Shown here: positions 1 to 64,000 of the stretch, piece after piece
Position numbering within the stretch: the stretch's first letter is position 1
Layout of the letters: the number at the start of each line of letters is the position of its first letter
From: Mycobacterium sp. 050128
GTDB taxonomy: Bacteria; Actinomycetota; Actinomycetes; Mycobacteriales; Mycobacteriaceae
Length of the DNA stretch: 64,000 nt
Assembly: GCF_036409155.1 (NCBI RefSeq)
Contig: NZ_JAZGLW010000001.1
Location: 2,542,001 to 2,606,000, forward strand
Reading direction: 5' to 3'
Notes under the pieces: generated by a model
What the model saw: only the letters and a program-made list of their open reading frames with translations
Told to the model about the DNA's origin: nothing
Database searches by the model: none
Program-made: the position numbers and the translations under genes

Positions 1-603
1 CGAGCCATCGTGGGGCTCGTCGCCGATGCTGGCGATGCTGACGACGTTTATCGGACCATCGATTTCGCGATGGCGCGGTGGGGGCGCCTAGACGTCATCG
101 TGAACAACGCCGGAGCGGGCGTCCTCGCCGCGCTCGCCGACGTTTCGATCGAAGCAATATTCAACACATTCCGAATCAACGTGATCGGCCCTACTCTCAT
201 GGCTAAGGCGGCCCTTCCGCATCTGGCCCGATCACACGGCAGCATCATCAATGTGTCCAGTACATACGGGTCGAAACCTGCTGCTGGCTTGTCTCACTAT
301 GCGGCAAGTAAAGCCGCGGTCGAGCATCTCACGCGCTGCTGGGCGCTTGAACTGGCCTCCACAGGCATCCGGGTGAATGCGATCGCATCGGGGCCTGTCG
401 AAACGGCATTTCTAAAGGAAAGGATGGGACTCAGCGAGGACGCGATAAAGGAAGTCAAAGCCCTGGAGACGGCAACCATTCCGCTGGGGCGGCGCGGCGT
501 CCCCGACGACGTCGCAGCCTGGATCATCAAGCTGACCGATCCCGGTTCGGACTGGGTCACCGGTCAAGTTCTCGCCGTGGACGGCGGCCTCGCCGTCACA
601 TAG
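1..603 (+). CDS. SDR-family oxidoreductase, 5' end outside window
   Basis: This is the C-terminal part of a classical short-chain dehydrogenase/reductase. The reading frame is open from base 1, so the TGxxxGxG cofactor-binding start lies upstream of the window. Visible are the NNAG motif, a catalytic Ser in NVSSTYGS, the YAASK (YxxxK) active site, and the C-terminal VTGQVLAVDGG that closes most FabG-like SDRs. The family uses NAD(P)H on carbonyl or hydroxyl substrates; the substrate here is unknown. A GTG at base 10 could be mistaken for a start but would give a protein without the nucleotide-binding fold. Confidence 0.9.
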   Translation, partial: RAIVGLVADAGDADDVYRTIDFAMARWGRLDVIVNNAGAGVLAALADVSIEAIFNTFRINVIGPTLMAKAALPHLARSHGSIINVSSTYGSKPAAGLSHYAASKAAVEHLTRCWALELASTGIRVNAIASGPVETAFLKERMGLSEDAIKEVKALETATIPLGRRGVPDDVAAWIIKLTDPGSDWVTGQVLAVDGGLAVT

Positions 604-636
604 CTCCTCGTCACGGCTCCTTTTCGTACTCCACTA

Positions 637-790
637 TTGATTAAACCTTTGCACCCGAGTCCTATGACCGCGGCCCTGGCACGGCGAGTCGGTCGCGCTC
701 GCTTCGAACAGCACAACACCTTCGAAGACTTCGACTTCACCCTCAGCCCCAAGCTGCCCGCCGCGATGCTCGATCTCCGCTGGGAGCTTA
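637..790 (+). pseudogene. IS21-family istB remnant
   Basis: A short frame reads ARRVGRARFEQHNTFEDFDF followed by a PKLPAAMLDL-like segment. This resembles the N-terminal region of IstB-type ATPase helpers of IS21 elements, where a basic RxARFxxxxTLEDFDF stretch precedes the AAA domain. Nothing after it looks like a Walker A region, and the frame runs antisense into the next gene. It is read as a decayed scrap of an insertion sequence. The assignment rests on pattern memory of about 30 residues. Confidence 0.5.
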
Positions 791-794
791 CAGG

Positions 795-1661
795 TCACCG
801 GGTTGGCAGTGTGCCCGGCGCGGCGCGGACGTCGTTGATGTAGTCGCCGAGTGTGAGCTCGAGTGGGCCGGGCTGTTGGAAGCCGTCTTTGAGTGCTTGG
901 GCGATGATCGATGCGGCGGCGGGGCGCGCAAAGGCCCCGATGAGTGTGTCCATTTCGGAGAGCAGGGTCGCGTCGGCAGGTAGTGACGCGTTGTTCACGA
1001 ACCGTTTGATGTCGGCGAGGGCGAGCAGGTCGAAGCGTGACACCCGATGTGCGAATGCGTCGACGAATGCGTCGAATTCGGCATCGGGGATGGCCCTGTT
1101 GACGTATCCGTAGCGCTCGGCCAGCTCACCGGTGAAATCGTGGCCGCCGAGGAGGATCTCCAGGGCCCGTCCGCGGCCGACTATCGTGGGTAGCCGGCTG
1201 GATGGACCACCGCCTGGGATGGCGGCGAAGCCGACTTCGAATTGTCCGAGGATCGCCCGTTCGCGGCTGGCGAAGCGGATGTCGGTGGCCAGCGCTAGCT
1301 CGCTGCCGGCGGCACGCGCTCGGCCGCGGATGGCGCTGATCGTCACGGCTGGCAATTTGCTGATCCGGATCAGCAGATTGGTCCAGTGATGAAACGGCGA
1401 GGGCGCGGTGGGCAGCGCCGTGAGTGGTGAGGGGTCGGCTGCGACGTCAACGTGGTTAAGGAAGAAGTCGGGGTTGGCGCTTTCGAACACGATGACGGCA
1501 ACGTGGTGGTCTTGTTCGATTTCGGTGAGGAGTTGGTGAAGTTCGACGACCATCAGCGGGTCGACGAGGTTGATGGGCGGGTTGTCGAACGTGACCCGCC
1601 ACAGTGCAGGGGTGGTGCGTGTGACGCTGAAGCGTGGCGAAGTGTCGGCTTGGGTGCTCAT
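795..1661 (-). CDS. Enoyl-CoA hydratase/isomerase family protein
   Basis: A 288-residue crotonase-fold protein. It shows the N-terminal VTFDNPPINL strand, an oxyanion-hole segment AIRGRARAAGSELALATDIRFAS-like (given in part), and PGGGPSSRLPTIVGRGRALEILL. The usual catalytic Glu region reads EVGFAAIPGGG, so hydratase activity is uncertain and another crotonase reaction is possible. The start ATG has AAGGAA eight bases upstream. It is the last gene of a minus-strand run with two peroxiredoxin-like genes and a PPOX gene. Just upstream of its start lies a fragment of a PPOX gene that once overlapped it. Confidence 0.85.
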   Translation of the reverse strand: MSTQADTSPRFSVTRTTPALWRVTFDNPPINLVDPLMVVELHQLLTEIEQDHHVAVIVFESANPDFFLNHVDVAADPSPLTALPTAPSPFHHWTNLLIRISKLPAVTISAIRGRARAAGSELALATDIRFASRERAILGQFEVGFAAIPGGGPSSRLPTIVGRGRALEILLGGHDFTGELAERYGYVNRAIPDAEFDAFVDAFAHRVSRFDLLALADIKRFVNNASLPADATLLSEMDTLIGAFARPAAASIIAQALKDGFQQPGPLELTLGDYINDVRAAPGTLPTR

Positions 1662-1727
1662 CGCGTTTCCTTGGGGTTGTGGGTGAAGTCCTGCGCGCCC
1701 GGTGGGCGTTGTTGATGGCGATCACTG
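1662..1727 (-). pseudogene. 3' remnant of a PPOX-family gene
   Basis: On the minus strand this stretch translates in pieces to VIAINNAH and DFTHNPKETR-stop. It matches the VIAIDNANQHTLDFTHNPTE end of the intact PPOX gene at 2334-2981, with a one-base shift. An 18-base block (1674-1691) is identical to 2575-2592. The remnant stop TGA overlaps the ATG of the enoyl-CoA hydratase gene, so an ancestral PPOX gene ended exactly there. The upstream peroxiredoxin-like gene now ends inside it. Confidence 0.7.
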
Positions 1728-2303
1728 TTGGCGTGCGGTGGCGAGTATTTCGTCCACCGTCCATTGGTCGTAGGCGTGGCTGCCGTACTTGGCGGCGAGG
1801 ATTCGTCCATCGGGCCCGATGAGCAGATCGGCGGGCAGTCCGAGGTTGCCGTTGGTCGGTGAGGCGGGCAGTGGTGAGCGGCGTTTGGCGATCGCGGTCT
1901 TGATGGCGTGCCAGTATCCGCCGGGCAGCGCGCGCCAGGCCGCGAGTCTGAGGGCTTTTGTCGAGGCTTCCACCCCGAATCGGCGGTAGAGATCCTTGTC
2001 GGGGTCGCCGACCACCGCAAAGGGCATATCGTCTTGGTATTTGCGCAGCTCGGCGGCGGTGGAGTGGAACACCACCACTTCGCGGATGCCTGCGGTGTTG
2101 ATCTCCTCGATTCGTCCGCTGATCGAGCGCAGGTGCAGATTGCATACCGGGCAGCCTGCGAAACGCCGGAACTGCAGGTGCGTTAGCGCGCCCGTGGGGT
2201 CGGGAATCTGTACGGGTTCGTCGTTGAGTCCCCTAAGCAGCAGGGTGGGGAACTGCTCGCCGACAGTGACGCGCTTGGATCGTGCTGGGGCCGTGCGGGC
2301 CAT
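1722..2303 (-). CDS. Peroxiredoxin-like (AhpC/TSA superfamily) protein
   Basis: A 193-residue thioredoxin-fold protein of the peroxiredoxin-like subgroup that carries FAGCPVCNLHL. Cys51 and Cys54 form a CxxC that would be the redox centre. The lines VVVFHSTAAEL, FAVVGDPDKDLYRRFGV and GLPADLLIGPDGRI are typical of the fold. It is a paralogue of the gene at 17076-17639, sharing the FAGCPxCNxHL and HAYDQWxVDEIL segments. It probably reduces peroxides or acts as a thiol oxidoreductase in the cytosol; the substrate is unknown. It lies 30 bases downstream of the PPOX gene, probably in one operon. Confidence 0.85.
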   Translation of the reverse strand: MARTAPARSKRVTVGEQFPTLLLRGLNDEPVQIPDPTGALTHLQFRRFAGCPVCNLHLRSISGRIEEINTAGIREVVVFHSTAAELRKYQDDMPFAVVGDPDKDLYRRFGVEASTKALRLAAWRALPGGYWHAIKTAIAKRRSPLPASPTNGNLGLPADLLIGPDGRILAAKYGSHAYDQWTVDEILATARQQ

Positions 2304-2333
2304 GATGATCTCCTTCTACTGATGGGCCGATGG

Positions 2334-2981
2334 TCAGGTCGGGCGAGCAGATGCCCACCGTCGACGATCAATTCGGTGCCGGCGGGCGTTCACTCGCCTC
2401 GTCGGCTCGTAGTGTGCCGGGCGGGGAGTTCGTTGGGGGGCCGGAGGGTCCACGCCCGCGTCGTCGTCGTCGACCACGTTCGGACCCGGCCCCTTTCCGC
2501 TAGGGCCACACCGCACTTCGATGTGTCTTGCCCCGATGTGTTGCTTTGGTTGCGGTGCTCGTCCGGCTTCCGTTGGGTTGTGGGTGAAGTCCAGCGTGTG
2601 CTGGTTGGCGTTGTCGATCGCGATGACAAAGCACACGCGTCCGGGGCCGCGGCTCGGGAAGGCGGCGCCGGTGTATTTGATTGAGATCGGGTCCATGTAG
2701 TGGCAGGCGGCGTCGTCGCGGACTGCGATGACCCTGCCCTGCAGGGCGGCCATCCGGTAGGGGTTGTCGAACGCGGTGATCGACAGGCCGACGCGAGGGT
2801 CGCGGCGCATGTCCTTGGCCTTCGGGGCCTTGGCATGGGTGCAGATCAGGACGTTGTCGTCCTCGCGCGCGACCCACACCACCCAATTGCGGGGATGACC
2901 GCCGGCCGAAACTGTGGACAGGTGCGCGTAATTCGGTCCGTCAATAAGCACCCGGATGCTGGCCGGGATCGGGCTCGACAT
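2334..2981 (-). CDS. PPOX-class FMN/F420-dependent oxidoreductase, 3' read-through
   Basis: Residues 5-138 form a small split-barrel domain of the pyridoxamine-5'-phosphate-oxidase-like superfamily (AHLSTVSAGGHPRNWVVWVA, RDPRVGLSITAFDNPYR, GRVCFVIAIDNA). In actinobacteria such proteins often use F420 or FMN; the substrate is unknown. The domain should end near DFTHNP. The related remnant at 1662-1727 has a stop four codons later (NPKETR-stop), whereas here bases have changed and about 75 low-complexity, Pro/Arg-rich residues follow. The tail is therefore probably read-through. The ATG at 2981 was chosen because the domain begins there; the upstream frame is not protein-like. Confidence 0.8.
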   Translation of the reverse strand: MSSPIPASIRVLIDGPNYAHLSTVSAGGHPRNWVVWVAREDDNVLICTHAKAPKAKDMRRDPRVGLSITAFDNPYRMAALQGRVIAVRDDAACHYMDPISIKYTGAAFPSRGPGRVCFVIAIDNANQHTLDFTHNPTEAGRAPQPKQHIGARHIEVRCGPSGKGPGPNVVDDDDAGVDPPAPQRTPRPAHYEPTRRVNARRHRIDRRRWASARPT

Positions 2982-3102
2982 CCTCACCGCCCGCGCCGCT
3001 TGGCCGGGGAAGAGGCGGCGGGCACCAGGCGGCTCGGCTGCATGTGTTCCGTCGGGCTGGTCTGGCGGCACGGCAGCGGCCTGCAGCGGTGTGCGGCGTT
3101 GC

Positions 3103-3594
3103 TCATCGCGCGTCGGGGTGCTCGGACAGGTACCGGACGAAACCGATGACGTCGTCGGCAACCAGCCGCCCGATGGCCCCGCTCGAGTACACCGCGAGCC
3201 GCACCGTCCCATCAGGTGCCAGCACGAAGCCCGTCGATTGCAGATAACGGGGATGGTCGTTGACGTAGGCACCCGTCGCCGCAGCGATCGCGTCGGCGTC
3301 GGCGCTATGGCCAACCGGGAAACGCAGCTTGTGCTTGGCGACCAGCGCAGCCGAGGTCTGCTCATCATCCACCGACAAGGCGATCACCTTGACGTTGAGT
3401 TCACTGAGCGTGTCGAGCGCGCGGGAGAACCCGGCCAGCTGGGCATTGCAGTATGGGCACCACGACCCGCGGTAGATCAAGATGACGCCGTAGGACCCGG
3501 CGAGATCGCCGGGCAGGGAGATCGTGGCGCCGCCGACGGCGGGAACCTCGATCCGGGGAAACAGCTGACCATAATCGAGTCGGGACATCGGCAT
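3103..3594 (-). CDS. Peroxiredoxin, AhpC/TSA family
   Basis: A 163-residue thioredoxin-fold peroxidase with the motif RGSWCPYCNAQL. Cys46 would be the peroxidatic cysteine and Cys49 could be the resolving partner. The C-terminal GFVLAPDGTVRLAVYSSG is the usual beta-strand pair. It probably detoxifies organic or hydrogen peroxide in the cytosol. It is the first gene of the minus-strand run towards the PPOX, peroxiredoxin-like and enoyl-CoA hydratase genes. Its start faces a TetR gene across 85 bases that carry two copies of one palindrome, so repression by that TetR is likely. Confidence 0.9.
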   Translation of the reverse strand: MPMSRLDYGQLFPRIEVPAVGGATISLPGDLAGSYGVILIYRGSWCPYCNAQLAGFSRALDTLSELNVKVIALSVDDEQTSAALVAKHKLRFPVGHSADADAIAAATGAYVNDHPRYLQSTGFVLAPDGTVRLAVYSSGAIGRLVADDVIGFVRYLSEHPDAR

Positions 3595-3611
3595 CCTTCC
3601 GAGGGGTTGGG

Positions 3612-3627
3612 TGGACTACTCGGTCCA
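3612..3627. promoter_or_regulatory. Palindromic operator 1 (TetR type)
   Basis: TGGACTACTCGGTCCA: 5-bp inverted arms TGGAC/GTCCA in a 16-bp site. The same layout recurs at 3645-3660, 33 bp (about three helical turns) away centre to centre. It lies between the peroxiredoxin gene and the divergent TetR gene. Confidence 0.7.
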
Positions 3628-3644
3628 TCATGATGACATAGGAG

Positions 3645-3660
3645 TGGACTGGCAAGTCCA
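3645..3660. promoter_or_regulatory. Palindromic operator 2 (TetR type)
   Basis: TGGACTGGCAAGTCCA: perfect 6-bp arms TGGACT/AGTCCA around a 4-bp spacer, ending 19 bases before the TetR ATG. Together with the copy at 3612-3627 it is the expected autoregulatory operator of that TetR. The half-site differs by one base from the TGTACT half-site near the related TetR at 16337-17017. Confidence 0.75.
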
Positions 3661-3679
3661 GTGTCGGTAGGCTGCGGTC

Positions 3680-4309
3680 ATGGTGTCAACGGAGGGCCCT
3701 GCTGGTTCGCGGCTGACGGCTCGCGGCGCGGCGACTAGAGCCCGCATCGTCGCGGCGGCGGCGTCGCTGGTGCAGGAGCACGGGGTGGCCGGAACCAGCC
3801 TGGACGATGTCATGGCCGTCACCGCCACCAGCAAGTCGCAGCTGTATCACTACTTCGCCAACAAGGACGCGCTCATTCGCGAGGTGATCACCATCCAGCT
3901 CGGCCGCGTGATCGCCGCCCAGGAGCCCGACCTTCGCGAGGTCTCGTCGTGGGAGGGTCTGCAGCGCTGGTGTGATCACCTCGTTGCCATGACCCGCGCG
4001 AGGCAGGGTGTCGGCGGCTGCCCCCTTGGCTCGCTGGTCGGTGAACTCGCTGAGCGATCCGAGACTGCGCGACACGTGCTCGCGCAGTGCTTTGCCGAAT
4101 GGGAATCGTATCTGTCCGCGGGCTTTGTGGCCATGCGCGACAACGGCGAACTGGCCGCCGAGGCCGACCCGGCCGAGCTCGCGTTGACAATGATGAGCGC
4201 GCTGCAAGGCGGTCTGCTGATGGCGCAGACCATGCGCAGCGCCCGCCCCGTCGAACTCGCCCTGAACATGGCGCTCGGGCACGTCAGTGCTTACCGGCGC
4301 AACCCATAG
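3680..4309 (+). CDS. TetR/AcrR-family regulator (LmrA/YxaF-like)
   Basis: 209 residues. Residues 12-58 form the TetR helix-turn-helix (ATRARIVAAAASLV, TSLDDVMAVTATSKSQLYHY). The ligand domain contains GGCPLGSLVGELAE; a GCPLG cysteine segment is also present in the paralogue at 16337-17017 and is seen in LmrA/YxaF-type regulators. That cysteine could sense oxidants or electrophiles (inference). It diverges from the peroxiredoxin operon, with two palindromes between, so it probably represses both. Start ATG at 3680. Confidence 0.9.
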   Translation: MVSTEGPAGSRLTARGAATRARIVAAAASLVQEHGVAGTSLDDVMAVTATSKSQLYHYFANKDALIREVITIQLGRVIAAQEPDLREVSSWEGLQRWCDHLVAMTRARQGVGGCPLGSLVGELAERSETARHVLAQCFAEWESYLSAGFVAMRDNGELAAEADPAELALTMMSALQGGLLMAQTMRSARPVELALNMALGHVSAYRRNP

Positions 4310-4464
4310 GCGCGACGGCGCTGATCAGCCAGCAGCCTGCGACTCAGTCGACGTCAGCTCGCCGGCAGGGCGGCCCCACCCGAGAGGCTGGTTCGGATCG
4401 GCAGCGACGCCACGGCCAACCCGACGCTGTTGTGCCGCGACCGTCTTGGATGGATAGGTGCGGC

Positions 4465-5170
4465 TCAACGGGCTGAGATCGCGAGGATGCGTTCGGCGTT
4501 GGCGTGGGCGATCTTTGCCCGGTCACCGGCACTGAGCGTTGTTCGCTGCAGCCGGGCGACGGCCTCTTGCGAGGACTCATACGGGTAGTCCACGGAAAAC
4601 ATGACAGCATCGGCGCCCACCTCCAGCACCGCCCCGGTCAGGGTCGCCGGCGAGAACACCCCGCTGGTGGTGAACACGATGTTGGTGCCGATGTAGGCCG
4701 ATGGTGGTTGCTTGAGCGGTGTGCCGGGTTGGATGGTGCGGACACGCGAGTCGAGCCTGCTGCGCTGCAACGGCAAGAACGCGCCCATGTGGCCCAAGAT
4801 CAGGGTGGCCGAAGGGATGGCGGTCGGAAAACTCCGGCGAAGAGTATCCGCAGGGCGTGGCCGCTGACCGCGGCGCCCCAACTCCCCGTCGGGCCATACA
4901 GTTCGCGCCGACCGTCCAGGGCATGCCACCGATCGGCCGGCGGGGCGCCCGGGTGCAGATACAGCGCTACGCCCAGCGCTTCCAAGGCGGCCCAAACCTC
5001 GTCGTACTCGGGTGCATCCAGGCAGTGTCCGCCCGGTCTGTGGATGCAGTCATTGACCAGCGCCCCGGACAACCCGAGCTGTCGCACGCAGCGTTCCAGC
5101 TCGACCGCCGCCCCGGCCGGGTCCTGCAGCGGCAAGGCCGCAAAACCGCGGAACCCAAGGGTGTAATTTC
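4465..5170 (-). pseudogene. Decayed amidohydrolase-2 family gene
   Basis: Two minus-strand frames together read like an aminocarboxymuconate-semialdehyde decarboxylase-type amidohydrolase. The first (about 5170-4830) has FRGFAALPLQDPAGAAVELE and ALGVALYLHPGAPP. The second (about 4850-4465) has ATLILGHMGAFLP and FSVDYPYESSQEA, ending at AISAR-stop. LHPGAPP, the ILGHMG histidine and the SVDYP aspartate are the metal-site motifs of that family. The frames change near 4835, where a few bases are missing, and roughly the first 100 residues are absent. The product cannot be made intact. Confidence 0.75.
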
Positions 5171-6418
5171 ATCGTTTCGGCGCCGATTCCGTCTGAAGTC
5201 CTCACGCCCAACGGCTGTGTCGCCGCCGTGGTGGTGACTGCTGGGGCCGAAAGTACTGGCGCTCCTAAAATCCTTAGCGGTCGGGCGCGATGCGCTGATT
5301 GTGCCGTCGGCGCTGGCGAGTTGGCGGCGTGCACATTTTTGAACGAACAGCGGATGAGGTCGCACAGGGGGCTGGTGTCCAAGCGGGCGTAAGCATGTTT
5401 GGTCGCGGCCGACAGGCCGATCTTGCAGACAGCATGGCTTTTCGGCAGTCGAAGACGGCGACAGAGCGTCCGGGTTCGCAAACGGCGACGGCCAGCTGCA
5501 GGAGCGCGGCGCGAAGGACTTTAACGTGGTCGCCTATTCCCCCCTGCACGGGGCAACGCCGCGGCATCCCGATTCCGAGACCAATCTCCTTGTGCCGCTA
5601 GACCATACCGCGGCTGCCGCGAAGTCCAGTATCCACCGTGTCATCGGCGTCACCGTCACGATGTGCACGTCCGATTCGGATATCGAACTGGCACAGGCGT
5701 TCTGTTCACACCGCATCCCACTCGAAGCCACTGTGATGATGGTCAGCGGACGGCGGACGTTCGCGCTCAGCTGAAGGAGGCGGCGGTCGGGATTCCGATG
5801 CTGTCCTCGGTGTTGGCGCTTTTGTTGCTGTCGTTCGCCCGGCAAGCCAGGCCGGGCTGGCCGTGGTGGCGTGTCTGGGGGCGACTCGGTGAACGTCGAT
5901 ACCAGCCCGACTACTTCCGCTTCTCCGTAGGCCCGCGGTAAGACATTGTTCAAGCTTGCGGGAGGGGCGTCTGTGTTGCTTGTGGTGGCGAACCCCGCAG
6001 ATTTCTAGGGCAGTGCAGGGCGGTGGACGAGGCCGGGTTTCGACTCGCGGTGATCATAACGGTGGCCGCTCGCAACAGGAACTGCAAACTTATTGTGCGG
6101 GCGCCACGGTTTGTTGTCGGGTGGGCGCATGGACTCTGACGATGCAGGAGAACATCGATACCCACCGCACTGCGACGTCCGCGTGGCCGGATCGTCTATC
6201 AGGTCATCGAGCGCTGTGCGGGACGGGAATGCGGTGCCAGCAGGCGCAGTTCATTGCGCAGACCCGATTGCGCAGACCCGTCTGCCTCGGAGGGTTGAAG
6301 TCCTTGGAGCCGGGCTTGTTGATCCGGTTCAGCGATACGAGTGCGCTACAGCTACGTAATGGATCCATAACCAGGAATATCTATCGTGCGACAGATTGGT
6401 AGCAAGGGAGTCTGCAGA
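5171..6418. other. 1.2-kb stretch without a recognisable intact gene
   Basis: Several short open frames occur on both strands but none has a coherent domain, good start site or codon pattern like its neighbours. A minus-strand piece near 5300-5560 containing GDHVKVLRAALLQLAVAV might be a transposase scrap, but this is only a faint resemblance. The stretch reads as decayed accessory DNA. Its last 60 bases should hold the promoter of the sulfonate operon; the 10-bp palindrome ATGGATCCAT at 6359-6368 is the only dyad noted there. Confidence 0.5.
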
Positions 6419-7387
6419 ATGTCGACGCTCCGAGTTCGCGGCGGCCGGCTAGCCCGGTTGGTCGGCCGCATTGGATTTGTTGTGGCACTCGTGCTCTTCG
6501 TAGGTGGCTGTGGCGGGGGCGGTGGTGCCCCGGATACAGTCCGGATTGGGACTTTCGCCAGCGCAGTCGATTACGCACCGTTCTATATCGCGCGCAAGCA
6601 ACGGTTGTTCGAATCCGCCGTCGGCGCCGGCACGAAAGTCGACTACGTGGAATTCGACTCGGCGCCAGCCGTCACAGAAGCGTTGGCGACAAACCGGGTC
6701 GACATGGTCTTCATGGCCGAGCCGCCGGCTCTAATCGCCGCGGCGGCGGGAGTTCATTGCAGGATTGTGGCTCTGGGCGCGAGCCTGGTCCAGGACATCC
6801 TCGTACCGATCGACAGCAAGATCGCGAGCGCTGCCGATTTGGGCGGAGCGCGCGTCGGTGTGTTAGCGGGTACGTCGTCGCATTACGCCTTGATCAAGAT
6901 CGCCAAGGATGCCGGCGTCGATCCCAAGTTAATTCAAGTGATCGATATGGCCCCGCCGGACGCGAAGGCGGCGTTCGAATCAGGTCACCTGGATGCGTGG
7001 GCGGTGTGGCCGCCGTTCGTGCAGCAGCAGCTTGTCCAGAAGACCGCCAGGCTGCTACCGGCAGGCGATGCTGCGATCCAGTCCATCGCGGTTGCACGGC
7101 CCGGGCTGGCCGAAGATGCACTGGCCGTTTACTCCGCTTTGGTCGCTGCCATCGGCAAAGCAAAGGAGTTCATCCGCGCATCACCGGCAGAAGCGAAATC
7201 GATTGTGGCCACTGAAGTTCGGGTCGATCCGGAGGTGGTCGAATTGGCCTGGCCGCGCCACGACTTCACCGCCACGCTGACTCAGGAGGTCATTGCCGAC
7301 ATCCAGGCGAAGGCCGATTTCCTGGCCGATGCTGGCTTCATTCAGCAGAAGGTCGATGTCAAGGACCTGGTCGGACCTCCGCGATGA
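6419..7387 (+). CDS. ssuA: ABC transporter substrate-binding lipoprotein, sulfonate/nitrate type
   Basis: A 322-residue SsuA/NMT1-like periplasmic binding protein. Signal peptide residues 12-30 end in FVGG-Cys31, a lipobox, so it should be anchored to the outer face of the membrane. VRIGTFASAVDYAPFYIARKQ, ALATNRVDMVFMAEPPAL and AAFESGHLDAWAVWPPF are family features. The ATG at 6419 is preceded by AAGGGAG at good spacing; an upstream in-frame GTG at 6386 lacks a site. It starts a four-gene unit with a permease, ATPase and alkanesulfonate monooxygenase-like enzyme, so the ligand is probably an organosulfonate (inference). Confidence 0.85.
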   Translation: MSTLRVRGGRLARLVGRIGFVVALVLFVGGCGGGGGAPDTVRIGTFASAVDYAPFYIARKQRLFESAVGAGTKVDYVEFDSAPAVTEALATNRVDMVFMAEPPALIAAAAGVHCRIVALGASLVQDILVPIDSKIASAADLGGARVGVLAGTSSHYALIKIAKDAGVDPKLIQVIDMAPPDAKAAFESGHLDAWAVWPPFVQQQLVQKTARLLPAGDAAIQSIAVARPGLAEDALAVYSALVAAIGKAKEFIRASPAEAKSIVATEVRVDPEVVELAWPRHDFTATLTQEVIADIQAKADFLADAGFIQQKVDVKDLVGPPR

Positions 7388-8208
7388 CGATGATGGTGAC
7401 TGCGCCCGTGGCGACAAATGCGCCCCGTCGACGCCGGCGGTTCTTCGATCGTCTGACAAGCTGCGTACTTGCGCTGGCCGTACCGATCGGACTGGTCGTG
7501 GCATGGCACGTCGCGGTGGTCAGCGGCGTCCTGCCGCACACGCTCGTTGCTGGACCGCTCGACTCACTCGAAGCGTTCGTCAGGCTGGCGATGGATGGAA
7601 CGCTGATCGAGCACGCGTGGGTCAGTGTGCGCCGCATAGCGATTGGCTTTGCCATCGGCAGCACGGTCGGCATTCTGGCAGGGGCGGTGATCGGCACCAG
7701 CCCGTTGGCAGCCAAAATCCTGGAGCCCACCGCCTTGACGTTGATTCCGGTCCCGGCGGTGGCGTGGATTCCGGTGCTGGTCATCGTGTTTGGCATCGGA
7801 GAGCTCTCAAAGGTGACCTTGGTGGCGATCGGGTCCGCCACCACGCTGATCCTGGCGACCGCTGCGGGGATTCGTTCTGCCTCGCAAGATCTCGTGGAGG
7901 TCGCGCAGCTCTACGAGAAGTCGCGCTGGACAGTGCTGCGGACGGTGTTGCTGCCGTCGGCGGCTCCGTCGATTGTCGCATCGGCGCGCGTTGCGATGGC
8001 GCTGTCGTGGACACTGTTGGTCGCGGCGGAGGTCATCGCGTCGGCTAACGGGTTGGGATGGCTCATCTGGGATTCGCGCAACTTCGCACGGCCCGCTGCC
8101 ATGATCGCCGGAATGCTCGCAATCGGCATTCTCGGAAAGGCCACCGATGGGCTTCTCGCCCGCTTCGGCCGCTACCTCACCCGCTGGGACCGCTCCTACC
8201 GTGGCTGA
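7384..8208 (+). CDS. ssuC: ABC transporter permease, SsuC/TauC type
   Basis: A 274-residue integral membrane permease with about six hydrophobic helices. The EAA-like loop reads ELSKVTLVAIGSATTLILAT then SASQDLVEVAQLY, followed by VLLPSAAPSIVASARVAMALS, the BPD_transp_1 signature. The ATG overlaps the stop of the binding-protein gene (ATGA), showing translational coupling. It forms the channel for the ligand captured by the lipoprotein. Confidence 0.9.
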   Translation: MTMMVTAPVATNAPRRRRRFFDRLTSCVLALAVPIGLVVAWHVAVVSGVLPHTLVAGPLDSLEAFVRLAMDGTLIEHAWVSVRRIAIGFAIGSTVGILAGAVIGTSPLAAKILEPTALTLIPVPAVAWIPVLVIVFGIGELSKVTLVAIGSATTLILATAAGIRSASQDLVEVAQLYEKSRWTVLRTVLLPSAAPSIVASARVAMALSWTLLVAAEVIASANGLGWLIWDSRNFARPAAMIAGMLAIGILGKATDGLLARFGRYLTRWDRSYRG

Positions 8209-9049
8209 CGTGAATGGCGCGGAGGTGCCGGCCCTGCAAGTACGAATTCGCGAGAAACGGGTCACGGTCGGCAAGCGTCCCCTGGATGTGCTGAGCGAGG
8301 TCAACTTCGACGTCCGCCGTCAAGAGGTTGTCGGCATCGTGGGTGGCAGCGGAGCTGGCAAGACGTCGCTGCTGCGCGCGATCGCGGGCCTTGACACCAC
8401 GTTCGTTGGCGAAATCCGGGCCTTCGGTCGACTCGTTCGGGGACCCGGCCGGGACCGGGGCCTGGTCTTCCAGGAGCACCGACTGATGCCGTGGATGTCG
8501 TTGTCTGACAACGTCGCCTACGCGCTGCCGTTCCGGAGACCGGCCGCCCAAATCGAAAAGCAAGTCGTCCATGCGCTCGACCTGGTCGGGCTGGCCGGTT
8601 TCGGCAAGGCGTGGCCGAATCAGCTTTCCGGCGGCATGGCGCAGCGAGCCTCCTTGGCCCGCGCCTTGGTCACCACTCCCGAGATCCTGCTGCTCGACGA
8701 GCCGCTGGGCGCGCTGGACAGCCTGCTGCGCAGTCAAATGCAAACCGAACTCGAGCGGATCATCCTCGACGAGGCGCTCACCGCGATCCTGGTGACCCAC
8801 GACGTCGACGAGGCCGTGCTACTGGCAGACCGGGTGATTGTGATGGCTGGTCCACCCGGACGGATCATCGCCGACATGGCGCACCCCCAGCCCCGCCCGC
8901 GGGACGTGGCGGACCCAGCACTTCAGGCCCTCCGCGCCCAGATCCTCACTGTTTTGCATCAAGGAGGCAGGAATGGACATCTACTGGTACATCCCCACCC
9001 ACACCGACGGCCCACACCTGTCGACGATGCACCGGGCGCGGGCGGCTAA
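8201..9049 (+). CDS. ssuB: ABC transporter ATP-binding protein, SsuB type
   Basis: 282 residues from the GTG at 8201, which overlaps the permease end by 8 bases. Walker A GGSGAGKT (48-55), Q-loop LVFQEH, signature LSGGMAQRA, Walker B ILLLDEP and the switch His in VTHDVDEAVLLADR are all present. It powers the SsuC-type permease. The C-terminus is odd: after ILTVLHQGG about 25 His/Pro-rich residues continue 77 bases into the next gene in another frame. The family normally ends about there, so an original stop may have been lost. Confidence 0.9.
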   Translation: MADVNGAEVPALQVRIREKRVTVGKRPLDVLSEVNFDVRRQEVVGIVGGSGAGKTSLLRAIAGLDTTFVGEIRAFGRLVRGPGRDRGLVFQEHRLMPWMSLSDNVAYALPFRRPAAQIEKQVVHALDLVGLAGFGKAWPNQLSGGMAQRASLARALVTTPEILLLDEPLGALDSLLRSQMQTELERIILDEALTAILVTHDVDEAVLLADRVIVMAGPPGRIIADMAHPQPRPRDVADPALQALRAQILTVLHQGGRNGHLLVHPHPHRRPTPVDDAPGAGG

Positions 9050-10070
9050 CCTGCGTTACATCACCCAAATCGCGCAGGCCGCAGACGATCTGGGCTATGT
9101 CGGAGTGCTGGTCCCGACGGGCTCGGTGTGTGAAGACGCATGGATCACCGCGTCGTTTCTGGCACCCGAGACCACGAGCCTGCGATTCATCGTCGCTGTC
9201 AGGCCCGGGCAGTCGACCCCGTCGATGACGGCTCGAATGGCCTCGGCCTTCGACCGCTACAGCAGGGGTCGGCTCACCGTCAACGTGGTCTGTGGAGGCG
9301 ATCCGGTCGAACTGGCCGGCGACGGTGTCTTCCTGTCGCATGGCCAACGCTATGAGCAGGCCGACGAGTACATCCAGGCGTGGACCGACCTGCTGCAGGG
9401 CAAGACCGTGGACATGAACGGCCGATATGTCCGCATCGAAGGGGGGCAGCTTCACTACCTTCCCCTGCAGGAGCCGCACCCTCCGCTGATGTGCGGCGCC
9501 TCCTCTGGCGCTGGGCAAGCGTTCGCCGCGAAATGGATCGACACCGTGCTGACGTGGGGCGAACCACCGGAGCAGGTGCAGCCGAAACTCGACGAGATGC
9601 GGGCCAAGGCACACGCTGCCGGGCGACGAGTCACCTTCGGCATCCGGCTACACACCATTGTGCGGGAAACGAGCAGAGAAGCGTGGGCGGCCGCCGATGA
9701 CTTGATCCGCTACGTGCGCGACGAGGACGTCGCCGCCTCCCAGGCGGCGCTGGCCCGCTCTGAGTCGGAAGGCCAACGCCGCATGGTGGCCCTGCACCGT
9801 GGCTCGAGGGAGCACCTCGAGGTGAGCCCCAACCTCTGGGCAGGCGTCGGTCTGGTCACCGGCGGGGCCGGCACCGCGCTGGTGGGCAGTGTCGAGGAGG
9901 TCCGTGACCGGATCATGGAGTACCACGACATCGGCATCGACACGTTCATCCTCTCCGGGTATCCGCACCTCGAGGAGTGCTACCGGGTCGCTGAGACGCT
10001 GTTCCCGCAGCTGCCCTTCGAACCGAAGGTGAACAGCCTACAGCCGAAGGTGATCCCCGGCGGCTGGTGA
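8973..10070 (+). CDS. ssuD: Alkanesulfonate monooxygenase-like LLM flavoprotein
   Basis: A 365-residue luciferase-like monooxygenase close to SsuD. MDIYWYIPTHTDGPHL, FIVAVRPGQSTPSMTARMAS and VNVVCGGDPVELAGDGVFL match the FMNH2-dependent desulfonation enzyme, which splits alkanesulfonates into aldehyde and sulfite. A strong AAGGAGG lies six bases before the ATG. Gene order after the ssuA-ssuC-ssuB set supports a role in sulfur acquisition. No flavin reductase (ssuE) is seen in the unit, so FMNH2 must come from elsewhere. Confidence 0.85.
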   Translation: MDIYWYIPTHTDGPHLSTMHRARAANLRYITQIAQAADDLGYVGVLVPTGSVCEDAWITASFLAPETTSLRFIVAVRPGQSTPSMTARMASAFDRYSRGRLTVNVVCGGDPVELAGDGVFLSHGQRYEQADEYIQAWTDLLQGKTVDMNGRYVRIEGGQLHYLPLQEPHPPLMCGASSGAGQAFAAKWIDTVLTWGEPPEQVQPKLDEMRAKAHAAGRRVTFGIRLHTIVRETSREAWAAADDLIRYVRDEDVAASQAALARSESEGQRRMVALHRGSREHLEVSPNLWAGVGLVTGGAGTALVGSVEEVRDRIMEYHDIGIDTFILSGYPHLEECYRVAETLFPQLPFEPKVNSLQPKVIPGGW

Positions 10071-10259
10071 TCGACTGTCAGGACAAGGTGTTGGCCTCGC
10101 TGACCACAGCGGCGCCCGCCAGGTTGACCGGAAATCGCCTCAGCTGCAGTCGCTTCCGTCATGGAGCGGGTATTCAGGCCCACTCGCCGCGACACGATGG
10201 ACGGGTGACGACGTGGGCGTGATAGCCGTCGCCGTCAAGTATCGGGCTCGGATTCTGGC

Positions 10260-10285
10260 GCCTCTCCGTTTCACATCGGAGAGGC
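10260..10285. terminator. Stem-loop between convergent genes
   Basis: GCCTCTCCG pairs with CGGAGAGGC (9 bp) around an 8-base loop. It lies about 190 bases after the ssuD-like stop and has no T-run. It may end the plus-strand transcript; terminators without U-tracts are common in mycobacteria. Confidence 0.45.
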
Positions 10286-10341
10286 CGCCCTGCCGCGGTC
10301 TTCGAGGATGACCCCGGCACCGCACGTGTCGTGTGACGGCT

Positions 10342-10377
10342 GGCCTGGCGGGCCGCGGTCGCGTGACCCGCCAGGCC
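10342..10377 (-). terminator. Strong stem-loop after the AhpD-like gene
   Basis: GGCCTGGCGGG (10342-10352) pairs perfectly over 11 bp with CCCGCCAGGCC (10367-10377), with a 14-base loop. It begins 7 bases beyond the minus-strand AhpD-like stop codon, the place expected for its terminator. There is no U-tract. Confidence 0.6.
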
Positions 10378-10384
10378 GTGCGGT

Positions 10385-10921
10385 TCACGGCTGCACGATT
10401 GGGAAGTCGATTTCGGTGTGCGCGACGTTGTTGAAGTAGTTCGTCAGCACGTTAAGGCCCACGTGGCCAATGACTTCGGCGATCTCGGCGTCGGTCAGAC
10501 CTGCGCGGCGCGCGTTTTCCAGATCGGCGTCATCGATGTGGCCGCGGTGTTCGTTGACGGCCACCGCGAATGCAAGGATCGCGGCGGTTTTGGGGTCGTC
10601 CGCATCTGCTTTGCGCGCCGACCCGATTTGATCGGCGCTGAGTCCCGCCGCCTTTTCACCCAGGTAGCTGTGTGCGGACAGGCAATACGAGCACCCATTG
10701 GCCTGTGCGATGGCGATGGCGAGGCGTTCGCGGGTGGAGCCCGGCAGCGTTCCGCGGTCGAGAGCGCCGGCCAAACCGAGATATCCGCGCAGCAGCGCCG
10801 GACTGTGCACCATCGCGCGGGTGAGGTTGGGAATCGTGCCCAATGCCTGCTGCACGGAGGCCAACGCCTCGGCCTGGTCGTTGGTCGCGTCGGCGTCGGT
10901 GACAAGGGACAGCGTGCTCAT
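10385..10921 (-). CDS. AhpD-like carboxymuconolactone decarboxylase family protein
   Basis: 178 residues with the AhpD redox core: Glu65 in TRERLAIA, then GCSYCLSAH with Cys77, Cys80 and His84. In AhpD the CxxC pair passes electrons to a peroxiredoxin; several peroxiredoxin-type genes lie in this region. The ATG at 10921 follows GGAGGAG; the longer frame upstream has no good start. It diverges from an ECF sigma gene across 132 bases holding an inverted repeat GCCCGTG/CACGGGC (10995-11001, 11016-11022). Control by that sigma factor is plausible but not shown. Confidence 0.88.
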   Translation of the reverse strand: MSTLSLVTDADATNDQAEALASVQQALGTIPNLTRAMVHSPALLRGYLGLAGALDRGTLPGSTRERLAIAIAQANGCSYCLSAHSYLGEKAAGLSADQIGSARKADADDPKTAAILAFAVAVNEHRGHIDDADLENARRAGLTDAEIAEVIGHVGLNVLTNYFNNVAHTEIDFPIVQP

Positions 10922-11053
10922 TGGTTCTCCTCCAGTATTGTTCGGGTTGATGGCCTTACACCGCATGCCAGATCGATGAGGCCACTGGTTAGACGCCCGT
11001 GCAGCTGATCTGTTACACGGGCCGCAATTTCGGCTGGGGAGCGGTGCTGGGTA

Positions 11054-11704
11054 ATGGGCGAACACATCCGCACGGTCGTCGACGACCGGTGGGCTAGCGA
11101 GGACGAGTTCGTCGACGCGTTGCGGGCCGGGGACACCGAAGCATTCCGCCTACTGGTCGACACGATGCATGCACCCCTGGTCCGCATGGCGCGGATCTAC
11201 CTGTCGGCGTCCATTGCAGAAGATGCCGTGCAAGACACGTGGACGTCGGTGGTTCGCACGATCGGGAGCTTCGAAGGTCGTTCGACGGTCAAGACGTGGG
11301 TGTTCCGCATCATGCTCAACCGAATACGGACGCTGGCCCGAACACAGGGGCGCACCGTGCCATTTGCCGTCGCAGGTCCGGAGGCGGATCCGTACCCGTC
11401 GGTAGATCCCAACCGGATGGTTCACGCCGAACTGGGTGCCCACCACTGGTCTGACGTGCCCGCAAGGTGGGACCTGTTGCCAGAGCAACGACTGCTTTCT
11501 CGCGAAGTGCGCACCTTGATCTCGCACGCCTTGGCCAAACTGCCAGACGCGCAACGCGAGGTGGTCTCGATGCGCGACGTCGAGGGCTGGACGAGCGAGG
11601 AAATCTGCGACGCGTTGGGGATCTCGGCGGTCAATCAACGCGTGCTGCTGCATCGTGGGCGCGCCGCCCTGCGGGCTGCGCTGGAGGAGTATCTCGATGA
11701 CTGA
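11054..11704 (+). CDS. ECF-type RNA polymerase sigma factor
   Basis: 216 residues. Sigma region 2 is seen in LLVDTMHAPLVRMARIYL and AEDAVQDTWTSVVRTIGSFE; region 4 in LPDAQREVVSMRDVEGWTSE and NQRVLLHRGRAALR. Its stop overlaps the start of a zinc-finger anti-sigma gene, the usual pairing for extracytoplasmic-function or redox-sensing sigma factors. It is similar in layout to the second sigma factor at 15697-16332. Confidence 0.93.
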   Translation: MGEHIRTVVDDRWASEDEFVDALRAGDTEAFRLLVDTMHAPLVRMARIYLSASIAEDAVQDTWTSVVRTIGSFEGRSTVKTWVFRIMLNRIRTLARTQGRTVPFAVAGPEADPYPSVDPNRMVHAELGAHHWSDVPARWDLLPEQRLLSREVRTLISHALAKLPDAQREVVSMRDVEGWTSEEICDALGISAVNQRVLLHRGRAALRAALEEYLDD

Positions 11705-11966
11705 CGAATTCATCACCAACGAACTGCAACTGGCGTGCAGCGACGTGATCGAGCTGGTCACGACGTATCTCGATGACGCACTGAGTAACACAGACCTGCG
11801 CCGGTTCGAACAACACCGACGCGGCTGCGAAGCCTGCCGAGTCTTCATCGACCAGATTCGCCGCACCGTCAAGATCACTGCCGCCGCGCGCGACGACGCG
11901 GTGCAGGTGCGCCCGGCGAACTTCGACGCTCTGGTCGCCGAGCTGCGACGGCGGGGCCGTAGCTAG
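11697..11966 (+). CDS. Zinc-binding anti-sigma factor (ZAS type)
   Basis: An 89-residue soluble protein with the H-x3-C-x2-C motif at His40, Cys44 and Cys47 (HRRGCEAC), the signature of RsrA/ChrR-type anti-sigma factors that hold the sigma factor until zinc or thiol status changes. There is no membrane segment. The ATG overlaps the sigma stop by 8 bases. It resembles the anti-sigma protein at 15404-15703 in motif order (VELVTxYLxDAL). Confidence 0.88.
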   Translation: MTDEFITNELQLACSDVIELVTTYLDDALSNTDLRRFEQHRRGCEACRVFIDQIRRTVKITAAARDDAVQVRPANFDALVAELRRRGRS

Positions 11967-12122
11967 GGCCATCGTGTGCAAATCCACGCCGAACTCGATG
12001 CCCCCGAACGTCGCATGCCGCCGATGATGGCCCATGGCTGCGCGGGGGACAACGAAACTCGAGTCCCCGCCAGTTGTGCGTTCGGACCCGACAGGGCTTG
12101 GTGCTCAAGCGAGTTCATCGTC

Positions 12123-12138
12123 TGTACTGTTTGGTACA
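12123..12138. promoter_or_regulatory. TetR-type operator A of the TGTACT family
   Basis: TGTACTGTTTGGTACA, arms TGTAC/GTACA, 57 bases before the Prx-GAF gene start. One strand of the site at 17694-17709 reads TGTACTGTTTAGTACA, a single mismatch. Two further copies lie at 14337 and 19496. Confidence 0.75.
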
Positions 12139-12194
12139 CTAGGCGAGATCGCTGTCGACAGGCTCGATGACACCACCGACGGGGAAGGCGTGCT

Positions 12195-13364
12195 ATGACA
12201 AGCTCTAAGTTCACCACTTTCAGCGAGAAGGTCGCAGAATTGGCGGAGCAGTTGGCCGGCGTGGCTCCGCCTGAGGTGCTCGAGGTCTTCGCCGCCGACC
12301 AGCGCGAGCTCCAGGCGGCCGGGGTGCCGGCGTCGGTGGCCGTGCCTGGGACGCGATTCCCGATCGCTGAGCTCATTGGGGCGGACGGGACGTCAGTCTC
12401 GTCGGCCGACGTGCTGGCCGGAGCACCCACGGTCGTGGTCTTCTATCGGGGGGCGTGGTGCCCGTATTGCAACATCGCGCTGCGCGTTTACGAACAGGAT
12501 TTGGTGCCGGCGCTGGAGGCCCGCGGCGTTCGTCTGGTGGCCATCAGCCCGCAGAGCCCGGATGGTTCGGTGTCGATGCAGCAGGCCAATGAGCTGAGCT
12601 TCGCGGTGCTCTCCGATCCGGGCAACCGCATCGCCGCCGCGTTGGGCATCGTTATCGCGCCCAGCGACGAAGCGCAGGCCGCGCAGAAGCAGCTGGGGCT
12701 TGATCTTGCGGCGGTGAACGCCGACGGCACCGTTGCGCTGCCGATGCCCACGGTGGCGATCGTCGATGCCGAGTCGGTGTTGCGGTGGATCGACGTGCAT
12801 CCTAATTACGCCACGCGCACCGAGCCTGAAGACATCTTGGCGGCGGTCGACCGTGTTCTTGGCCGCGCGGCCACGTCAGCGGCGACCACACCTTCTCTTG
12901 CCCCGGTGGCGCCCCGCCTGGAAGAACTGGCCGACGAACTCGGTGTCAAGTCCGTTCTGGTCATGCGCTCGGACCCCGATTCCATGGTCGTCGCGGCGAC
13001 GGCGGGCCCGGGCACCGCCTTCTATCGGGTGGGCGCCGCAGGCTCCAAGGCCGGCGCCGCACCGGATCGGGTGCCGCTGTATTGCGAACGGGTGGTCGAC
13101 GGCGGGGAGGCGATCTTCGTGCGTGACTCCCGCCTCGATGACACCTTCGCGGGCAACGAGGATGAGACCGAGTTCGGCTTGAGTAATTACCTCGGGATGC
13201 CGGTCCGAGACGCCGGCGGGCACGTGGTGGGGACGGTGTGTGTTCTTGATGACCACGCACGCGACTATGACGGGGCCGCCCGCGACCACCTCGACGCGCT
13301 GCGCATCGAGGTGGAGGCGATCGTGGCAGCCGACCCGTCGGCGCTTGTCACCGATGATCGGTAG
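12195..13364 (+). CDS. Peroxiredoxin-GAF domain fusion protein
   Basis: 389 residues. Residues about 48-220 form an AhpC/TSA domain with FYRGAWCPYCNIAL (Cys89, Cys92). Residues about 235-385 form a GAF-type sensor domain ending in YLGMPVRDAGGHVVGTVCVLD. The peroxidase half should reduce hydroperoxides. A GAF domain normally binds a small ligand or flavin/haem, or senses redox state; Cys residues in LYCERV and TVCVLD may take part (inference). It has a palindromic operator upstream and ends exactly where the convergent SDR ends. The fusion is uncommon. Confidence 0.85.
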   Translation: MTSSKFTTFSEKVAELAEQLAGVAPPEVLEVFAADQRELQAAGVPASVAVPGTRFPIAELIGADGTSVSSADVLAGAPTVVVFYRGAWCPYCNIALRVYEQDLVPALEARGVRLVAISPQSPDGSVSMQQANELSFAVLSDPGNRIAAALGIVIAPSDEAQAAQKQLGLDLAAVNADGTVALPMPTVAIVDAESVLRWIDVHPNYATRTEPEDILAAVDRVLGRAATSAATTPSLAPVAPRLEELADELGVKSVLVMRSDPDSMVVAATAGPGTAFYRVGAAGSKAGAAPDRVPLYCERVVDGGEAIFVRDSRLDDTFAGNEDETEFGLSNYLGMPVRDAGGHVVGTVCVLDDHARDYDGAARDHLDALRIEVEAIVAADPSALVTDDR

Positions 13365-14309
13365 TCAGCGAGCGGCGGCGACAAATCGGTGGATGGCTTC
13401 GTCGGCGCGATCTTGGATCGTGGTGTCGGCGAAGTCTGCCAGGATCGTCGCCTGGTCGACGACGGGCCCGGTGAGCTTCCCGGCGCCACTGGCGTAGAAC
13501 ACTCCGCTGCGGTACGAGTCATCGACGATTGCGTCAACCAGACGTCGCGCGCCGACGTCGAGCTTGTGCGCAAGGCCGAACAGCGGTGCGATGTAGGGCA
13601 TCACGACGCGGCTCATGACGGTCCTCACTATCGGGTTGGTGTGCTCGAACGCGTTGGTGCCTGCGGTGTTGCCCGGGCTCACGGTGAGCAGACGAAGGTC
13701 GGGATGGCGGCGTGCCAGGGCCGATATCCACAGTGCACCAAGATATTTCGCGTGGGCGTAAGCCAGCATCGCGGTGGCGCGCCTGCCGGTGTAGAAGGAT
13801 CCGTCGATGACGCCGGCGAACTCGTCGGCGGAATGGTGGGCGAAGGTTGGGGGTGGGATGCGCAATTGAACAACACCACGGGCAGCCTCGCTGCCGGTCA
13901 GCACGGCGGCGGCGGTTAACATTTCACGCTGGATCAGCGCCTCCAGCAGCATCACGTGCCCCAGCACGTTTGCGGCGAAGACCTCGGTGACACCATGGTC
14001 GTTGAGCGCCAATGGTTTTGGCCCGCCGAGGCCGCCAGCGTTCAAGACGACGGTGTGCAGCGGTTTGGTGATCGTGTCGAGGGCCGATTGCACAGATCCG
14101 GGATCGGCGACGTCCATGTGCAGGATTTCGAACAGCGCGGTGTTCGTGGCGCGCTCGAGGTCGGATCGTGCCGACGCGGCTCGCGTGAGGTTGCGACACG
14201 CGAGGAAGATTGTCGAAAATGCGCCGCGCAGTGCCAGTTGCCGTGCGATCTCCTTGCCGATCCCGGAATTCGCGCCCGTGATGAGAATGGCCCGATCCGT
14301 CCGTGTCAT
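13365..14309 (-). CDS. SDR-family oxidoreductase, protochlorophyllide-reductase-like
   Basis: 314 residues with TGANSGIGKEIA (NADP-binding), a VLNAGG motif in the NNAG position and YAHAK as the YxxxK active site. The length and spacing suit the WW-oxidoreductase/retinol dehydrogenase-like branch of SDRs. The substrate is unknown. It is divergent from the haloalkane dehalogenase gene and shares with it an 82-base promoter region that carries one palindrome, so the two are probably co-controlled; the SDR could oxidise an alcohol released by dehalogenation (inference). Confidence 0.85.
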   Translation of the reverse strand: MTRTDRAILITGANSGIGKEIARQLALRGAFSTIFLACRNLTRAASARSDLERATNTALFEILHMDVADPGSVQSALDTITKPLHTVVLNAGGLGGPKPLALNDHGVTEVFAANVLGHVMLLEALIQREMLTAAAVLTGSEAARGVVQLRIPPPTFAHHSADEFAGVIDGSFYTGRRATAMLAYAHAKYLGALWISALARRHPDLRLLTVSPGNTAGTNAFEHTNPIVRTVMSRVVMPYIAPLFGLAHKLDVGARRLVDAIVDDSYRSGVFYASGAGKLTGPVVDQATILADFADTTIQDRADEAIHRFVAAAR

Positions 14310-14336
14310 CGCCGCTCCGACCGCCGAAAGTCTGAC

Positions 14337-14352
14337 TTTACCGTTCGGTACA
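14337..14352. promoter_or_regulatory. TetR-type operator B of the TGTACT family
   Basis: TTTACCGTTCGGTACA, an imperfect copy of the site at 12123-12138 (13 of 16 bases equal). It lies between divergent SDR and haloalkane dehalogenase genes, 27 and 39 bases from their starts, so one bound repressor could close both promoters. Confidence 0.65.
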
Positions 14353-14391
14353 CTACATCACGATCACCTGCCTCACACCTGGAGCTGCCCG

Positions 14392-15285
14392 ATGAGCGTT
14401 GGCCTGCCTGAAGTTTTTCGGACCCCGGAGGGCCGATTCGCCCACCTGCCTGGCTATGACTTCACGCCGCACTATGTCGACGTTGACGGTCTGCGGATCC
14501 ATTACCTCGACGAGGGCCCGCGCGAGGGCACGCCGATCGTGTGTTTTCACGGCGAGCCGAGTTGGGTTTACCTGTACCGCAAGATGATCGGCCCGCTGGT
14601 GGCCGCGGGCCACCGTGTCATTGCGCCGGACTACGCCGGCTTCGGGCGCTCGGACAAGCCGACTGACCCGAACTGGTACACCTTCGACCGGCACGTGCAG
14701 ATCGTCAGCGCGGTGCTCGATCGCCTCGACGTGCAGCAGGCGACGGCCGTGGTGCAGGACTGGGGCGGCCCGATCGGCCTGCGCTGGGCCGTCGAGCACT
14801 CCGATCGCGTGGCTGCACTGGCGATCTTCAACACCGGGCTGTTCACGGGGCGGGTGTCCAAAGGGTTCCTGTCCTGGCGCGAGTTCGCCGAGAAGAACCC
14901 CGACCTCCCGGTCGGAATGGTGATCCAGGGTGCGACGGCCACCGACCTGGCCGACGACGTCGTCGCCGCCTACGACGCGCCCTTCCCCACGCCCGAGTCC
15001 AAAGCCGGGGCGGCCCGCTTCCCGCTGCTTGTCCCCATCACGGGCGACGACGTCGGGGCCAACGAGATGCGGGCGGTCATCGACCAGCTGTCGCGGTGGC
15101 AGAAGCCGGCCCTGGTGGCGTTCTCCGACCAGGACCCCATCTTCCCCTTCCCCCGAGCTGGTCAGGTGTTCTGTGACCTCATCCCCGGCGCCATCGATCA
15201 GGTGCGCATCGAAGGCGCATCGCACTTCCTGCAGGAGGATCGCGGCGAGCTCCTCGCCCACGAGGTGCTCAAGGTGGCGCCGTGA
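14392..15285 (+). CDS. Haloalkane dehalogenase (HLD-I-like)
   Basis: A 297-residue alpha/beta hydrolase. HGEPSW (53-58) supplies an oxyanion-hole region. QDWGG gives nucleophile Asp123 with the adjacent Trp124 that clamps the halide. FSDQDP gives the acid Asp248 and GASHF gives His278. Asp-His-Asp with paired Trp is the pattern of subfamily I dehalogenases, which hydrolyse haloalkanes to alcohol, halide and a proton. The ATG was preferred because the upstream frame runs antisense through the SDR gene. The enzyme is cytosolic. Confidence 0.88.
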   Translation: MSVGLPEVFRTPEGRFAHLPGYDFTPHYVDVDGLRIHYLDEGPREGTPIVCFHGEPSWVYLYRKMIGPLVAAGHRVIAPDYAGFGRSDKPTDPNWYTFDRHVQIVSAVLDRLDVQQATAVVQDWGGPIGLRWAVEHSDRVAALAIFNTGLFTGRVSKGFLSWREFAEKNPDLPVGMVIQGATATDLADDVVAAYDAPFPTPESKAGAARFPLLVPITGDDVGANEMRAVIDQLSRWQKPALVAFSDQDPIFPFPRAGQVFCDLIPGAIDQVRIEGASHFLQEDRGELLAHEVLKVAP

Positions 15286-15403
15286 CGAAAGTGTGACGGC
15301 TGGTGGCAACGACCCGTTGGCCGTGTCACGCTGAATTCATCGGCCCGGCATTCCGCCGCGCCGACCGGGGATCTGGGGACCCGATGATTGTCGAGGGCGA
15401 GAA

Positions 15404-15703
15404 ATGACGTCTAAGGCTGGCCGGATGCGGTGGTGGTGGCGGCGGCGCGGGGTGATGCGGTCGCGCCCGCTGCGGTGCGAGGAGATGGTCGAGCTGGTCA
15501 CGGCGTATCTGGAGGACGCGCTCGATGCCGACGATCGCGCGCGCTTTGAGACGCATCTGCACGGATGTGAGGGCTGCGCCGCTTATTTGGACCAGTTGCA
15601 CGCCACGGTCGGCACTCTGGGCGGCATCCGTGAGGAGCACCTCGATCCGGTCTACCGCGCCCGGCTGCTGGCCGCCTTCGCCGAGACGGCGGGCTCATGG
15701 TAA
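15404..15703 (+). CDS. Zinc-binding anti-sigma factor (ZAS type)
   Basis: 99 residues with HLHGCEGC: His51, Cys55 and Cys58 fit the H-x3-C-x2-C anti-sigma zinc motif. The first 20 residues are basic and Trp-rich; a later start at ATG Met18 is possible. Unlike the pair at 11054-11966 the anti-sigma gene comes first here, overlapping the sigma gene by 7 bases. It should bind and inhibit the downstream sigma factor under reducing conditions (family knowledge). Confidence 0.85.
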   Translation: MTSKAGRMRWWWRRRGVMRSRPLRCEEMVELVTAYLEDALDADDRARFETHLHGCEGCAAYLDQLHATVGTLGGIREEHLDPVYRARLLAAFAETAGSW

Positions 15704-16332
15704 CCCGGATCGCCGGTGAGCAGGCGTTGGTCACGGGGCTTCGCGCGGGTGATCAGCGTGCCTTTGCTCAACTGGTCGACGAGCACACGCCCGCCCTGTT
15801 GCGTGTCGCACGCGCCTACGTCTCCGATCACCCGACAGCCGAGGACGTGGTGCAAGAGACTTGGATCGCCGTGGTGAAGGGCATTAGGGGTTTTGAGGGC
15901 CGATCCTCGCTCAAGACGTGGCTCTTTGCGGTGTTGACAAACATCGCCAAGCAGCGCGGGGTTCGCGATCATCGGCGCAACGAGACCCTCACCGACTTCG
16001 GTGCGGCCACCGTGGATCCAGCGCGCTTTCACCGTCCCGGCGAGCCCGGCGCCGGCTCGTGGAAACAGCCGCCGGCGCCGTTCCCGGACAGCCCGGAGGG
16101 CTCGGTTCTGCATCGCGAGTTGTTGGAGGTTGCCCGGCGTGAGCTGGACAAGTTACCCGAGGGACAACGCGCCGTGGTGACCCTGCGCGACCTTCTCGGG
16201 TTCGACGCCGCGGAGGTCTGCGAGGTGCTCGACATCACCGCGGGCAATCAACGGGTGCTGCTGCACCGCGGACGCGCAGCGATCCGTCAAAGTCTTGAGG
16301 ATTACCTCAGCGCAGGCCAGCGAGAGTTCTGA
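15697..16332 (+). CDS. ECF-type RNA polymerase sigma factor
   Basis: 211 residues. Region 2 is in LVDEHTPALLRVARAYV and AEDVVQETWIAVVKGIRGFE; region 4 in LPEGQRAVVTLRDLLGFDAA and NQRVLLHRGRAAIR. A Pro/Gly-rich linker (RPGEPGAGSWKQPPAPFPD) lies between them, as in the first sigma factor's PYPSVDPNR linker region. It is a probable paralogue of the gene at 11054-11704. It ends four bases before the convergent TetR gene. Confidence 0.92.
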   Translation: MVTRIAGEQALVTGLRAGDQRAFAQLVDEHTPALLRVARAYVSDHPTAEDVVQETWIAVVKGIRGFEGRSSLKTWLFAVLTNIAKQRGVRDHRRNETLTDFGAATVDPARFHRPGEPGAGSWKQPPAPFPDSPEGSVLHRELLEVARRELDKLPEGQRAVVTLRDLLGFDAAEVCEVLDITAGNQRVLLHRGRAAIRQSLEDYLSAGQREF

Positions 16333-16336
16333 CGGC

Positions 16337-17017
16337 TCAACGGGTTTGGCGCTTGCGGCGGGCCGATCCGGGTTTGGCGGGTGCTGAAGTAGCCGCCCAG
16401 CGGTGAAGTTCGGTGACCGCGCCGTCGAGGGTGTCGCGTAGCACGGTGACGTTTCCGCGCACACGGGCGAGCAACATCCCGCCCTGCAGGGCGGCGATGA
16501 CCATGGCGGCCAGGCGCGCCGGTTTCGCCGTGTGCACCAGGTCGCCGCGATCCTTCATCGCCTTCAGCCCGCGCGCCAGGGGGGCTTCCCACCGAGCGAA
16601 CGCGGCATCCAGGCTGGGGCCAAACGTGTCATCGTTTTTCAACTCGGCCGCGATCGTTCCCAACGGACACCCGAACGGGCCGCCCCTTCGGGATTGCTCG
16701 CGCACGATGCGGGCCATCCACGCGTCGATGCCCTGCCAGGAGTCGGTGTGGTCGAGTTCGGGTTGCTGCGCGGCGAGCACCAACTCCAGTTGCCGCTCGA
16801 TCACCGCGGCCACCAGGTCGGCCTTGCCGTCGAAATAGTGATACATCTGGCCCTTGCCGGCGCCCGCGGCGGTCAGCACGTCGTCGAGGCTGGTGGTGCT
16901 CACGCCGTTGTGATACATCAACGTGGCCGCGGCGTCCACGATCTGTGCGCGCGCACGCTGACCGCGCGCGGTCGCTGGGAGCGGGCGCGCCGTGCCGGTC
17001 GGTCGCAATGCGGACAT
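16337..17017 (-). CDS. TetR/AcrR-family regulator (LmrA/YxaF-like)
   Basis: 226 residues from the ATG at 17017. The helix-turn-helix reads RAQIVDAAATLMYHNGVSTT then LDDVLTAAGAGKGQMYHYF. The C-terminal domain has FGCPLGTIAAELK and ALQGGMLLARV, closely matching the TetR at 3680-4309. It lies 58 bases after the peroxiredoxin-like gene on the same strand, so both probably share the promoter with the palindrome at 17694-17709. It is the best candidate to bind all four TGTACT-type sites. A longer start at 17056 is possible; no strong ribosome site distinguishes them. Confidence 0.88.
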   Translation of the reverse strand: MSALRPTGTARPLPATARGQRARAQIVDAAATLMYHNGVSTTSLDDVLTAAGAGKGQMYHYFDGKADLVAAVIERQLELVLAAQQPELDHTDSWQGIDAWMARIVREQSRRGGPFGCPLGTIAAELKNDDTFGPSLDAAFARWEAPLARGLKAMKDRGDLVHTAKPARLAAMVIAALQGGMLLARVRGNVTVLRDTLDGAVTELHRWAATSAPAKPGSARRKRQTR

Positions 17018-17075
17018 CCCGAAAAGGATATAGAAGCAACCCTGGCCGACCGGCACGGCGCGACCGCGGCCGGTG

Positions 17076-17639
17076 TCACCGCACGTGGGCCAGCAGTTCG
17101 TCGACCGACCACTGGTCGTAGGCGTGGATTCCGCGTTTGGCGGCGACCACTTTGCCGTCCGAGCCGATCAGGAAGTCTCCCGGCAGCCCCAGGGTGCCTC
17201 CGATCGGGTCGTTGTTGTAGACCGGTGTCGGGGTCGGGTCGCCCCGCTTGAGGAGTTGGCGAATCCGCTGGGCCACGACCGGGGCGAGGGCGCGGGGGTC
17301 GAGGATGGCCCGCCGCGAGGAACCCACACCGAACTCGTCGTAGAGCAGCTTGGCCGGATCGCCGATGACCGCGAACGGCAGCTCGACCCCGTGGCGGCGC
17401 AGTTCGTCATCGCTGGAGTGGAACACCACCACCTCACGGATGCCGGCCGCGGCGATCTCGTCGTAACGCCGCGCCATCGACTGAAGGTGCACGTTGCAGA
17501 TCGGGCAGCCCGCGAAGCGACGCAACTGCAGATGGACAAGGCGGTCGGGATCCGGGATGCGCACCGTCTCTCCGGATACGGTGACCAGTTCCCGGGGTGC
17601 CACCACAGTGCCCGGGCCGACGACGTTGGCTTTTCTCAT
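17076..17639 (-). CDS. Peroxiredoxin-like (AhpC/TSA superfamily) protein
   Basis: 187 residues with RRFAGCPICNVHLQ; Cys45 and Cys48 form the redox CxxC. VVVFHSSDDELRRHG, FAVIGDPAKLLYDEFGV and LGLPGDFLIGSDGKV match the paralogue at 1722-2303. It probably handles peroxides or acts as a disulfide oxidoreductase. It is first in a unit with the TetR gene, downstream of a near-perfect palindrome, so it is probably de-repressed when that TetR meets its inducer. Confidence 0.87.
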   Translation of the reverse strand: MRKANVVGPGTVVAPRELVTVSGETVRIPDPDRLVHLQLRRFAGCPICNVHLQSMARRYDEIAAAGIREVVVFHSSDDELRRHGVELPFAVIGDPAKLLYDEFGVGSSRRAILDPRALAPVVAQRIRQLLKRGDPTPTPVYNNDPIGGTLGLPGDFLIGSDGKVVAAKRGIHAYDQWSVDELLAHVR

Positions 17640-17693
17640 GAGAAGTACTGCCTTTCAGAAAGTTCGTGGCGGGCCCGCAAGTGACAAAGATAG

Positions 17694-17709
17694 TGTACTA
17701 AACAGTACA
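17694..17709. promoter_or_regulatory. TetR-type operator C of the TGTACT family
   Basis: TGTACTAAACAGTACA: perfect 6-bp arms with a 4-bp spacer, 54 bases before the peroxiredoxin-like start and upstream of the TetR gene itself. Confidence 0.8.
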
Positions 17710-17872
17710 GTCGAGGCTGCGGTGGGTAATGGGCGATTTCGCGGCTGTCGGCGTTTCGTCACCATGACCTGACGGTGTACGACAATGCTTGCCGCCCAGG
17801 GCCGAATCGCACTTCGGTGGTGGCGTGCCGAGTCGGCGTCGACCATGGCGCCCATCGTCGATCGCGTGGGGG

Positions 17873-18346
17873 TCACCCACGTAGGGTGTCGGCCAGGGTC
17901 CACAGCGACACCCCGAGTAGGACGACGTCCTTGAGCAGGAACTGACCGGTCGACGACAATGCGGGGAATCCGCCGCCGGCCGCTTCGGCGACGCCGGGGG
18001 TGCTGAACAGGAAGCTGATCGTCGTCAGGAACAACAGCGTCGCCAGGACGCTGCCGAGCACCGAGAGTTTGGGCGCGATGGGTTTGGCGGCCAGCAGGAT
18101 CGCGGTGAGGATCTCGAAAACCCCCAGCAGATTGGAGAAGGTCTGCACCGAGAACAGGTTGTAGAGCCAGCTCAACAGTGGGCTGTTGGCGACCAGTGGC
18201 TGGATGCCCTCGGCCTCGTAGGCGGTGAACTTCAGCGCACCGATCCAGGCGATCACGACGACCAGGCCGTAGCGGGCGACGAAAGACGCGAGGCCTTCGA
18301 GCCTCGCGTGGATGCCCGGATTGGTCAGGACATTGTTGGTAGCCAC
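17873..18346 (-). CDS. DUF417/RclC-like inner-membrane protein
   Basis: 157 residues with four hydrophobic helices. ARYGLVVVIAWIGALKFTAY, EAEGIQPLVANSPLLSWLY and SNLLGVFEILTAILLA match the DUF417 (YkgB) family; E. coli RclC, needed for reactive-chlorine resistance, belongs here. The GTG at 18346 is chosen because GGAGG sits eight bases upstream; an ATG at 18397 in frame lacks a site. Its place among peroxiredoxins suits a role in hypochlorous acid or electrophile stress (inference). Confidence 0.8.
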   Translation of the reverse strand: MATNNVLTNPGIHARLEGLASFVARYGLVVVIAWIGALKFTAYEAEGIQPLVANSPLLSWLYNLFSVQTFSNLLGVFEILTAILLAAKPIAPKLSVLGSVLATLLFLTTISFLFSTPGVAEAAGGGFPALSSTGQFLLKDVVLLGVSLWTLADTLRG

Positions 18347-18434
18347 GAGTTTAACCTCCAAACGGGAGTCTGCTGTCGTTGGTGTGGTGTCGGCCAACCC
18401 GGCTTCCGTTACACAGAACAGGGTTTCGGCTCCA

Positions 18435-18454
18435 AGTTGACCGAATGGTCAACT
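18435..18454. promoter_or_regulatory. 20-bp perfect palindrome upstream of the RclC-like gene
   Basis: AGTTGACCGAATGGTCAACT: 8-bp arms AGTTGACC/GGTCAACT with a GAAT spacer, about 90 bases before the GTG start. It has the same 4-bp-spacer layout as the TGGACT and TGTACT sites but a different half-site, so it probably serves another regulator. Confidence 0.65.
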
Positions 18455-18572
18455 ACGACTCAGGCGCGAGGCGCCTGTCCGCGTGGTCGCTGCCTGTGTG
18501 TTTGACAAGGAGTGGACGCGGGCGCCGTAACGGCTGTTCGTGGCGACTGTCAGGTTCGCAACGGTGTCGGGT

Positions 18573-19463
18573 TTACCGACGCTGTCCGTCAACGGCCGAA
18601 GCGAGACGGCAGACGGCGTCGGCGATCTGTTCTGGGTAGTCCTCTTGGAGGAAATGTTTGGCGGGCAACAGGATCGGGTCGTCGATGCCTGATGCCAGTT
18701 GCGCGTGAATGCCGTCGTGGCGCAATGTCAGGGCGTGGTCTCGGGCGCCCCAGACGATCTGCACCGGATACGGGGTGTTCCGTACGGCGGACACGTAGCG
18801 CCGTTGCTTGTCGGCGGTCGGCTCGAAGCCTCGCATGATCTTCAGGAACGCCCGCCCGCCGTCGTCGCCGAGCAACAGCGGGACATACGCGGCGATTTCG
18901 GCCGCCGGAACCTTGCGGCTGACACCCGTGTAGCGCATCAACGACAGGAACACACCGGGCAACTGCAGCGACGCCAGCCACGCCTCGCCCACGCCCGTGT
19001 GTGCAAACGGCTCCATCATCCACGGGCGCTGAAAGCTCTCAACGGCCACAGTGGTGTTGAGCATGGTCAACGACCGGATCCGGTCAGGCTGTGCTGCGGC
19101 GACTTCGAACCCGATCGGCCCTCCGATGTCGTGCACCACCAGGTGGAAACGTTCGAGCTCCAACGCGTCGACGGCCGCGAGCAACCAGCGGCCAAGGCCG
19201 GTCCAGGTGTAGTCGAAGTCCGCCGGACGTTCGGCGTAACCCAGCCCGGGCAGGTCGACGGCAATACCGCGCAGACCCCGGTGCGCCACGGCCGCTACGA
19301 CCTTGCGGTAGAGATAGCTCGACGCGGGAACCCCGTGCACGCACACCACCGGCTCGGCGTCCGGCGCACCGGCATCGAGGGCAAAGGAGCGCACCCCGGC
19401 GGCGGTGAACTCTCTGCCCGATGCCCGGTACCCGGCCAATAATTGCTCGACGGCAAGCGACAT
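18573..19463 (-). CDS. Alpha/beta-fold hydrolase, epoxide hydrolase/dehalogenase-like
   Basis: 296 residues. CVHGVPASSYLYRK is the oxyanion region, HDIGGPIG carries an Asp nucleophile, and the C-terminal LLPAKHFLQED carries the His. Haloalkane dehalogenases have Trp after the nucleophile and Glu/Asn plus Trp in the HG motif; here these are Ile and Val-Pro-Ala, so halide binding looks lost. An epoxide hydrolase or ester/haloester hydrolase is more likely. It has operator D 33 bases upstream and so seems to join the TetR regulon. Confidence 0.82.
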   Translation of the reverse strand: MSLAVEQLLAGYRASGREFTAAGVRSFALDAGAPDAEPVVCVHGVPASSYLYRKVVAAVAHRGLRGIAVDLPGLGYAERPADFDYTWTGLGRWLLAAVDALELERFHLVVHDIGGPIGFEVAAAQPDRIRSLTMLNTTVAVESFQRPWMMEPFAHTGVGEAWLASLQLPGVFLSLMRYTGVSRKVPAAEIAAYVPLLLGDDGGRAFLKIMRGFEPTADKQRRYVSAVRNTPYPVQIVWGARDHALTLRHDGIHAQLASGIDDPILLPAKHFLQEDYPEQIADAVCRLASAVDGQRR

Positions 19464-19495
19464 TATCCTGTGGATCCGTTCATCTCAGCCTACCC

Positions 19496-19511
19496 TGTAC
19501 TGGACAGTACA
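19496..19511. promoter_or_regulatory. TetR-type operator D of the TGTACT family
   Basis: TGTACTGGACAGTACA: perfect 6-bp arms, 4-bp spacer, 32 bases before the hydrolase ATG at 19463. Confidence 0.78.
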
Positions 19512-19566
19512 CTACCGGGCGCTGCATACCGTCGCACCGTAGCGTCCGGTGCGGTTGGCGGCCTCG

Positions 19567-19815
19567 TCAGCAGCCGGTCGGGCAAGAAATGTCGACGTAG
19601 GCGGTCGGGTTGGCGCCCCCAGCGTCCTTCTTGACGCCGGTGACGGTGCACGCCGAGAGGTTGGCGCTTGGTGTCCCGTTGATTTGCACGTTGTAGCCCT
19701 CGGATTTCAACGAGTTGACGGTGTCGTCGGCCGTCGCCCCCGCGGGTCCGGCTGTGGCAACACCGGCCACGGCCAGCAGGCTGGCGCCGACGATGGAGAA
19801 TGCGATTCGATTCAT
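19567..19815 (-). CDS. Small secreted protein
   Basis: 82 residues: a Sec signal peptide (MNRIAFSIVGASLLAVAGVA, then TAGPAGATA) followed by about 50 mature residues with three cysteines (SACTVTG, ISCPTGC). GGAGG precedes the ATG. It resembles the small exported proteins with TVNSLKSEGYNVQINGT that mycobacteria encode in several copies; their function is unknown. It is divergent from the DsbA-like gene. Confidence 0.8.
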   Translation of the reverse strand: MNRIAFSIVGASLLAVAGVATAGPAGATADDTVNSLKSEGYNVQINGTPSANLSACTVTGVKKDAGGANPTAYVDISCPTGC

Positions 19816-19827
19816 GAGGGAACCTCC

Positions 19828-19859
19828 TTGGTTGGCATGCGTTGGTTGGTTGGCATGCG
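19828..19859. repeat. 14-bp direct repeat in the divergent intergenic region
   Basis: TTGGTTGGCATGCG occurs at 19828-19841 and 19846-19859. Each copy contains the palindrome GCATGC. It lies just upstream of the small secreted-protein gene. The rest of 19816-20155, between divergent genes, shows no other structure I can support. Confidence 0.6.
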
Positions 19860-20155
19860 CTGGGGCCGGCGCCTTCGGCAGCAGCCCTGATTGTCGCACC
19901 GCGGCAAAGCAATTGGATCACGCCAATTGTGACGGAACGGTGACCGCCAAGTCTCGACCGGTGGTGAGCGCGTAGGGTTCGATTCAAGACAGCACGATTT
20001 TCGAATCAGTGAGTTGATCAGATTCCTTCGGCTGCAAGGAGTTACGGACATGCATACCCTCGCGTCAGCATCGCTTGCTCCAAGACGAGTGTGCTCGCGA
20101 TGCCCGAAAGACGTTCTGCCTCAGCCGACATCCAACTTTGACCGATCGGTGAACC

Positions 20156-20938
20156 ATGGATGATCTGATGATGAACGACTCGTCGGGCGCTTCCGCTGCG
20201 CGACGCCCGCGAGCCTCGGGCACCCTTGGGCGCCGGCTGGCCGGGCGTGCACGGTGGTGGCTGGGTGCGTTGAGTGTGGTCGCGGTTGTGGTGGTGCTTG
20301 CTGTGGCCGGTATCCACCATTCGTCCGAACCACAGACGCAGCACGGTGCGTCACGATCCACCGCCGCGTCCTCGGCGATTCAGACGTGGCGCGGCGCGCA
20401 TCAGCCGTCCGAGGGCGATGCCCTCGCGAGGGGATCGGTGTCGGCGCCGGTCGTGGTGGCGGAGTGGGGTGATTTCCAGTGTCCGTTTTGCCGGGCGTTC
20501 GATCTGGACAGCCAGCCGGTGCTGATCGGCGATTACGTGCAGACCGGCAAGGTGCGCTTCGAATGGCATGACCTGGCCAAGTTGGGTCCGGAGTCGGTGC
20601 TGGCCGCGCGCGGCGCGCGCGCAGCAGCGCGCCAAGGGGCGTTCTGGGCGTTTCACGACGCGTTTTACCGCGACCAGGCCCCGGAAAACAGCGGGGCGGT
20701 GACCGAGCAATCGCTGATGGCGATGGCGCGCAACGCGGGACTCGACGTTGACAGGTTCGTCGCCGACTTGGCTGACCCCGCCATCGCCGACGCGGTCGAG
20801 CGCGACCGCAGCGACGCACGGCAGCTCGGCATCACCCACGTGCCCTCCTTCCTGGTCAACGACGAGCTGCTCATCGGTGCGCAATCCTTGGACACGCTTC
20901 GTCGGGTCATCGATGCCGCCGCGGTGAAGGCGCCTTGA
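20156..20938 (+). CDS. DsbA-like membrane-anchored thiol-disulfide oxidoreductase
   Basis: 260 residues. A signal anchor spans about residues 34-52 (WWLGALSVVAVVVVLAVAG). The thioredoxin-like domain has EWGDFQCPFCRAF with Cys109 and Cys112, and THVPSF with cis-Pro230. Orientation of the anchor places the CPFC site outside the membrane, where it would form or isomerise disulfides. The next gene starts one base after its stop and encodes a CcdA-like electron carrier, a logical redox partner. ATGs at 20168 and 20171 are alternative starts. Confidence 0.87.
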   Translation: MDDLMMNDSSGASAARRPRASGTLGRRLAGRARWWLGALSVVAVVVVLAVAGIHHSSEPQTQHGASRSTAASSAIQTWRGAHQPSEGDALARGSVSAPVVVAEWGDFQCPFCRAFDLDSQPVLIGDYVQTGKVRFEWHDLAKLGPESVLAARGARAAARQGAFWAFHDAFYRDQAPENSGAVTEQSLMAMARNAGLDVDRFVADLADPAIADAVERDRSDARQLGITHVPSFLVNDELLIGAQSLDTLRRVIDAAAVKAP

Positions 20939-20939
20939 C

Positions 20940-21854
20940 GTGCTCGACATCGGCTACCTGGCTGCGTTTCTGGGTGGGGTGCTGGCGCTGCTCAACCCGT
21001 GCAACGCGCTGCTGTTGCCGTCGTTCTTCGCGTACGCCTTTTCTAGTCCGACGATGATGGTGGCGCGCACCGGTGTCTTCTATCTCGGCCTGGCCGCGGT
21101 CCTGGTCCCGTTGGGTGCGGGCACAGGCGGACTGGCGGCCATCCTCACCGAGCATCGGAGGGTGTTGATCGTTGCTGCCGGGACGGTGGTCATCGTTTTC
21201 GGCCTGGTTCAGATCCTCGGCGGCGGGTGGACTCTGGCGCCGGTGGTTCGCCTTCAGGCGCGAATGGCCCAGCGCAGCACCTGGATATCGACCGCCGGCC
21301 TGGGAGCGGCATACGGCCTGGCCGGCTTCTGTTCCGGCCCAATCCTGGGTGCGGTACTCACGGTGGCGGCCGCCGGCGCGGCCCCAGTGCGCGGTGGCGT
21401 GCTGCTGGCCGTCTACGCCGCCGGTATGACCGCGCCGCTGTTCCTATTGACTGCGGCGTGGCAGCGGTTCGACCTCGGGCATCGGAAATGGTTGCGTGGG
21501 AGGGCATTTCAGGTCGGTCGGCTGCACCTGCACACCACGTCTGCCATCGGTGGGCTGCTGTTTGTCGCGACCGGGGCGGTATTCGTCTTCTTCGGTGGCA
21601 GCACCGGCATCCCCGCCGTCGATCCCAGGATCGCACTGCGGGGCGAGACGGCCGCCGCGGCTCTGGCCGCTCACGTTCCCGACACCGTCGTGGTGCTGGT
21701 CGTGCTGGCCGTCGCGGTGCTCACGCTGCGGTGCCGGCGGCGACACCCGCGGGCGGGGGCCGCCGACTCGACACAGCCGCCGGACGGCAGGCCCGCGATC
21801 GTCGGTGGTGTCGAGCACTCGGTCCGGCACACCGCGGTGGCAGACCCCGACTGA
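20940..21854 (+). CDS. CcdA/DsbD-like transmembrane electron carrier
   Basis: 304 residues, about six to seven helices. Cys21 in LLNPCNALLLPSF and Cys131 in GFCSGPILG are the paired cysteines that let CcdA-type proteins pass electrons from thioredoxin across the membrane. The GTG start directly follows the DsbA-like stop. The partner outside is probably that DsbA-like protein. The last 55 residues are polar and Pro/Arg-rich, probably cytosolic or disordered. Confidence 0.85.
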   Translation: MLDIGYLAAFLGGVLALLNPCNALLLPSFFAYAFSSPTMMVARTGVFYLGLAAVLVPLGAGTGGLAAILTEHRRVLIVAAGTVVIVFGLVQILGGGWTLAPVVRLQARMAQRSTWISTAGLGAAYGLAGFCSGPILGAVLTVAAAGAAPVRGGVLLAVYAAGMTAPLFLLTAAWQRFDLGHRKWLRGRAFQVGRLHLHTTSAIGGLLFVATGAVFVFFGGSTGIPAVDPRIALRGETAAAALAAHVPDTVVVLVVLAVAVLTLRCRRRHPRAGAADSTQPPDGRPAIVGGVEHSVRHTAVADPD

Positions 21855-21871
21855 GGCCGCGGGCTCGACGA

Positions 21872-22945
21872 ATGCGGGTTTCGCTGGACATAGCATCTAT
21901 CGCATTGACCGTCGGCCTGGCCGTCGGTGTGACGGTCGGGTGTGGCCGCGATGCCGGCTCGCCGGTGTCCACGTCGAGTCCGCCTCCGACATCGGGCGCG
22001 GCGCGGCCGGCTGAGCCCGCGACCGCGGGTCAGTTGCGCACTCCGCCCGCGGGCCGGGTGGTGTCGATCGGAGCTGCGCCGGAAGGAATCGTGGTCGGGC
22101 GGTCCGGAGTCGGGGCCGTGGCGGTGCGCAATCCCGATGGCGTGGTGTTGTTCACCGCTGCGACAGGTGTGGTGCGTCGACGGATCTCGACCACCGCAGC
22201 GGCGCGGCACCTAAGTCTGGCCGGACCGGACGGGCCGGTCCTGGTGCCGATGGAGGGGTCCAACGAGCTGCTGCAGGTGTCGCTTTCGCAGGGCGCGGTT
22301 GTTGCCAGGACGACCGGAGTCGGCCACCAGCCGCACGACGCCGCTCAGACCGCGGATGGAACCATCGTGGTCACCAACGAACTCGGCGGCGGTGTCGTTT
22401 TCGTCCGCGACGGCCAGGTCATCGGTTCGGCTCCTGGCGGCCCGGTGCAGCCGGGAGGCGTTGCGGGCGTGGGCAAGTACGCGGCCGTCGCCGATGTGCG
22501 GGGAAACGGATTATGGGTCTACGACGGCGCCGCGCAGCGGCTGGCCGCGCACGGCCCGGCCGGTGTGAAACTGACCCACGTGGTGGGGTTGTCCACCGAT
22601 CTGGTTGCACTCGCCGACACCGACGGTGGTGCGGTACTGATCGAGCGAATCGAGCCGCAGATCTCGCAGGTCTCCAGGATCGAGGGTCCCGGCAACCCGT
22701 ACGGGCTGGCCTACGATGCGCGCCGTGCCCGCCTTTATGTCACCCTGACCGCATCGAACCTGATGCGCGTGATCGACACGACCGACGCCGCGACGCCGCG
22801 CATCATCGCTGACGTCCCCACCGTCCAACAGCCCAATTCTGTTGCAGTGGATCCATCTTCAGGCACCGTGCTGATCACCGGCAGCCACCCCGTCGGCCAG
22901 GACAACTTGCAGATCGTGTCGCCCGACCGGCTGCCTGCCGGCTAG
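21872..22945 (+). CDS. Beta-propeller lipoprotein (YVTN/NHL type)
   Basis: 357 residues. A signal peptide ends in TVGC (Cys24), a weak lipobox, then a Pro/Ser-rich linker. Repeated blades such as GHQPHDAAQTADGTIVVTNE, GNPYGLAYDARRARLYVTLT and QQPNSVAVDPSSGTVLITGS resemble YVTN-type propellers. These usually bind partners or carry quinoprotein-like folds; no catalytic residue is evident. It lies 17 bases after the CcdA-like gene, so its folding or cofactor chemistry may need that pair (inference). Confidence 0.78.
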   Translation: MRVSLDIASIALTVGLAVGVTVGCGRDAGSPVSTSSPPPTSGAARPAEPATAGQLRTPPAGRVVSIGAAPEGIVVGRSGVGAVAVRNPDGVVLFTAATGVVRRRISTTAAARHLSLAGPDGPVLVPMEGSNELLQVSLSQGAVVARTTGVGHQPHDAAQTADGTIVVTNELGGGVVFVRDGQVIGSAPGGPVQPGGVAGVGKYAAVADVRGNGLWVYDGAAQRLAAHGPAGVKLTHVVGLSTDLVALADTDGGAVLIERIEPQISQVSRIEGPGNPYGLAYDARRARLYVTLTASNLMRVIDTTDAATPRIIADVPTVQQPNSVAVDPSSGTVLITGSHPVGQDNLQIVSPDRLPAG

Positions 22946-23148
22946 CCGACCGATTTTCGGCAGGTCCAGAGCCGATCACCGGGTGAACGTATCGCGCCGC
23001 TGTGGCCGACGCGCGGCTCGCTCATCGAGTCTTGCTGTTGGCCGGCAGAACATTCACTGCCGCGGTCCTGCCTCGCCGATGGCCAGAAGGTCATCAGGGG
23101 TTTGCATCAGCTGCCGCGCCGGGGTGCAGGCGTTGTGGTGGGGGACCG

Positions 23149-26100
23149 ATGGCGGGCGTGATGCTCAATGGTGACCGCACCGTGACGTCGAAGCGGTGTG
23201 CGAGCGAGCCACCACGACGGACCGACACCCTTGTGTGTAAACCCTGTCGGCCCGATCCCGAAGGGACTGCAGACTTGGAGTCACAGCGTGCACGCGAGGC
23301 GACTCCCGGCTGGCTGGCTCTGCTTGTCGGCCTCGTGGGCATCGTTGCCGGCCTCGCGCTGCCATTCTGTCCGGTGCGGGCCCAAACGACGACGCTGACC
23401 TGGCCGGTGCCCGGCCAGCCGGTCGTCTCCAGCAGCGCGATCGTGGTGCCCTACCGACCGCTGCACCTGCAGGCGACGATCCCCTGCGCGGCCCTGCGCG
23501 CCGCGACCGCATCTGCCGTACGTGTCATTGCGCTGAGCACCGGTACCGGGCCTGCAGGCCTGACCGTCGGCGGTGATCGCACCGGGATCAGTGTTGCCGC
23601 CGACGGGCGCAGCGTGCATTTGCCGGTCGCGCGCCACGACGTCGCATGTGACGTGCACGTCGCAGCCGGACCGGCCGGGATGTCGGTGCGCGACGCCGAC
23701 TCCGGGCGCACGATCGAGCTGCCCGGCCACCCGGTTCCTGAGGTGTTCGGGTTCCGTACGGACCTCGACGCGGCCGATGCGACCGGGATGCAGGTGCGCC
23801 TCGAGGTCGGTGATTCCTTCACCACGTCTCCCGGTCCACTGAAGAACGCCCTGATCGGGGTGCAGCTGATCGCGGCTGCCGCGGCGCTGTGGTTGTTGCC
23901 GCGACCCACCGCGCCGCGTCGACGGTGGCTGCGGCAGCGGGATCGACTGTGGTGGGTCGACGTCGCGGTGGTGGCGGTGCTGGCCGGGTGGGCGGTGATC
24001 GGTCCGCTGGCCGTCGACGACGGCTGGGCCGCCATGATCGCGCGCAACCAGGCCGAGACGGGCAACCCGGGTAATTACTATCGATGGTGGAACGCCGCCG
24101 AGGCGCCGTTCGCGTTGAGCCAGCAGCTGCTGGCACCGCTGACTGGGGTCAGCGTGGCGCCGTTTTGGCTGCGGGGCCCCAGCACCGCATTGGCGATCGC
24201 GACCTGGTTTGTGTTGACGCGGGGGGTACTACGCGCGGCTTTGCCCGGGGTCGCGGCGAGCATGCGGGTCCGCAGTTTGGCGGCGTTGTTCCTGCTGGCG
24301 ACCTGGCTGCCGTTCAACCTCGGTACCCGTCCGGAACCGTATGTGGCGCTGGGTGTTACGGCGGTTCTTGCGCTGGCAATACGCGCTCGCAGTCCGGCCG
24401 GTGTGGGCTGGCTGCTGCTGGTCGTCGCAGTCACGGTGCCGATCAGTGCCAACGGCCTTCTGGTCGTGGCCCCGATGATGGTGTTCGCCCCGCGGCTGAT
24501 CGCGGCAGTGCGCGCGGCATCCGCTCGCATGCACCTGTCGGCGGTTGTCGCGATGCTGTGCTGCGTCGCGGCTGTGGCTCTTACCGTCGTCTTCGCCGAT
24601 CAAACCTGGGATGGCGTGGTGGTGGCCACCGACTGGCACAACTTTTTCGGGCCGTCGCTGCGGTGGCACGAGGAGCCACTGCGCTATCGGTACCTGTTGG
24701 GGTCCGACCAGCAGGGCAGCTTCGCCAAGCGGCTGCCCGTCTTGTTGTCCGTCGCGATGGTGCCGATCACCTTGTGGGCGGGGCTGCGCCGCGGCGATCG
24801 GATCGGCCGGCCCGGTGCTCGGCTGGCGGGGGTGGTGGCGACGGCGCTTGCGTTGCTGGCGCTGTCACCGTCGAAGTGGTCCTACCACCTGGGGTCAGCG
24901 GCGGGACTACTCGCCGCGCTGCTCACTGTGGGCGTCGTGATGCTCGTCCAGCGAGTCGCTGCGGCCGATCGTTACGGCGTTCTTGCCGGGGTTGTGGGAT
25001 CGGCGCTGGCCGCCGGAGCGGCGGCGCTGGCCTTCGCCGGGCCGAACGCTTGGTGGCTGCCTGCGGTCTATGACGTCCCGTGGGCCGACACGGCGCCCCG
25101 ACCGCTCGGCCTGCCGCTGGCTCATCCGGTGTTGTGGCTTGGGCTGGTCGCGGCGCTGTCGGCTGCAGCGGGGATCGCCGCTCGACGGCCGGGTGCCCTG
25201 CGGGTGGTGGTCGCGGGTCCCGCCATGATCGCCGTGACCGCTGTCGGTATGGCGCTCGCCCTGCTGGTTGGCTCGTTTGTCGCGGCGCCCATCCGCCGTC
25301 CGGCCGGTTCACTGGCCCTGATGAACACGCACTGGATCGGCGGCAGCCGGTCGTGCGGGTTGGCCGATGACATCGAAGTGTTGCCCGACGGCGCGATCCT
25401 GGACACCGCGCCCGACCCCGGCGGCGCGATCGCCGGATTCACCGCCCACGGCGGCTTCGTGCCCGGCGCCCCGCCGCCCGACCCCCCGGGGCGAGGCACG
25501 TCGACTTTCCTGTGGGGTAGCCGCGCGGCCGGTGTCGCAGCCACGGCAGCCATGACCAGCCCCTGGTTCGTGTTGCCGGTGCTCTCGCCCGACGCCGGCA
25601 TCGCGGTGTCGGTCTCGGGGCGCACCAACGGCGGCAACGCGCTCGCCTTCGAATTCGGCCGCAGCCAGGGGGCGGAGGTCAGTGTGCTCAGCGACCGCGC
25701 CCCGAACGACCGGCCGGCCGCCGGCGAGGATCCCGACCATCCACTGTGGCGCACGATCGGTGTCGATGCCGCCGAGGTGCCCCGCGGCGCTGACCGGGTA
25801 CGGATCCGGGCGGTCGACGCCCGCACCGACGCCTTCGGTTGGCTGGCGTTCACCGGACCGCGGCTGCGTTCGATCGTGCCCTTGAACCGGTTTCTTGCCG
25901 GCCACGGACCGGTTCTGCTCAGCTGGCCGCAGTCGTTCGTGTTTCCGTGCGTGCGCGACATCGCCACGATCTCTGGCGGCGTCGCCCAGACACCCGTCGT
26001 GGTGATCGAGTCACCACGACCCTGGCTCACCGAGGACAGAGACCCCGACGTCGGGGGCACCTTCACCGAGCTCGCCCAGTTCGGGAACCTCTACGAGATC

Positions 26101-26250
26101 CCCAGCCGTCTGGTCGGGCACCCAGAGGTCGACTGGGGAACGGTGAAGGTTTCAGGGGACACAGCCAGCCGCGACGCCTACCAACGCACCGTCACCGAGG
26201 TGATCGTCCCCGGCAGCGGAGGTGTCGCGCATCAACGACCCGAACGCTGA
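23149..26250 (+). CDS. Orphan Emb-type arabinofuranosyltransferase
   Basis: About 1033 residues. N-terminal TM helix ATPGWLALLVGLVGIVAGLA, an ectodomain TLTWPVPGQPVVSSSA with a second Emb domain near GFRTDL, then about a dozen helices and a C-terminal carbohydrate-binding-like domain (SCGLADDIEVL, FPCVRDIAT). In EmbA/B/C the catalytic loop has DDGY and ANYYRWFGTPEAPFGW; here it is DDGW (290-293) and GNYYRWWNAAEAPFAL. SPSKWSYHLG matches PTKWTHHFG. It probably adds arabinofuranose from decaprenyl-phosphoarabinose to a cell-wall glycan. Start uncertain: ATG 23149 or 23161, or TTG 23275 which has AAGGGA upstream. Confidence 0.82.
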   Translation: MAGVMLNGDRTVTSKRCASEPPRRTDTLVCKPCRPDPEGTADLESQRAREATPGWLALLVGLVGIVAGLALPFCPVRAQTTTLTWPVPGQPVVSSSAIVVPYRPLHLQATIPCAALRAATASAVRVIALSTGTGPAGLTVGGDRTGISVAADGRSVHLPVARHDVACDVHVAAGPAGMSVRDADSGRTIELPGHPVPEVFGFRTDLDAADATGMQVRLEVGDSFTTSPGPLKNALIGVQLIAAAAALWLLPRPTAPRRRWLRQRDRLWWVDVAVVAVLAGWAVIGPLAVDDGWAAMIARNQAETGNPGNYYRWWNAAEAPFALSQQLLAPLTGVSVAPFWLRGPSTALAIATWFVLTRGVLRAALPGVAASMRVRSLAALFLLATWLPFNLGTRPEPYVALGVTAVLALAIRARSPAGVGWLLLVVAVTVPISANGLLVVAPMMVFAPRLIAAVRAASARMHLSAVVAMLCCVAAVALTVVFADQTWDGVVVATDWHNFFGPSLRWHEEPLRYRYLLGSDQQGSFAKRLPVLLSVAMVPITLWAGLRRGDRIGRPGARLAGVVATALALLALSPSKWSYHLGSAAGLLAALLTVGVVMLVQRVAAADRYGVLAGVVGSALAAGAAALAFAGPNAWWLPAVYDVPWADTAPRPLGLPLAHPVLWLGLVAALSAAAGIAARRPGALRVVVAGPAMIAVTAVGMALALLVGSFVAAPIRRPAGSLALMNTHWIGGSRSCGLADDIEVLPDGAILDTAPDPGGAIAGFTAHGGFVPGAPPPDPPGRGTSTFLWGSRAAGVAATAAMTSPWFVLPVLSPDAGIAVSVSGRTNGGNALAFEFGRSQGAEVSVLSDRAPNDRPAAGEDPDHPLWRTIGVDAAEVPRGADRVRIRAVDARTDAFGWLAFTGPRLRSIVPLNRFLAGHGPVLLSWPQSFVFPCVRDIATISGGVAQTPVVVIESPRPWLTEDRDPDVGGTFTELAQFGNLYEIPSRLVGHPEVDWGTVKVSGDTASRDAYQRTVTEVIVPGSGGVAHQRPER

Positions 26251-26348
26251 GCGCGCAGACTGCCGCCCGCGCGCGATACCGACCGTTGCTGACGGAATCC
26301 TCACATGCCCGGCGCTCGCCAGGCAACCAACGCCACCCGGACATAACA

Positions 26349-27095
26349 ATGACCGTGCGCGTCAGGCACCGCGATTGGGTGCAGACGCATCCCGAGCCGA
26401 CGACCGATCGGCGACTCAACACCACGGGCGTGCCACGCCCTCTACTCGTACCTGGAGGGTGGATGCTGGGACCGCAGTACGAGCGCGCGCTTCTGGGGGA
26501 GCGCTGCTGGCTTCGCCACGACGACGGTGAACGCGTAGAGCTGCCGGTGGATCTCTGGCTCGGCCATCACGGCGCGGACCACTCCTTCGACGAAACGGTG
26601 GTGTCTTTGTGCACGGGTCCGACGATCGACCTCGGCTGCGGACCTGGACGTCTGGTCGCACAACTGATTCGACGCGGGCTACCCGCACTGGGAATCGATC
26701 AATCCGCGACCGCCGTGCGGATCGCCAACCAGCGTGGCGCGCCTGCCCTGCGCGGCGACGTGTTCAGTGCGTTGCCCGGCGAGGGTGGTTGGGGCACCGT
26801 GCTACTTGTCGATGGCAACATCGGCCTCGCTGGCGATCCCGTGCGGGTGTTGGCCCGCGCCGCGCGGTTGCTCGCTCCCGGCGGGCAATGCCTTGTCGAG
26901 TTCGACCCGGCGACATCGGGTGTCAAGCAGCGACGGGTTCGCCTGGAATCCGACAGCGGGATGGGTCGCTGGTTTGACTGGGCCTCGGTCGGCCTCGACA
27001 GCGCCTCGGAGCTGACCGAGCGAGCGGGCCTGACCTTGACCCATACCCACCGCGTGGGCGCACGATGGGTGGCGCAGGTGTCCAAGCCGCGATGA
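26349..27095 (+). CDS. Class I SAM-dependent methyltransferase
   Basis: 248 residues. Motif I is TIDLGCGPGRLVAQLIRRGL, followed by ALGIDQSA (acidic-loop region), a motif near TVLLVDGNIGLAGDP, and AARLLAPGGQCLVEFDP. The Rossmann-like methyltransferase fold is clear; the substrate is not. It follows the Emb-like gene by 98 bases and may belong to the same unit. The N-terminal 40 residues before MLGPQYERALLG are poorly conserved looking, so an ATG at 26463 is possible. Confidence 0.82.
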   Translation: MTVRVRHRDWVQTHPEPTTDRRLNTTGVPRPLLVPGGWMLGPQYERALLGERCWLRHDDGERVELPVDLWLGHHGADHSFDETVVSLCTGPTIDLGCGPGRLVAQLIRRGLPALGIDQSATAVRIANQRGAPALRGDVFSALPGEGGWGTVLLVDGNIGLAGDPVRVLARAARLLAPGGQCLVEFDPATSGVKQRRVRLESDSGMGRWFDWASVGLDSASELTERAGLTLTHTHRVGARWVAQVSKPR

Positions 27096-27284
27096 TCGGC
27101 CCACAACCCGCGACGGACGAAAGACCGGCGCGGGCGGACATCGCGGGTTCTCACGATATGGTTGCTATCGGCCGCCCGATGAGTCATCGAGACTTCGTGT
27201 TGAGCACAAGCAGTGTGTTCGCGGTGGCGTCTCGGCATGCGCGGCCGGCGAAGTTGGCATCGGCGCGGTTGGCCGGGGCCCGGG

Positions 27285-27881
27285 TCAGTTGCGGTGGTGG
27301 CGGTGGTAGTGCCGGGCCACTCGTGTCCTGTTGGCGCAGATGTTCTGGGTGCAGAACTTGCGGCGGGGGTCGGAGGCGACGAAGAGCATGCTGCAGGTCG
27401 GGTTCTCACATCTGCGCAGGCGATTGTGCGCAGGCCCGACCAGCAGATCGATAAGGCTCTCGGCGACGGCAGCTAGCGCGAGTTCGTACAACCGGTCGGC
27501 CGGTGGATGGCGAGTGGTCAGGGCGGCCCACCCGGCTGGGGTCTGCACCAGCTGCCGGGTGCAGGCCACGCTTGATGCGATGTCGTTGACGCGATTGACG
27601 ACCGCTGCGCTGGGACTGATCCCGGCGATGTGTGCGTCGAGTATCTCGCGAACTGCTTGACGCAGCTCAATGGTGAGCGCAAGTGACGGAGCCGGCGTCC
27701 CGTCGGGTAGTCGATCCTGCTGCAGGCCCCACCAGAACCGACACGCCGCCTCGTCGGCAAGCAGATCGACGACTGGATCCCGACTGGTGATGATCGTGTC
27801 GGCCAAGTCCACAGCCAAGGGCTCTCCCGCCACGACGAATCCCGCCGCCTGCGCCCTTTGGAGCCGTGACCCGGTATTCAT
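27285..27881 (-). CDS. CGNR zinc-finger (ABATE domain) regulator
   Basis: 198 residues. Residues about 10-140 are the ABATE (ginI/stress) domain (LAVDLADTIITSRDPVVDLLA). The C-terminal zinc finger reads RRCENPTCSMLFVA then FCTQNICANRTRVARHY, where NICANRTRVARHY corresponds to the CGNR motif. Such proteins are presumed transcription factors. It diverges from a mycothiol-type gene; the 100-base gap contains CTAACG/CGTTAG repeats that may be its operator. Confidence 0.85.
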   Translation of the reverse strand: MNTGSRLQRAQAAGFVVAGEPLAVDLADTIITSRDPVVDLLADEAACRFWWGLQQDRLPDGTPAPSLALTIELRQAVREILDAHIAGISPSAAVVNRVNDIASSVACTRQLVQTPAGWAALTTRHPPADRLYELALAAVAESLIDLLVGPAHNRLRRCENPTCSMLFVASDPRRKFCTQNICANRTRVARHYHRHHRN

Positions 27882-27951
27882 TTAACTAATGCTATCAAGA
27901 TGTTGACAACGTTAGGCAGCGCGAGTACAAAATCTAACGGTAAACATTGCT

Positions 27952-27968
27952 GTCAAACGTTAGTTGAC
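27952..27968. promoter_or_regulatory. Inverted repeat in the CGNR/MDMPI divergent promoter
   Basis: GTCAA-N7-TTGAC, with CGTTAG inside the spacer. CGTTAG recurs at 27910-27915 and, inverted as CTAACG, at 27934-27939. The three hexamers lie between divergent genes and just before the ribosome site of the plus-strand gene. Confidence 0.45.
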
Positions 27969-27981
27969 GAAAGGAACTCGG

Positions 27982-28551
27982 ATGAACTCGTTGGACCTGC
28001 TGCAACAGGCCGATAAGCGCCTGGTCGACCTGGTCTCCACTCTGAGCGTGTCGAATCTGGACGCCCCCAGTCCGTGCTCAGGGTGGAGCGTGCGGTCGCT
28101 GCTCAGCCACACTGTCGCCACGATCGACGCCTTTGCGGCGGCCCTCGACGGACAGGGCGGCCCGACCGAGCAGGAACTTTTCAGCGGGGCCGACATCCTC
28201 GGTTCAGCGCCGCTCACGGTCGTCGAGAAGTCCGTCGACCGCTCACAGCAAGCGTGGACCACCATCACCGACTGGGAGCGTCCCATCCTGACCGTCATCG
28301 GGGAGATGCCGGCCCGCCAGGCCATCGGCATCATCACCTACTCGACGCTGATCCACAGCTGGGACCTGGCGGTGGCCATCGGCAAGCCGATCCACTTCGA
28401 CGAGGCCGAGGCCACCCTGGCCGAAGCGGTCGGATCGCAGCTCGTCCCGGCGCTGCGACCTCAAGATCTCTTCGGTCCGGAGGTCGCGGCCGGCGCGGAC
28501 GCGACCCCCACCCAGCGAGTCGTCGCCTTCGCCGGTCGTAACCCCCTGTGA
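27982..28551 (+). CDS. DinB-like mycothiol-dependent protein (TIGR03086 type)
   Basis: 189 residues. PSPCSGWSVRSLLSHTVATI and the second His in YSTLIHSWDLAVAIG are the metal-ligand histidines of the MDMPI/DinB four-helix fold, which in actinobacteria uses mycothiol for isomerisation or detoxification. The ATG at 27982 follows GAAAGGAA; an earlier ATG-like start at 27964 lacks a site. Translationally coupled to the next gene. Confidence 0.85.
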   Translation: MNSLDLLQQADKRLVDLVSTLSVSNLDAPSPCSGWSVRSLLSHTVATIDAFAAALDGQGGPTEQELFSGADILGSAPLTVVEKSVDRSQQAWTTITDWERPILTVIGEMPARQAIGIITYSTLIHSWDLAVAIGKPIHFDEAEATLAEAVGSQLVPALRPQDLFGPEVAAGADATPTQRVVAFAGRNPL

Positions 28552-29456
28552 CCCTGCAGATGACGAACGAAAACCGGCCCGCCGCTGTGGGATTCCACAG
28601 CGGCGAGCTGGCCGTCCAGACACGCGCCGGAGTGCGCACGCGTGCCGAGCGGCTGGCCCCGATGGCGGCCCGCGGCCAGCTCCGCACCGCCACAGCTGAC
28701 TTCGTGGCGGCGGCGCAGCTGGCGGTCCTGACCGCACGCGACGCCGCAGGCCGACTGTGGACCTCACCGCTGCTGGGACAACCCGGCTTCCTCCGGGCGG
28801 CGACACCGACCACACTGCACATCGAGGACCCCTTTCTCGACGCCGACCCGCTCCACGACCTACCGGCCCGCCAGCCCGCGGGGCTTATCGTGATCGACTT
28901 CGCCACCCGCCGCCGAGTGCGCATCAACGGCGTTCTCGCCCAGGCTGATTCCGGCGGTCTGACAATCGATGTCGACCAGGCATACGGCAACTGCCCGAAA
29001 TTCATCCGGAACCGCCACCTGCGCCTCCCCGCCAACGCTTCCGGCCCAGACCGCACACCGGTTTTCACCGGCGAACTTCTGCGACCGGAGGACGGTCGGC
29101 TGATCGAACACGCCGACACATTCTTCCTGGGCACCAGCCATCCGACGTCAGGCAACGACGCCTCCCATCGAGGCGGGCCGACCGGCTTCGTCCACATCGA
29201 GCACGATCGCCTCTGGTGGCCGGACTACCCGGGCAACAACCTGTTCAACAGCCTGGGCAATGTGACGGTCGACCCGACCACAGCCTTGCTCTTCATCGAC
29301 TTCCCCACGGGGACAACGCTGCAACTAACCGGCACAGCCACGTTAGTGTGGGAGGACGAAAGGCCGCGCGACGAAAGTCAAACCGGACGACGAGTCACCT
29401 TCACACCCCAGCGCGTCGTCGTGACCGGCATCGCGGCGTTGCGTGCCGAGCACTGA
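28548..29456 (+). CDS. Pyridoxamine-5'-phosphate-oxidase-like flavoprotein
   Basis: 302 residues. Two split-barrel regions are seen: residues about 40-150 (FVAAAQLAVLTARDAAGRLW, LIVIDFATRRRVRINGVL) and about 180-290 (TGFVHIEHDRLWWPDYPGNN, ALLFIDFPTGTTLQLTGTA). The family binds FMN; members like this are often annotated as stress- or iron-linked oxidases. The GTG overlaps the stop of the mycothiol-type gene (GTGA), so the two are co-translated. An ATG at 28560 is the alternative start. Confidence 0.83.
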   Translation: MTLQMTNENRPAAVGFHSGELAVQTRAGVRTRAERLAPMAARGQLRTATADFVAAAQLAVLTARDAAGRLWTSPLLGQPGFLRAATPTTLHIEDPFLDADPLHDLPARQPAGLIVIDFATRRRVRINGVLAQADSGGLTIDVDQAYGNCPKFIRNRHLRLPANASGPDRTPVFTGELLRPEDGRLIEHADTFFLGTSHPTSGNDASHRGGPTGFVHIEHDRLWWPDYPGNNLFNSLGNVTVDPTTALLFIDFPTGTTLQLTGTATLVWEDERPRDESQTGRRVTFTPQRVVVTGIAALRAEH

Positions 29457-29684
29457 CGACAGTGCACGGCATCCGTTCCAATCCGTTACCTGAGGGACAC
29501 CCGACGAACGCTCAGTACCGGCTGCGTTGTGGGACCCGTCCGGGCCCGAATTGCACGAACTGGACTCTGCGTCGTCCTGACGCGCCCAAAAGTTGCACTA
29601 TCCGCGAGCTGATTCCCCAGCCGACAGTGTGCACGTTCCCAAATCCGCTAGGTCACGTTTCCCAACCCTCGAGCCCACCGCCAC

Positions 29685-29712
29685 AGACCAGGCCTCAACC
29701 AATTTTCGTCAG
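29685..29712. repeat. 28-bp direct repeat, left copy
   Basis: The sequence begins AGACCAGGCC and ends TTTTCGTCAG and is identical over 28 bases to 30739-30766, about 1.05 kb away. The two copies enclose the toxin-antitoxin pair and little else. The rest of 29457-29851 shows no gene. Confidence 0.9.
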
Positions 29713-29851
29713 CGCCACGGACATCCCGATATCGCTACCGGTTCGCCACCGCCCAGGGGAGGTCTGCGCTCAGCGCGAGTTTTATTGCTCGCGATGATCA
29801 AGCCGGGCGGCGACGGCCGTGTCGACGCGATCCAGCACCGTCTCGGCTTCG

Positions 29852-30349
29852 TTACGCAGATGGGCTGGGCCGGACGTCCTTTACGAGGAGCATCAGTGTT
29901 AGGTCGTCGACAGGAGAAGGCTCAAAACCGTAGCGCAAGTAGAAGCGCCGGGCGGTGTCGTTGTTTGCGTGGACCAGCAGCAGCCGAACCCCCGTCAGCT
30001 CCGCGACCTCAAGTGACTTGAGGATGAAATGTTTGAGAAGTGCTGCAGCGAGACCACGCCCTTGATGGTTCGCGTCGACGGCCAGCCGGCCGAGCAGGAC
30101 CGCAGGTAACGGGTCCGGCTGATTGCGAGCAGCGCGTTTCGTCGCCCGGCTGCGCATGAGCACCGCCGTGCTGGAGGCATAGAAGGCCACCACCCGTCGC
30201 CCGTCCAGCACCACCCAGGTGCGGCTGCCTCCTTCGCGCTGATTGTGCAGAGCCTTCGTCCGCAGCCACTCGTTGAGCACGTCGTTGCCGCAGTCGAAGT
30301 CGTCGACGATGTGATCGGCACCGAAGAGGACGGGCCCCTCGTAGCTCAC
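29852..30349 (-). CDS. GNAT-family acetyltransferase toxin (TacT/AtaT-like)
   Basis: 165 residues. The GNAT fold is shown by VLLGRLAVDANHQGRGLAAA (acetyl-CoA loop, Q-x-x-G-x-G/A) and LLVHANNDTARRFYLRYGFEP. N-terminal DCGNDVLNEWLRTKAL is typical of GNAT toxins paired with DUF1778 antitoxins, which acetylate aminoacyl-tRNA and stop translation. The GTG overlaps the stop of the upstream small gene. It lies inside a 28-bp direct-repeat bracket. Confidence 0.88.
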   Translation of the reverse strand: MSYEGPVLFGADHIVDDFDCGNDVLNEWLRTKALHNQREGGSRTWVVLDGRRVVAFYASSTAVLMRSRATKRAARNQPDPLPAVLLGRLAVDANHQGRGLAAALLKHFILKSLEVAELTGVRLLLVHANNDTARRFYLRYGFEPSPVDDLTLMLLVKDVRPSPSA

Positions 30350-30615
30350 CGTTCCAAAATCGACGGATTCGCCAGCAGGCGCGCCAACTCGGGCTTGGGG
30401 CTTGGCGGACGGTCGAGCAGCGCCTGAAGATCGGTCCAGGCGGCGTCATCGAGGACGAACACTCTCCGATCAGCGAGGTCGGCCTCGGCGGCCTGAACGG
30501 CGTGACGCACCACATAGTCGTTGAGCGACTCGCCCGTGACGTCGAGCACACGTCGCACCACCGCATCTTGCGCCGCGGTCACGCGCAGGTGCCAGCGACC
30601 ACTCTTCGTCTCCAC
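30346..30615 (-). CDS. DUF1778-type antitoxin
   Basis: 89 residues from the GTG at 30615. WHLRVTAAQDAVVRRVLDVT and ESLNDYVVRHAVQAAEADLA form the ribbon-helix-helix of DUF1778 antitoxins, and VFVLDDAAWTDLQALLDRPP is the toxin-neutralising tail. A longer frame to 30756 exists but the extra residues look non-coding and cover the direct repeat. It is expected to bind its own promoter and the GNAT toxin. Confidence 0.85.
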   Translation of the reverse strand: METKSGRWHLRVTAAQDAVVRRVLDVTGESLNDYVVRHAVQAAEADLADRRVFVLDDAAWTDLQALLDRPPSPKPELARLLANPSILER

Positions 30616-30622
30616 ACCAGAA

Positions 30623-30643
30623 GTGTACGCCGAATTGGTGTAC
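30623..30643. promoter_or_regulatory. GTGTAC direct repeats upstream of the antitoxin
   Basis: GTGTAC at 30623-30628 and 30638-30643, 15 bases apart, lie immediately before the antitoxin start. They are candidate autoregulatory sites for the RHH antitoxin. Confidence 0.4.
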
Positions 30644-30738
30644 ATACCGTCGGCAAGCGCGGAACGATGCAGTTCGGCGCGCGGCGGCGTTCCCAAATCC
30701 GCGGCAGCGCGTTCTCGGCCATCGGACGTCACCATAAG

Positions 30739-30766
30739 AGACCAGGCCTCAACCAATTTTCGTCAG
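30739..30766. repeat. 28-bp direct repeat, right copy
   Basis: Identical to 29685-29712. It lies about 120 bases upstream of the antitoxin start. The flanking bases outside the 28 do not match, so the repeat has sharp edges. Confidence 0.9.
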
Positions 30767-30834
30767 GTCCCCGAGGGCGGACGGGCCTGAGCTTACCGTG
30801 ACGGCAGGCTCAGGCCTGTGGGCCGCGACGAGCG

Positions 30835-31653
30835 TCAGCGCAGTTCGGCGATCACCTTAGCGAAGTTTGCGATGTTGTTGTCCTGCACGGTGAAGGAGGA
30901 CACGCCGTACTTCTCCCGGTAGCCGCGCAGCGTGTCGGCGATCTCGGTGGGAGAACCGCTGAGCACCGACGGCTGGGACAGGATCTCCTCATCGGAGAGT
31001 TCCGGTGCGTAGGCGCGGGTGAGCTTGAGGTCGGGCTCGGTCTCGCCGTCGCGTGGCATCGCCGTGATCGCCAGATTGAGCTCGAGGGAGTCGAACCGAT
31101 CGCCGGCGGCCTGGCGGACGAAGTCGACTCGCTCGGCGAACGGGTCCTCGACGTCGTTAACCTTCGAGCCGGTCAGCCCGATGATGTCGGCGTTGCGGGC
31201 CGCGATCCGCAGCACGCGGTCACCGTTGCCGGCGATGATGAGCGGTGTCGAGGGGTGGTGCTCCTTCAGGTACTTCGTCATGTGCTCGAGGTAGTCGACC
31301 CGCGCACCGGCGCTGGGGTAGGGGATCTCCGCGGCCTCGAACTCTTCCCGGACGTAGCCGGTGCCAAGCCCGATCTCGAGGCGGCCGTCACTGAGTAGGT
31401 CCAGGCCTTGCATGTCCCGGCTGAGCAGCGCCGGCTTGTAGAACGCGGAGTTGAGCACATACATGCTCAGCCGCAGTGTCGTGGTGACCATTGCGACCGC
31501 GGTCAGTGTGGGAAAGGGCGCGGCGGCACCCAAATGGTCAGGCACACAAAGAATGTCGAACCCGGAATCTTCAGCGCGCTTGGCCTTGTCGAGGAGCGCC
31601 TCGCGCGACTTGTAGAACCGCATGCTCATGCCAAATCGAAAATCCTTGGCCAC
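30835..31653 (-). CDS. LLM-class F420-dependent oxidoreductase
   Basis: 272 residues. Luciferase-like fold with DFRFGMSMRFYKSREALLDK, PFPTLTAVAMVTTTLRLSMY, GRLEIGLGTGYVREEF and TPLIIAGNGDRVLRIAARNA. Proteins of this type (TIGR03621-like) normally use coenzyme F420; the substrate is unknown. The GTG at 31653 has GGAGG six bases upstream, which rules out the slightly longer TTG start. It follows the gamma-glutamyl enzyme gene by 31 bases and is probably co-transcribed with it. Confidence 0.85.
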   Translation of the reverse strand: MAKDFRFGMSMRFYKSREALLDKAKRAEDSGFDILCVPDHLGAAAPFPTLTAVAMVTTTLRLSMYVLNSAFYKPALLSRDMQGLDLLSDGRLEIGLGTGYVREEFEAAEIPYPSAGARVDYLEHMTKYLKEHHPSTPLIIAGNGDRVLRIAARNADIIGLTGSKVNDVEDPFAERVDFVRQAAGDRFDSLELNLAITAMPRDGETEPDLKLTRAYAPELSDEEILSQPSVLSGSPTEIADTLRGYREKYGVSSFTVQDNNIANFAKVIAELR

Positions 31654-31684
31654 CAACAACCTCCGTTAAATGAGTTCGGAAAAA

Positions 31685-32749
31685 TTACCAGGAGCGAGCC
31701 GCGGCCGCCAACCCATGAACCAGGGCCGAGGTGACCGACGAAAGGCCATCAGATCCCGGCAGCGGGCTGCGCGGACTGAGACCCCTGACGCGAACGGACA
31801 ATTCGAGTTGCGTGCCGCCTTCGCGTACCCGGTTTACCGGGTTGTCAGGATGTAACCCCCGTAGTTCGAGCGGGATATCGTCGAGGTCGGTGACGATCTG
31901 ATAGCCGCTGAGCTGAATGTGTTTGGCGAGGTGGGCGGCCAGCGTGCGGTTGCGGCCCCCGGCCAGTAGTTGTGTGCTGCGCCCGATGCGGCCGTAGCCG
32001 TGCAGTGAGACCGCGACGTCGACATGGTCGAGAAACTCGGCGAGCCGTGGCGACTCGGCGGGATCGAACCGCGCCGAGGGTAAGTGATGCGGGTAGCGGT
32101 CGGGATGTCGTACCACGTATACCGACGCGCCGGCGGCCTCTGCCGCGCGCTCGGCAATGACGTCGGTCATCTCTTCCAGGCCGCCGCCGTGGATGGCCAA
32201 GAAGCCGAAACGCGACCGCAGCGCACTGGCCTCGAGCACCCCCGGCTGGATCAGCAGCTCCGAAAGTGACTGTGGCCCAGGCCCGGACGCCGATCTCTTG
32301 GATGCCGGGCGCGGCCAGTGCGTGGGATCCCAACGCCGTAGGTAGTCGATCCAGCGTTGCGGAAGCCCGTGATGGACTGCGCCGTCGATGATCCTGGGCA
32401 GGTAGCCGGGGCGGGGCGGTCCCGGGGTCACCCGGTGATCGATGTAGACCCAGGCCGGTGCCGGACCGTCGTCGGTGTGCACGGTCAACTCGGCGCGCCG
32501 ATAGCGCACCGGAACGCCCTCGGCGCTGTCCAGGGTGGCCAGGTCATGGTCGCAGAGTTGCCAGAGCACGCCGTGCACCTGATTGCCGGCGAAGGATTCG
32601 ACGGTCGCCACACCGCGCTCATTGATCAGCCAATCGTGATCGGACAGCACGGCCGGCCGCGGATCCGCGGCATCGGGACAGCGCCGAGCCATTTGCCTTA
32701 CGCACAGGTTGGAGCCATATGCGAAGTAAAAATGCCGGCGCGCCTGCAT
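31685..32749 (-). CDS. Gamma-glutamylcyclotransferase/poly-gamma-glutamate hydrolase fusion
   Basis: 354 residues in two domains. Residues 6-125 form a GGCT domain: FAYGSNL (Tyr11-Gly-Ser-Asn14) binds the gamma-glutamyl group and Glu77 in LDSAEGVPVRYRR is in the catalytic position. Residues 165-340 resemble DUF867/PghP poly-gamma-glutamate hydrolases: FLAIHGGGLEEMTDVIAE (His187, Glu192/193) and VAVSLHGYG (His250) are the zinc-site segments. The fusion should cleave gamma-linked glutamyl chains and cyclise the released unit. It lies directly upstream of an F420-type LLM gene. Confidence 0.82.
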   Translation of the reverse strand: MQARRHFYFAYGSNLCVRQMARRCPDAADPRPAVLSDHDWLINERGVATVESFAGNQVHGVLWQLCDHDLATLDSAEGVPVRYRRAELTVHTDDGPAPAWVYIDHRVTPGPPRPGYLPRIIDGAVHHGLPQRWIDYLRRWDPTHWPRPASKRSASGPGPQSLSELLIQPGVLEASALRSRFGFLAIHGGGLEEMTDVIAERAAEAAGASVYVVRHPDRYPHHLPSARFDPAESPRLAEFLDHVDVAVSLHGYGRIGRSTQLLAGGRNRTLAAHLAKHIQLSGYQIVTDLDDIPLELRGLHPDNPVNRVREGGTQLELSVRVRGLSPRSPLPGSDGLSSVTSALVHGLAAAARSW

Positions 32750-32852
32750 TCAGCGGCTCACCGTCAGACAAACTGGCACCAGGTGAGCCTATGTGCTTCG
32801 TATAGCTATGTAAAACAAGCTCCGAAGTCGGCCGGACCTGGGTCGGCTGGCC

Positions 32853-33173
32853 CTAGGGGCAGTAGGTCGCTACCGCGAGGTTCACCATGGCGGTGGTGTC
32901 GCCGAAGTTGATACCGCGCGGGCCCAGGGTGTTGTGGATGTCGTCGGCAATCTGTTGTGACGACCAGCCATTCCACCGGTCGGAGCAAATGTGGTGCGCC
33001 ATAAAGAGGATGTCGGCGTCCTCGTTCGGCGGCCAGGTGAATCCCAGGGTGCGCATTTGGGCCAGGAAGTTGGTGTCGGCGGTGTCGGCGGCCGCAACCG
33101 TAGCGGTGGTAACCAGGGCGGCGCCAACGATGAGCGGGGCGGAAAGTCTGGCCAGCCAGCGAGGTGAAGGCAT
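32853..33173 (-). CDS. DUF732 secreted protein
   Basis: 106 residues. A signal peptide (WLARLSAPLIVGAALVTTAT) ends at AAAD. The mature part TNFLAQMRTLGFTWPPNEDA, then AHHICSDRWNGWS and NLAVATYCP, is the DUF732 fold common in mycobacteria, with two cysteines likely bridged. Function unknown; exported. Confidence 0.85.
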   Translation of the reverse strand: MPSPRWLARLSAPLIVGAALVTTATVAAADTADTNFLAQMRTLGFTWPPNEDADILFMAHHICSDRWNGWSSQQIADDIHNTLGPRGINFGDTTAMVNLAVATYCP

Positions 33174-33302
33174 GTGACGCGTTTCCTTCCGTATTCACGT
33201 TTTAGGCCGCGTAAGTGTGCGGGCCCAAAGCGGCGCAAATATGAAGAATAGAGAAACGTTGGACAAATCACGCGGAACGGCTGAACCGTGAGCGTTCGGT
33301 TG

Positions 33303-34532
33303 TCAGTGCCCTTTCAGGGTCAGGTAGATCAGCACGACGTTCAACAGGGTCACCAGTATCGCGACCGCCCAGCCGATGGCCGTGGTGATCGGGTGGTTGG
33401 TGTCGTCGCCCATCAGCTTGCGATTGCTGGTCAGTCTGACCAGCGGCAGCACCGCGAATGGGATTCCGAACGACAGCACGACTTGCGAGATCACCAGTGA
33501 GCGCGTCGGGTCGAGACCGATCGCCAGCAGCGCGACCGCCGGGCACAACGTGACCAAGCGGCGCACCATCATCGGTATCGACCGATGCAGCAGGCCCTGC
33601 ATGATCATCGCGCCGGCGTAGGCACCCACCGACGACGACGCCAAGCCGGACGCGAGCAGCCCGACCGCGAACAGCACCGCGATCACCGGGCCCAACGTGT
33701 GGTGGATCGCGTTGTAGGCACCGTCGATGGTCGCGACGTCGTCGTGGCCCTGCAGGTTGATCGCGGCGACGAGCAGCATGGCCGCGTTCACCGTCCCGGC
33801 GACGGCCATCGCCAGCACCACGTCGACGCGGGTCACCCGCAGCAGCCAGCGTCGCTGCGGGCCGGGCTCGGGATGCCCGTGCCGATCCAGGACCAGGCCC
33901 GAGTGCATGTACACCGCGTGCGGCATCACGGTGGCCCCCAGGATGGCGGCGGCCAGCAGCACGCTTTCGGCGCCGTGGAAGCGCGGCACCAATCCACCGA
34001 GCACCCCGTCGGACGGGGGGGTGGCGACGAAGAAACTCGCCGCGAAGCCGACCGCGATGATCAGCAGCAGGCCCGTGATGACGCGCTCGAAGATGATCTG
34101 ACCCCGACGGTCTTTGATCGAGAGCAGCAGCAACGAGATCACCCCGGTGATGACCCCGCCCAGCGGCAGCGGCAGACCGAACAGGATCCGCAGCGCGATC
34201 GCCCCACCGATGACTTCGGCGACATCGGTTGCTATCGCGACGATTTCAGCCTGCGCCCAGAAGGTAACCCGCAGCGAGCGGCTCATCTCCTTGCCGATCG
34301 CCGCGGGCAACGAGCGCCCGGTCACCAGCCCGAGTTTGGCCGAAAGGTACTGCACCAAACCGGCCATCACGTTGGCGGCGACGATGACCCACAGCAGCAG
34401 GTAGCCGAACTGCGCACCGGAGCTGACGTTGGCCGCGACGTTTCCCGGATCGACGTAGGCGATCGCCGCGACGAAGGCCGGCCCCAGGAGATACCAGCTT
34501 GTCGTGAACGAGGCCCTGGTGCCCTGCGCCAA
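33303..34532 (-). CDS. mntH: Nramp-family divalent metal/H+ symporter
   Basis: 409 residues, about eleven helices. DPGN in AYVDPGNVAANVSSGAQFG and MPHAVYMHSGL are the metal-binding signature residues of Nramp transporters, which import Mn2+ and related ions with protons. It matches H37Rv Rv0924c in type and position. The start is a TTG at 34532; GAAGG lies upstream. Confidence 0.92.
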   Translation of the reverse strand: MAQGTRASFTTSWYLLGPAFVAAIAYVDPGNVAANVSSGAQFGYLLLWVIVAANVMAGLVQYLSAKLGLVTGRSLPAAIGKEMSRSLRVTFWAQAEIVAIATDVAEVIGGAIALRILFGLPLPLGGVITGVISLLLLSIKDRRGQIIFERVITGLLLIIAVGFAASFFVATPPSDGVLGGLVPRFHGAESVLLAAAILGATVMPHAVYMHSGLVLDRHGHPEPGPQRRWLLRVTRVDVVLAMAVAGTVNAAMLLVAAINLQGHDDVATIDGAYNAIHHTLGPVIAVLFAVGLLASGLASSSVGAYAGAMIMQGLLHRSIPMMVRRLVTLCPAVALLAIGLDPTRSLVISQVVLSFGIPFAVLPLVRLTSNRKLMGDDTNHPITTAIGWAVAILVTLLNVVLIYLTLKGH

Positions 34533-34633
34533 CTGATCGACCTTCGATGCGTATTACCGAATAAAAAAGTGAGGGTATCCGATAAACGCGGGCCCGCGAA
34601 CTGCGCCCCTTTCCCGCCCGCAGCTGCGACCGA

Positions 34634-35710
34634 TCACGCGGGCAGGTAGAGCCCCTTGCCGGTGACCAGTGGCAGGTCGAGAGTCGTCACGATTCCCGGC
34701 GCGGCGGCCACCACCGCCGGGATCGCGTTGACCACCCGCATCGCGGTGGCCACCAGGCCGGCGTGGTTGTGGTCGCCGTTCGGGCTGCCCAGGCAGACGT
34801 CGACGGCGTACGAGGGTTCGCCGGTGATCTCGATGCGATACGAACCGCCCTCCCGGGCGGGCTGCGGCCATTCGGGCTGCAGGTCGGGGCGCAACCGGGT
34901 GACGTGTTCCAAGACCACGGCGGCCTTGCCATCGACCATGCCGAACACCTCGAAGCGCAGCGCGGCGGCGGTGCCCTTGGCGATATGCCCCGACGCGATG
35001 TCGAAGTCCTCGGGCGCTGGAATCCGGACATAGTCCTGGGTCACGGCGTCGAGCGTGATGCCCAGGCCCGCCGCGATCTGCCGGATCACCGAGCCCCACG
35101 CCAAGCTCAGCACGCCGGGCTGCAGCAGCATCGGGAGGTCGTCCATCGGCCTGCCGAATCCCATGACGTCGAACATCACCGCGGCGCTGTCGTAGGTCGC
35201 GTAGTCGACGATCTCCATGCACCGGATCTGCTGGATGTTCTGACAGGTGCCGGCCAGCGCCAGCGGTAGCAGGTCGTTGGCGAAGCCGGGGTCGATGCCA
35301 TTGACGAACAGGCTCGAATTACCTTCGCGGGCAGCATCTTCCAGTGGCTTGATGAGATCCTCCGGAATCACCTCCCACGGGTACTGCAAAAAGACCGGGC
35401 CGCTGCCGACGACGTTGATTCCGGCCGCGAGCACGCGCCGGTAGTCCTCGAGCGCCTCGGGCAGCCGGTTGTCGGCCAGTGCGTTGTACACCGCGCACTG
35501 CGGACCGGTGGCGAGCACGGCGTCGAGGTCGGTGCTGGCCAGCACGCCGGTCGAATCCGGAAGTCCGGCAAGTGATGCCGCGTCCTTGCCGGCCTTGGCG
35601 TCGGACGAGACCCAGACGCCGCGCAGTTCGAATTCGGGGTTGGTGATGAGCGCTCTCAGTGCGTGGATACCGACATTGCCGGTGCCTAACTGGACGACGG
35701 GGATGGGCAT
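34634..35710 (-). CDS. Dihydrodipicolinate reductase-like protein (Rv0926c orthologue)
   Basis: 358 residues with an N-terminal NAD(P) fold, VVQLGTGNVGIHALRALITN, like DapB-type and amine-dehydrogenase-like proteins. The catalytic role is unknown. The ATG at 35710 follows GGAG; the frame upstream is unsupported. It is probably the second gene after the SDR (105-base gap) in a unit headed by a KstR-type site. Confidence 0.85.
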   Translation of the reverse strand: MPIPVVQLGTGNVGIHALRALITNPEFELRGVWVSSDAKAGKDAASLAGLPDSTGVLASTDLDAVLATGPQCAVYNALADNRLPEALEDYRRVLAAGINVVGSGPVFLQYPWEVIPEDLIKPLEDAAREGNSSLFVNGIDPGFANDLLPLALAGTCQNIQQIRCMEIVDYATYDSAAVMFDVMGFGRPMDDLPMLLQPGVLSLAWGSVIRQIAAGLGITLDAVTQDYVRIPAPEDFDIASGHIAKGTAAALRFEVFGMVDGKAAVVLEHVTRLRPDLQPEWPQPAREGGSYRIEITGEPSYAVDVCLGSPNGDHNHAGLVATAMRVVNAIPAVVAAAPGIVTTLDLPLVTGKGLYLPA

Positions 35711-35815
35711 TACTGGCTCCTTAGCGGTCAAAGGTGAGGGTTGAGACGGCGAGCGGTCCCACGCAAGCGGGGGGGTACCCCGGCAAAATCGCGCCGCTGC
35801 TCGCGCGTCATCGGA

Positions 35816-36607
35816 TCACAGGTCCGGGACGGGGATGTCGAGATTGGGGTAGGTGAGGCCGCCGTCGACCTCGAGGGTCTTTCCGGTCAGGAAGTTGCCG
35901 GCTGGCGACGCCAAATACACTGCGGCAGCGGCAATGTCGACTGGATCGCCGAGGCGGCGCATGGGTGTCGCCTTCTCCATCGGCTCGCGCAATTCGTCGT
36001 TGGAGGCCACCACGTCCAGCGCGGAGGTCAGGATCGAGCCGGGGGCGATCGCGTTGACCCGGATGCGCGGGCACAGATCCAGCGCTGACGACCGGGTGTA
36101 ATGAGCCAGCGCGGCTTTGGCAGTGGCGTAGGCGGCGAAACCACGCCCGGCCAGTCGGCCCATGGTCGAGGTGATGTTGATGATGCTGCCGCCGGCGGAG
36201 TGCTCCAGCATCAGCGGCACCGCCGCGATGGTGAGCGCGTGCGCGGTGGCGACGTTGAAGGTGAACGCGTCCTTGAGGTCCTTCGTCGACGTGGTGAGCA
36301 GCGTGTTGGGCATGGTGCCGCCGACGTTGTTGACGACGATGTCGAGTTTCCCGAACGCCTCGACGGCCTGTTCGGCGAGCTTCGCGGTGGCCTCGGGATG
36401 GGCCAGGTCGGCGGCGACGATGTGGGCTTTGCGGCCCGCGGCGCGGACCTGTTCGGCGACGGCCTCTAGTTGCGATTCCGTGCGCGAGGCGATGAGCACA
36501 TCGGCGCCGGCTTCGGCGAACGCCACCGCGATGGCCGCCCCGAGACCACGGCCGCCACCAGTGATGACGGCGACTTTATCGTCGAGACGGAACCTGTCAA
36601 GGATCAT
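35816..36607 (-). CDS. SDR-family oxidoreductase (Rv0927c orthologue)
   Basis: 263 residues. [12 protein letters not shown] binds NAD(P); NNVGG replaces [25 protein letters not shown] carries the Ser and YxxxK pair; KTLEVDGG ends the fold. The ATG at 36607 is preceded by GAGAGG; an upstream ATG in frame lies in the promoter. A site matching the KstR consensus lies about 70 bases upstream, so steroid/cholesterol-linked expression is suggested. Confidence 0.9.
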
Positions 36608-36677
36608 TACGGCCTCTCTTCGTTGAGTTGTCGGCCGAAACGGAAGCAAGACTGACCGTCTCGGATCGCGGCATTTC

Positions 36678-36691
36678 TGGAACAGGTTCTA
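36678..36691. promoter_or_regulatory. KstR-type operator candidate
   Basis: TGGAACAGGTTCTA fits the KstR consensus TNNAACNNGTTNNA at every defined base. It lies between the SDR gene (start 36607) and pstS3, and so probably serves the SDR/Rv0926c-type unit. Confidence 0.6.
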
Positions 36692-36846
36692 GTTTGGCAT
36701 ACGGTAGTGGCGTTGCGGCGTCCGCATACCGGGTCGGTGTGGCCGCCCGGGAATTGCGACGGAAATTGCACACGCTCGCGATGGCCTGCGACGATGGCTG
36801 ACGAATTCGCCGAATATCGTCTCGTCCGTACCGACGAAGGATTGAA

Positions 36847-37959
36847 TTGAGAATCAACCGATTTGGTGCCGTCCTGTGTGTTCTGGTGACTGCTGCCGTG
36901 ATGTTGTCGGCGTGTGGCAATGACGACAGCGCGGTTGGTGACAAGACGACCACACCGGCGGCGCCGGTGAAGGTGGCCTGCGGCGGCAAAGCAAAACTCA
37001 AGGCCAGCGGATCCACGGCCCAGGCCAACGCGATGACGCGGTTCGTCAAGGCCTATGAGCAGGCGTGCCCGGGTCACACGGTGAATTACACATCCAACGG
37101 CTCAGGTGCGGGAATCAGCGAATTCACGGGCGATCAAACCGATTTCGCGGGCTCGGACTCGACGTTGTCGCCCGTCGAGTACGCCGCCGCACAGCGTCGC
37201 TGCGGCTCGCCGGCGTGGCAGCTGCCGGTGGTGATCGGGCCGATCGCGATCACCTACAACGTCGACGGCCTGACTTCGCTGACCCTCGATGGTCCGACCG
37301 CGGCCGGGATCTTCAACGGCGGCATCACCAAGTGGAATGATCACGCGATCCAGGAGCTCAACCCCGGCGTCAGCCTGCCCGCCGAGCCGATTCAGGTCGT
37401 TTTTCGCAGTGACGAGTCGGGGACGACGGACAATTTCCAGAAGTATCTCGACGCCGCGTCCAAGGGCGCGTGGGGTAGGGGCGCGGGAAAGAAGTTCAAC
37501 GGCGGAGTCGGCGAGGGCGCCAAGGGCAACGACGGCACCAGCGCGGCGGTCAAGGCCAACGACGGGTCGATCTCCTACAACGAGTGGTCGTTCGCGCAAG
37601 CGCAACACCTGGGCACGGCCAAGATTGTCACGTCGGCGGGACCGGATCCGGTGGCGATCAGCGCCGACTCGGTGGGCAAGACGATTGGCGCAGCCTCGAT
37701 CGTCGGGCAGAGCAACGACTTGGCGCTCGACACGATTTCGTTTTATCGCCCGAATCAGCCTGGCGCTTACCCGATCGTGTTGGCGACCTATGAGGTCGTC
37801 TGCTCGAGGTATCCCGATCCCGAGGTCGGTGCGGCGGTGAAGGCGTTCCTGCAGAGCACCATCGGCGCTGGCCAGAATGGCTTGGGGGACAACGGATATG
37901 TCCGCGTTCCGGATACATTCATATTCCGTTTGTCGGTTGCCGTCAACGCGATCTCGTAA
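36847..37959 (+). CDS. pstS3: Phosphate-binding lipoprotein, first tandem copy
   Basis: 370 residues. A signal peptide ends in LSAC (lipobox), so the protein is membrane-anchored outside the cell. [41 protein letters not shown] and [16 protein letters not shown] are phosphate-contact segments of PstS. It begins with TTG after GAAGG. The next gene is a close copy; this first copy is the more divergent from the remembered H37Rv PstS3, and its C-terminus ([16 protein letters not shown]) differs. Confidence 0.93.
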
Positions 37960-38144
37960 TCCTAGGCGGTTCGAATTTGCGACCGCGAGCGGGGTGGGGC
38001 ACCGAGCCGAAAGGCGATGGCGGGGACAAATTTTGCCGAACGTTAACCTGTTCTTACTGTAGCTTCCCGGTCGCGAGGATGACGGTTGGTTTTGTAAGCT
38101 GCGGCTAGTGCTGCGGCATTCAATCGTAAAGGTGAGGAACTGAA

Positions 38145-39260
38145 TTGAAACTCAACCGGTTTGGCGGCTTGGTCGGGGTGCTGGCTGCTGGAACATTCGC
38201 TATCGCGGGATGTGGCAGCGACAACAATGCGACCGGGGGCAGTACCACGTCGGGTGCGCCGTCGGGCAAGGTGACCTGCGGTGGCACCAAGACGCTGAAG
38301 GCAAGCGGTTCGACAGCCCAGGCGAACGCGATGACGCGTTTCGTAAAGGCGTTCGAACAGGCCTGCCCGGGTCAGACATTGAACTACACGCCCAACGGCT
38401 CGGGTGCTGGCGTCCGCGAATTCACGGGCGGTCAAACCGATTTCGGTGGATCGGACTCGCCGTTGAGCCACGATGAGTATGCGGCGGCTCAAACCCGCTG
38501 CGGCGGTTCGCCGGCGTGGAACTTGCCTACGGTGTTCGGCCCGATCGCGGTCACCTTCAACATCAACGGGGTGACTTCGCTGAACGTCGACGGACCCACC
38601 CTGGCGAAGATCTTCAACGGCGGTATCACCACGTGGAACGATCCGGCGATCCAAGCGATCAACGCCGGCGCAACTTTGCCAAGCGAGCCCATTCACGTCG
38701 TTTTCCGCAGTGACGAGTCCGGGACTACGGACAACTTCCAGAAGTATCTCGACGCCGCTTCCAACGGAGGGTGGGGCAAGGGCGCCGGCAAGAAGTTCAA
38801 CGGGGGTGTCGGCGAGGGCGCCAAGGGTAACGACGGCACCAGTGCCGCCGTCAAAAGCACCGAGGGGTCCATCACCTACAACGAATGGTCCTTCGCCCAG
38901 GCGCAGCACCTGAACATGGCCAAGGTCGTCACGTCGGCGGGTCCGGATCCGGTCGCGATCAGCAGCGACTCGGTGGGCAAGACGATTGCCGGGGCCTCGA
39001 TCGTCGGGCAGGGCAACGACCTGGTCCTCGATACGATTTCGTTCTACCGGCCGAAACAGTCCGGCGCGTACCCGATCGTGTTGGCGACGTATGAGGTTGT
39101 CTGCTCGAAGTACCCCGACTCCCAGGTCGGCTCGGCAGTGAAGGCATTCCTGCAGAGCGCCATCGGTCCCGGCCAGAACGGTTTGGCGGACAACGGATAC
39201 ATCCCGATTCCGGACACGTTCGGATCGAGGCTGTCGGCCGCCGTCAATGCCATCACGTGA
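38145..39260 (+). CDS. pstS3: Phosphate-binding lipoprotein, second tandem copy
   Basis: 371 residues, lipobox IAGC. It shares long segments with the first copy ([46 protein letters not shown]) and is the closer match to the remembered PstS3 of H37Rv. It also starts at TTG, after GGTGAGGA. It lies ten bases before pstC2, so this copy is the one directly coupled to the permease genes. Confidence 0.95.
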
Positions 39261-39269
39261 CCTGAGGTT

Positions 39270-40262
39270 GTGGTGTCCGAAACGCTGCGTGTGAGTCCGC
39301 CCGCGACAAAGCCTGTCCCGGGGGCGGTGAATCGACGCGTGGTGCAGCGGGGCGACCAAATATTCAAGTTGGTCGCCGCCGCCGCCGGATCCACCATCGT
39401 GTTCGCGATCGCGTTGATCGCGATATTCCTGTTGATTCGCGCTATCCCAGCGCTGCGGGCCAACCACGCGAATTTCTTCACCAGCAACGAATTCGATACC
39501 AGCGACCCCGCGAAATTGGCGTTCGGTATCCACGACTTGCTGATGGTCACCGTGCTCAGTGCGACCAGCGCACTGGTGCTGGCCGTGCCGATTGCGATCG
39601 GCATCGCGGTCTTCCTCACCCAATATGCGCCGGCGCGGCTGGCGCGCCCGTTCGCCGCAATGGTTGATCTGCTGGCAGCGGTGCCCTCGATCATCTTCGG
39701 ACTGTGGGGAATATTCGTGCTGGCGCCCAAACTGGAGCCGTTGGCCGAATTTCTGAATCGCAACCTGGGGTGGATCTTTCTGTTCAAGCAGGGCAACGTG
39801 TCCTTGGCGGGTGGCGGGACGATCTTCACCGCCGGGATCGTGCTTTCGGTGATGATCCTGCCGATCATCACGTCCGTTTCACGAGAAGCCTTCCGCCAGA
39901 CCCCGCGCATCCAGATGGAAGCGGCCCAGGCGCTCGGCGCCACCCGGTGGGAGGTGGTGCGATTGACCGTGCTGCCCTACGGCCGCAGCGGTGTGGTCGC
40001 GGCCTCGATGCTGGGACTCGGCCGCGCGCTGGGCGAAACCGTTGCGGTGCTGATCATCTTGCGCGCGGGGGCCCGCCCCGGTAACTGGTCGTTGTTCGAC
40101 GGCGGTTACACGTTTGCCTCGAAGATCGCCTCCGCGGCATCCGAATTCAGCGAACCGCTGCCGACCGGGGCCTATATCTCGGCTGGGTTCGCGTTGTTCG
40201 TGATCACGTTCGTGGTCAACGCTGCTGCCCGCGCGATCGCCGGCGGGAAGGTCAACGCATGA
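39270..40262 (+). CDS. pstC2: Phosphate ABC transporter permease
   Basis: 330 residues, six helices. [40 protein letters not shown] and the EAA-type loop [21 protein letters not shown] identify PstC. Two GTG codons (39270, 39273) can start it. The end overlaps pstA1 (ATGA). Confidence 0.93.
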
Positions 40263-41182
40263 GCACCGAGACACTGCGTGAGCCGGTCAAAGCTACGCTA
40301 GTCGAGCCGGTCAGTATGCGGCGCAAGATCAAAAACCACGTCGCGACAACGCTTTTCTTCACTTCGTTCGGTGTCGCGCTGATGCCGCTGCTCTGGGTGC
40401 TCTGGGTGGTGATCGAGCGGGGCGGGTATGCCGTCACTCGGTCGCATTGGTGGACCAACTCGCTGCGCGGAGTGTTGCCGGAGGAGTTCGCCGGAGGGGT
40501 TTACCACGCTTTGTATGGGACGCTGGTGCAGGCCGGGGTGGCTTCCCTGCTGGCCGTGCCGCTTGGTTTGATGACGGCGGTGTTCCTGGTGGAATACGGT
40601 TCGGGACGGTTGGCGCGGGTCACCACCTTCATGGTCGACGTGCTCGCCGGGGTTCCCTCGATCGTGGCGGCGCTGTTCATCTTCAGCCTCTGGATTGCCA
40701 CTTTGGGTTTCCAGCAGAGCGCCTTCGCCGTGGCGCTGGCGCTGGTCCTGCTGATGTTGCCGGTCGTGGTGCGGTCCACCGAGGAGATGCTGCGGCTGGT
40801 ACCCGACGAACTTCGCGAGGCGAGTTACGCGTTGGGCGTTCCCAAATGGAAAACGATTGTGCGGATTGTCTTTCCGATCGCGATGCCGGGCGTCGTGTCG
40901 GGCATTCTGCTCGCCGTCGCGCGCGTCATCGGCGAAACCGCCCCGGTACTGGTCTTGGTCGGTTACAGCCGGGCTATCAATCTCGATGTCTTCCACGGCA
41001 ACATGGCTTCGCTGCCGCTGTTGATCTACACCGAGCTCACGAATCCGGAGCACGCGGGCTTCCTGCGGATCTGGGGCGCCGCGCTGACCTTGATCATTAT
41101 TGTGGCGGCCATCAACCTCATTGCCGCGGGGTTCCGCTTCTTGACCGGGCGACCGCGCGGAGAGAGTTTCGCCCGGGCTTGA
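40259..41182 (+). CDS. pstA1: Phosphate ABC transporter permease
   Basis: 307 residues, six helices. [20 protein letters not shown] and [20 protein letters not shown] are PstA signatures, and [18 protein letters not shown] follows. It starts at the ATGA overlap with pstC2 and is convergent with mku. No pstB ATPase gene is in this cluster, so the ATP-binding subunit must be encoded elsewhere. Confidence 0.93.
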
Positions 41183-41198
41183 TTGCGATCCTGAGAGA

Positions 41199-42104
41199 TC
41201 AGGATCGTGACGCCGCTTTGGCGGGCGACTTCTTGGCCGGCGCCTTCTTTGCGGCGGTCTTTTTGGCGGGCGCTTTCTTGGCGGCTGTCTTCTTGGCCGG
41301 TGCCTTTCCGTCGCCCGAGCGCGCTTTCACGCTGGCCTCCAGCTTGGCGAGCAAATCGGACACGTCTTCGGTCTCGTCCAGCTCTTTGGGCTTCTCCTCG
41401 GCGGTAAACGCCTCTCCGCCTTGGAGTTTCGCATCGACGAGCTCCTGCAGCTGCTCCTGGTAGGTGTCTCGGTAGCGGTCCGGATTGAAGTCCTCGGCCA
41501 TCGACTCGACCACCTGCCCGGCCATCTTCAGCTCCGCGGGCTTGATCTCGATCTTCTTGTCCAGCACCGGAAAGTCGGGATCGCGAATCTCGTCCGGCCA
41601 CAATAAGGTGTGGACCACCATAACGTCACGCTTGCCAAAGTCCTTGACCCGCAAGGCCGCAAGCCGTGTCTTGTTGCGAAGTGTGAAATGAACGATTGCC
41701 ATGCGGTCGGTCTCGGCCAGTGTCTTGGCCAGCAGTACATACGATTTGGACGACTTGGAGTCCGGCTCGAGGAAATAGCTGCGATCGAACATCATCGGGT
41801 CGACGTCGCCGGCCGGGACGAACTCCAGCACCTCGATTTCGCGGCTGCGTTCTTCGGGCAGGGTGGAGATGTCGTCGTCGGTGATCACCACCATTTGCCC
41901 GTCGTCGGACTCGTAGGCACGGGCGATGTCCCGGTATTCGACAACCTCGCCATCCAGCTCGCACACCCGCTGGTAGCGGATGCGGCCGTTGTCCTTGGCG
42001 TGCACCTGATGGAACTTGATGTCGTGGTCTTCGGTGGCGCTGTACACCTTGACCGGCACGTTGACGAGCCCGAACGCGATCGAACCCTTCCAGATGGAGC
42101 GCAT
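41199..42104 (-). CDS. mku: Ku, DNA double-strand-break end-binding protein
   Basis: 301 residues. MRSIWKGSIAFGLVNVPVKV and VCELDGEVVEYRDIARAYES are conserved bacterial Ku segments. The C-terminus is a Lys/Ala/Pro repeat (KKAPAKKTAA units) that in mycobacteria extends DNA contacts. The protein threads onto broken ends and recruits LigD for non-homologous end joining. Usually it is directly divergent from ligD; here a four-gene operon lies between them. Confidence 0.95.
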   Translation of the reverse strand: MRSIWKGSIAFGLVNVPVKVYSATEDHDIKFHQVHAKDNGRIRYQRVCELDGEVVEYRDIARAYESDDGQMVVITDDDISTLPEERSREIEVLEFVPAGDVDPMMFDRSYFLEPDSKSSKSYVLLAKTLAETDRMAIVHFTLRNKTRLAALRVKDFGKRDVMVVHTLLWPDEIRDPDFPVLDKKIEIKPAELKMAGQVVESMAEDFNPDRYRDTYQEQLQELVDAKLQGGEAFTAEEKPKELDETEDVSDLLAKLEASVKARSGDGKAPAKKTAAKKAPAKKTAAKKAPAKKSPAKAASRS

Positions 42105-42309
42105 CTTGTCAGTATGCCCATACCGCCGCCGGCAAAACAGCCTGACAGGCCCGTGAGCTGGGATTGAGCAGGTTTCACCGGGGTCGCCGCAGGGTGGATG
42201 TCCTGGGCGGCGGCCGCCGGCCGCCACCGAAGAAAAGCGAAACGAGCCGACTTTACGCCGGAATTCGGCCGAGTTCGGGTACCGCGGTACGTACGTGAAA
42301 CCGCCGGGG

Positions 42310-43212
42310 CTACAGGGCGATTGAGCGCAGGGCCGCACGATCGGGTAGATCGGCGCCGGTGCGGCCGACGGTCAGTGCCGACACCAGCCCCGCCGCCTCG
42401 AATGCCGTGGTCAATTCGTCGAGCTGAATTTTGGCCAGGGCGGCCCGCCGGTCGCCGCCCAATAGGTTCATTTCCCACAGTGCGTCGAGCAGGCCAACCA
42501 TGAATGCGTCGCCGGCGCCGATGGTGTCGACCACTTCTGCCTGCTTTGCGGCCACGTGTGCCTCGCCCGCCGCGCAGAACGCCCGCGAACCGTTTTCACC
42601 CATCGTCACGGCGACGATCGCGGGCCCGCGCGCCAACCAGGCGCGAGCGGTGTGCTGCGGCTCGCAGTCGGGATCGATCCAGCGCAGATCCTCATCGCTG
42701 ACCTTGACGATGTCGCTGCGTTCGACGAGACGCTCGATGCGTTGACGCGCCAGATCCCGGTTCGCGATCAGCGACGGCCGGACGTTGGGATCCAGCGTGA
42801 TCGTGGCCGATATCCGGTAGGCGTCAAGTAGCGCCGCGACCGCCAAGCATCCCGGTTCGCGCACCGCCGCGATCGACCCGGTGTGCACGAACAACGGCGG
42901 CGGAACCTCGGGTGTGCCGGAGAGCTGCCAGTCCAGATCGAAGGCGTAGGTGGCGGACCCGTCCTCGGCGATCGTCGCCGTCGCCGTCGGTGTGTGAGCG
43001 GCAGTCATGCTTCCCGGAACCAGCTGTGCACCAGAGGATTTGATGTAGTCCGCGATCCGCCGCCCACGCGAGTCGTCGGCGATGTGGGTCAGGAAGTCGA
43101 CGTCGCGGCCCAGTCGGCCGAGTCCGATGGCGACGTTGAGCGGACTGCCGCCGACATGTTCGTCGCCCTCGACGATATCGATCAGCGACTCGCCGATCAC
43201 CAAGCCCCTCAT
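42310..43212 (-). CDS. PfkB-family carbohydrate kinase (fructokinase-like)
   Basis: 300 residues. GGSPLNVAIGLGRLG is the N-terminal PfkB motif and VVDTIGAGDAFMVGLLDAL the C-terminal one, with its catalytic Asp in GAGDA. It would phosphorylate the ketose made by the neighbouring polyol dehydrogenases, most simply fructose to a fructose phosphate. The ATG overlaps the stop of the dehydrogenase gene (ATGA); it is the last gene of the operon. Confidence 0.88.
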   Translation of the reverse strand: MRGLVIGESLIDIVEGDEHVGGSPLNVAIGLGRLGRDVDFLTHIADDSRGRRIADYIKSSGAQLVPGSMTAAHTPTATATIAEDGSATYAFDLDWQLSGTPEVPPPLFVHTGSIAAVREPGCLAVAALLDAYRISATITLDPNVRPSLIANRDLARQRIERLVERSDIVKVSDEDLRWIDPDCEPQHTARAWLARGPAIVAVTMGENGSRAFCAAGEAHVAAKQAEVVDTIGAGDAFMVGLLDALWEMNLLGGDRRAALAKIQLDELTTAFEAAGLVSALTVGRTGADLPDRAALRSIAL

Positions 43213-44618
43213 TGCGCCAACGCTTCCAATGTCGCGCGAGCTCCCTTGCTGTGCAACGAATCCAGCGCCCAGCGGTATGCCTCGACAAACCGATGCTGAT
43301 GGGACAGGTCGGCGAATACCGCAGTGATCTCGATGAACGCGCATGCGTTTTCGCGGTGCGACCGGGCGATCGGGATGAGCGAATCCGACAGCTGGTCGAG
43401 CACCTCGTACGGCTCGCCCCACTCGTCGACGCCCTCGGCGTAACGGGCCCAACTGGCCACGGCCGCTGAAGCCATCTGAACCGGCCCGTCGTTGGCCAGG
43501 TTGTCGCAGATGACGGGGAACAGCCACTTCGGTATGCGGTCCGACGAGTAGGCGCACAGCCGGGCGACGGTATCGCGCACCGCGGGGTTGGCGAACCGCT
43601 CGATCAGGGTGCGTCCGTAGTCATGCAGGTCGATCCCCGGCACCGGCGGCAGCGTCGGGATGGCCTCGGTGTCGAAGTAGGCGAGCAGGTACTTGGCGAA
43701 CAACGGATCCTGCGCCGCTTCGTGCACGAACTCGAAGCCGCAGAGATGGGCGAAGTAGCACAGGCACTGATGCCCCGCGTTGAGCATGCGAAGCTTCATC
43801 AGCTCGTATGGGCGCACATCGTCGACCACCAGCACGCCCGCTTTCTCCAGCGGCGGTCGGCCGTCGGCGAAGTCGTCCTCGAGCACCCACGCGGTGAACG
43901 GCTCGGCCACCACCGGCCACCGGTCGTTGACGCCGAAGTCGCGCCGCACTTCCGCGGCCATCTCCAAAGTCGTTGCCGGGGTGATGCGATCGACCATCGA
44001 ACTCGGAAACCGGCTGTGCGCCGCCACCCACGCGGCCAACTCGGGGTCTATGCGTTCGGCACTTGTGAGCACCGTACGCCGGGCGACCTCACCGTTGTTT
44101 TCGATGTTGTCGCAGGACACGATCGTCGGCGCGGGGATTCCTCGATCGCGTCGCCGGGCCAGCGCCCGGGTGATCAACGTGAACGCCGGCCCATCGGGAT
44201 CGCGATATCCACCTTCGGTGATCGTCAGCGAAATGATCCGGGTGGACGGCGCGGCGAGCACCTCCAGCGCCGACTCCGGATCGTCCGGGGCGTAGCGGTA
44301 GTCGACGATCGAGCCGATCACTTGGGCATCCCGGCTGCCGTCGGGGTTCTCCAAGATCAGCGTGTACAGCCCGTCCTGATCGGTCAGGACATCGCGCATG
44401 GTCCAGTCGGCGGGCATGACGCCCACCCCGCAGATGCCCCACTCGTGCGCCAGGCCCTGCTGCAGCAGCAGGTTGATGTAGGCAGCCTGATGCGCCCGAT
44501 GGAAGTGACCGGCGCCAATGTGCGCGATACCGACGCTGACGCTGTCACGATCGTATTTCGGCGCGTCGATCGGCAGCCGGGAGAGCGACGCATTGTTCAG
44601 ATCGATTGCGCTGGCCAT
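43209..44618 (-). CDS. Mannitol-2-dehydrogenase family polyol dehydrogenase
   Basis: 469 residues. N-terminal Rossmann start IAHIGAGHFHRAHQAAYINL and the long-chain polyol dehydrogenase active-site segment LMKLRMLNAGHQCLCY (Lys, Asn, His) are clear. The enzyme should oxidise mannitol, arabitol or a similar polyol with NAD. GGAGG precedes the ATG at 44618. It is a distant relative of the larger gene at 45532-47055; two enzymes in one operon suggest two polyols or stereoisomers. Confidence 0.88.
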   Translation of the reverse strand: MASAIDLNNASLSRLPIDAPKYDRDSVSVGIAHIGAGHFHRAHQAAYINLLLQQGLAHEWGICGVGVMPADWTMRDVLTDQDGLYTLILENPDGSRDAQVIGSIVDYRYAPDDPESALEVLAAPSTRIISLTITEGGYRDPDGPAFTLITRALARRRDRGIPAPTIVSCDNIENNGEVARRTVLTSAERIDPELAAWVAAHSRFPSSMVDRITPATTLEMAAEVRRDFGVNDRWPVVAEPFTAWVLEDDFADGRPPLEKAGVLVVDDVRPYELMKLRMLNAGHQCLCYFAHLCGFEFVHEAAQDPLFAKYLLAYFDTEAIPTLPPVPGIDLHDYGRTLIERFANPAVRDTVARLCAYSSDRIPKWLFPVICDNLANDGPVQMASAAVASWARYAEGVDEWGEPYEVLDQLSDSLIPIARSHRENACAFIEITAVFADLSHQHRFVEAYRWALDSLHSKGARATLEALAQ

Positions 44619-44677
44619 CGTTGGCCACCTCCTCCCCGGGCCACCGCCCGGATCGCTACTGCGGGGGCCGATGCCCC

Positions 44678-45535
44678 CTACGCGAGCGGGGAACCCCCGG
44701 CCGGCACCGCCGACAGCAACAGGAAATCGGCCAGCGCACGCCACGACTCGGTGATCGCGATCGCACCGGCATCGATTAGTTCTGCACGGCGGCAATCCCG
44801 TTCGTCAGGTAGTAGGAACATCAGGTTACCGACGGTGGGGTAGCCCGCCGCGACCGCGGAAGCCACGCCGGCCACGGAGTCTTCGATGGCCAGCCCCTGT
44901 TCGGATGCGACGCCCAGCGCCTGGCCGGCATGCAGGTACACCGCCGGGTCGGGTTTGCTGGTCGGCACCGGAAGCGAATCCTCCGCGCTGAAGGTCACCG
45001 ATTCCGATATCAGCGCATCGAGGCCGGTGGCAGCGAAACAGGCACCCAGGCGCTTGGTGGCACTCGAGCTGACCGCCGCGACGGCGTAGTGCGCCGCGAG
45101 GTCGCGCAACGGTTCGAGCACCTGCGGATCGGGTGTCAGGGTGCGGGCCAGATGAGCCGTGACCCGTTCGCGCTCCTCGCGCACCCACTCCTCGAGTTCG
45201 TCGACGGACAACGCGTTGCCGCCGGCCAAGTCGCCGGCCGAGGCGACCACCGCCGCGGGACGGCCCTGGGCCAACGTCTGTTCGAGCGGGACGTCGCACT
45301 GCACCGCCAGGTCGAGCGCGGTGGTACGGAAGTTCTTCCCGACCGCCCGCTTACGCAACTCCTCCGAGCTGAGCGGAGCCGTCACGCCGAACCTGGCCAG
45401 GAAACGATTCACCACCTCGGTCGATGCCTCGAACGCGGGCCGTTCCGAGGCGAACAGGTTGTCGTCGGCGTCGCAGAGCAAGGTCGTGATCGGTGCCGGG
45501 TCGAAGGTGTGCACAAGCGTCAGTCCGCTGTTCAT
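44678..45535 (-). CDS. HAD-superfamily phosphatase/phosphomutase-like protein
   Basis: 285 residues. LLCDADDNLFASERPAFEAS holds the DxD nucleophile; VSSSATKRL supplies the Ser/Thr motif; TSKPDPAVYLHAG the Lys and GLAIEDSVAGVASAVAAGY the final acidic motif. It resembles beta-phosphoglucomutase or sugar-phosphate phosphatases. In this operon it may act on a polyol- or ketose-phosphate (inference). The ATG overlaps the stop of the upstream dehydrogenase gene. Confidence 0.85.
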   Translation of the reverse strand: MNSGLTLVHTFDPAPITTLLCDADDNLFASERPAFEASTEVVNRFLARFGVTAPLSSEELRKRAVGKNFRTTALDLAVQCDVPLEQTLAQGRPAAVVASAGDLAGGNALSVDELEEWVREERERVTAHLARTLTPDPQVLEPLRDLAAHYAVAAVSSSATKRLGACFAATGLDALISESVTFSAEDSLPVPTSKPDPAVYLHAGQALGVASEQGLAIEDSVAGVASAVAAGYPTVGNLMFLLPDERDCRRAELIDAGAIAITESWRALADFLLLSAVPAGGSPLA

Positions 45536-47055
45536 CGCCACACCAACTCCCGCTCGTCATTGCGCATCGCGTCCCGCAGCGTGGGCACCACACCGCGCTC
45601 GTCGATATCGGCAATCATCTCGCCCAGGCGCTCGGCAAAACCGGGAACCCCGCGCACCTGGGCGAACATCTCATGGCCCAGCAGCGGATCGGGGTTGTTG
45701 CTTGCCATGTTGGCCAACCTAGCCACCGGAATCGCCTGCGAATCCTCGAGGCTGATTTTGCGCCCGTTGAGGTCGTGGCCGCGCATGTAGCGAGCCCACC
45801 CGGCGACAGCCAACATCAACAGCGTGTGCGGCCTGGCCTGCGCGATCCCCTCCTCCAGCGAGGGCATCACGAACTGCGCGATCTTGCTGGTGCCCCGTCG
45901 AGCCAGCCGCGACAATTGGTCGCTCATTCGGGGATTGCTGAGCCGATCGAGCAGGGTGGTGCGATATTCGGGGGTGTTCATCCCGGGGACGGCGGGCAGC
46001 AGCGGCTGAATCTCGTCGCGCAGCAGCTTCTCGACGTAGTCGAAGATGACGCGGTCCCGCATCGCCTCGTCGGTGCGCCGATACCCGGCCAGGGTGGCCA
46101 AACATCCGAGCGCGATATGGGATCCGTTGAGCAGACGGGTCTTGATCAGCTTGTGGTCGCGGACATCGGCGACGAATTCGGCGCCGACCAGGTCCAGCGG
46201 CGGACGCCAATTACAGAACGAATCCTCGATCACCCATTGGCGATACGGCTCGGTCACCACCGGCAATTTGTCGGCCACACCGAACGTCTGCTCGACGAAT
46301 TTGCACTCCGACGTCGAGGTCTGCGGGGTGATGCGGTCGACCATGGTCGACGGGAACGCGACATAGGTGTCGATCCACCGGGCGAGCGCGGGGTCCTTCA
46401 ACGCGGCGAACGACACCAGCGCGGTTCTCGCCGGCTGGCTGTCGCCGGGAATGTTGTCGCAGCAGAGCACGGTGAACGGCGCGATGCCCGCGCGGCGACG
46501 ACGGTCGAGGGCTTCGGTCAGATACCCCCAGGCGGTGGCGTACCCGTCGGACGCGACGAGGTCGGCGCGCACGTCCGGGTGGTCGGCGTCGAATTCGTCG
46601 GTGACTGGGTTGAGGAAGTATCCGTTGTTGGTGATGGTCAGGCTGACGATGCAGGTTTGGGGGTCTGCCAGGGCGGCGCGGACCGCCGCACCATCATTCG
46701 GTGCGTAGTGAACGGAGCCGATCGAGCCGACCACGCGTGCGGTTTGGCGGTCGTGGCCGCGCTGTACGACGGTGTACAGCCCGTCCTGGGCGGACAGCAA
46801 GTCTTTGGCGGTCGGGGAGTTGAGACTGACGCCGGTCACGCCCCACCGATCGGAAATGCCTGAGCGGGCAAGGTCGTCGAAATAGACGGCCTGATGTGCG
46901 CGGTGGAAGTTGCCCGCACCGATGTGAACCACACCCCGCTGCAGCGCCGACCTGTCATAGGTGGGCACGTCAACGCGGTGCGAATGCAGTTGTAGGGTCG
47001 CGTCGCTGAGGGGGACGCCGCTTTTTGGACGCCAGGGGGCAGTGACATCAAACAT
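45532..47055 (-). CDS. Mannitol dehydrogenase family polyol dehydrogenase
   Basis: 507 residues. VVHIGAGNFHRAHQAVYFDD is the NAD-binding start and LIKTRLLNGSHIALGC the active-site segment (Lys, Asn, His) of the polyol-specific long-chain dehydrogenases. It probably converts D-mannitol to D-fructose. It is the first gene of the four-gene unit and its start faces ligD across 130 bases, in the place where mku would normally start. Confidence 0.9.
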   Translation of the reverse strand: MFDVTAPWRPKSGVPLSDATLQLHSHRVDVPTYDRSALQRGVVHIGAGNFHRAHQAVYFDDLARSGISDRWGVTGVSLNSPTAKDLLSAQDGLYTVVQRGHDRQTARVVGSIGSVHYAPNDGAAVRAALADPQTCIVSLTITNNGYFLNPVTDEFDADHPDVRADLVASDGYATAWGYLTEALDRRRRAGIAPFTVLCCDNIPGDSQPARTALVSFAALKDPALARWIDTYVAFPSTMVDRITPQTSTSECKFVEQTFGVADKLPVVTEPYRQWVIEDSFCNWRPPLDLVGAEFVADVRDHKLIKTRLLNGSHIALGCLATLAGYRRTDEAMRDRVIFDYVEKLLRDEIQPLLPAVPGMNTPEYRTTLLDRLSNPRMSDQLSRLARRGTSKIAQFVMPSLEEGIAQARPHTLLMLAVAGWARYMRGHDLNGRKISLEDSQAIPVARLANMASNNPDPLLGHEMFAQVRGVPGFAERLGEMIADIDERGVVPTLRDAMRNDERELVWR

Positions 47056-47185
47056 TGTCCGTCTGTGCCCGAGCTGACCGCGGGTCTAACCGCCTCGTGG
47101 TTGATGTCACAAAGAAATCGACGGCACCGAGCGATAATCGGAGGTCAAAGGAGTTAACAGGGTAGAAACGCGTAGGTTGACTCTC

Positions 47186-49444
47186 ATGGCAGCACGGGTG
47201 AAGCTGACAAACCCCGACAAGGTGCTCTACCCTGCGACCGGCACCACCAAGGCCGACATCTTCGCGTATTACACCGCCATCGCCGAAGTGATGCTGCCGC
47301 ACATCGCCGGGCGTGCCGCCACCCGTAAGCGTTGGCCCAATGGCGTTGAGCAGTCATCGTTTTTCGAAAAGCAGCTGGCGGCCTCGGCTCCAGAGTGGTT
47401 GCCGCGCGCCAGCATTACGCACCGGTCCGGTACGACGACGTATCCGATCATCGACAGTGTCGACGGGCTGGCCTGGATCGCGCAGCAGGCGGCGCTGGAA
47501 GTGCACGTGCCGCAGTGGAGGTTCGTCGCGCAGTGGACCCGCAGTAAAGCTGAAGAACTCAAGCCCGGTCCCGCAACACGATTGGTGTTCGACCTGGACC
47601 CGGGCGAGGGCGTCACGATGGCGCAGCTGGCCGAGGTGGCCCGCGCGGTACGGGACCTGATCGCCGATATCGGGCTGACCACCTTCCCCCTCACCAGCGG
47701 CAGCAAGGGACTGCACCTCTACGCGCCACTGCAGGAGCCGGTGAGCAGCAACGGGGCCACCGTACTGGCGAAACGCGTTGCGCAGCAATTGGAAACATCG
47801 ATGCCTAAGCTGGTCACATCGACGATGACCAAGAGCCTGCGGGCCGGCAAGGTGTTCCTGGATTGGAGCCAGAACAGCGGATCCAAGACCACGATCGCGC
47901 CGTACTCGCTACGGGGCCGGCAGCATCCGACCGCCGCGGCGCCCCGTAGCTGGGAGGAACTCGACGACCCGGGGTTGACCCAGCTGCGCTACGACGAGGT
48001 GCTGACCCGCGTCGCCCGCGACGGAGATCTGCTGGAGCCGTTGGACGCCGATGCACCCGTCGCGGACCGGCTGACGAAGTATCGCAGCATGCGCGACGCG
48101 GCGAAGACCCCGGAGCCGGTTCCTCAAGCAAAACCCACTGCAGGACAAGGAAATACATTCGTCATCCAGGAGCATCATGCCCGCCGGCTGCATTACGATT
48201 TCCGGCTGGAGCGAGACGGCGTACTGGTGTCGTGGGCGATACCGAAAAACCTCCCTGAGACGACGTCGGTGAATCATCTCGCGGTGCACACCGAAGATCA
48301 TCCGCTGGAATACGGCATGTTCGAGGGCGACATTCCCAAAGGGGAATACGGCGCCGGCAAGGTGGTCATCTGGGATTCCGGGACCTACGACACCGAGAAG
48401 TTTCGCGACGACGAGGTGATCGTGAATCTGCACGGCAGCCGAATTTCCGGACGCTACGCCCTGATCCAGACCAACGGTGACCAATGGCTGGCACACCGGA
48501 TGAAAGACCAGAAGGTCTTCGAGTTCGACGAGATCGCGCCGATGCTCGCCACGCATGGTTCGGTGGCCACGCTCAAGTCCGGCCAGTGGGCCTTCGAGGG
48601 AAAGTGGGACGGCTACCGGCTGCTGATCGAGGCGGATCGCGGCAGTGTGCGGATGCGGTCCAGAAGCGGCCGTGACGTCACCAAGGAGTATCCGCAATTA
48701 GCTTCGCTGGCAGAAGATCTGGCCGACCATCATGTGGTGCTCGACGGCGAGATCGTGGCACTGGACAAATCCGGGGTGCCCAGCTTCAACGAGATGCAGA
48801 ACCGTAACCGCGCCACCCGCATCGAGTTCTGGGCGTTCGACCTGGTTTACCTGGACGGTCGCTCGCTGCTGCGGGCGAAGTACTCCGACCGCCGCAAACT
48901 CCTGGAAACTCTCGCCAGCGCAAGCAGTCTCATCGTTCCCGAGCTGGTCCCCGGCAACGACGGCGCGCAGGCCCTCGAGTATTCCCACCAGCACGGCTGG
49001 GAGGGGGTGGTCGCCAAGAAGCGCGATTCCACCTACCAGCCGGGCCGGCGCTCGGCGTCCTGGGTCAAGGACAAGCATTGGAGCACACAGGAAGTCGTCA
49101 TCGGCGGCTGGAAGGCCGGAGAAGGCGGGCGCACCAGCGGCATCGGCTCGCTGATGGTCGGTATTCCGGGCAGCGGCGGGTTGCACTTCGTCGGCAGGGT
49201 CGGCACCGGCTTCTCCGAGCGTGACCTGGCCAACCTCAAAAAGATGCTGGCTCCGCTGCACACCGACGAATCCCCGTTCGATGCCAGGCTGCCCACCCGC
49301 GACGCCAAGGGTGTGACGTTCGTCGAGCCGGTCCTGGTCGGCGAGGTGCGCTACAGCGAATGGACGCCGGATGATCGCTTGCGCCAACCGAGTTGGCGTG
49401 GACTGCGACCAGACAAGAAGCCAAGTGAGGTGGTGCGGGAATGA
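47186..49444 (+). CDS. ligD: Multifunctional DNA ligase D (polymerase-phosphoesterase-ligase)
   Basis: 752 residues. Residues 1-290 are the primase-like polymerase domain (FDLDPGEG and SGSKGLHLYAPL hold metal and nucleotide residues). Residues 300-450 are the phosphoesterase domain (EHHARRLHYDFRLERDG). Residues 455-752 are the ATP-dependent ligase, nucleotidyl Lys473 in FEGKWDGYR. It trims, fills and seals broken ends with Ku. ATG at 47186 is used; a TTG three codons earlier is also possible. Order and length match H37Rv Rv0938. Confidence 0.95.
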   Translation: MAARVKLTNPDKVLYPATGTTKADIFAYYTAIAEVMLPHIAGRAATRKRWPNGVEQSSFFEKQLAASAPEWLPRASITHRSGTTTYPIIDSVDGLAWIAQQAALEVHVPQWRFVAQWTRSKAEELKPGPATRLVFDLDPGEGVTMAQLAEVARAVRDLIADIGLTTFPLTSGSKGLHLYAPLQEPVSSNGATVLAKRVAQQLETSMPKLVTSTMTKSLRAGKVFLDWSQNSGSKTTIAPYSLRGRQHPTAAAPRSWEELDDPGLTQLRYDEVLTRVARDGDLLEPLDADAPVADRLTKYRSMRDAAKTPEPVPQAKPTAGQGNTFVIQEHHARRLHYDFRLERDGVLVSWAIPKNLPETTSVNHLAVHTEDHPLEYGMFEGDIPKGEYGAGKVVIWDSGTYDTEKFRDDEVIVNLHGSRISGRYALIQTNGDQWLAHRMKDQKVFEFDEIAPMLATHGSVATLKSGQWAFEGKWDGYRLLIEADRGSVRMRSRSGRDVTKEYPQLASLAEDLADHHVVLDGEIVALDKSGVPSFNEMQNRNRATRIEFWAFDLVYLDGRSLLRAKYSDRRKLLETLASASSLIVPELVPGNDGAQALEYSHQHGWEGVVAKKRDSTYQPGRRSASWVKDKHWSTQEVVIGGWKAGEGGRTSGIGSLMVGIPGSGGLHFVGRVGTGFSERDLANLKKMLAPLHTDESPFDARLPTRDAKGVTFVEPVLVGEVRYSEWTPDDRLRQPSWRGLRPDKKPSEVVRE

Positions 49445-51372
49445 AATGGGTGACTTTTCGAGGAGCCGACGGTGAGCGGACCGGGGTGCTCTCCGGCGAC
49501 GTGATCCACCCGATGCAGCCGGGGGTGACGCTGCTCGACCTGGTCGGGCACGGTGCCGAAGGGTTGCGCGAAGCGGGAGTAGAGGCCAGCCGTTCGGATC
49601 CGCTGCGGTTGGACGACGTGACGCTGATGGCGCCGATCCCGCGGCCGCCGTCGATCCGGGATTCCCTGTGCTTCCTGGACCACATGCGCAACTGCCAGGC
49701 AGCGGTGGGCGGTCCACGGGTCCTCAGCGATACCTGGTATCGCATCCCGGCCTTCTACTTCGCTTGTCCGGCAACCGTTCTGGGGCCTTACGACGATGCA
49801 CCGATGGCGCCCGGAAGTGCTTGGCAGGACTTCGAACTGGAGATCGCCGCGGTCATCGGGACCCGCGGCAAAGATCTGACGGTGGAGCAGGCCGAACAGG
49901 CCATCATCGGCTACACCATCTTCAACGACTGGTCGGCGCGAGACCTGCAGCAGCTGGAAACCCAACTCGCGATCGGACAGGGCAAGGGCAAGGACAGCGG
50001 AGTCACGCTGGGGCCCTACTTGGTGACACCCGACGAGCTCGAGGAGTATCGCCGAGACGGGAGGCTCGACCTGCAGGTCACCGCGCTGGTCAACGATCAC
50101 GTGATCGGATCGGGCTCGACCGCCCAAATGGATTGGAGCTTCGGCGAAGTCATCTCCTACGTCTCGCGCGGTGTCCAGCTCACGCCCGGTGACGTCATCG
50201 GCTCCGGCACGGTCCCCACCTGCACGCTGGTCGAACACCTCAGCATGGCGGAACTGGAGTCCTTCCCCGGGTGGCTGCGCGACGGTGATGTCGTCACGCT
50301 GCGCGTGCAGGGTTTGGGGGAGACCCGGCAAACCGTTCGGGCGAGTAGGCCGCCGCACCGGTTGGCTCCCCGGCCCAATCCGGACGCCGCGCCCGCACCG
50401 AACCGGGTCAACCGCGCGCCGGCGCGGGTGCCCTACACCCGCGGGCTGCACGAGGTCGGAGATCGGGTGTGGGCGTGGACATTGCCGGACGGGGGCTACG
50501 GCTGGAGCAACGCCGGTCTGGTCAGCGGCGACGGCGCCTCACTACTGGTCGACACCCTGTTCGACTTGGCGTTGACCCGCGAAATGCTCACCGCCATGGG
50601 CTCGCTCACCGAGCGGGCGCCGATCAACGACGCGCTGATCACCCACTCCAACGGCGACCACACCCACGGCAACCAACTGCTCGACGCGTCGGTGCGGATC
50701 ATCGCCGCGCAGGGCACGGCCGACGAGATCGAGCACGGGATGGCGCCCGAAATGCTGGCCATGGTGCAGACCGCCAATCTCGGCCCGGTCGCGACGCCAT
50801 ATACGCGAGACCGGTTCGGGCCCTTCGACTTCAGTGGCATCCGGGTGCGCAACGCCGACCAGACCTTCGACCGTGACCTGTCCATCGAGGTCGGCGGCCG
50901 GCGGATCGAGCTGCTGAACCTCGGTCCGGCACACACCGCGGCGGACTCGGTGGTGCATGTGCCCGACGCCGGGGTGCTGTTCGGTGGCGACCTGCTGTTC
51001 ATCGGCTGCACCCCGATCGTGTGGGCGGGCCCGATCGACAACTGGATCGCGGCCTGCGATGCGATGATCGCGCTGGACGCTCCGACGGTGGTTCCCGGGC
51101 ACGGTCCGGTGACCGACCCGGACGGGATCCGTGCCGTCCGTGGCTATCTCGTGCACGTCGCCGAGCAAGCCAGGGCCGCCTACGACAAGGGTCTGTCGTG
51201 GGCCCAGGCCGCGGACACCATCGATCTCGGCGAGTACGCCAGCTGGCTGGACGCCGAGCGAGTGGTAGTCAATGTCTACCAGCGCTATCGCGAACTCGAC
51301 CCGGACACACCACAATTGGAGACGATGGCGTTGCTGGTGATGCAGGCCGAGTGGTTGGCCAAACGCGACTGA
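49441..51372 (+). CDS. FAH-family hydrolase fused to a metallo-beta-lactamase domain
   Basis: 643 residues, overlapping ligD (ATGA). Residues 60-300 are a fumarylacetoacetate hydrolase-type domain (DFELEIAAVIGTRGKDL, YTIFNDWSARDLQ, GDVIGSGTVPTCTLVE). Residues about 345-600 are a metallo-beta-lactamase fold with HSNGDHTHGN (His402, Asp406, His407), LGPAHTAADSV, FGGDLLFIG and VVPGHGPV. The H37Rv gene in this place (Rv0939) is also annotated as bifunctional. It probably cleaves a C-C bond and hydrolyses an ester or thioester in one pathway; the substrate is unknown. Confidence 0.88.
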   Translation: MKWVTFRGADGERTGVLSGDVIHPMQPGVTLLDLVGHGAEGLREAGVEASRSDPLRLDDVTLMAPIPRPPSIRDSLCFLDHMRNCQAAVGGPRVLSDTWYRIPAFYFACPATVLGPYDDAPMAPGSAWQDFELEIAAVIGTRGKDLTVEQAEQAIIGYTIFNDWSARDLQQLETQLAIGQGKGKDSGVTLGPYLVTPDELEEYRRDGRLDLQVTALVNDHVIGSGSTAQMDWSFGEVISYVSRGVQLTPGDVIGSGTVPTCTLVEHLSMAELESFPGWLRDGDVVTLRVQGLGETRQTVRASRPPHRLAPRPNPDAAPAPNRVNRAPARVPYTRGLHEVGDRVWAWTLPDGGYGWSNAGLVSGDGASLLVDTLFDLALTREMLTAMGSLTERAPINDALITHSNGDHTHGNQLLDASVRIIAAQGTADEIEHGMAPEMLAMVQTANLGPVATPYTRDRFGPFDFSGIRVRNADQTFDRDLSIEVGGRRIELLNLGPAHTAADSVVHVPDAGVLFGGDLLFIGCTPIVWAGPIDNWIAACDAMIALDAPTVVPGHGPVTDPDGIRAVRGYLVHVAEQARAAYDKGLSWAQAADTIDLGEYASWLDAERVVVNVYQRYRELDPDTPQLETMALLVMQAEWLAKRD

Positions 51373-51452
51373 GCCGGTGCTACTCCTTGCCCGTCGAAAC
51401 GAAACCGCGATGCGCCCACTCGGTGAACAACGACGTCGCCTACGGTTTCGAT

Positions 51453-52262
51453 ATGCCTGCCGTGGAATTGGAAACTCTCGAGGACAACATCGCCTGTATC
51501 ACCCTGAACCGCCCGGCGCGTCTCAACGCGATCGACGGGTCGTTGATCGACGGTATGGACGCCGCCCTGAACGTGCTCGGCAGCGGCCAGTACCGGGTCG
51601 CGATCATCACCGGTGCCGGACGCGGATTCTGCGCCGGCGCCGATCTGAGCGGCACCGGCCAGGCCTGGACCCAGCCGGCCGGCCGCCAAACCCCGGCGTT
51701 CAAGGTCAACTACGACGCTCAGGTGCGGCTGGCCAACCTCTACACCCGAATCTACGAACTGGACATCCCCGTGATCGCGGCGGTCAACGGCGTCGCGGTC
51801 GGTGGCGGCCTGGCGTTCACGTTGGTCAGCGATATCCGGGTGGCGTCACAGCAGGCCCGGTTCGGTTCGGTGTTCATCAAGGCCGGCTTCTCGTCGATGG
51901 ACATGGGCACCAGTTACCTGCTGCCGAAAATCGTCGGTGCGGGCGTGGCGCGCGAGCTGATGCTGACCGGCCGGATCATCGACGCCGACGAGGCGTACCG
52001 CATCAAACTGGTGCACGAGGTGGTCGCGCCCGACGACCTGATGCCGGCGGCGTTGCGCAAGGCCCGCGAGATCGCCGAAAACAATGCTTATGGCGTGTGG
52101 CAGACCAAGATTGGGCTCAACGCCGCGCTCGACGCGCCCAGTTTGCGGCATGCCATCGAAATCGAGAACCGCACTCAGATCCTCAGCGGCTTCACGAACA
52201 ACCCGGTCGAGGCGGCCACGGCGCACATGGAGAAGCGGGCTCCCAAGTGGGATCCGCTATGA
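51453..52262 (+). CDS. Enoyl-CoA hydratase/isomerase family protein
   Basis: 269 residues. ITLNRPARLNAIDGSLIDGM, the oxyanion loop GAGRGFCAGADLSG and NGVAVGGGLAFTLVSDIRVA are classic crotonase features; SVFIKAGFSSMDMGTSYLLP follows. It should act on an acyl-CoA. The ATG at 51453 is used; a GTG at 51423 would add ten residues. The gene is not in the remembered H37Rv order between Rv0939 and Rv0940c. Confidence 0.88.
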   Translation: MPAVELETLEDNIACITLNRPARLNAIDGSLIDGMDAALNVLGSGQYRVAIITGAGRGFCAGADLSGTGQAWTQPAGRQTPAFKVNYDAQVRLANLYTRIYELDIPVIAAVNGVAVGGGLAFTLVSDIRVASQQARFGSVFIKAGFSSMDMGTSYLLPKIVGAGVARELMLTGRIIDADEAYRIKLVHEVVAPDDLMPAALRKAREIAENNAYGVWQTKIGLNAALDAPSLRHAIEIENRTQILSGFTNNPVEAATAHMEKRAPKWDPL

Positions 52263-52320
52263 GGCTTGAAATTTGGGCGACGGCCCGCTTCGCCCGGTTT
52301 CGCCGCGCTTGCGACCTCCG

Positions 52321-53187
52321 CTAGACCTTCGCGATGACGTTCTCGGCAAACATCTCGAGGTTGCGGATCTTGTTCTCCAGCGGCTCGGTGTCGTTGCCCT
52401 TGATGTAGGGGATACGGAAGCCGACGATGGCGTCGGTGACGCCCTTGTCCTCCAACCGCTTGATGCCGTCGACGGTGTAGGCGTCGACCGAGATCACGTG
52501 AATCTGGAACGGGCCGGTCTTGCCGGCCTCTTCGCGATACCGCTTGAGCTTGGCCAGGAGCCCGTCGAGTTCCTCCGGGTCGCCGCCGCCGTGCATCCAG
52601 CCGTCCAGGCGGGCGGCGCGTTTCAGCGCGGCGTCGGCGTGGCCACCGATCAGGACCGGGATCGGTTCGGTGGGAGCCGGCGTCATCTTCGTCTTGGGGA
52701 TGTCGTAGAACTCGCCGTGGAATTCGAAGTAGTCGCCGCTGGTGAGTCCCTGGATGATTTCGATGCATTCGTCCATGCGCTTGCCGCGCTTGGCGAACGG
52801 GACACCGAGCAGCTCGTAGTCCTCCGGCCACGGGCTGGTACCGACCCCGAAGCCCACCCGGTTGTTGGTCAACGCGGCCAGCGAGCCAATCTGCTTGGCT
52901 ACCAGCGCCGGCGGTCGGATGGGCAGCTTGAGGACGAAGAAGTTGAAGTGCAGCTTCGTCGTCACCGCGCCCAATGCCCCTGTCAGCACGAAGGTTTCGA
53001 TGAACTCCTTGCCGTCCAGGAATTCGCGGTTGCCGTCCGGCGTGTACGGATACTTCGAGTCGGACTCGTAGGGGTAGGCGATACTGTCGGCGATCGTCAT
53101 CGCGTGGTACCCGGCCGCCTCGGCGGCTTGGGCCAGTGGGATGTAGTACCGGTAGTCGGTCATCGCCTCTGCGTAGGTGAACCGCAC
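52321..53187 (-). CDS. LLM-class F420-dependent oxidoreductase (Rv0940c orthologue)
   Basis: 288 residues from the GTG at 53187, which has AAGGCGG upstream; a GTG at 53217 is weaker. RFTYAEAMTDYRYYIPLAQA, TKLHFNFFVLKLPIRPPALV, NRVGFGVGTSPWPEDYELLG and PIPVLIGGHADAALKRAARL are LLM features. Substrate unknown. A perfect match to the KstR consensus lies about 40 bases upstream, implying expression with cholesterol-catabolism genes. Confidence 0.9.
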   Translation of the reverse strand: MRFTYAEAMTDYRYYIPLAQAAEAAGYHAMTIADSIAYPYESDSKYPYTPDGNREFLDGKEFIETFVLTGALGAVTTKLHFNFFVLKLPIRPPALVAKQIGSLAALTNNRVGFGVGTSPWPEDYELLGVPFAKRGKRMDECIEIIQGLTSGDYFEFHGEFYDIPKTKMTPAPTEPIPVLIGGHADAALKRAARLDGWMHGGGDPEELDGLLAKLKRYREEAGKTGPFQIHVISVDAYTVDGIKRLEDKGVTDAIVGFRIPYIKGNDTEPLENKIRNLEMFAENVIAKV

Positions 53188-53224
53188 GTCATCCGCCTTC
53201 CTTGTGGGGGCCGTCACACGACAC

Positions 53225-53238
53225 TAGAACGTGTTCTA
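53225..53238. promoter_or_regulatory. KstR-type operator candidate
   Basis: TAGAACGTGTTCTA fits TNNAACNNGTTNNA exactly and sits in the larger perfect palindrome ACTAGAACGTGTTCTAGT (53223-53240), 37 bases before the LLM gene start. Confidence 0.75.
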
Positions 53239-53284
53239 GTTTGGCTTGCGGGCGGGTCCCACATAGCGGGATGGAGCGACCCGA

Positions 53285-54049
53285 CTACAGCTGATTCTCG
53301 GGGCCGATCACGGCCCAAACCGTCTTGCCCGACGCCGTCGGGGTGCTGCCCCACGCGCGGGACAGCGCGTCGACAATCGCCAGCCCGGACACGTCGATGC
53401 CTTTGTCCGGCGACGGCAGCCGCACGGCGGCCGAAGTGCTCTCGTCGGATACCGCGATGGTCGCGGTTTCGCCGTCGGTCTCGATCCGCATCTTCGGGAC
53501 GCTGCCGGTGTGTTCCAGCACGTTTTCCACGAACACGTTGACGACCACCAGCGCGACCGGGATGAGCCCGGATTGCTTCCACTCGGTTAGCCACTCGCGG
53601 ACCAGCCGGCGTGATTCACGCAGGCTCGTCAGGTTCGCGGGCAACACGGAATCGGCCCGCTGGATGGTCTGACGGGTGAGCTTGCCGAGCGCTTTAATGG
53701 CCGCCTTTTCGGTCGAGTAGACCGGCATAAAGCGCGCGACCTCGCTGCGGGTGAGCGCGTCGCGCGTCGCGCGATGCGCGGTGACCAGCACAATCGGAAC
53801 TCTGGTCTGAGTGCCGAGTTGCAAATGGGCACTGATGAAGGCCGACCATGCCGACTCCGCGGGCACCTTGAGTTCGCTGATGTTGACGATGACCGCCGTC
53901 GGCTCGTCCAGCGTTGCCTTTGAGATGCTCTCGCGCAGCGCCCCGAAGTTGCTGGCGTCAAGCACACCGCCGACGGTCAGGACGGCGATCGAGTCGTCCG
54001 TCCGTGTCGCAACGGCCAGCGAGCTCGGCGACTCAGCTACCGCACTCAC
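53285..54049 (-). CDS. STAS-HATPase protein (Rv0941c orthologue)
   Basis: 254 residues. Residues about 15-110 are a STAS domain (SIAVLTVGGVLDASNFGALR, TAVIVNISELKVPAESAWSA), residues about 140-250 a GHKL-type ATP-binding domain (VVVNVFVENVLEHTGSVP with the N-box, IDVSGLAIVDALSRAWG with a G-box). Joining anti-sigma-antagonist and anti-sigma-kinase-like folds in one chain suggests a partner-switching regulator. The GTG at 54049 has AAAGGAG eight bases upstream, better than the GTG at 54058. Confidence 0.82.
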   Translation of the reverse strand: MSAVAESPSSLAVATRTDDSIAVLTVGGVLDASNFGALRESISKATLDEPTAVIVNISELKVPAESAWSAFISAHLQLGTQTRVPIVLVTAHRATRDALTRSEVARFMPVYSTEKAAIKALGKLTRQTIQRADSVLPANLTSLRESRRLVREWLTEWKQSGLIPVALVVVNVFVENVLEHTGSVPKMRIETDGETATIAVSDESTSAAVRLPSPDKGIDVSGLAIVDALSRAWGSTPTASGKTVWAVIGPENQL

Positions 54050-54318
54050 GAGAGGCACTCCTTTCCGTCTAGGACATTATCCCTGCTTATCGCGCTTCGC
54101 GATGCAGCGGTTTGTGGGCGCGTGTCCTAGTGGCGGTCAGGGCACACGAATCCTTGCGCGGTCGGAAAGTAACCGAACGTATCGATCGGACATTCCATCA
54201 CCTCCTCCCTCGAATTCCCATCCGGAGATCCGAATGAGGAACCGCCCCCCCGGCGGCAGAGACTTCTCACGTTAGTTCAGTGGCATCGATGCCACCAGAC
54301 GAGAGAATCCGGAGCCGG

Positions 54319-55548
54319 TCAGGATTCCGTCATCGCATAGGGGGGAGCGCCCACGCCGGCGACCGCGTGGGTGCCCCACGGCGTCTGCTCGACGATGCGG
54401 GCCGCCGCGCTGCGTTCGCCGACCGTCAGCGTCGCCGTACGGATCTGCTTGAGCGCTTCGTCCGGTAGGGGTTGGGCCGGGGAGCCGAAGAGCGTTCCCT
54501 GCCAGTGGTAACGGCCGTCGACCGGATCGAGGCGTCCGGCCAGCCGCACCCGTACCGGAAGGGACGTGCCGGCGATGGTCAGCGTCGCGCTGCCGTCATA
54601 TATCGAATCGTCGGTGGGCGCGCCGGATGACAAGTCGAACGCCTTGGAAATCCGAGCCACCCGTAATGGCGGGGTGGATTGGAAATGGGCGCGCTCGTTG
54701 AAGACTTGCTGACTGCTGCGCAATACCTCGATACGGGTGCTGCCGCTGTGTTTCAGCAACACAAGGCATTCGACGACACGGCGAGTTTGCGCGACGACAT
54801 CGGGCCCGGTGATCGAGAAGTAGTTAGGGAAACCGTGGATCGCGATGCCCAGGAACGGCTCGGTGCCGTCGGCCCAGGTTTGCTCGAGTGATAATTCGCC
54901 GCTACCGATCAGCTCAGATGCCCGATCGGTAATCGTGAACCCGGTGCCGTAGATGATCGCGTCGGCGCGGTGGTCGACACCATCGCTGGTGCGAATGCCC
55001 GATGCGGTGATCGCGGCGATCGGCGATGCTACGCGTGCGGGACGAGATTGGTTGCGGCCCAGGGACGCCAGGGCTTTGCGGCGCAGCCAGCGCTTGACAC
55101 GGGTTGGCGGCAGCGGCAATTCGGCCACGATCCGGCGCGGCGGGTGCGCGTAAACGGTGACCGAGGCCGCCGCCGCGGTCAGCCGCGGCAGGTAGTGACC
55201 GGCGCCGGAGTCGGCGCCGACGACCGCGACGTGCTTGCCGGTCGGATCGAAATCGGCGTCCCACTGCGCCGCATGAAACGAGATACCGCGAAAGTCATTG
55301 CGGCCGGCCAGCTCTGGCGTCCATGCGACGAGTATCGATTGATCGGTCGTGACGACCGCCCGGCCGTGCAGCGTCTCGCCCACGGCGGTACGCAACTCCC
55401 AGGTGTGGGTGCCGTCGTCGAACCGCGAACTGACTACCGGGGATTTATCGAGAAGAACGACATCGGTGATGCCCGCAGCGAGCAGTTCGGTTGCGACACC
55501 CCGGCCCCCCGCTCCCGCGCCGACAACGATGACCTGCGTGGGGCTCAC
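54319..55548 (-). CDS. Flavoprotein monooxygenase with DUF4873 tail (Rv0943c orthologue)
   Basis: 409 residues. VIVVGAGAGGRGVATELLAA binds FAD, HVAVVGADSGAGHYLPRLTA is a second nucleotide fold, and ADAIIYGTGF the FAD-distal motif. The last ~90 residues (GSATLTIAGTSLPVRVRLAG, YHWQGTLFG) resemble DUF4873. It lacks a complete Baeyer-Villiger FxGxxxHxxxW motif: FRGISFHAAQWD is present and close. The GTG overlaps the diiron oxygenase stop (GTGA), so the two enzymes are made together. Confidence 0.85.
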   Translation of the reverse strand: MSPTQVIVVGAGAGGRGVATELLAAGITDVVLLDKSPVVSSRFDDGTHTWELRTAVGETLHGRAVVTTDQSILVAWTPELAGRNDFRGISFHAAQWDADFDPTGKHVAVVGADSGAGHYLPRLTAAAASVTVYAHPPRRIVAELPLPPTRVKRWLRRKALASLGRNQSRPARVASPIAAITASGIRTSDGVDHRADAIIYGTGFTITDRASELIGSGELSLEQTWADGTEPFLGIAIHGFPNYFSITGPDVVAQTRRVVECLVLLKHSGSTRIEVLRSSQQVFNERAHFQSTPPLRVARISKAFDLSSGAPTDDSIYDGSATLTIAGTSLPVRVRLAGRLDPVDGRYHWQGTLFGSPAQPLPDEALKQIRTATLTVGERSAAARIVEQTPWGTHAVAGVGAPPYAMTES

Positions 55549-56450
55549 AGAAAGTTGGTGCGCTTCCAGCCGCGACGCGCGATCGGGCCCAGCAGGCCGA
55601 TCTCGGTCAAAAACGCTGCGAGCGGGGCGAATCCGGCGACCTGCATCTCGTGGCGGTGCGCGCTGCTGCGCGCGGTCGCGCGCGCCCGCTTCGGGTCCAG
55701 GCCGGTGCGCGCGTAGGGGATCGGATTGCTGAACAGGTAGCGGAAGAAGTACCCGCCGAGCCCGTTGATGTTGGCCATGAACAATCTGTTCAGTCGCGGC
55801 ATCGTCTGTACCCGCTTGCGGGCGCCATCGCGAGCGAACTGAATGTGACGGGCCTCCTCGGTGACGTGAATCCGCATGAGCCGCTGGATGATTGGCTGTA
55901 ATTCCGGGTCGTCCATCATCTGCCGTTGCAGCGAATCGAAGATCTCTTCGCCGATCAGCGCGGCGACCCACAGCATCGAGCCGCGCTGAAACACCAGCGG
56001 CAGGGCGTTGATGATCCACCGGTGCAGCAGCCGTGGGCGCACCGGCTTGGCGCCGATGCGTTCGATGGCTTTGCCGAACATCACCATGTGCCGGGTCTCG
56101 TCGCCCAGCTCGGTCAGCTTGTAATGCGTCGACGAACTCGTCGGGTCCTCGTGCAGGATGGTGCGCAGCAGCGTCTGGTTGAGCATGTTCTCGAACCAGA
56201 TGCCGGCCGACAACTCGTTGACCAATTCCTGGCGGGAGAGCTCGATTTGTTGCTCGCGGGTCATCTCGTCCCACATCGGCGTGCCGTACAGCGAGACCAG
56301 CCGGGGCGGCAGATAGAACTTGTCCGGGTCCAGCGGGGCATCCCAGTCGATGTCGACGATCGGCTCGTAGGACTTCTTGACCGAGCCCTTCAGTAGCCGC
56401 TCCGAGAACTCTTCACGACTCGGCCCGCCCGGCCGCACCGCAGTAGTCAT
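55545..56450 (-). CDS. AurF-like diiron oxygenase
   Basis: 301 residues. FENMLNQTLLRTIL, ELGDETRHMVMFGKAIE and RIHVTEEARHIQFARDG carry the Glu and ExxH residues of ferritin-like diiron enzymes of the AurF (p-aminobenzoate N-oxygenase) family. In mycobacteria the substrate is not known. The ATG starts 33 bases downstream of a strong palindrome. It is coupled to the DUF4873 monooxygenase gene, suggesting two sequential oxidations. Confidence 0.87.
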   Translation of the reverse strand: MTTAVRPGGPSREEFSERLLKGSVKKSYEPIVDIDWDAPLDPDKFYLPPRLVSLYGTPMWDEMTREQQIELSRQELVNELSAGIWFENMLNQTLLRTILHEDPTSSSTHYKLTELGDETRHMVMFGKAIERIGAKPVRPRLLHRWIINALPLVFQRGSMLWVAALIGEEIFDSLQRQMMDDPELQPIIQRLMRIHVTEEARHIQFARDGARKRVQTMPRLNRLFMANINGLGGYFFRYLFSNPIPYARTGLDPKRARATARSSAHRHEMQVAGFAPLAAFLTEIGLLGPIARRGWKRTNFL

Positions 56451-56482
56451 CGCTGGCGTCCCTTCATTGGGTGCTTCAGACG

Positions 56483-56502
56483 GTACCCATGGTACTGGGT
56501 AC
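56483..56502. promoter_or_regulatory. 20-bp palindrome upstream of the diiron oxygenase
   Basis: GTACCCATGGTACTGGGTAC: arms GTACCCA/TGGGTAC with a 6-bp spacer. It contains nested dyads (GTACC-CAT-GGTAC). It lies between the oxygenase gene and cobF, 33 bases from the oxygenase ATG. No regulator gene is adjacent. Confidence 0.65.
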
Positions 56503-56575
56503 TTGCGACCCCGACTAGGTGTTCGGGGTTGCGATTCGGCAATGTGACGGGGAACGAGGCATGAGGAGGTAGCGG

Positions 56576-57337
56576 GTGAGTCGGCATATCCACGTGATCG
56601 GCATCGGCGCCGGCGACCCCGACTACGTGACCGTGCAGGCGATCGAGGCGCTCAACGACACCCAGGTGTTCTTCGCGATGGACAAGGGCCAGGTGAAAAG
56701 CGACCTGGTGGCGTTGCGACGCGATATCTGCGCGCGGTTCATCCGCGAACCCGGCTATCGCTTCGTCGAACTGCCCGATCCGAAGCGGTCCAGCCCGGGC
56801 GACGAGCCGGGCGACTACCGGGACGCGGTCGCCGACTGGCACGCGGCGCGCACCCGGATCTGGGCGCAGGCCATTGCCACCGAGCTGGGCCCCGACGGCG
56901 TCGGGGCGTTCCTGGCCTGGGGGGACCCGTCGCTGTACGACAGCACGCTGCGGATCCTCGACGCGGTCGCGGCCGAGATCGACTTCACCTTCGACGTCAT
57001 CCCGGGCATCACGGCCGTCCAGGCGCTGACCGCCCGGCACCGCATCCCGCTCAACGACGTCGGCGAACCCGTGCTGATCACCACCGGCCGCCAGCTACGC
57101 ATGCACGGGCTGGACGGCTCGGGCCCCTCAGTCATAGTGATGCTCGACGCGGACTGCTCGTTTGCGGCCTGCCCCGCCGACACCCGGATCTGGTGGGGCG
57201 CCTACCTGGGTACCGACGACGAGCTGCTGGTCGCGGGCACTGTCGGTGAGGTGGGGTCGCGCATCGTGGCGCTGCGTTCGCAGGCCCGCGAACGGCACGG
57301 CTGGATCATGGATACCTACTTATTACGGCGGTCCTGA
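56576..57337 (+). CDS. cobF: Precorrin-6A synthase (deacetylating)
   Basis: 253 residues. HIHVIGIGAGDPDYVTVQAI is the tetrapyrrole methylase start, LAWGDPSLYDSTLRIL the SAM-binding GDP motif, and FDVIPGITAVQAL follows. CobF methylates C-1 of precorrin-5 and removes acetate in aerobic cobalamin synthesis. The GTG follows GAGGAGG. From memory, cobF is missing from the M. tuberculosis complex but sits at this locus in related mycobacteria, which helps place the organism. Confidence 0.93.
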   Translation: MSRHIHVIGIGAGDPDYVTVQAIEALNDTQVFFAMDKGQVKSDLVALRRDICARFIREPGYRFVELPDPKRSSPGDEPGDYRDAVADWHAARTRIWAQAIATELGPDGVGAFLAWGDPSLYDSTLRILDAVAAEIDFTFDVIPGITAVQALTARHRIPLNDVGEPVLITTGRQLRMHGLDGSGPSVIVMLDADCSFAACPADTRIWWGAYLGTDDELLVAGTVGEVGSRIVALRSQARERHGWIMDTYLLRRS

Positions 57338-57380
57338 GCCTCGATGGACACTTCACAGCTGCGATCGGCAAACTGGATAG

Positions 57381-58244
57381 GTGCCCGAACTGCCCGAGAT
57401 CGAAGCGCTGGTCGACCATCTGCGGCGCCATGCCGTCGGTTCGACGATCGGCCGCGTCGATGTCGGGGCCTTGTCGGTCCTGAAAACCTTCGATCCGCCG
57501 ATCAGCGTGCTGCACGGCCTTACCGTCACCGGAGCCAACCGGTGGGGTAAGTATCTGGGGCTGCAGGCCGGCAATCTGTTGTTGATCGCCCACCTTTCCC
57601 GCGCGGGCTGGCTGCGCTGGTCGGACAAATTGGCCGCGGCCCCGCTGCGTCCCGGCAAGGGACCCATCGCGCTGCGCGTCCACCTGGGCACGCCGGGTGA
57701 GGCGCCGGGCTTCGACCTCACCGAGGCCGGCACCCAGAAGCGGCTGGCAGTGTGGCTTGTCGACGACCCGGAGCTGGTGCCGGGCATCGCCGCGCTGGGC
57801 CCGGACGCCCTGGATCTGGGTGTCGACGACCTGGCCGGGGTGCTGGCCGGCAATACCGGGCGGATCAAGACCGTCATCACCGACCAGAAGGTGATCGCCG
57901 GAATCGGCAACGCCTACAGCGACGAAATCCTGCACGTCGCCAAGATGTCGCCGTTCGCCACGGCCGGAAAGCTGACGCGCGAACAGCTCGTCACCCTGCA
58001 CGACGCGATGATCTCGGTGCTGACCGACGCGGTCAACCGCTCCGTCGGCCAAGGCGCGGCGATGCTCAAAGGGGAGAAGCGCTCCGGGCTGCGGGTGCAC
58101 GCGCGCACCGGGCTGCCCTGCCCGGTGTGTGGGGACACCGTGCGGGAAGTGTCGTTCGCGGACAAGTCTTTTCAGTACTGCCCGACGTGTCAGACCGGTG
58201 GCAAGGTGTTGGCCGATCGGCGGATGTCACGGCTGCTCAAGTAG
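57381..58244 (+). CDS. Formamidopyrimidine-DNA glycosylase family protein, full length
   Basis: 287 residues. The start is Met-Pro-Glu-Leu-Pro-Glu: after Met removal Pro is the catalytic amine and Glu3 the acid. The helix-two-turn-helix lies near KVIAGIGNAYSDEILHVA and the zinc finger is LPCPVC to FQYCPTCQTGG. It removes oxidised bases from DNA. The H37Rv counterpart (Rv0944) is remembered as much shorter; here all domains are present. Confidence 0.9.
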   Translation: MPELPEIEALVDHLRRHAVGSTIGRVDVGALSVLKTFDPPISVLHGLTVTGANRWGKYLGLQAGNLLLIAHLSRAGWLRWSDKLAAAPLRPGKGPIALRVHLGTPGEAPGFDLTEAGTQKRLAVWLVDDPELVPGIAALGPDALDLGVDDLAGVLAGNTGRIKTVITDQKVIAGIGNAYSDEILHVAKMSPFATAGKLTREQLVTLHDAMISVLTDAVNRSVGQGAAMLKGEKRSGLRVHARTGLPCPVCGDTVREVSFADKSFQYCPTCQTGGKVLADRRMSRLLK

Positions 58245-58285
58245 CCGATCGTAGCGAACTTGACACCTGTCGATATGCTGCCCGG

Positions 58286-59035
58286 GTGACTCGCCAGAAG
58301 ATCCTCATCACCGGCGCCAGTTCCGGCCTGGGCGCCGGCATGGCGCGTGCTTTCGCCGCCAAGGGGCGCGACCTGGCGCTGTGCGCCCGTCGCACCGACC
58401 GGCTCGATGAGCTGAAAGCCGAGCTCTCGCAGCAGTATCCGTCGATCAAGATCGCGGTGGCCGCGCTGGACGTCCGGGAGCACGAGCAGGTGCCGAAGGT
58501 GTTCGCCGAGCTCAGCGATGAATTGGGCGGCATCGACCGCATCATTGTCAACGCCGGAATCGGCAGCGGAGCCCCGTTGGGAAGCGGCAAGCTCTGGGCG
58601 AACAAGAAGACCATCGAGACTAACCTGCTGGCCGCGCTCGTGCAGATCGAAACGGCTCTCGAGATGTTCAACAAGAGCGGCTCGGGCCACCTGGTGCTGA
58701 TCTCGTCGGTCCTCGGCAACAAGGGCGTCCCCGGCGTCAAAGCCGCCTACTGCGCAAGCAAAGCCGGACTGACGTCGCTGGGCGAATCGCTGCGCGCCGA
58801 ATACGCCAAGGGTCCCATCAAGATTTCGTCGATCGAGCCCGGTTACATCGAGTCGGAGATGACCGCCAAATCGTCGAGCACAATGTTGATGGTGGACAAC
58901 GAAACTGGCGTTCGGGCACTGGTCGCGGCGATCGAGCGCGAGCCCGGCCGGGCGGTGGTGCCGCGTTGGCCGTGGGCGCCACTGGTGCAGCTGATGCGGG
59001 TGCTGCCGCCGCCGCTGACCAAACCGTTCGCCTGA
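58286..59035 (+). CDS. SDR-family oxidoreductase (Rv0945 orthologue)
   Basis: 249 residues from GTG. TGASSGLGAGMARAFA binds NADP, IVNAGIGSGAP is the NNAG-like motif, ISSVLGNKGVPGVKAAYCASK holds the Ser and YxxxK. Substrate unknown. It ends two bases before the convergent DUF2236 gene. Confidence 0.9.
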   Translation: MTRQKILITGASSGLGAGMARAFAAKGRDLALCARRTDRLDELKAELSQQYPSIKIAVAALDVREHEQVPKVFAELSDELGGIDRIIVNAGIGSGAPLGSGKLWANKKTIETNLLAALVQIETALEMFNKSGSGHLVLISSVLGNKGVPGVKAAYCASKAGLTSLGESLRAEYAKGPIKISSIEPGYIESEMTAKSSSTMLMVDNETGVRALVAAIEREPGRAVVPRWPWAPLVQLMRVLPPPLTKPFA

Positions 59036-59037
59036 CC

Positions 59038-60357
59038 TCAGTGCGGAACCGGTGTGTAATGGGTTGCGTCGCTTGTGAATTCGGGCTTGCCGTAGGTCTT
59101 TAGCCGGAGCTTGAGCAGCCCGATCACGTAGGCATCGGTGATGTCCCGAAGCACGGGGATGCGACTGGCGTGGCTGACCGCGGTGAAGCGTCCGATGATG
59201 AACGGTGCGGTCAGCGCGATGCGCAGCAGATCCGTCGGGTCGAGTGAGACGCCCATGGCCTCGGCGACGTCCCGATTGCCGCCGCAGAACGTGCGCACGA
59301 AAGTGAACTTGCTGAAACTCTTTTCGACCGCGTCGGCGCAACGGTCGAACAGCGTGGTATCGGGGCGCAGATAGGCCGCCATGGTGCCGCGCACCAGCTC
59401 TCGGCAGATCTTGTCGAACCCGTGCCGCAGCAATGCCGAGCGCGCGTGCATGACGTGGATGATGTCGGCGGGTTCGGACGGCAGCAGTTCTTCCGGCAGG
59501 CCCAGCAGAAAGCAGCGATACCGGGCGAATTCGACGACGGCACGCTCTTCGGCGGTGAATTCGGTGCGGCCCTGCTGACTTGCCTTGCGTGCCAACAGAT
59601 ATTGGCCGATCATCCCGGCCGGCATCTGGTCGACCTGCGGCACCGGCATACCGTAGATCGCGACGTCCCACTTGTCGGATTTCTTCAACGCGTTGTAGCG
59701 GACCATCGAGTGCATCAGTCGCACCATCGCCGCGGCTTCGAATCCGGGGCCGTAGCGGTCCAGCGCACCGGGCAGGGTGGTGACGGCGAAGAAGCTGGCC
59801 GTCTCGTTGACCCGGCGGGCGGCCCGCTTGCCGGAGAGGGCTCCGGTCAGGGCCATCGGCAGCGCGGCGTAGGTGTTGGTGAAGGTTGCGACGAAGGCGC
59901 CGCGGGTGATGAATGGGGCCAGCAGCGCCGCCGGAATGCGTTCCTGCCGAGCACCCTCGCGCACCAGATCGAAGTCGATCCACGGCGGGGTCGCCTCCAT
60001 TGCGGCGATGAACGACACCAGCTCGGGGGGTGCGTCGGGCACCGCCTCGAGCCCGTGGCGGCAGGCCGTCTTGAGCATGTCGATCAGGTGGGTGACGCTG
60101 TGCGTCGTCATCAGCGCCGCATAGGGATCGGCGACGACATCGCCGAGCAGGGTGGCCGTGCTCATCAACTCGACGACGCGGTCGTCCGCCAGGATGGGCG
60201 CCCGGTCGGCGACCCACGTGGGCAGGGCGGTGTCGACGTCGGGCTCAATGGCCAGGCGATCCGGGCGCTGGTCGAAGTCGAAGTTGCCGTAGAGGTCGGG
60301 CTGCAATTCGCGCTGGCTACGGACTCTCTTCGCGAGTTCGGGGTAGTACGTGACCAT
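59038..60357 (-). CDS. DUF2236 (MpaB/latex-clearing-protein-like) oxygenase family protein
   Basis: 439 residues. PMALTGALSGKRAARRVNET, VRLMHSMVRYNALKK and MLKTACRHGLEAV fit the DUF2236 family, whose members include rubber oxygenase Lcp and MpaB and bind b-type haem; RLMHSMVR has the candidate His. The ATG at 60357 has GGAGG five bases upstream. It faces a TetR gene across a 52-base gap filled by a large dyad, so that TetR is its likely regulator. Confidence 0.82.
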   Translation of the reverse strand: MVTYYPELAKRVRSQRELQPDLYGNFDFDQRPDRLAIEPDVDTALPTWVADRAPILADDRVVELMSTATLLGDVVADPYAALMTTHSVTHLIDMLKTACRHGLEAVPDAPPELVSFIAAMEATPPWIDFDLVREGARQERIPAALLAPFITRGAFVATFTNTYAALPMALTGALSGKRAARRVNETASFFAVTTLPGALDRYGPGFEAAAMVRLMHSMVRYNALKKSDKWDVAIYGMPVPQVDQMPAGMIGQYLLARKASQQGRTEFTAEERAVVEFARYRCFLLGLPEELLPSEPADIIHVMHARSALLRHGFDKICRELVRGTMAAYLRPDTTLFDRCADAVEKSFSKFTFVRTFCGGNRDVAEAMGVSLDPTDLLRIALTAPFIIGRFTAVSHASRIPVLRDITDAYVIGLLKLRLKTYGKPEFTSDATHYTPVPH

Positions 60358-60369
60358 CACACCCTCCGC

Positions 60370-60410
60370 TAACTAACAGTCAGTGAGTAATACTCACAAG
60401 TTGTTAGTTA
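60370..60410. promoter_or_regulatory. 41-bp concentric dyad, TetR operator candidate
   Basis: Outer arms TAACTAAC (60370-60377) and GTTAGTTA (60403-60410) and inner arms GTGAGTA (60383-60389) and TACTCAC (60391-60397) share one centre at base 60390. It fills the gap between the divergent DUF2236 and TetR genes and touches the TetR ATG. Confidence 0.75.
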
Positions 60411-61024
60411 TGCTGTCAAGCGTGACTGTGGTCAGCCCCAGGCGACGCATGACTGCCGAGGAGCGCCGCGAGCAGATCCTCGACGTCGCGCACGCGATCG
60501 TCGACGCCGAAGGCTTCCACGCGGCGACGCCGCAACGCATCGCCGCGCAAGCCGGTATCAACCGGTCGTTGATCTATCAGAAGTTCGGCGACCTGGCCGG
60601 GCTGTTCGTCGAACTGATCGACCGCGAGGCGGCGCGGGCCGGCGCCCAGTTCGCCGAGGCGATCTCCGGATTGGACGGGGTCGCCGAAGACCAATCCTTC
60701 GTGCTCGCGTTCGACGGGGTGCTGGCCGCCGTCGACGCCCACCCGGCGACGTGGCGGCTGTTCATGTTCCCGCCGCAGGGCGCGCCACCGGAGTTGTATG
60801 CCCGGCTGACCCAGTCCGAAGCCGTCGTGCTCCAGTTCTTCGTCCGCGAACTGCTGCGCATCAACCCGCACGTGCACGATCCCGAATACACCGCCCGAAT
60901 CCTGCACGCCTCCGGCCGCGAACTGCTGCGGCTGCACCTGTCCGACCCGCAGACCGCGACCGTGGAACGCCTTCGCACCTTTGTGCGGCGGCTCGGGGCC
61001 GACGTGATGAGCCCGAGTGGCTGA
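60410..61024 (+). CDS. TetR-family regulator
   Basis: 204 residues from ATG 60410. RREQILDVAHAIVDAEGFHA and TPQRIAAQAGINRSLIYQKF form the helix-turn-helix. The ligand domain has no distinctive motif. A GTG at 60383 would start inside the operator dyad and is unlikely; an ATG at 60449 is possible. It probably represses itself and the divergent DUF2236 gene, and is convergent with pgi by 6 bases. Confidence 0.87.
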   Translation: MLSSVTVVSPRRRMTAEERREQILDVAHAIVDAEGFHAATPQRIAAQAGINRSLIYQKFGDLAGLFVELIDREAARAGAQFAEAISGLDGVAEDQSFVLAFDGVLAAVDAHPATWRLFMFPPQGAPPELYARLTQSEAVVLQFFVRELLRINPHVHDPEYTARILHASGRELLRLHLSDPQTATVERLRTFVRRLGADVMSPSG

Positions 61025-61030
61025 GAGCCC

Positions 61031-62695
61031 CTAGCTGACTCGTCCGCGTTCGGCCCGGTAACGACGGACCAGGGCGTCGGTCGAGCTGTCCGACTGTGGC
61101 GCCGGGGAGGTGTCGCTGGTGAGCACCGGAAGCAGCGCCTTGGCCTGCGTCTTGCCCAGCTCCACACCCCACTGATCGAACGAATCGATGCCCCACACCA
61201 CGCCCTCGGTGAACACCTGATGCTCGTACAGTGCGATCAGCTGTCCCACCGCAGACGGCGTAAGCCGTTCGGCCAGAATCGAAGTCGACGGCCGGTTGCC
61301 GGGCATGACCTTGTGCGGCACCACTTCGGCGGGTGTGCCCTCGGCGGCGATCTCCCGCGCGGTCTTGCCGAACGCCAGCACCTGGGTCTGCGCGAAGAAG
61401 TTGCTCATCAACAGGTCGTGCATGCTGCCGGTGCCCTCGATGGTGGGCAGGTCGTCGGTGGGCTGGCTGAAGCCGATGAAGTCGGCCGGTATCAACCTGG
61501 TGCCTTGATGCAGCAATTGATAGAAGGCGTGCTGACCATTGGTTCCCGGTTCGCCCCAATAGATTTCACCGGTATCGGTGGTGACCGGCGTGCCGTCCGC
61601 ACGCACCGACTTGCCGTTGGATTCCATGGTCAGCTGTTGCAGATAGGCGGCGAAGCGGGCCAAGTCGTTGGAGTACGGCAGTACGGCGCGCGATTGGGCG
61701 TCGAAGAAGGTCGAATACCACAGCCCGATCAAGCCCAGCAGGGCAGGCGCATTGGACTCCAGCGGCGCGGTTCTGAAGTGCTCGTCGACGAGGTGAAATC
61801 CGGACAGGAAATCGGCGAAGGCCTCCCGGCCGATCGCAGCCATCACCGACAGCCCGATCGCCGAATCGACGGAGTAACGTCCGCCGACCCAATCCCAGAA
61901 CCCGAACATGTTGTCGGTGTTGATACCGAACTCGTCGACCAGGCGCTTGTTCGTCGAGACCGCCACGAAATGCTTCGACACCGCGGCGTCGCCGAGCGCG
62001 TCGGTCAGCCAGCGGCGTGCGGCGGTCGCGTTGGTGAGCGTTTCCAGCGTCGAGAACGTCTTGGACGCGACGATGAAAAGGGTTGTCGCGGGGTCTAAAT
62101 CGGCAAGCTTTGCGACCAGGTCCGCGGGGTCGACGTTGGAGACAAAACGTGCCGAAATTCCGGCGTCCACGTAATGGCGCAATGCCTGATACACCATCAC
62201 CGGACCCAGATCCGAACCGCCGATGCCGATGTTGACGACGGTGCGAATTCGCTCCCCGGTGGCGCCGGTCCATTCGCCGCTGCGCAGACGATCGGTGAAA
62301 TCGCCCATCGCATCGAGCACGCTGTGGACGTCCTCGACGACATTTTGGCCGTCGACAACCAGCTCGCTATCCCGGGGCAGCCGTAGCGCGGTGTGCAGAA
62401 CCGCGCGATCCTCCGAGGTGTTGATGTGCACGCCCGAGAACATTTGATCCCGGCGCTCTTCGAGATTGGCAGCGCGCGCCAGGTCGACCAGCAGCCGCAG
62501 CGTCTCACGGGTGACGCGGTGCTTGCTGTAGTCGATGTAGAGGTCGCCGACCGTCACCGCCAGATCGCGACCGCGATCGGGGTCGTCGTCGAAGATTTGG
62601 CGCAGGTGGGTTTCACCGATTTGCTCGTGATGCCTACGCAGGGCGTCCCACGCCGGCGTGGCGGTGATGTCGGGGATGGTGAGCACGGAGGTCAT
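61031..62695 (-). CDS. pgi: Glucose-6-phosphate isomerase
   Basis: 554 residues. [72 protein letters not shown] and [17 protein letters not shown] are PGI active-site and signature segments. It interconverts glucose-6-phosphate and fructose-6-phosphate in glycolysis and gluconeogenesis. Matches Rv0946c in type and place. Confidence 0.97.
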
Positions 62696-62804
62696 GGTTC
62701 GACCCTAGTGCGCGGTTACGGGCCACAGCCACCGCTAGCGGGCAGCACAATTCGCCGCGGGAATACAGAAATTCGCGGTAAATAATCCTCGGTATCGAGG
62801 ATTG

Positions 62805-63077
62805 TCAGTGGCCGAGCCGGCCCCGGCCCAGGCGCAGCAGCAGCATCGCCAAGTCCTTGCCCTCCGGGCCGAGCTCGCTGTAACGCTGGATGACCTTCAT
62901 TTCACGGCTGTGAACCAGGCGCGTCCCCCCGGACGCCATCCTGGCGCGGCCGATCTCCCGCGAAACTTCGGCACGTCGTCTGACGGCCGCAAGAATCTCG
63001 GCATCCAGCCGGTCGATCTCAAGGCGCAACTCTTCAATGTTCGCCAACTGTTCAATGTCGATCATCTCGACGCTCAT
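62805..63077 (-). CDS. Chorismate mutase, AroQ type (Rv0948c orthologue)
   Basis: 90 residues, all helical. LRLEIDRLDAEILAAVRRRA, VSREIGRARMASGGTRLVHS and REMKVIQRYSELG hold the Arg, Lys and Glu residues of the AroQ-delta active site. It converts chorismate to prephenate and in M. tuberculosis is activated by the DAHP synthase AroG. The C-terminal LLLRLGRGRLGH is the segment that contacts AroG. The ATG at 63077 is chosen; a longer upstream frame is not protein-like. Confidence 0.92.
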   Translation of the reverse strand: MSVEMIDIEQLANIEELRLEIDRLDAEILAAVRRRAEVSREIGRARMASGGTRLVHSREMKVIQRYSELGPEGKDLAMLLLRLGRGRLGH

Positions 63078-63426
63078 CCCTGCTACCCCCGTGTTGTTTT
63101 GTGTTGTTCTTTTCGTCTTGTTCGCTATTGGGCTGGAAAACGTTTCTCGCTCTGGAAAAAGTTCGAGCCCTGAATCCGGAAGCGGACCACAGGGCTCTAG
63201 CAATCGCAGCTAGACCGTGGGCACCGCGGGCCGGTACCCACAGAAAAATCGGCGACGCCACTCAAGGATCGAGAGGCGGCGATGGAGCTGCGTATTGTCC
63301 ATGTAACGAGTGTGCCACACCCGCGGACACCCGGGAGCAAAACGAAAAGTTGATCCCGTTTAGCCCCGCAATGGTGCCGTGGCCTGGGCACATGCCGTCG
63401 GTGGTGGGCGGTAAATTGAGGCGGAC
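63078..63426. other. Divergent intergenic region, no gene seen
   Basis: 349 bases between the chorismate mutase and uvrD1 genes. The part near 63090-63150 is unusually T-rich for this genome (TTGTTTTGTGTTGTTC), which suggests promoter DNA. No perfect dyad longer than 6 bp and no coding signal was found. Confidence 0.5.
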
Positions 63427-64000
63427 ATGACTGTGCACGCAACCGATGCCAAGCTCGCCGCCGAGATAGACCAGCTGCTCGACGGACTCAATCCGCAACA
63501 ACGCCAGGCCGTCGTACACGAGGGCTCGCCACTGCTGATCGTGGCGGGCGCGGGCTCCGGGAAGACCGCGGTGCTGACGCGTCGCGTGGCCTACCTGATC
63601 GCCGCACGCGGCGTCGGGGTCGGCCAGATCCTCGCGATTACCTTCACCAACAAAGCCGCCGCTGAGATGCGTGAACGGGTGGTGCGGCTGGTTGGGAATC
63701 GCGCCCGCGCGATGTGGGTGTCCACCTTTCATTCGACGTGCGTTCGCATCCTGCGCAACCAGGCCTCCCTGATCAAGGGCCTCAATTCCAACTTCTCGAT
63801 CTACGACGCCGACGACTCGCGACGCCTGCTGCAGATGATCGGGCGCGACATGGGTTTGGACATCAAGCGGTACTCGCCGCGGCTGCTGTCCGTCGCGATC
63901 TCCAACCTGAAGAACGAACTGATCGATCCGGACCAAGCTGTGTCCAACCTCACGGACGGATCCGATGACTTGGCTCACACCGTCGCCTCGGTCTACGCCG
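63427..64000 (+). CDS. uvrD1: ATP-dependent DNA helicase UvrD1, 3' end outside window
   Basis: The first 191 residues of a superfamily-1 helicase. LNPQQRQAVVHEG is the Q-motif, LIVAGAGSGKTAVLTRRVAY the Walker A (motif I), ILAITFTNKAAAEMRERV motif Ia and WVSTFHSTCVRILRN motif Ib. UvrD1 unwinds DNA in nucleotide excision repair and, with Ku, in end processing. ATG at 63427. The frame is open to the window edge. Confidence 0.95.
   Translation, partial: MTVHATDAKLAAEIDQLLDGLNPQQRQAVVHEGSPLLIVAGAGSGKTAVLTRRVAYLIAARGVGVGQILAITFTNKAAAEMRERVVRLVGNRARAMWVSTFHSTCVRILRNQASLIKGLNSNFSIYDADDSRRLLQMIGRDMGLDIKRYSPRLLSVAISNLKNELIDPDQAVSNLTDGSDDLAHTVASVYA

Follow-up and report, generated by a model that had tools for sequence, protein, structure and literature searches.

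The 64,000-nucleotide stretch of Mycobacterium sp. 050128 DNA analysed here (the window) holds a cluster of peroxiredoxin, dehalogenase and hydrolase genes around the gene of a TetR/AcrR-type regulator (the local TetR), together with four copies of a palindrome (Table 1). The peroxiredoxin-GAF gene has a counterpart on plasmid pMK12478 that is annotated as a redoxin family protein. The peroxiredoxin-like gene, whose product scores below the NF040769 cut-off, lies 5' of the local TetR gene on the same strand and likely forms one operon with it. The dehalogenase carries the Asp nucleophile followed by Trp in QDWGG; its best solved relatives are 6f9o, 5esr, 4mj3 and 2xt0, and it shares enzyme family and motifs with the haloalkane dehalogenases DhlA/DmrA. 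In the alpha/beta hydrolase, Ile replaces this Trp, and the protein scores below the haloalkane dehalogenase cut-off (NF002043, 113.6 bits against 265); its best 60 solved matches are dehalogenases or constructs derived from them. The label of epoxide hydrolase given to it in the preliminary description found no support in these searches. That description was right about the peroxiredoxins, the dehalogenase and the TetR, but overlooked a DUF417 gene between the sites. The DUF417 protein scores below the RclC equivalog cut-off (NF040476, 102.6 against 275 bits) and remains a DUF417 member; its gene has no TGTAC operator of its own and is preceded by a different palindrome. Two pairs of ECF sigma factor and zf-HC2 anti-sigma genes (11054-11966 and 15404-16332) lie inside or beside the cluster, and PADLOC returned no match for the three proteins submitted.

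Table 1. Cluster genes, predicted operators and the second TetR locus (positions within the window).
Feature	Position	Strand	Details
Peroxiredoxin	3103-3588		divergent from second TetR
Two TGGACY-N4-RGTCCA palindromes (3612-3627, 3645-3660)	3612-3660	none	between second TetR and divergent peroxiredoxin
Second TetR	3680-4309	+	same family, 45% identical; helix SKSQLYHYF
Predicted operator 1, TGTACTGTTTGGTACA	12123-12138	none	overlaps TACACT -10-like hexamer of Prx-GAF gene
Peroxiredoxin (AhpC/TSA, CPYC) fused to GAF domain	12195-13364	+	Pfam PF00578/PF08534/PF01590 above cut-off
SDR family NAD(P)-dependent oxidoreductase	13365-14309	-	PF00106
Predicted operator 2 (imperfect), TTTACCGTTCGGTACA	14337-14352	none	between divergent SDR and dehalogenase genes
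Haloalkane dehalogenase (HGEP, QDWGG)	14392-15285	+	NF002043, 353 bits, cut-off 265
Local TetR/AcrR repressor, TetR_C_13_2 (LmrA/YxaF-like)	16337-17017	-	PF21993, 46.9 bits, cut-off 27
Peroxiredoxin-like protein (AhpC-TSA_2, CPIC)	17076-17639	-	PF13911, 34.7 bits, cut-off 27
Predicted operator 3, TGTACTAAACAGTACA	17694-17709	none	before peroxiredoxin-like gene and TetR; TACACT -10-like hexamer
DUF417 membrane protein	17873-18397 (start 18346 or 18397)	-	PF04224, 125 bits
Different palindrome, TTGACCGAATGGTCAA	18437-18452	none	before DUF417 gene
Alpha/beta hydrolase, haloalkane-dehalogenase fold (HGVP, HDIGG)	18573-19463	-	PF00561
Predicted operator 4, TGTACTGGACAGTACA	19496-19511	none	before alpha/beta hydrolase; right arm without TACANT hexamer

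The four palindromes of the preliminary description, said to stand 27-57 bases before start codons, are all present, and we measured gaps of 27-56 bp: 56 bp for operator 1, 27 bp (SDR) and 39 bp (dehalogenase) for operator 2, 54 bp for operator 3 and 32 bp for operator 4. Operator 2 is an imperfect copy (arms TTTACC/GGTACA) with its TACACT on the dehalogenase side. Because the right arm lies in a TACACT -10-like hexamer at three of the four sites, a bound repressor would be expected to cover the promoter. The pattern first described, with up to three mismatches, gave six strand-matches in the window, at four places, against a shuffle mean of 0.61, and none of 100 shuffles reached six; the looser TGTACYNNNNRGTACA at three mismatches was only weakly enriched, its 29 matches standing against a shuffle mean of 21.7 and being equalled or exceeded in 5 of 100 shuffles.

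A genome-wide scan with the motif, as had been suggested, bore out the near-exact sites but not the loose matrix. In the 6.73-Mb genome, TGTAC-N6-GTACA occurs at six places (reversed control, two) and exact TGTACY-N4-RGTACA at five (control, none); three of these five are inside the cluster, and one lies at a distance of 1.1 kb from a TetR paralog (68% identical) that has a haloalkane dehalogenase of its own. The matrix TGTACYGTTYRGTACA at three mismatches showed no excess genome-wide (37 forward, control 40) and was rejected as a genome test, so only near-exact sites are informative. Two further candidates were set aside. The site TGTACCAAATGGTACA at C5:131123 adjoins an SRPBCC-like reading frame and a different gene of TetR type (labels read from the letters by eye), and the matches listed show the same letters in many genomes that have no close ortholog of the local TetR. 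The site TGTACGACGGTGTACA at window position 46763 has no Y/R pair and is not part of the island.

The palindrome follows the local TetR across relatives. When all 1024 five-base half-sites were ranked de novo near 17 ortholog loci, the TGTAC palindrome was found in 13 of 17, and in 11 of 13 once the window and three near-duplicates were dropped; the next best half-site reached three and the mean over the 1024 was 0.09. At one ortholog locus (L059) no site turns up even when one mismatch is allowed, and at three others (L055-L057) the only site has one mismatch. Held-out loci of another genus carried the palindrome in 11 of 11 cases, with two sites each (22 in total). Within the genus, 54 sites (control 3) were counted in 17 genomes with a close TetR ortholog, against 100 (control 70) in 181 other genomes (Mann-Whitney p 3.5e-9); the latter group includes five genomes whose best match reached only E 1e-40 to 1e-43. 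The association has exceptions on both sides, since one genome (G151) has the ortholog and no exact site, and some site-bearing genomes have no close ortholog. Of 31 oriented sites, hand-picked from ortholog and other-genus loci and including a few with one mismatch, 23 have a right arm that makes a TACANT -10-like hexamer (background T 0.19). This comparison strongly suggests that the TGTAC site type belongs to the local TetR, and shows that the predicted pairing is conserved beyond a single genus, in orthologs and also in a paralog. The local TetR likely binds the four window sites. One TetR with one operator type and a local multi-gene regulon of peroxiredoxins and a dehalogenase, as first proposed, is thus supported by sequence comparison.

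The local TetR belongs to the TetR_C_13_2 (LmrA/YxaF-like) family and also matches PF00440 (45.4 against 24 bits); its single-sequence fold was too poor for use (mean pLDDT 42.4). It contains a single cysteine, Cys117 (GCPLG), which aligns with Cys106 of Escherichia coli NemR (from NC_000913.3), the TetR repressor of nemRA-gloA, and for this reason we infer that Cys117 is the sensor. A cysteine at this position is kept in 62 of 63 TetR family rows and is therefore not special to this regulon. By sequence, the 6-4-6 layout of the window operators, including the predicted one at the local TetR's own promoter, recurs in a palindrome (TAGACCGACTGGTCTA) that stands 30 bp before nemR, but the letters of that palindrome differ (half-site TAGACC versus TGTACY). 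The local TetR also has a phmmer match to 4yze (E 5.8e-5). NemR has six cysteines, and its Lys175, the partner of Cys106 in its sulfenamide switch, corresponds to Arg185 here and to R, Q, S or T in the remaining rows shown; the chemistry is thus unlikely to be identical. No nemA or gloA homolog is among the annotated genes of the cluster.

RcrB is a DUF417 protein. RcrR of uropathogenic E. coli is reported to be a TetR-family, HOCl-responsive repressor whose operon, rcrARB, includes rcrB (PMC9600549). RcrR, as described there, uses Cys54 and Cys95 of four cysteines (PMC9600549), a pair absent from the local TetR with its lone Cys117. Unlike RcrR, the local TetR would control several separate promoters, including that of a dehalogenase. 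CssR, another actinobacterial TetR stress regulator, is reported not to be redox-active (PMC8176726). Two TetRs of M. smegmatis are named as S-mycothiolated under hypochlorite (PMC5430705); we do not assign them to the family of the local TetR. The regulon is best filed with the NemR-like repressor regulons, as a new variant. It had been called undescribed, and our literature searches, which covered sources in part, found no published description.

We propose, with a probability of about two in three, that the local TetR binds all four sites and represses the genes behind them, and that modification of Cys117 by oxidants or electrophiles would release it and turn detoxification on. The repressed units would be the peroxiredoxin, SDR/dehalogenase, peroxiredoxin-TetR and hydrolase genes, so that attack on Cys117 would switch on the protective genes together. 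Thiol sensing by the local TetR is likely. Gene content suggests that the natural signal may be a reactive-chlorine-like oxidant; the peroxidases and the DUF417 protein would then act against the oxidant and the dehalogenase against chlorinated products; the inducer may be hypochlorite-like oxidants or organohalides. If chlorine-type oxidants induce the regulon, this would provide a testable genetic reason why some mycobacteria survive oxidant stress, and also a possible explanation for dehalogenases that adjoin peroxiredoxins.

Alternatively, the local TetR could bind the same four sites but sense a halogenated or other small organic ligand in its pocket, with a structural cysteine and the dehalogenase as key enzyme, as in DhaR-like catabolic control. 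The DhaR-dhaA system of Rhodococcus, a catabolic switch, also has a TetR beside a dehalogenase; in the window, the dehalogenase is instead one of several stress-type genes under one operator type. This alternative draws on the relatives LmrA/YxaF (QdoR) of Bacillus, which share the C-terminal domain PF21993 and include the solved YxaF (1sgm): they are ligand-responsive, and YxaF has Ile at the Cys117 position (GIPVG). Their ligand is a flavonoid, and ligand and targets differ from those of the local TetR. A haloalkane dehalogenase homolog also adjoins or lies near a TetR ortholog in nine of 16 non-window genus loci (L001, L051, L053, L055-L058, L064, L065), with a partial match in L054. However, many other genes behind the site in relatives serve oxidant repair: site neighbours include MsrB/MsrA, peroxiredoxins, DUF417 genes, PF00174 molybdoenzymes and a CPA2 antiporter besides dehalogenases, and an OsmC gene stands behind a one-mismatch site. 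L020, L054 and L061 have DUF417 genes beside both a TetR relative and a TGTAC site; unannotated loci were read with a home-made gene caller that misses some genes, such as the DUF417 gene in L054. Across relatives, the genes behind the site share a theme of oxidant and electrophile repair. Furthermore, the four other-genus loci examined each pair a TetR with a molybdoenzyme, and three have a methyltransferase too, but none has a match to the window dehalogenase or peroxiredoxins within 1.5 kb. Dehalogenation is thus not the core of the regulon, and we consider ligand sensing unlikely, at roughly a third of the weight given to release through Cys117.

That the ECF sigma/zf-HC2 pairs are the main regulators and the palindromes minor is very improbable: both pairs lie within or next to the cluster, and TetR orthologs in L051, L061 and L065 likewise have an ECF homolog (57-66%) nearby, but that is three of 16 ortholog loci, whereas the palindrome follows the TetR.

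It is equally improbable that the sites serve a TetR other than the local one, such as the second TetR of the window or the one at C1:2650574. At E<=1e-8, the local TetR has 12 other matches in the genome, and the recognition helix of the 68%-identical paralog (GKSQLYHYF) is nearly that of the local TetR (GKGQMYHYF), making cross-binding possible. However, the Ser-Lys-type paralogs, the second TetR among them, pair with TGGAC in 15 of 16 rows and with TGTAC in none of 16; some places enter these rows more than once (for example L037/L067). Multiple origins of the Gly/Ser helix difference were rejected, as one change suffices on a tree built without the helix columns, a count that excluded, from 63 TetR rows, four whose helices were degenerate or odd and left other rows uncounted. 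With two residues of the recognition helix matched so clearly to operator letters, the TetR family is a good case for regulon prediction from sequence. In addition, in pMK12478 and the other-species copies, the local TetR travels with the sites.

The preliminary description called the regulon local. A local multi-gene regulon is indeed what we find, but its kind also occurs elsewhere: a second cluster of TetR, haloalkane dehalogenase and palindrome lies about 90 kb away in the same genome, and orthologous TetR/site pairs occur in other genera. More tentatively, and less probably than not, the whole could be a mobile mycobacterial island against reactive chlorine, in which a NemR-like one-cysteine repressor and one operator type would join oxidant destruction (two peroxiredoxins) to clean-up of chlorinated by-products (haloalkane dehalogenase, hydrolase, SDR). 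In the wider repressor family, a simple helix code of Gly-Lys/TGTAC and Ser-Lys/TGGAC would then allow parallel paralogs to serve distinct stress circuits within a single cell, and opportunistic and environmental species would share the island almost unchanged. The cluster is carried on a plasmid or island. It sits on a 44-kb block present in plasmid pMK12478 and in the chromosome-size contig of this genome, six named species of mycobacteria share the cluster-bearing DNA in nearly identical form, and the contig copy of the block adjoins a tRNA-Arg gene.

The four palindromes of the preliminary description were confirmed in the sequence at window positions 12123, 14337 (imperfect), 17694 and 19496, and the genes behind them are Prx-GAF, an SDR and a haloalkane dehalogenase in divergent orientation, a peroxiredoxin-like gene plus TetR (16337-17017), and a hydrolase of dehalogenase fold. 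A genome scan revealed five exact TGTACY-N4-RGTACA sites in 6.73 Mb, three of them in the cluster (12123-19511), and none for the reversed pattern used as control. Another copy of the module is found some 90 kb past the cluster, with a TetR 68% and a dehalogenase 48% identical; of its sites, in L001 (L-numbers denote the individual stretches of sequence compared), the one at 7331 is exact and those at 2152 and 5456 each have one mismatch. Window 18437-18452 carries a different perfect palindrome, TTGACCGAATGGTCAA, within AGTTGACCGAATGGTCAACT, 5' of the DUF417 gene; sites of this type number two genome-wide, including this one (control, four).

Sequence comparison assigns the TGTAC palindrome to this TetR as its predicted operator. 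We collected 20 stretches, each of at most 15.5 kb, around TetR orthologs and paralogs from this genome and 198 genomes of the genus, and ranked all 1024 five-base half-sites, without prior choice, by the number of loci in which each forms a 5-N6-5 palindrome no more than 1.5 kb from the TetR. TGTAC ranked top, at 13 of 17 loci with TetR identity of at least 53%, and at 11 of 13 once the window and near-duplicates were removed (runner-up, 3; mean over half-sites, 0.09). L055-L057, missed by this count, have TGTACTGTCAAGTCCA instead; L059 has no site even allowing one mismatch. In loci from another genus of the family (TetR identity 58-62%), fetched after the ranking as a held-out test, the site was found in 11/11, two copies every time; the runner-up there, GAACG, reached 8/11, as expected because these are close relatives. 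Family and phylum searches added 14 loci of lower TetR identity (37-46%), of which 3 have TGTAC and 5 have TGGAC.

Across the genus, a close ortholog (best E ≤4.4e-47) was present in 17 genomes, which gave 54 sites versus 3 for the control, and the remaining 181 gave 100 versus 70; therefore, some background is present. A different recurrent site, TGTACCAAATGGTACA, accounts for some of this background; it is seen near a TetR-type gene at L002 7124-7139 and in many genus genomes lacking a close ortholog of the cluster TetR, and is probably a separate conserved operator.

The recognition helix appears to pair with the operator letters, Gly-Lys with TGTAC and Ser-Lys/Arg with TGGAC, which is a lead, not a proof. 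In the tree set of 59 TetR rows, which are not independent, TGTAC-N6-GTACA lay within 1.5 kb in 28/32 Gly-Lys rows (G-K-S/G-Q; TGGAC, 0/32), and TGGAC accompanied 15/16 Ser-Lys/Arg rows (TGTAC, 0/16). On the tree, a single Gly/Ser change suffices when other rows are left uncounted. L070 (V-G-V-S-Q) with TGTAGT, L098 (V-S-A-S-Q) with TGGAAT and NemR (P-K-G-S) with TAGACC are consistent with this pairing. Among other non-Lys rows, L095 has TGTATC about 1.1 kb distant, and no convincing palindrome was found for L007, L009, L010, L088, L089 and L091. The window's other TetR (3680-4309) belongs to the Ser-Lys type, and two TGGAC sites precede both it and a divergent peroxiredoxin gene. Three paralogs (L060 8036-8599, L061 6216-6740, L066 6685-7335) have a degenerate helix (e.g. 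EPKELRRHF, EVRELDRHF), two of them adjoining an intact TGTAC-type TetR; these may be regulators that have lost DNA binding.

Of the 31 oriented sites, 23 have a -10-like hexamer, TACANT (background T, 0.19), composed of the final four palindrome letters and two further bases; therefore, bound repressor would cover the promoter. The single cysteine of the TetR, Cys117, is conserved in 62/63 rows and aligns with Cys106 of Escherichia coli NemR, which, with RcrR, is an HOCl-responsive TetR repressor according to PMC9600549. For these reasons, we propose that the TetR would repress at rest and be released by thiol modification. NemR Lys175 aligns, however, with Arg185; a TetR with one cysteine and no such lysine would more probably undergo S-mycothiolation or form a dimer disulfide than form a sulfenamide as in NemR.

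Oxidant and electrophile repair is the theme common to the site-fronted genes.

Genes behind the site in relatives of the cluster
Gene	Loci	Remark
Peroxiredoxin-like-TetR-dehalogenase operon	L053, L058, L056, L057	one-mismatch site in L056, L057
Dehalogenase	L051, L064, L065, L001	one-mismatch site in L001
AhpC/TSA peroxiredoxin, then Prx-GAF-like gene	L054	
DUF417	L020, L054, L061	
Carboxymuconolactone decarboxylase family protein	L054	assigned by similarity to window 10385-10921
MsrB-MsrA	L060	
OsmC-hydrolase with lipoamide-dehydrogenase/MerA-like flavoprotein	L061	one-mismatch site
CPA2 antiporter	L061, L060	called start overlaps site in L060
PF00174 molybdoenzymes	L052, L066, other genus	
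MDMPI-type protein	L051	
DM13 gene	L062	5' of TetR
Haemophore-like gene	L052	
Methyltransferase with TetR	other genus	3/4 loci

As candidate inducers, chlorine-type oxidants are in our view the best fit to this theme, because Msr, DUF417 and peroxidases occur together there; the haemophore-like, DM13 and methyltransferase genes lend this no support. The flavoprotein and DUF417 proteins fall under the model cut-offs for RclA and RclC. In L103-L106 (other genus), the site fronts the molybdoenzyme and a small second gene, the methyltransferase lies before the TetR in three, and L106 has a universal stress protein gene upstream; the L001 TetR is likewise flanked by methyltransferase and molybdoenzyme. 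Two related ECF sigma/zf-HC2 anti-sigma pairs of opposite gene order lie beside (window 11054-11966) and inside (15404-16332) the regulon, with homologs close to TetR orthologs in L051, L061 and L065.

The regulon had been called undescribed, and we found no description in those parts of the literature searched; two papers on plasmid pMK12478 treat it, in the portions consulted, in general terms. The individual parts are of known kinds. What is new is their combination: a predicted one-cysteine NemR-like repressor, several separate promoters, a dehalogenase with peroxiredoxins, and mobility.

pMK12478 (NC_022654.1) matches window 1-30783 and the preceding 13.4 kb (L072 6636-20000) at 99.9-100%, a 44-kb block; a Mycobacterium avium plasmid (NZ_CP029333.1) matches window 1-30783, the full extent compared. 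Here the block lies within a 3.64-Mb, chromosome-size contig, its left end 1 base from a tRNA-Arg(CCT) gene, and is probably an integrated island. A gene near that end is annotated as a site-specific integrase and matched no Pfam family. Four further species, M. arupensis, M. chlorophenolicum, M. tusciae and M. canariasense, carry the central 12.7 kb at 99.97-100% identity. The central part is also present in M. neglectum (L019, around 6248), but there it lacks the stretch corresponding to window 14279-16768 and with it the dehalogenase, operator 2 (14337), one ECF/zf-HC2 pair and the TetR beyond its first 83 residues; the other three operators are retained, and this strain is possibly constitutive for the regulon.
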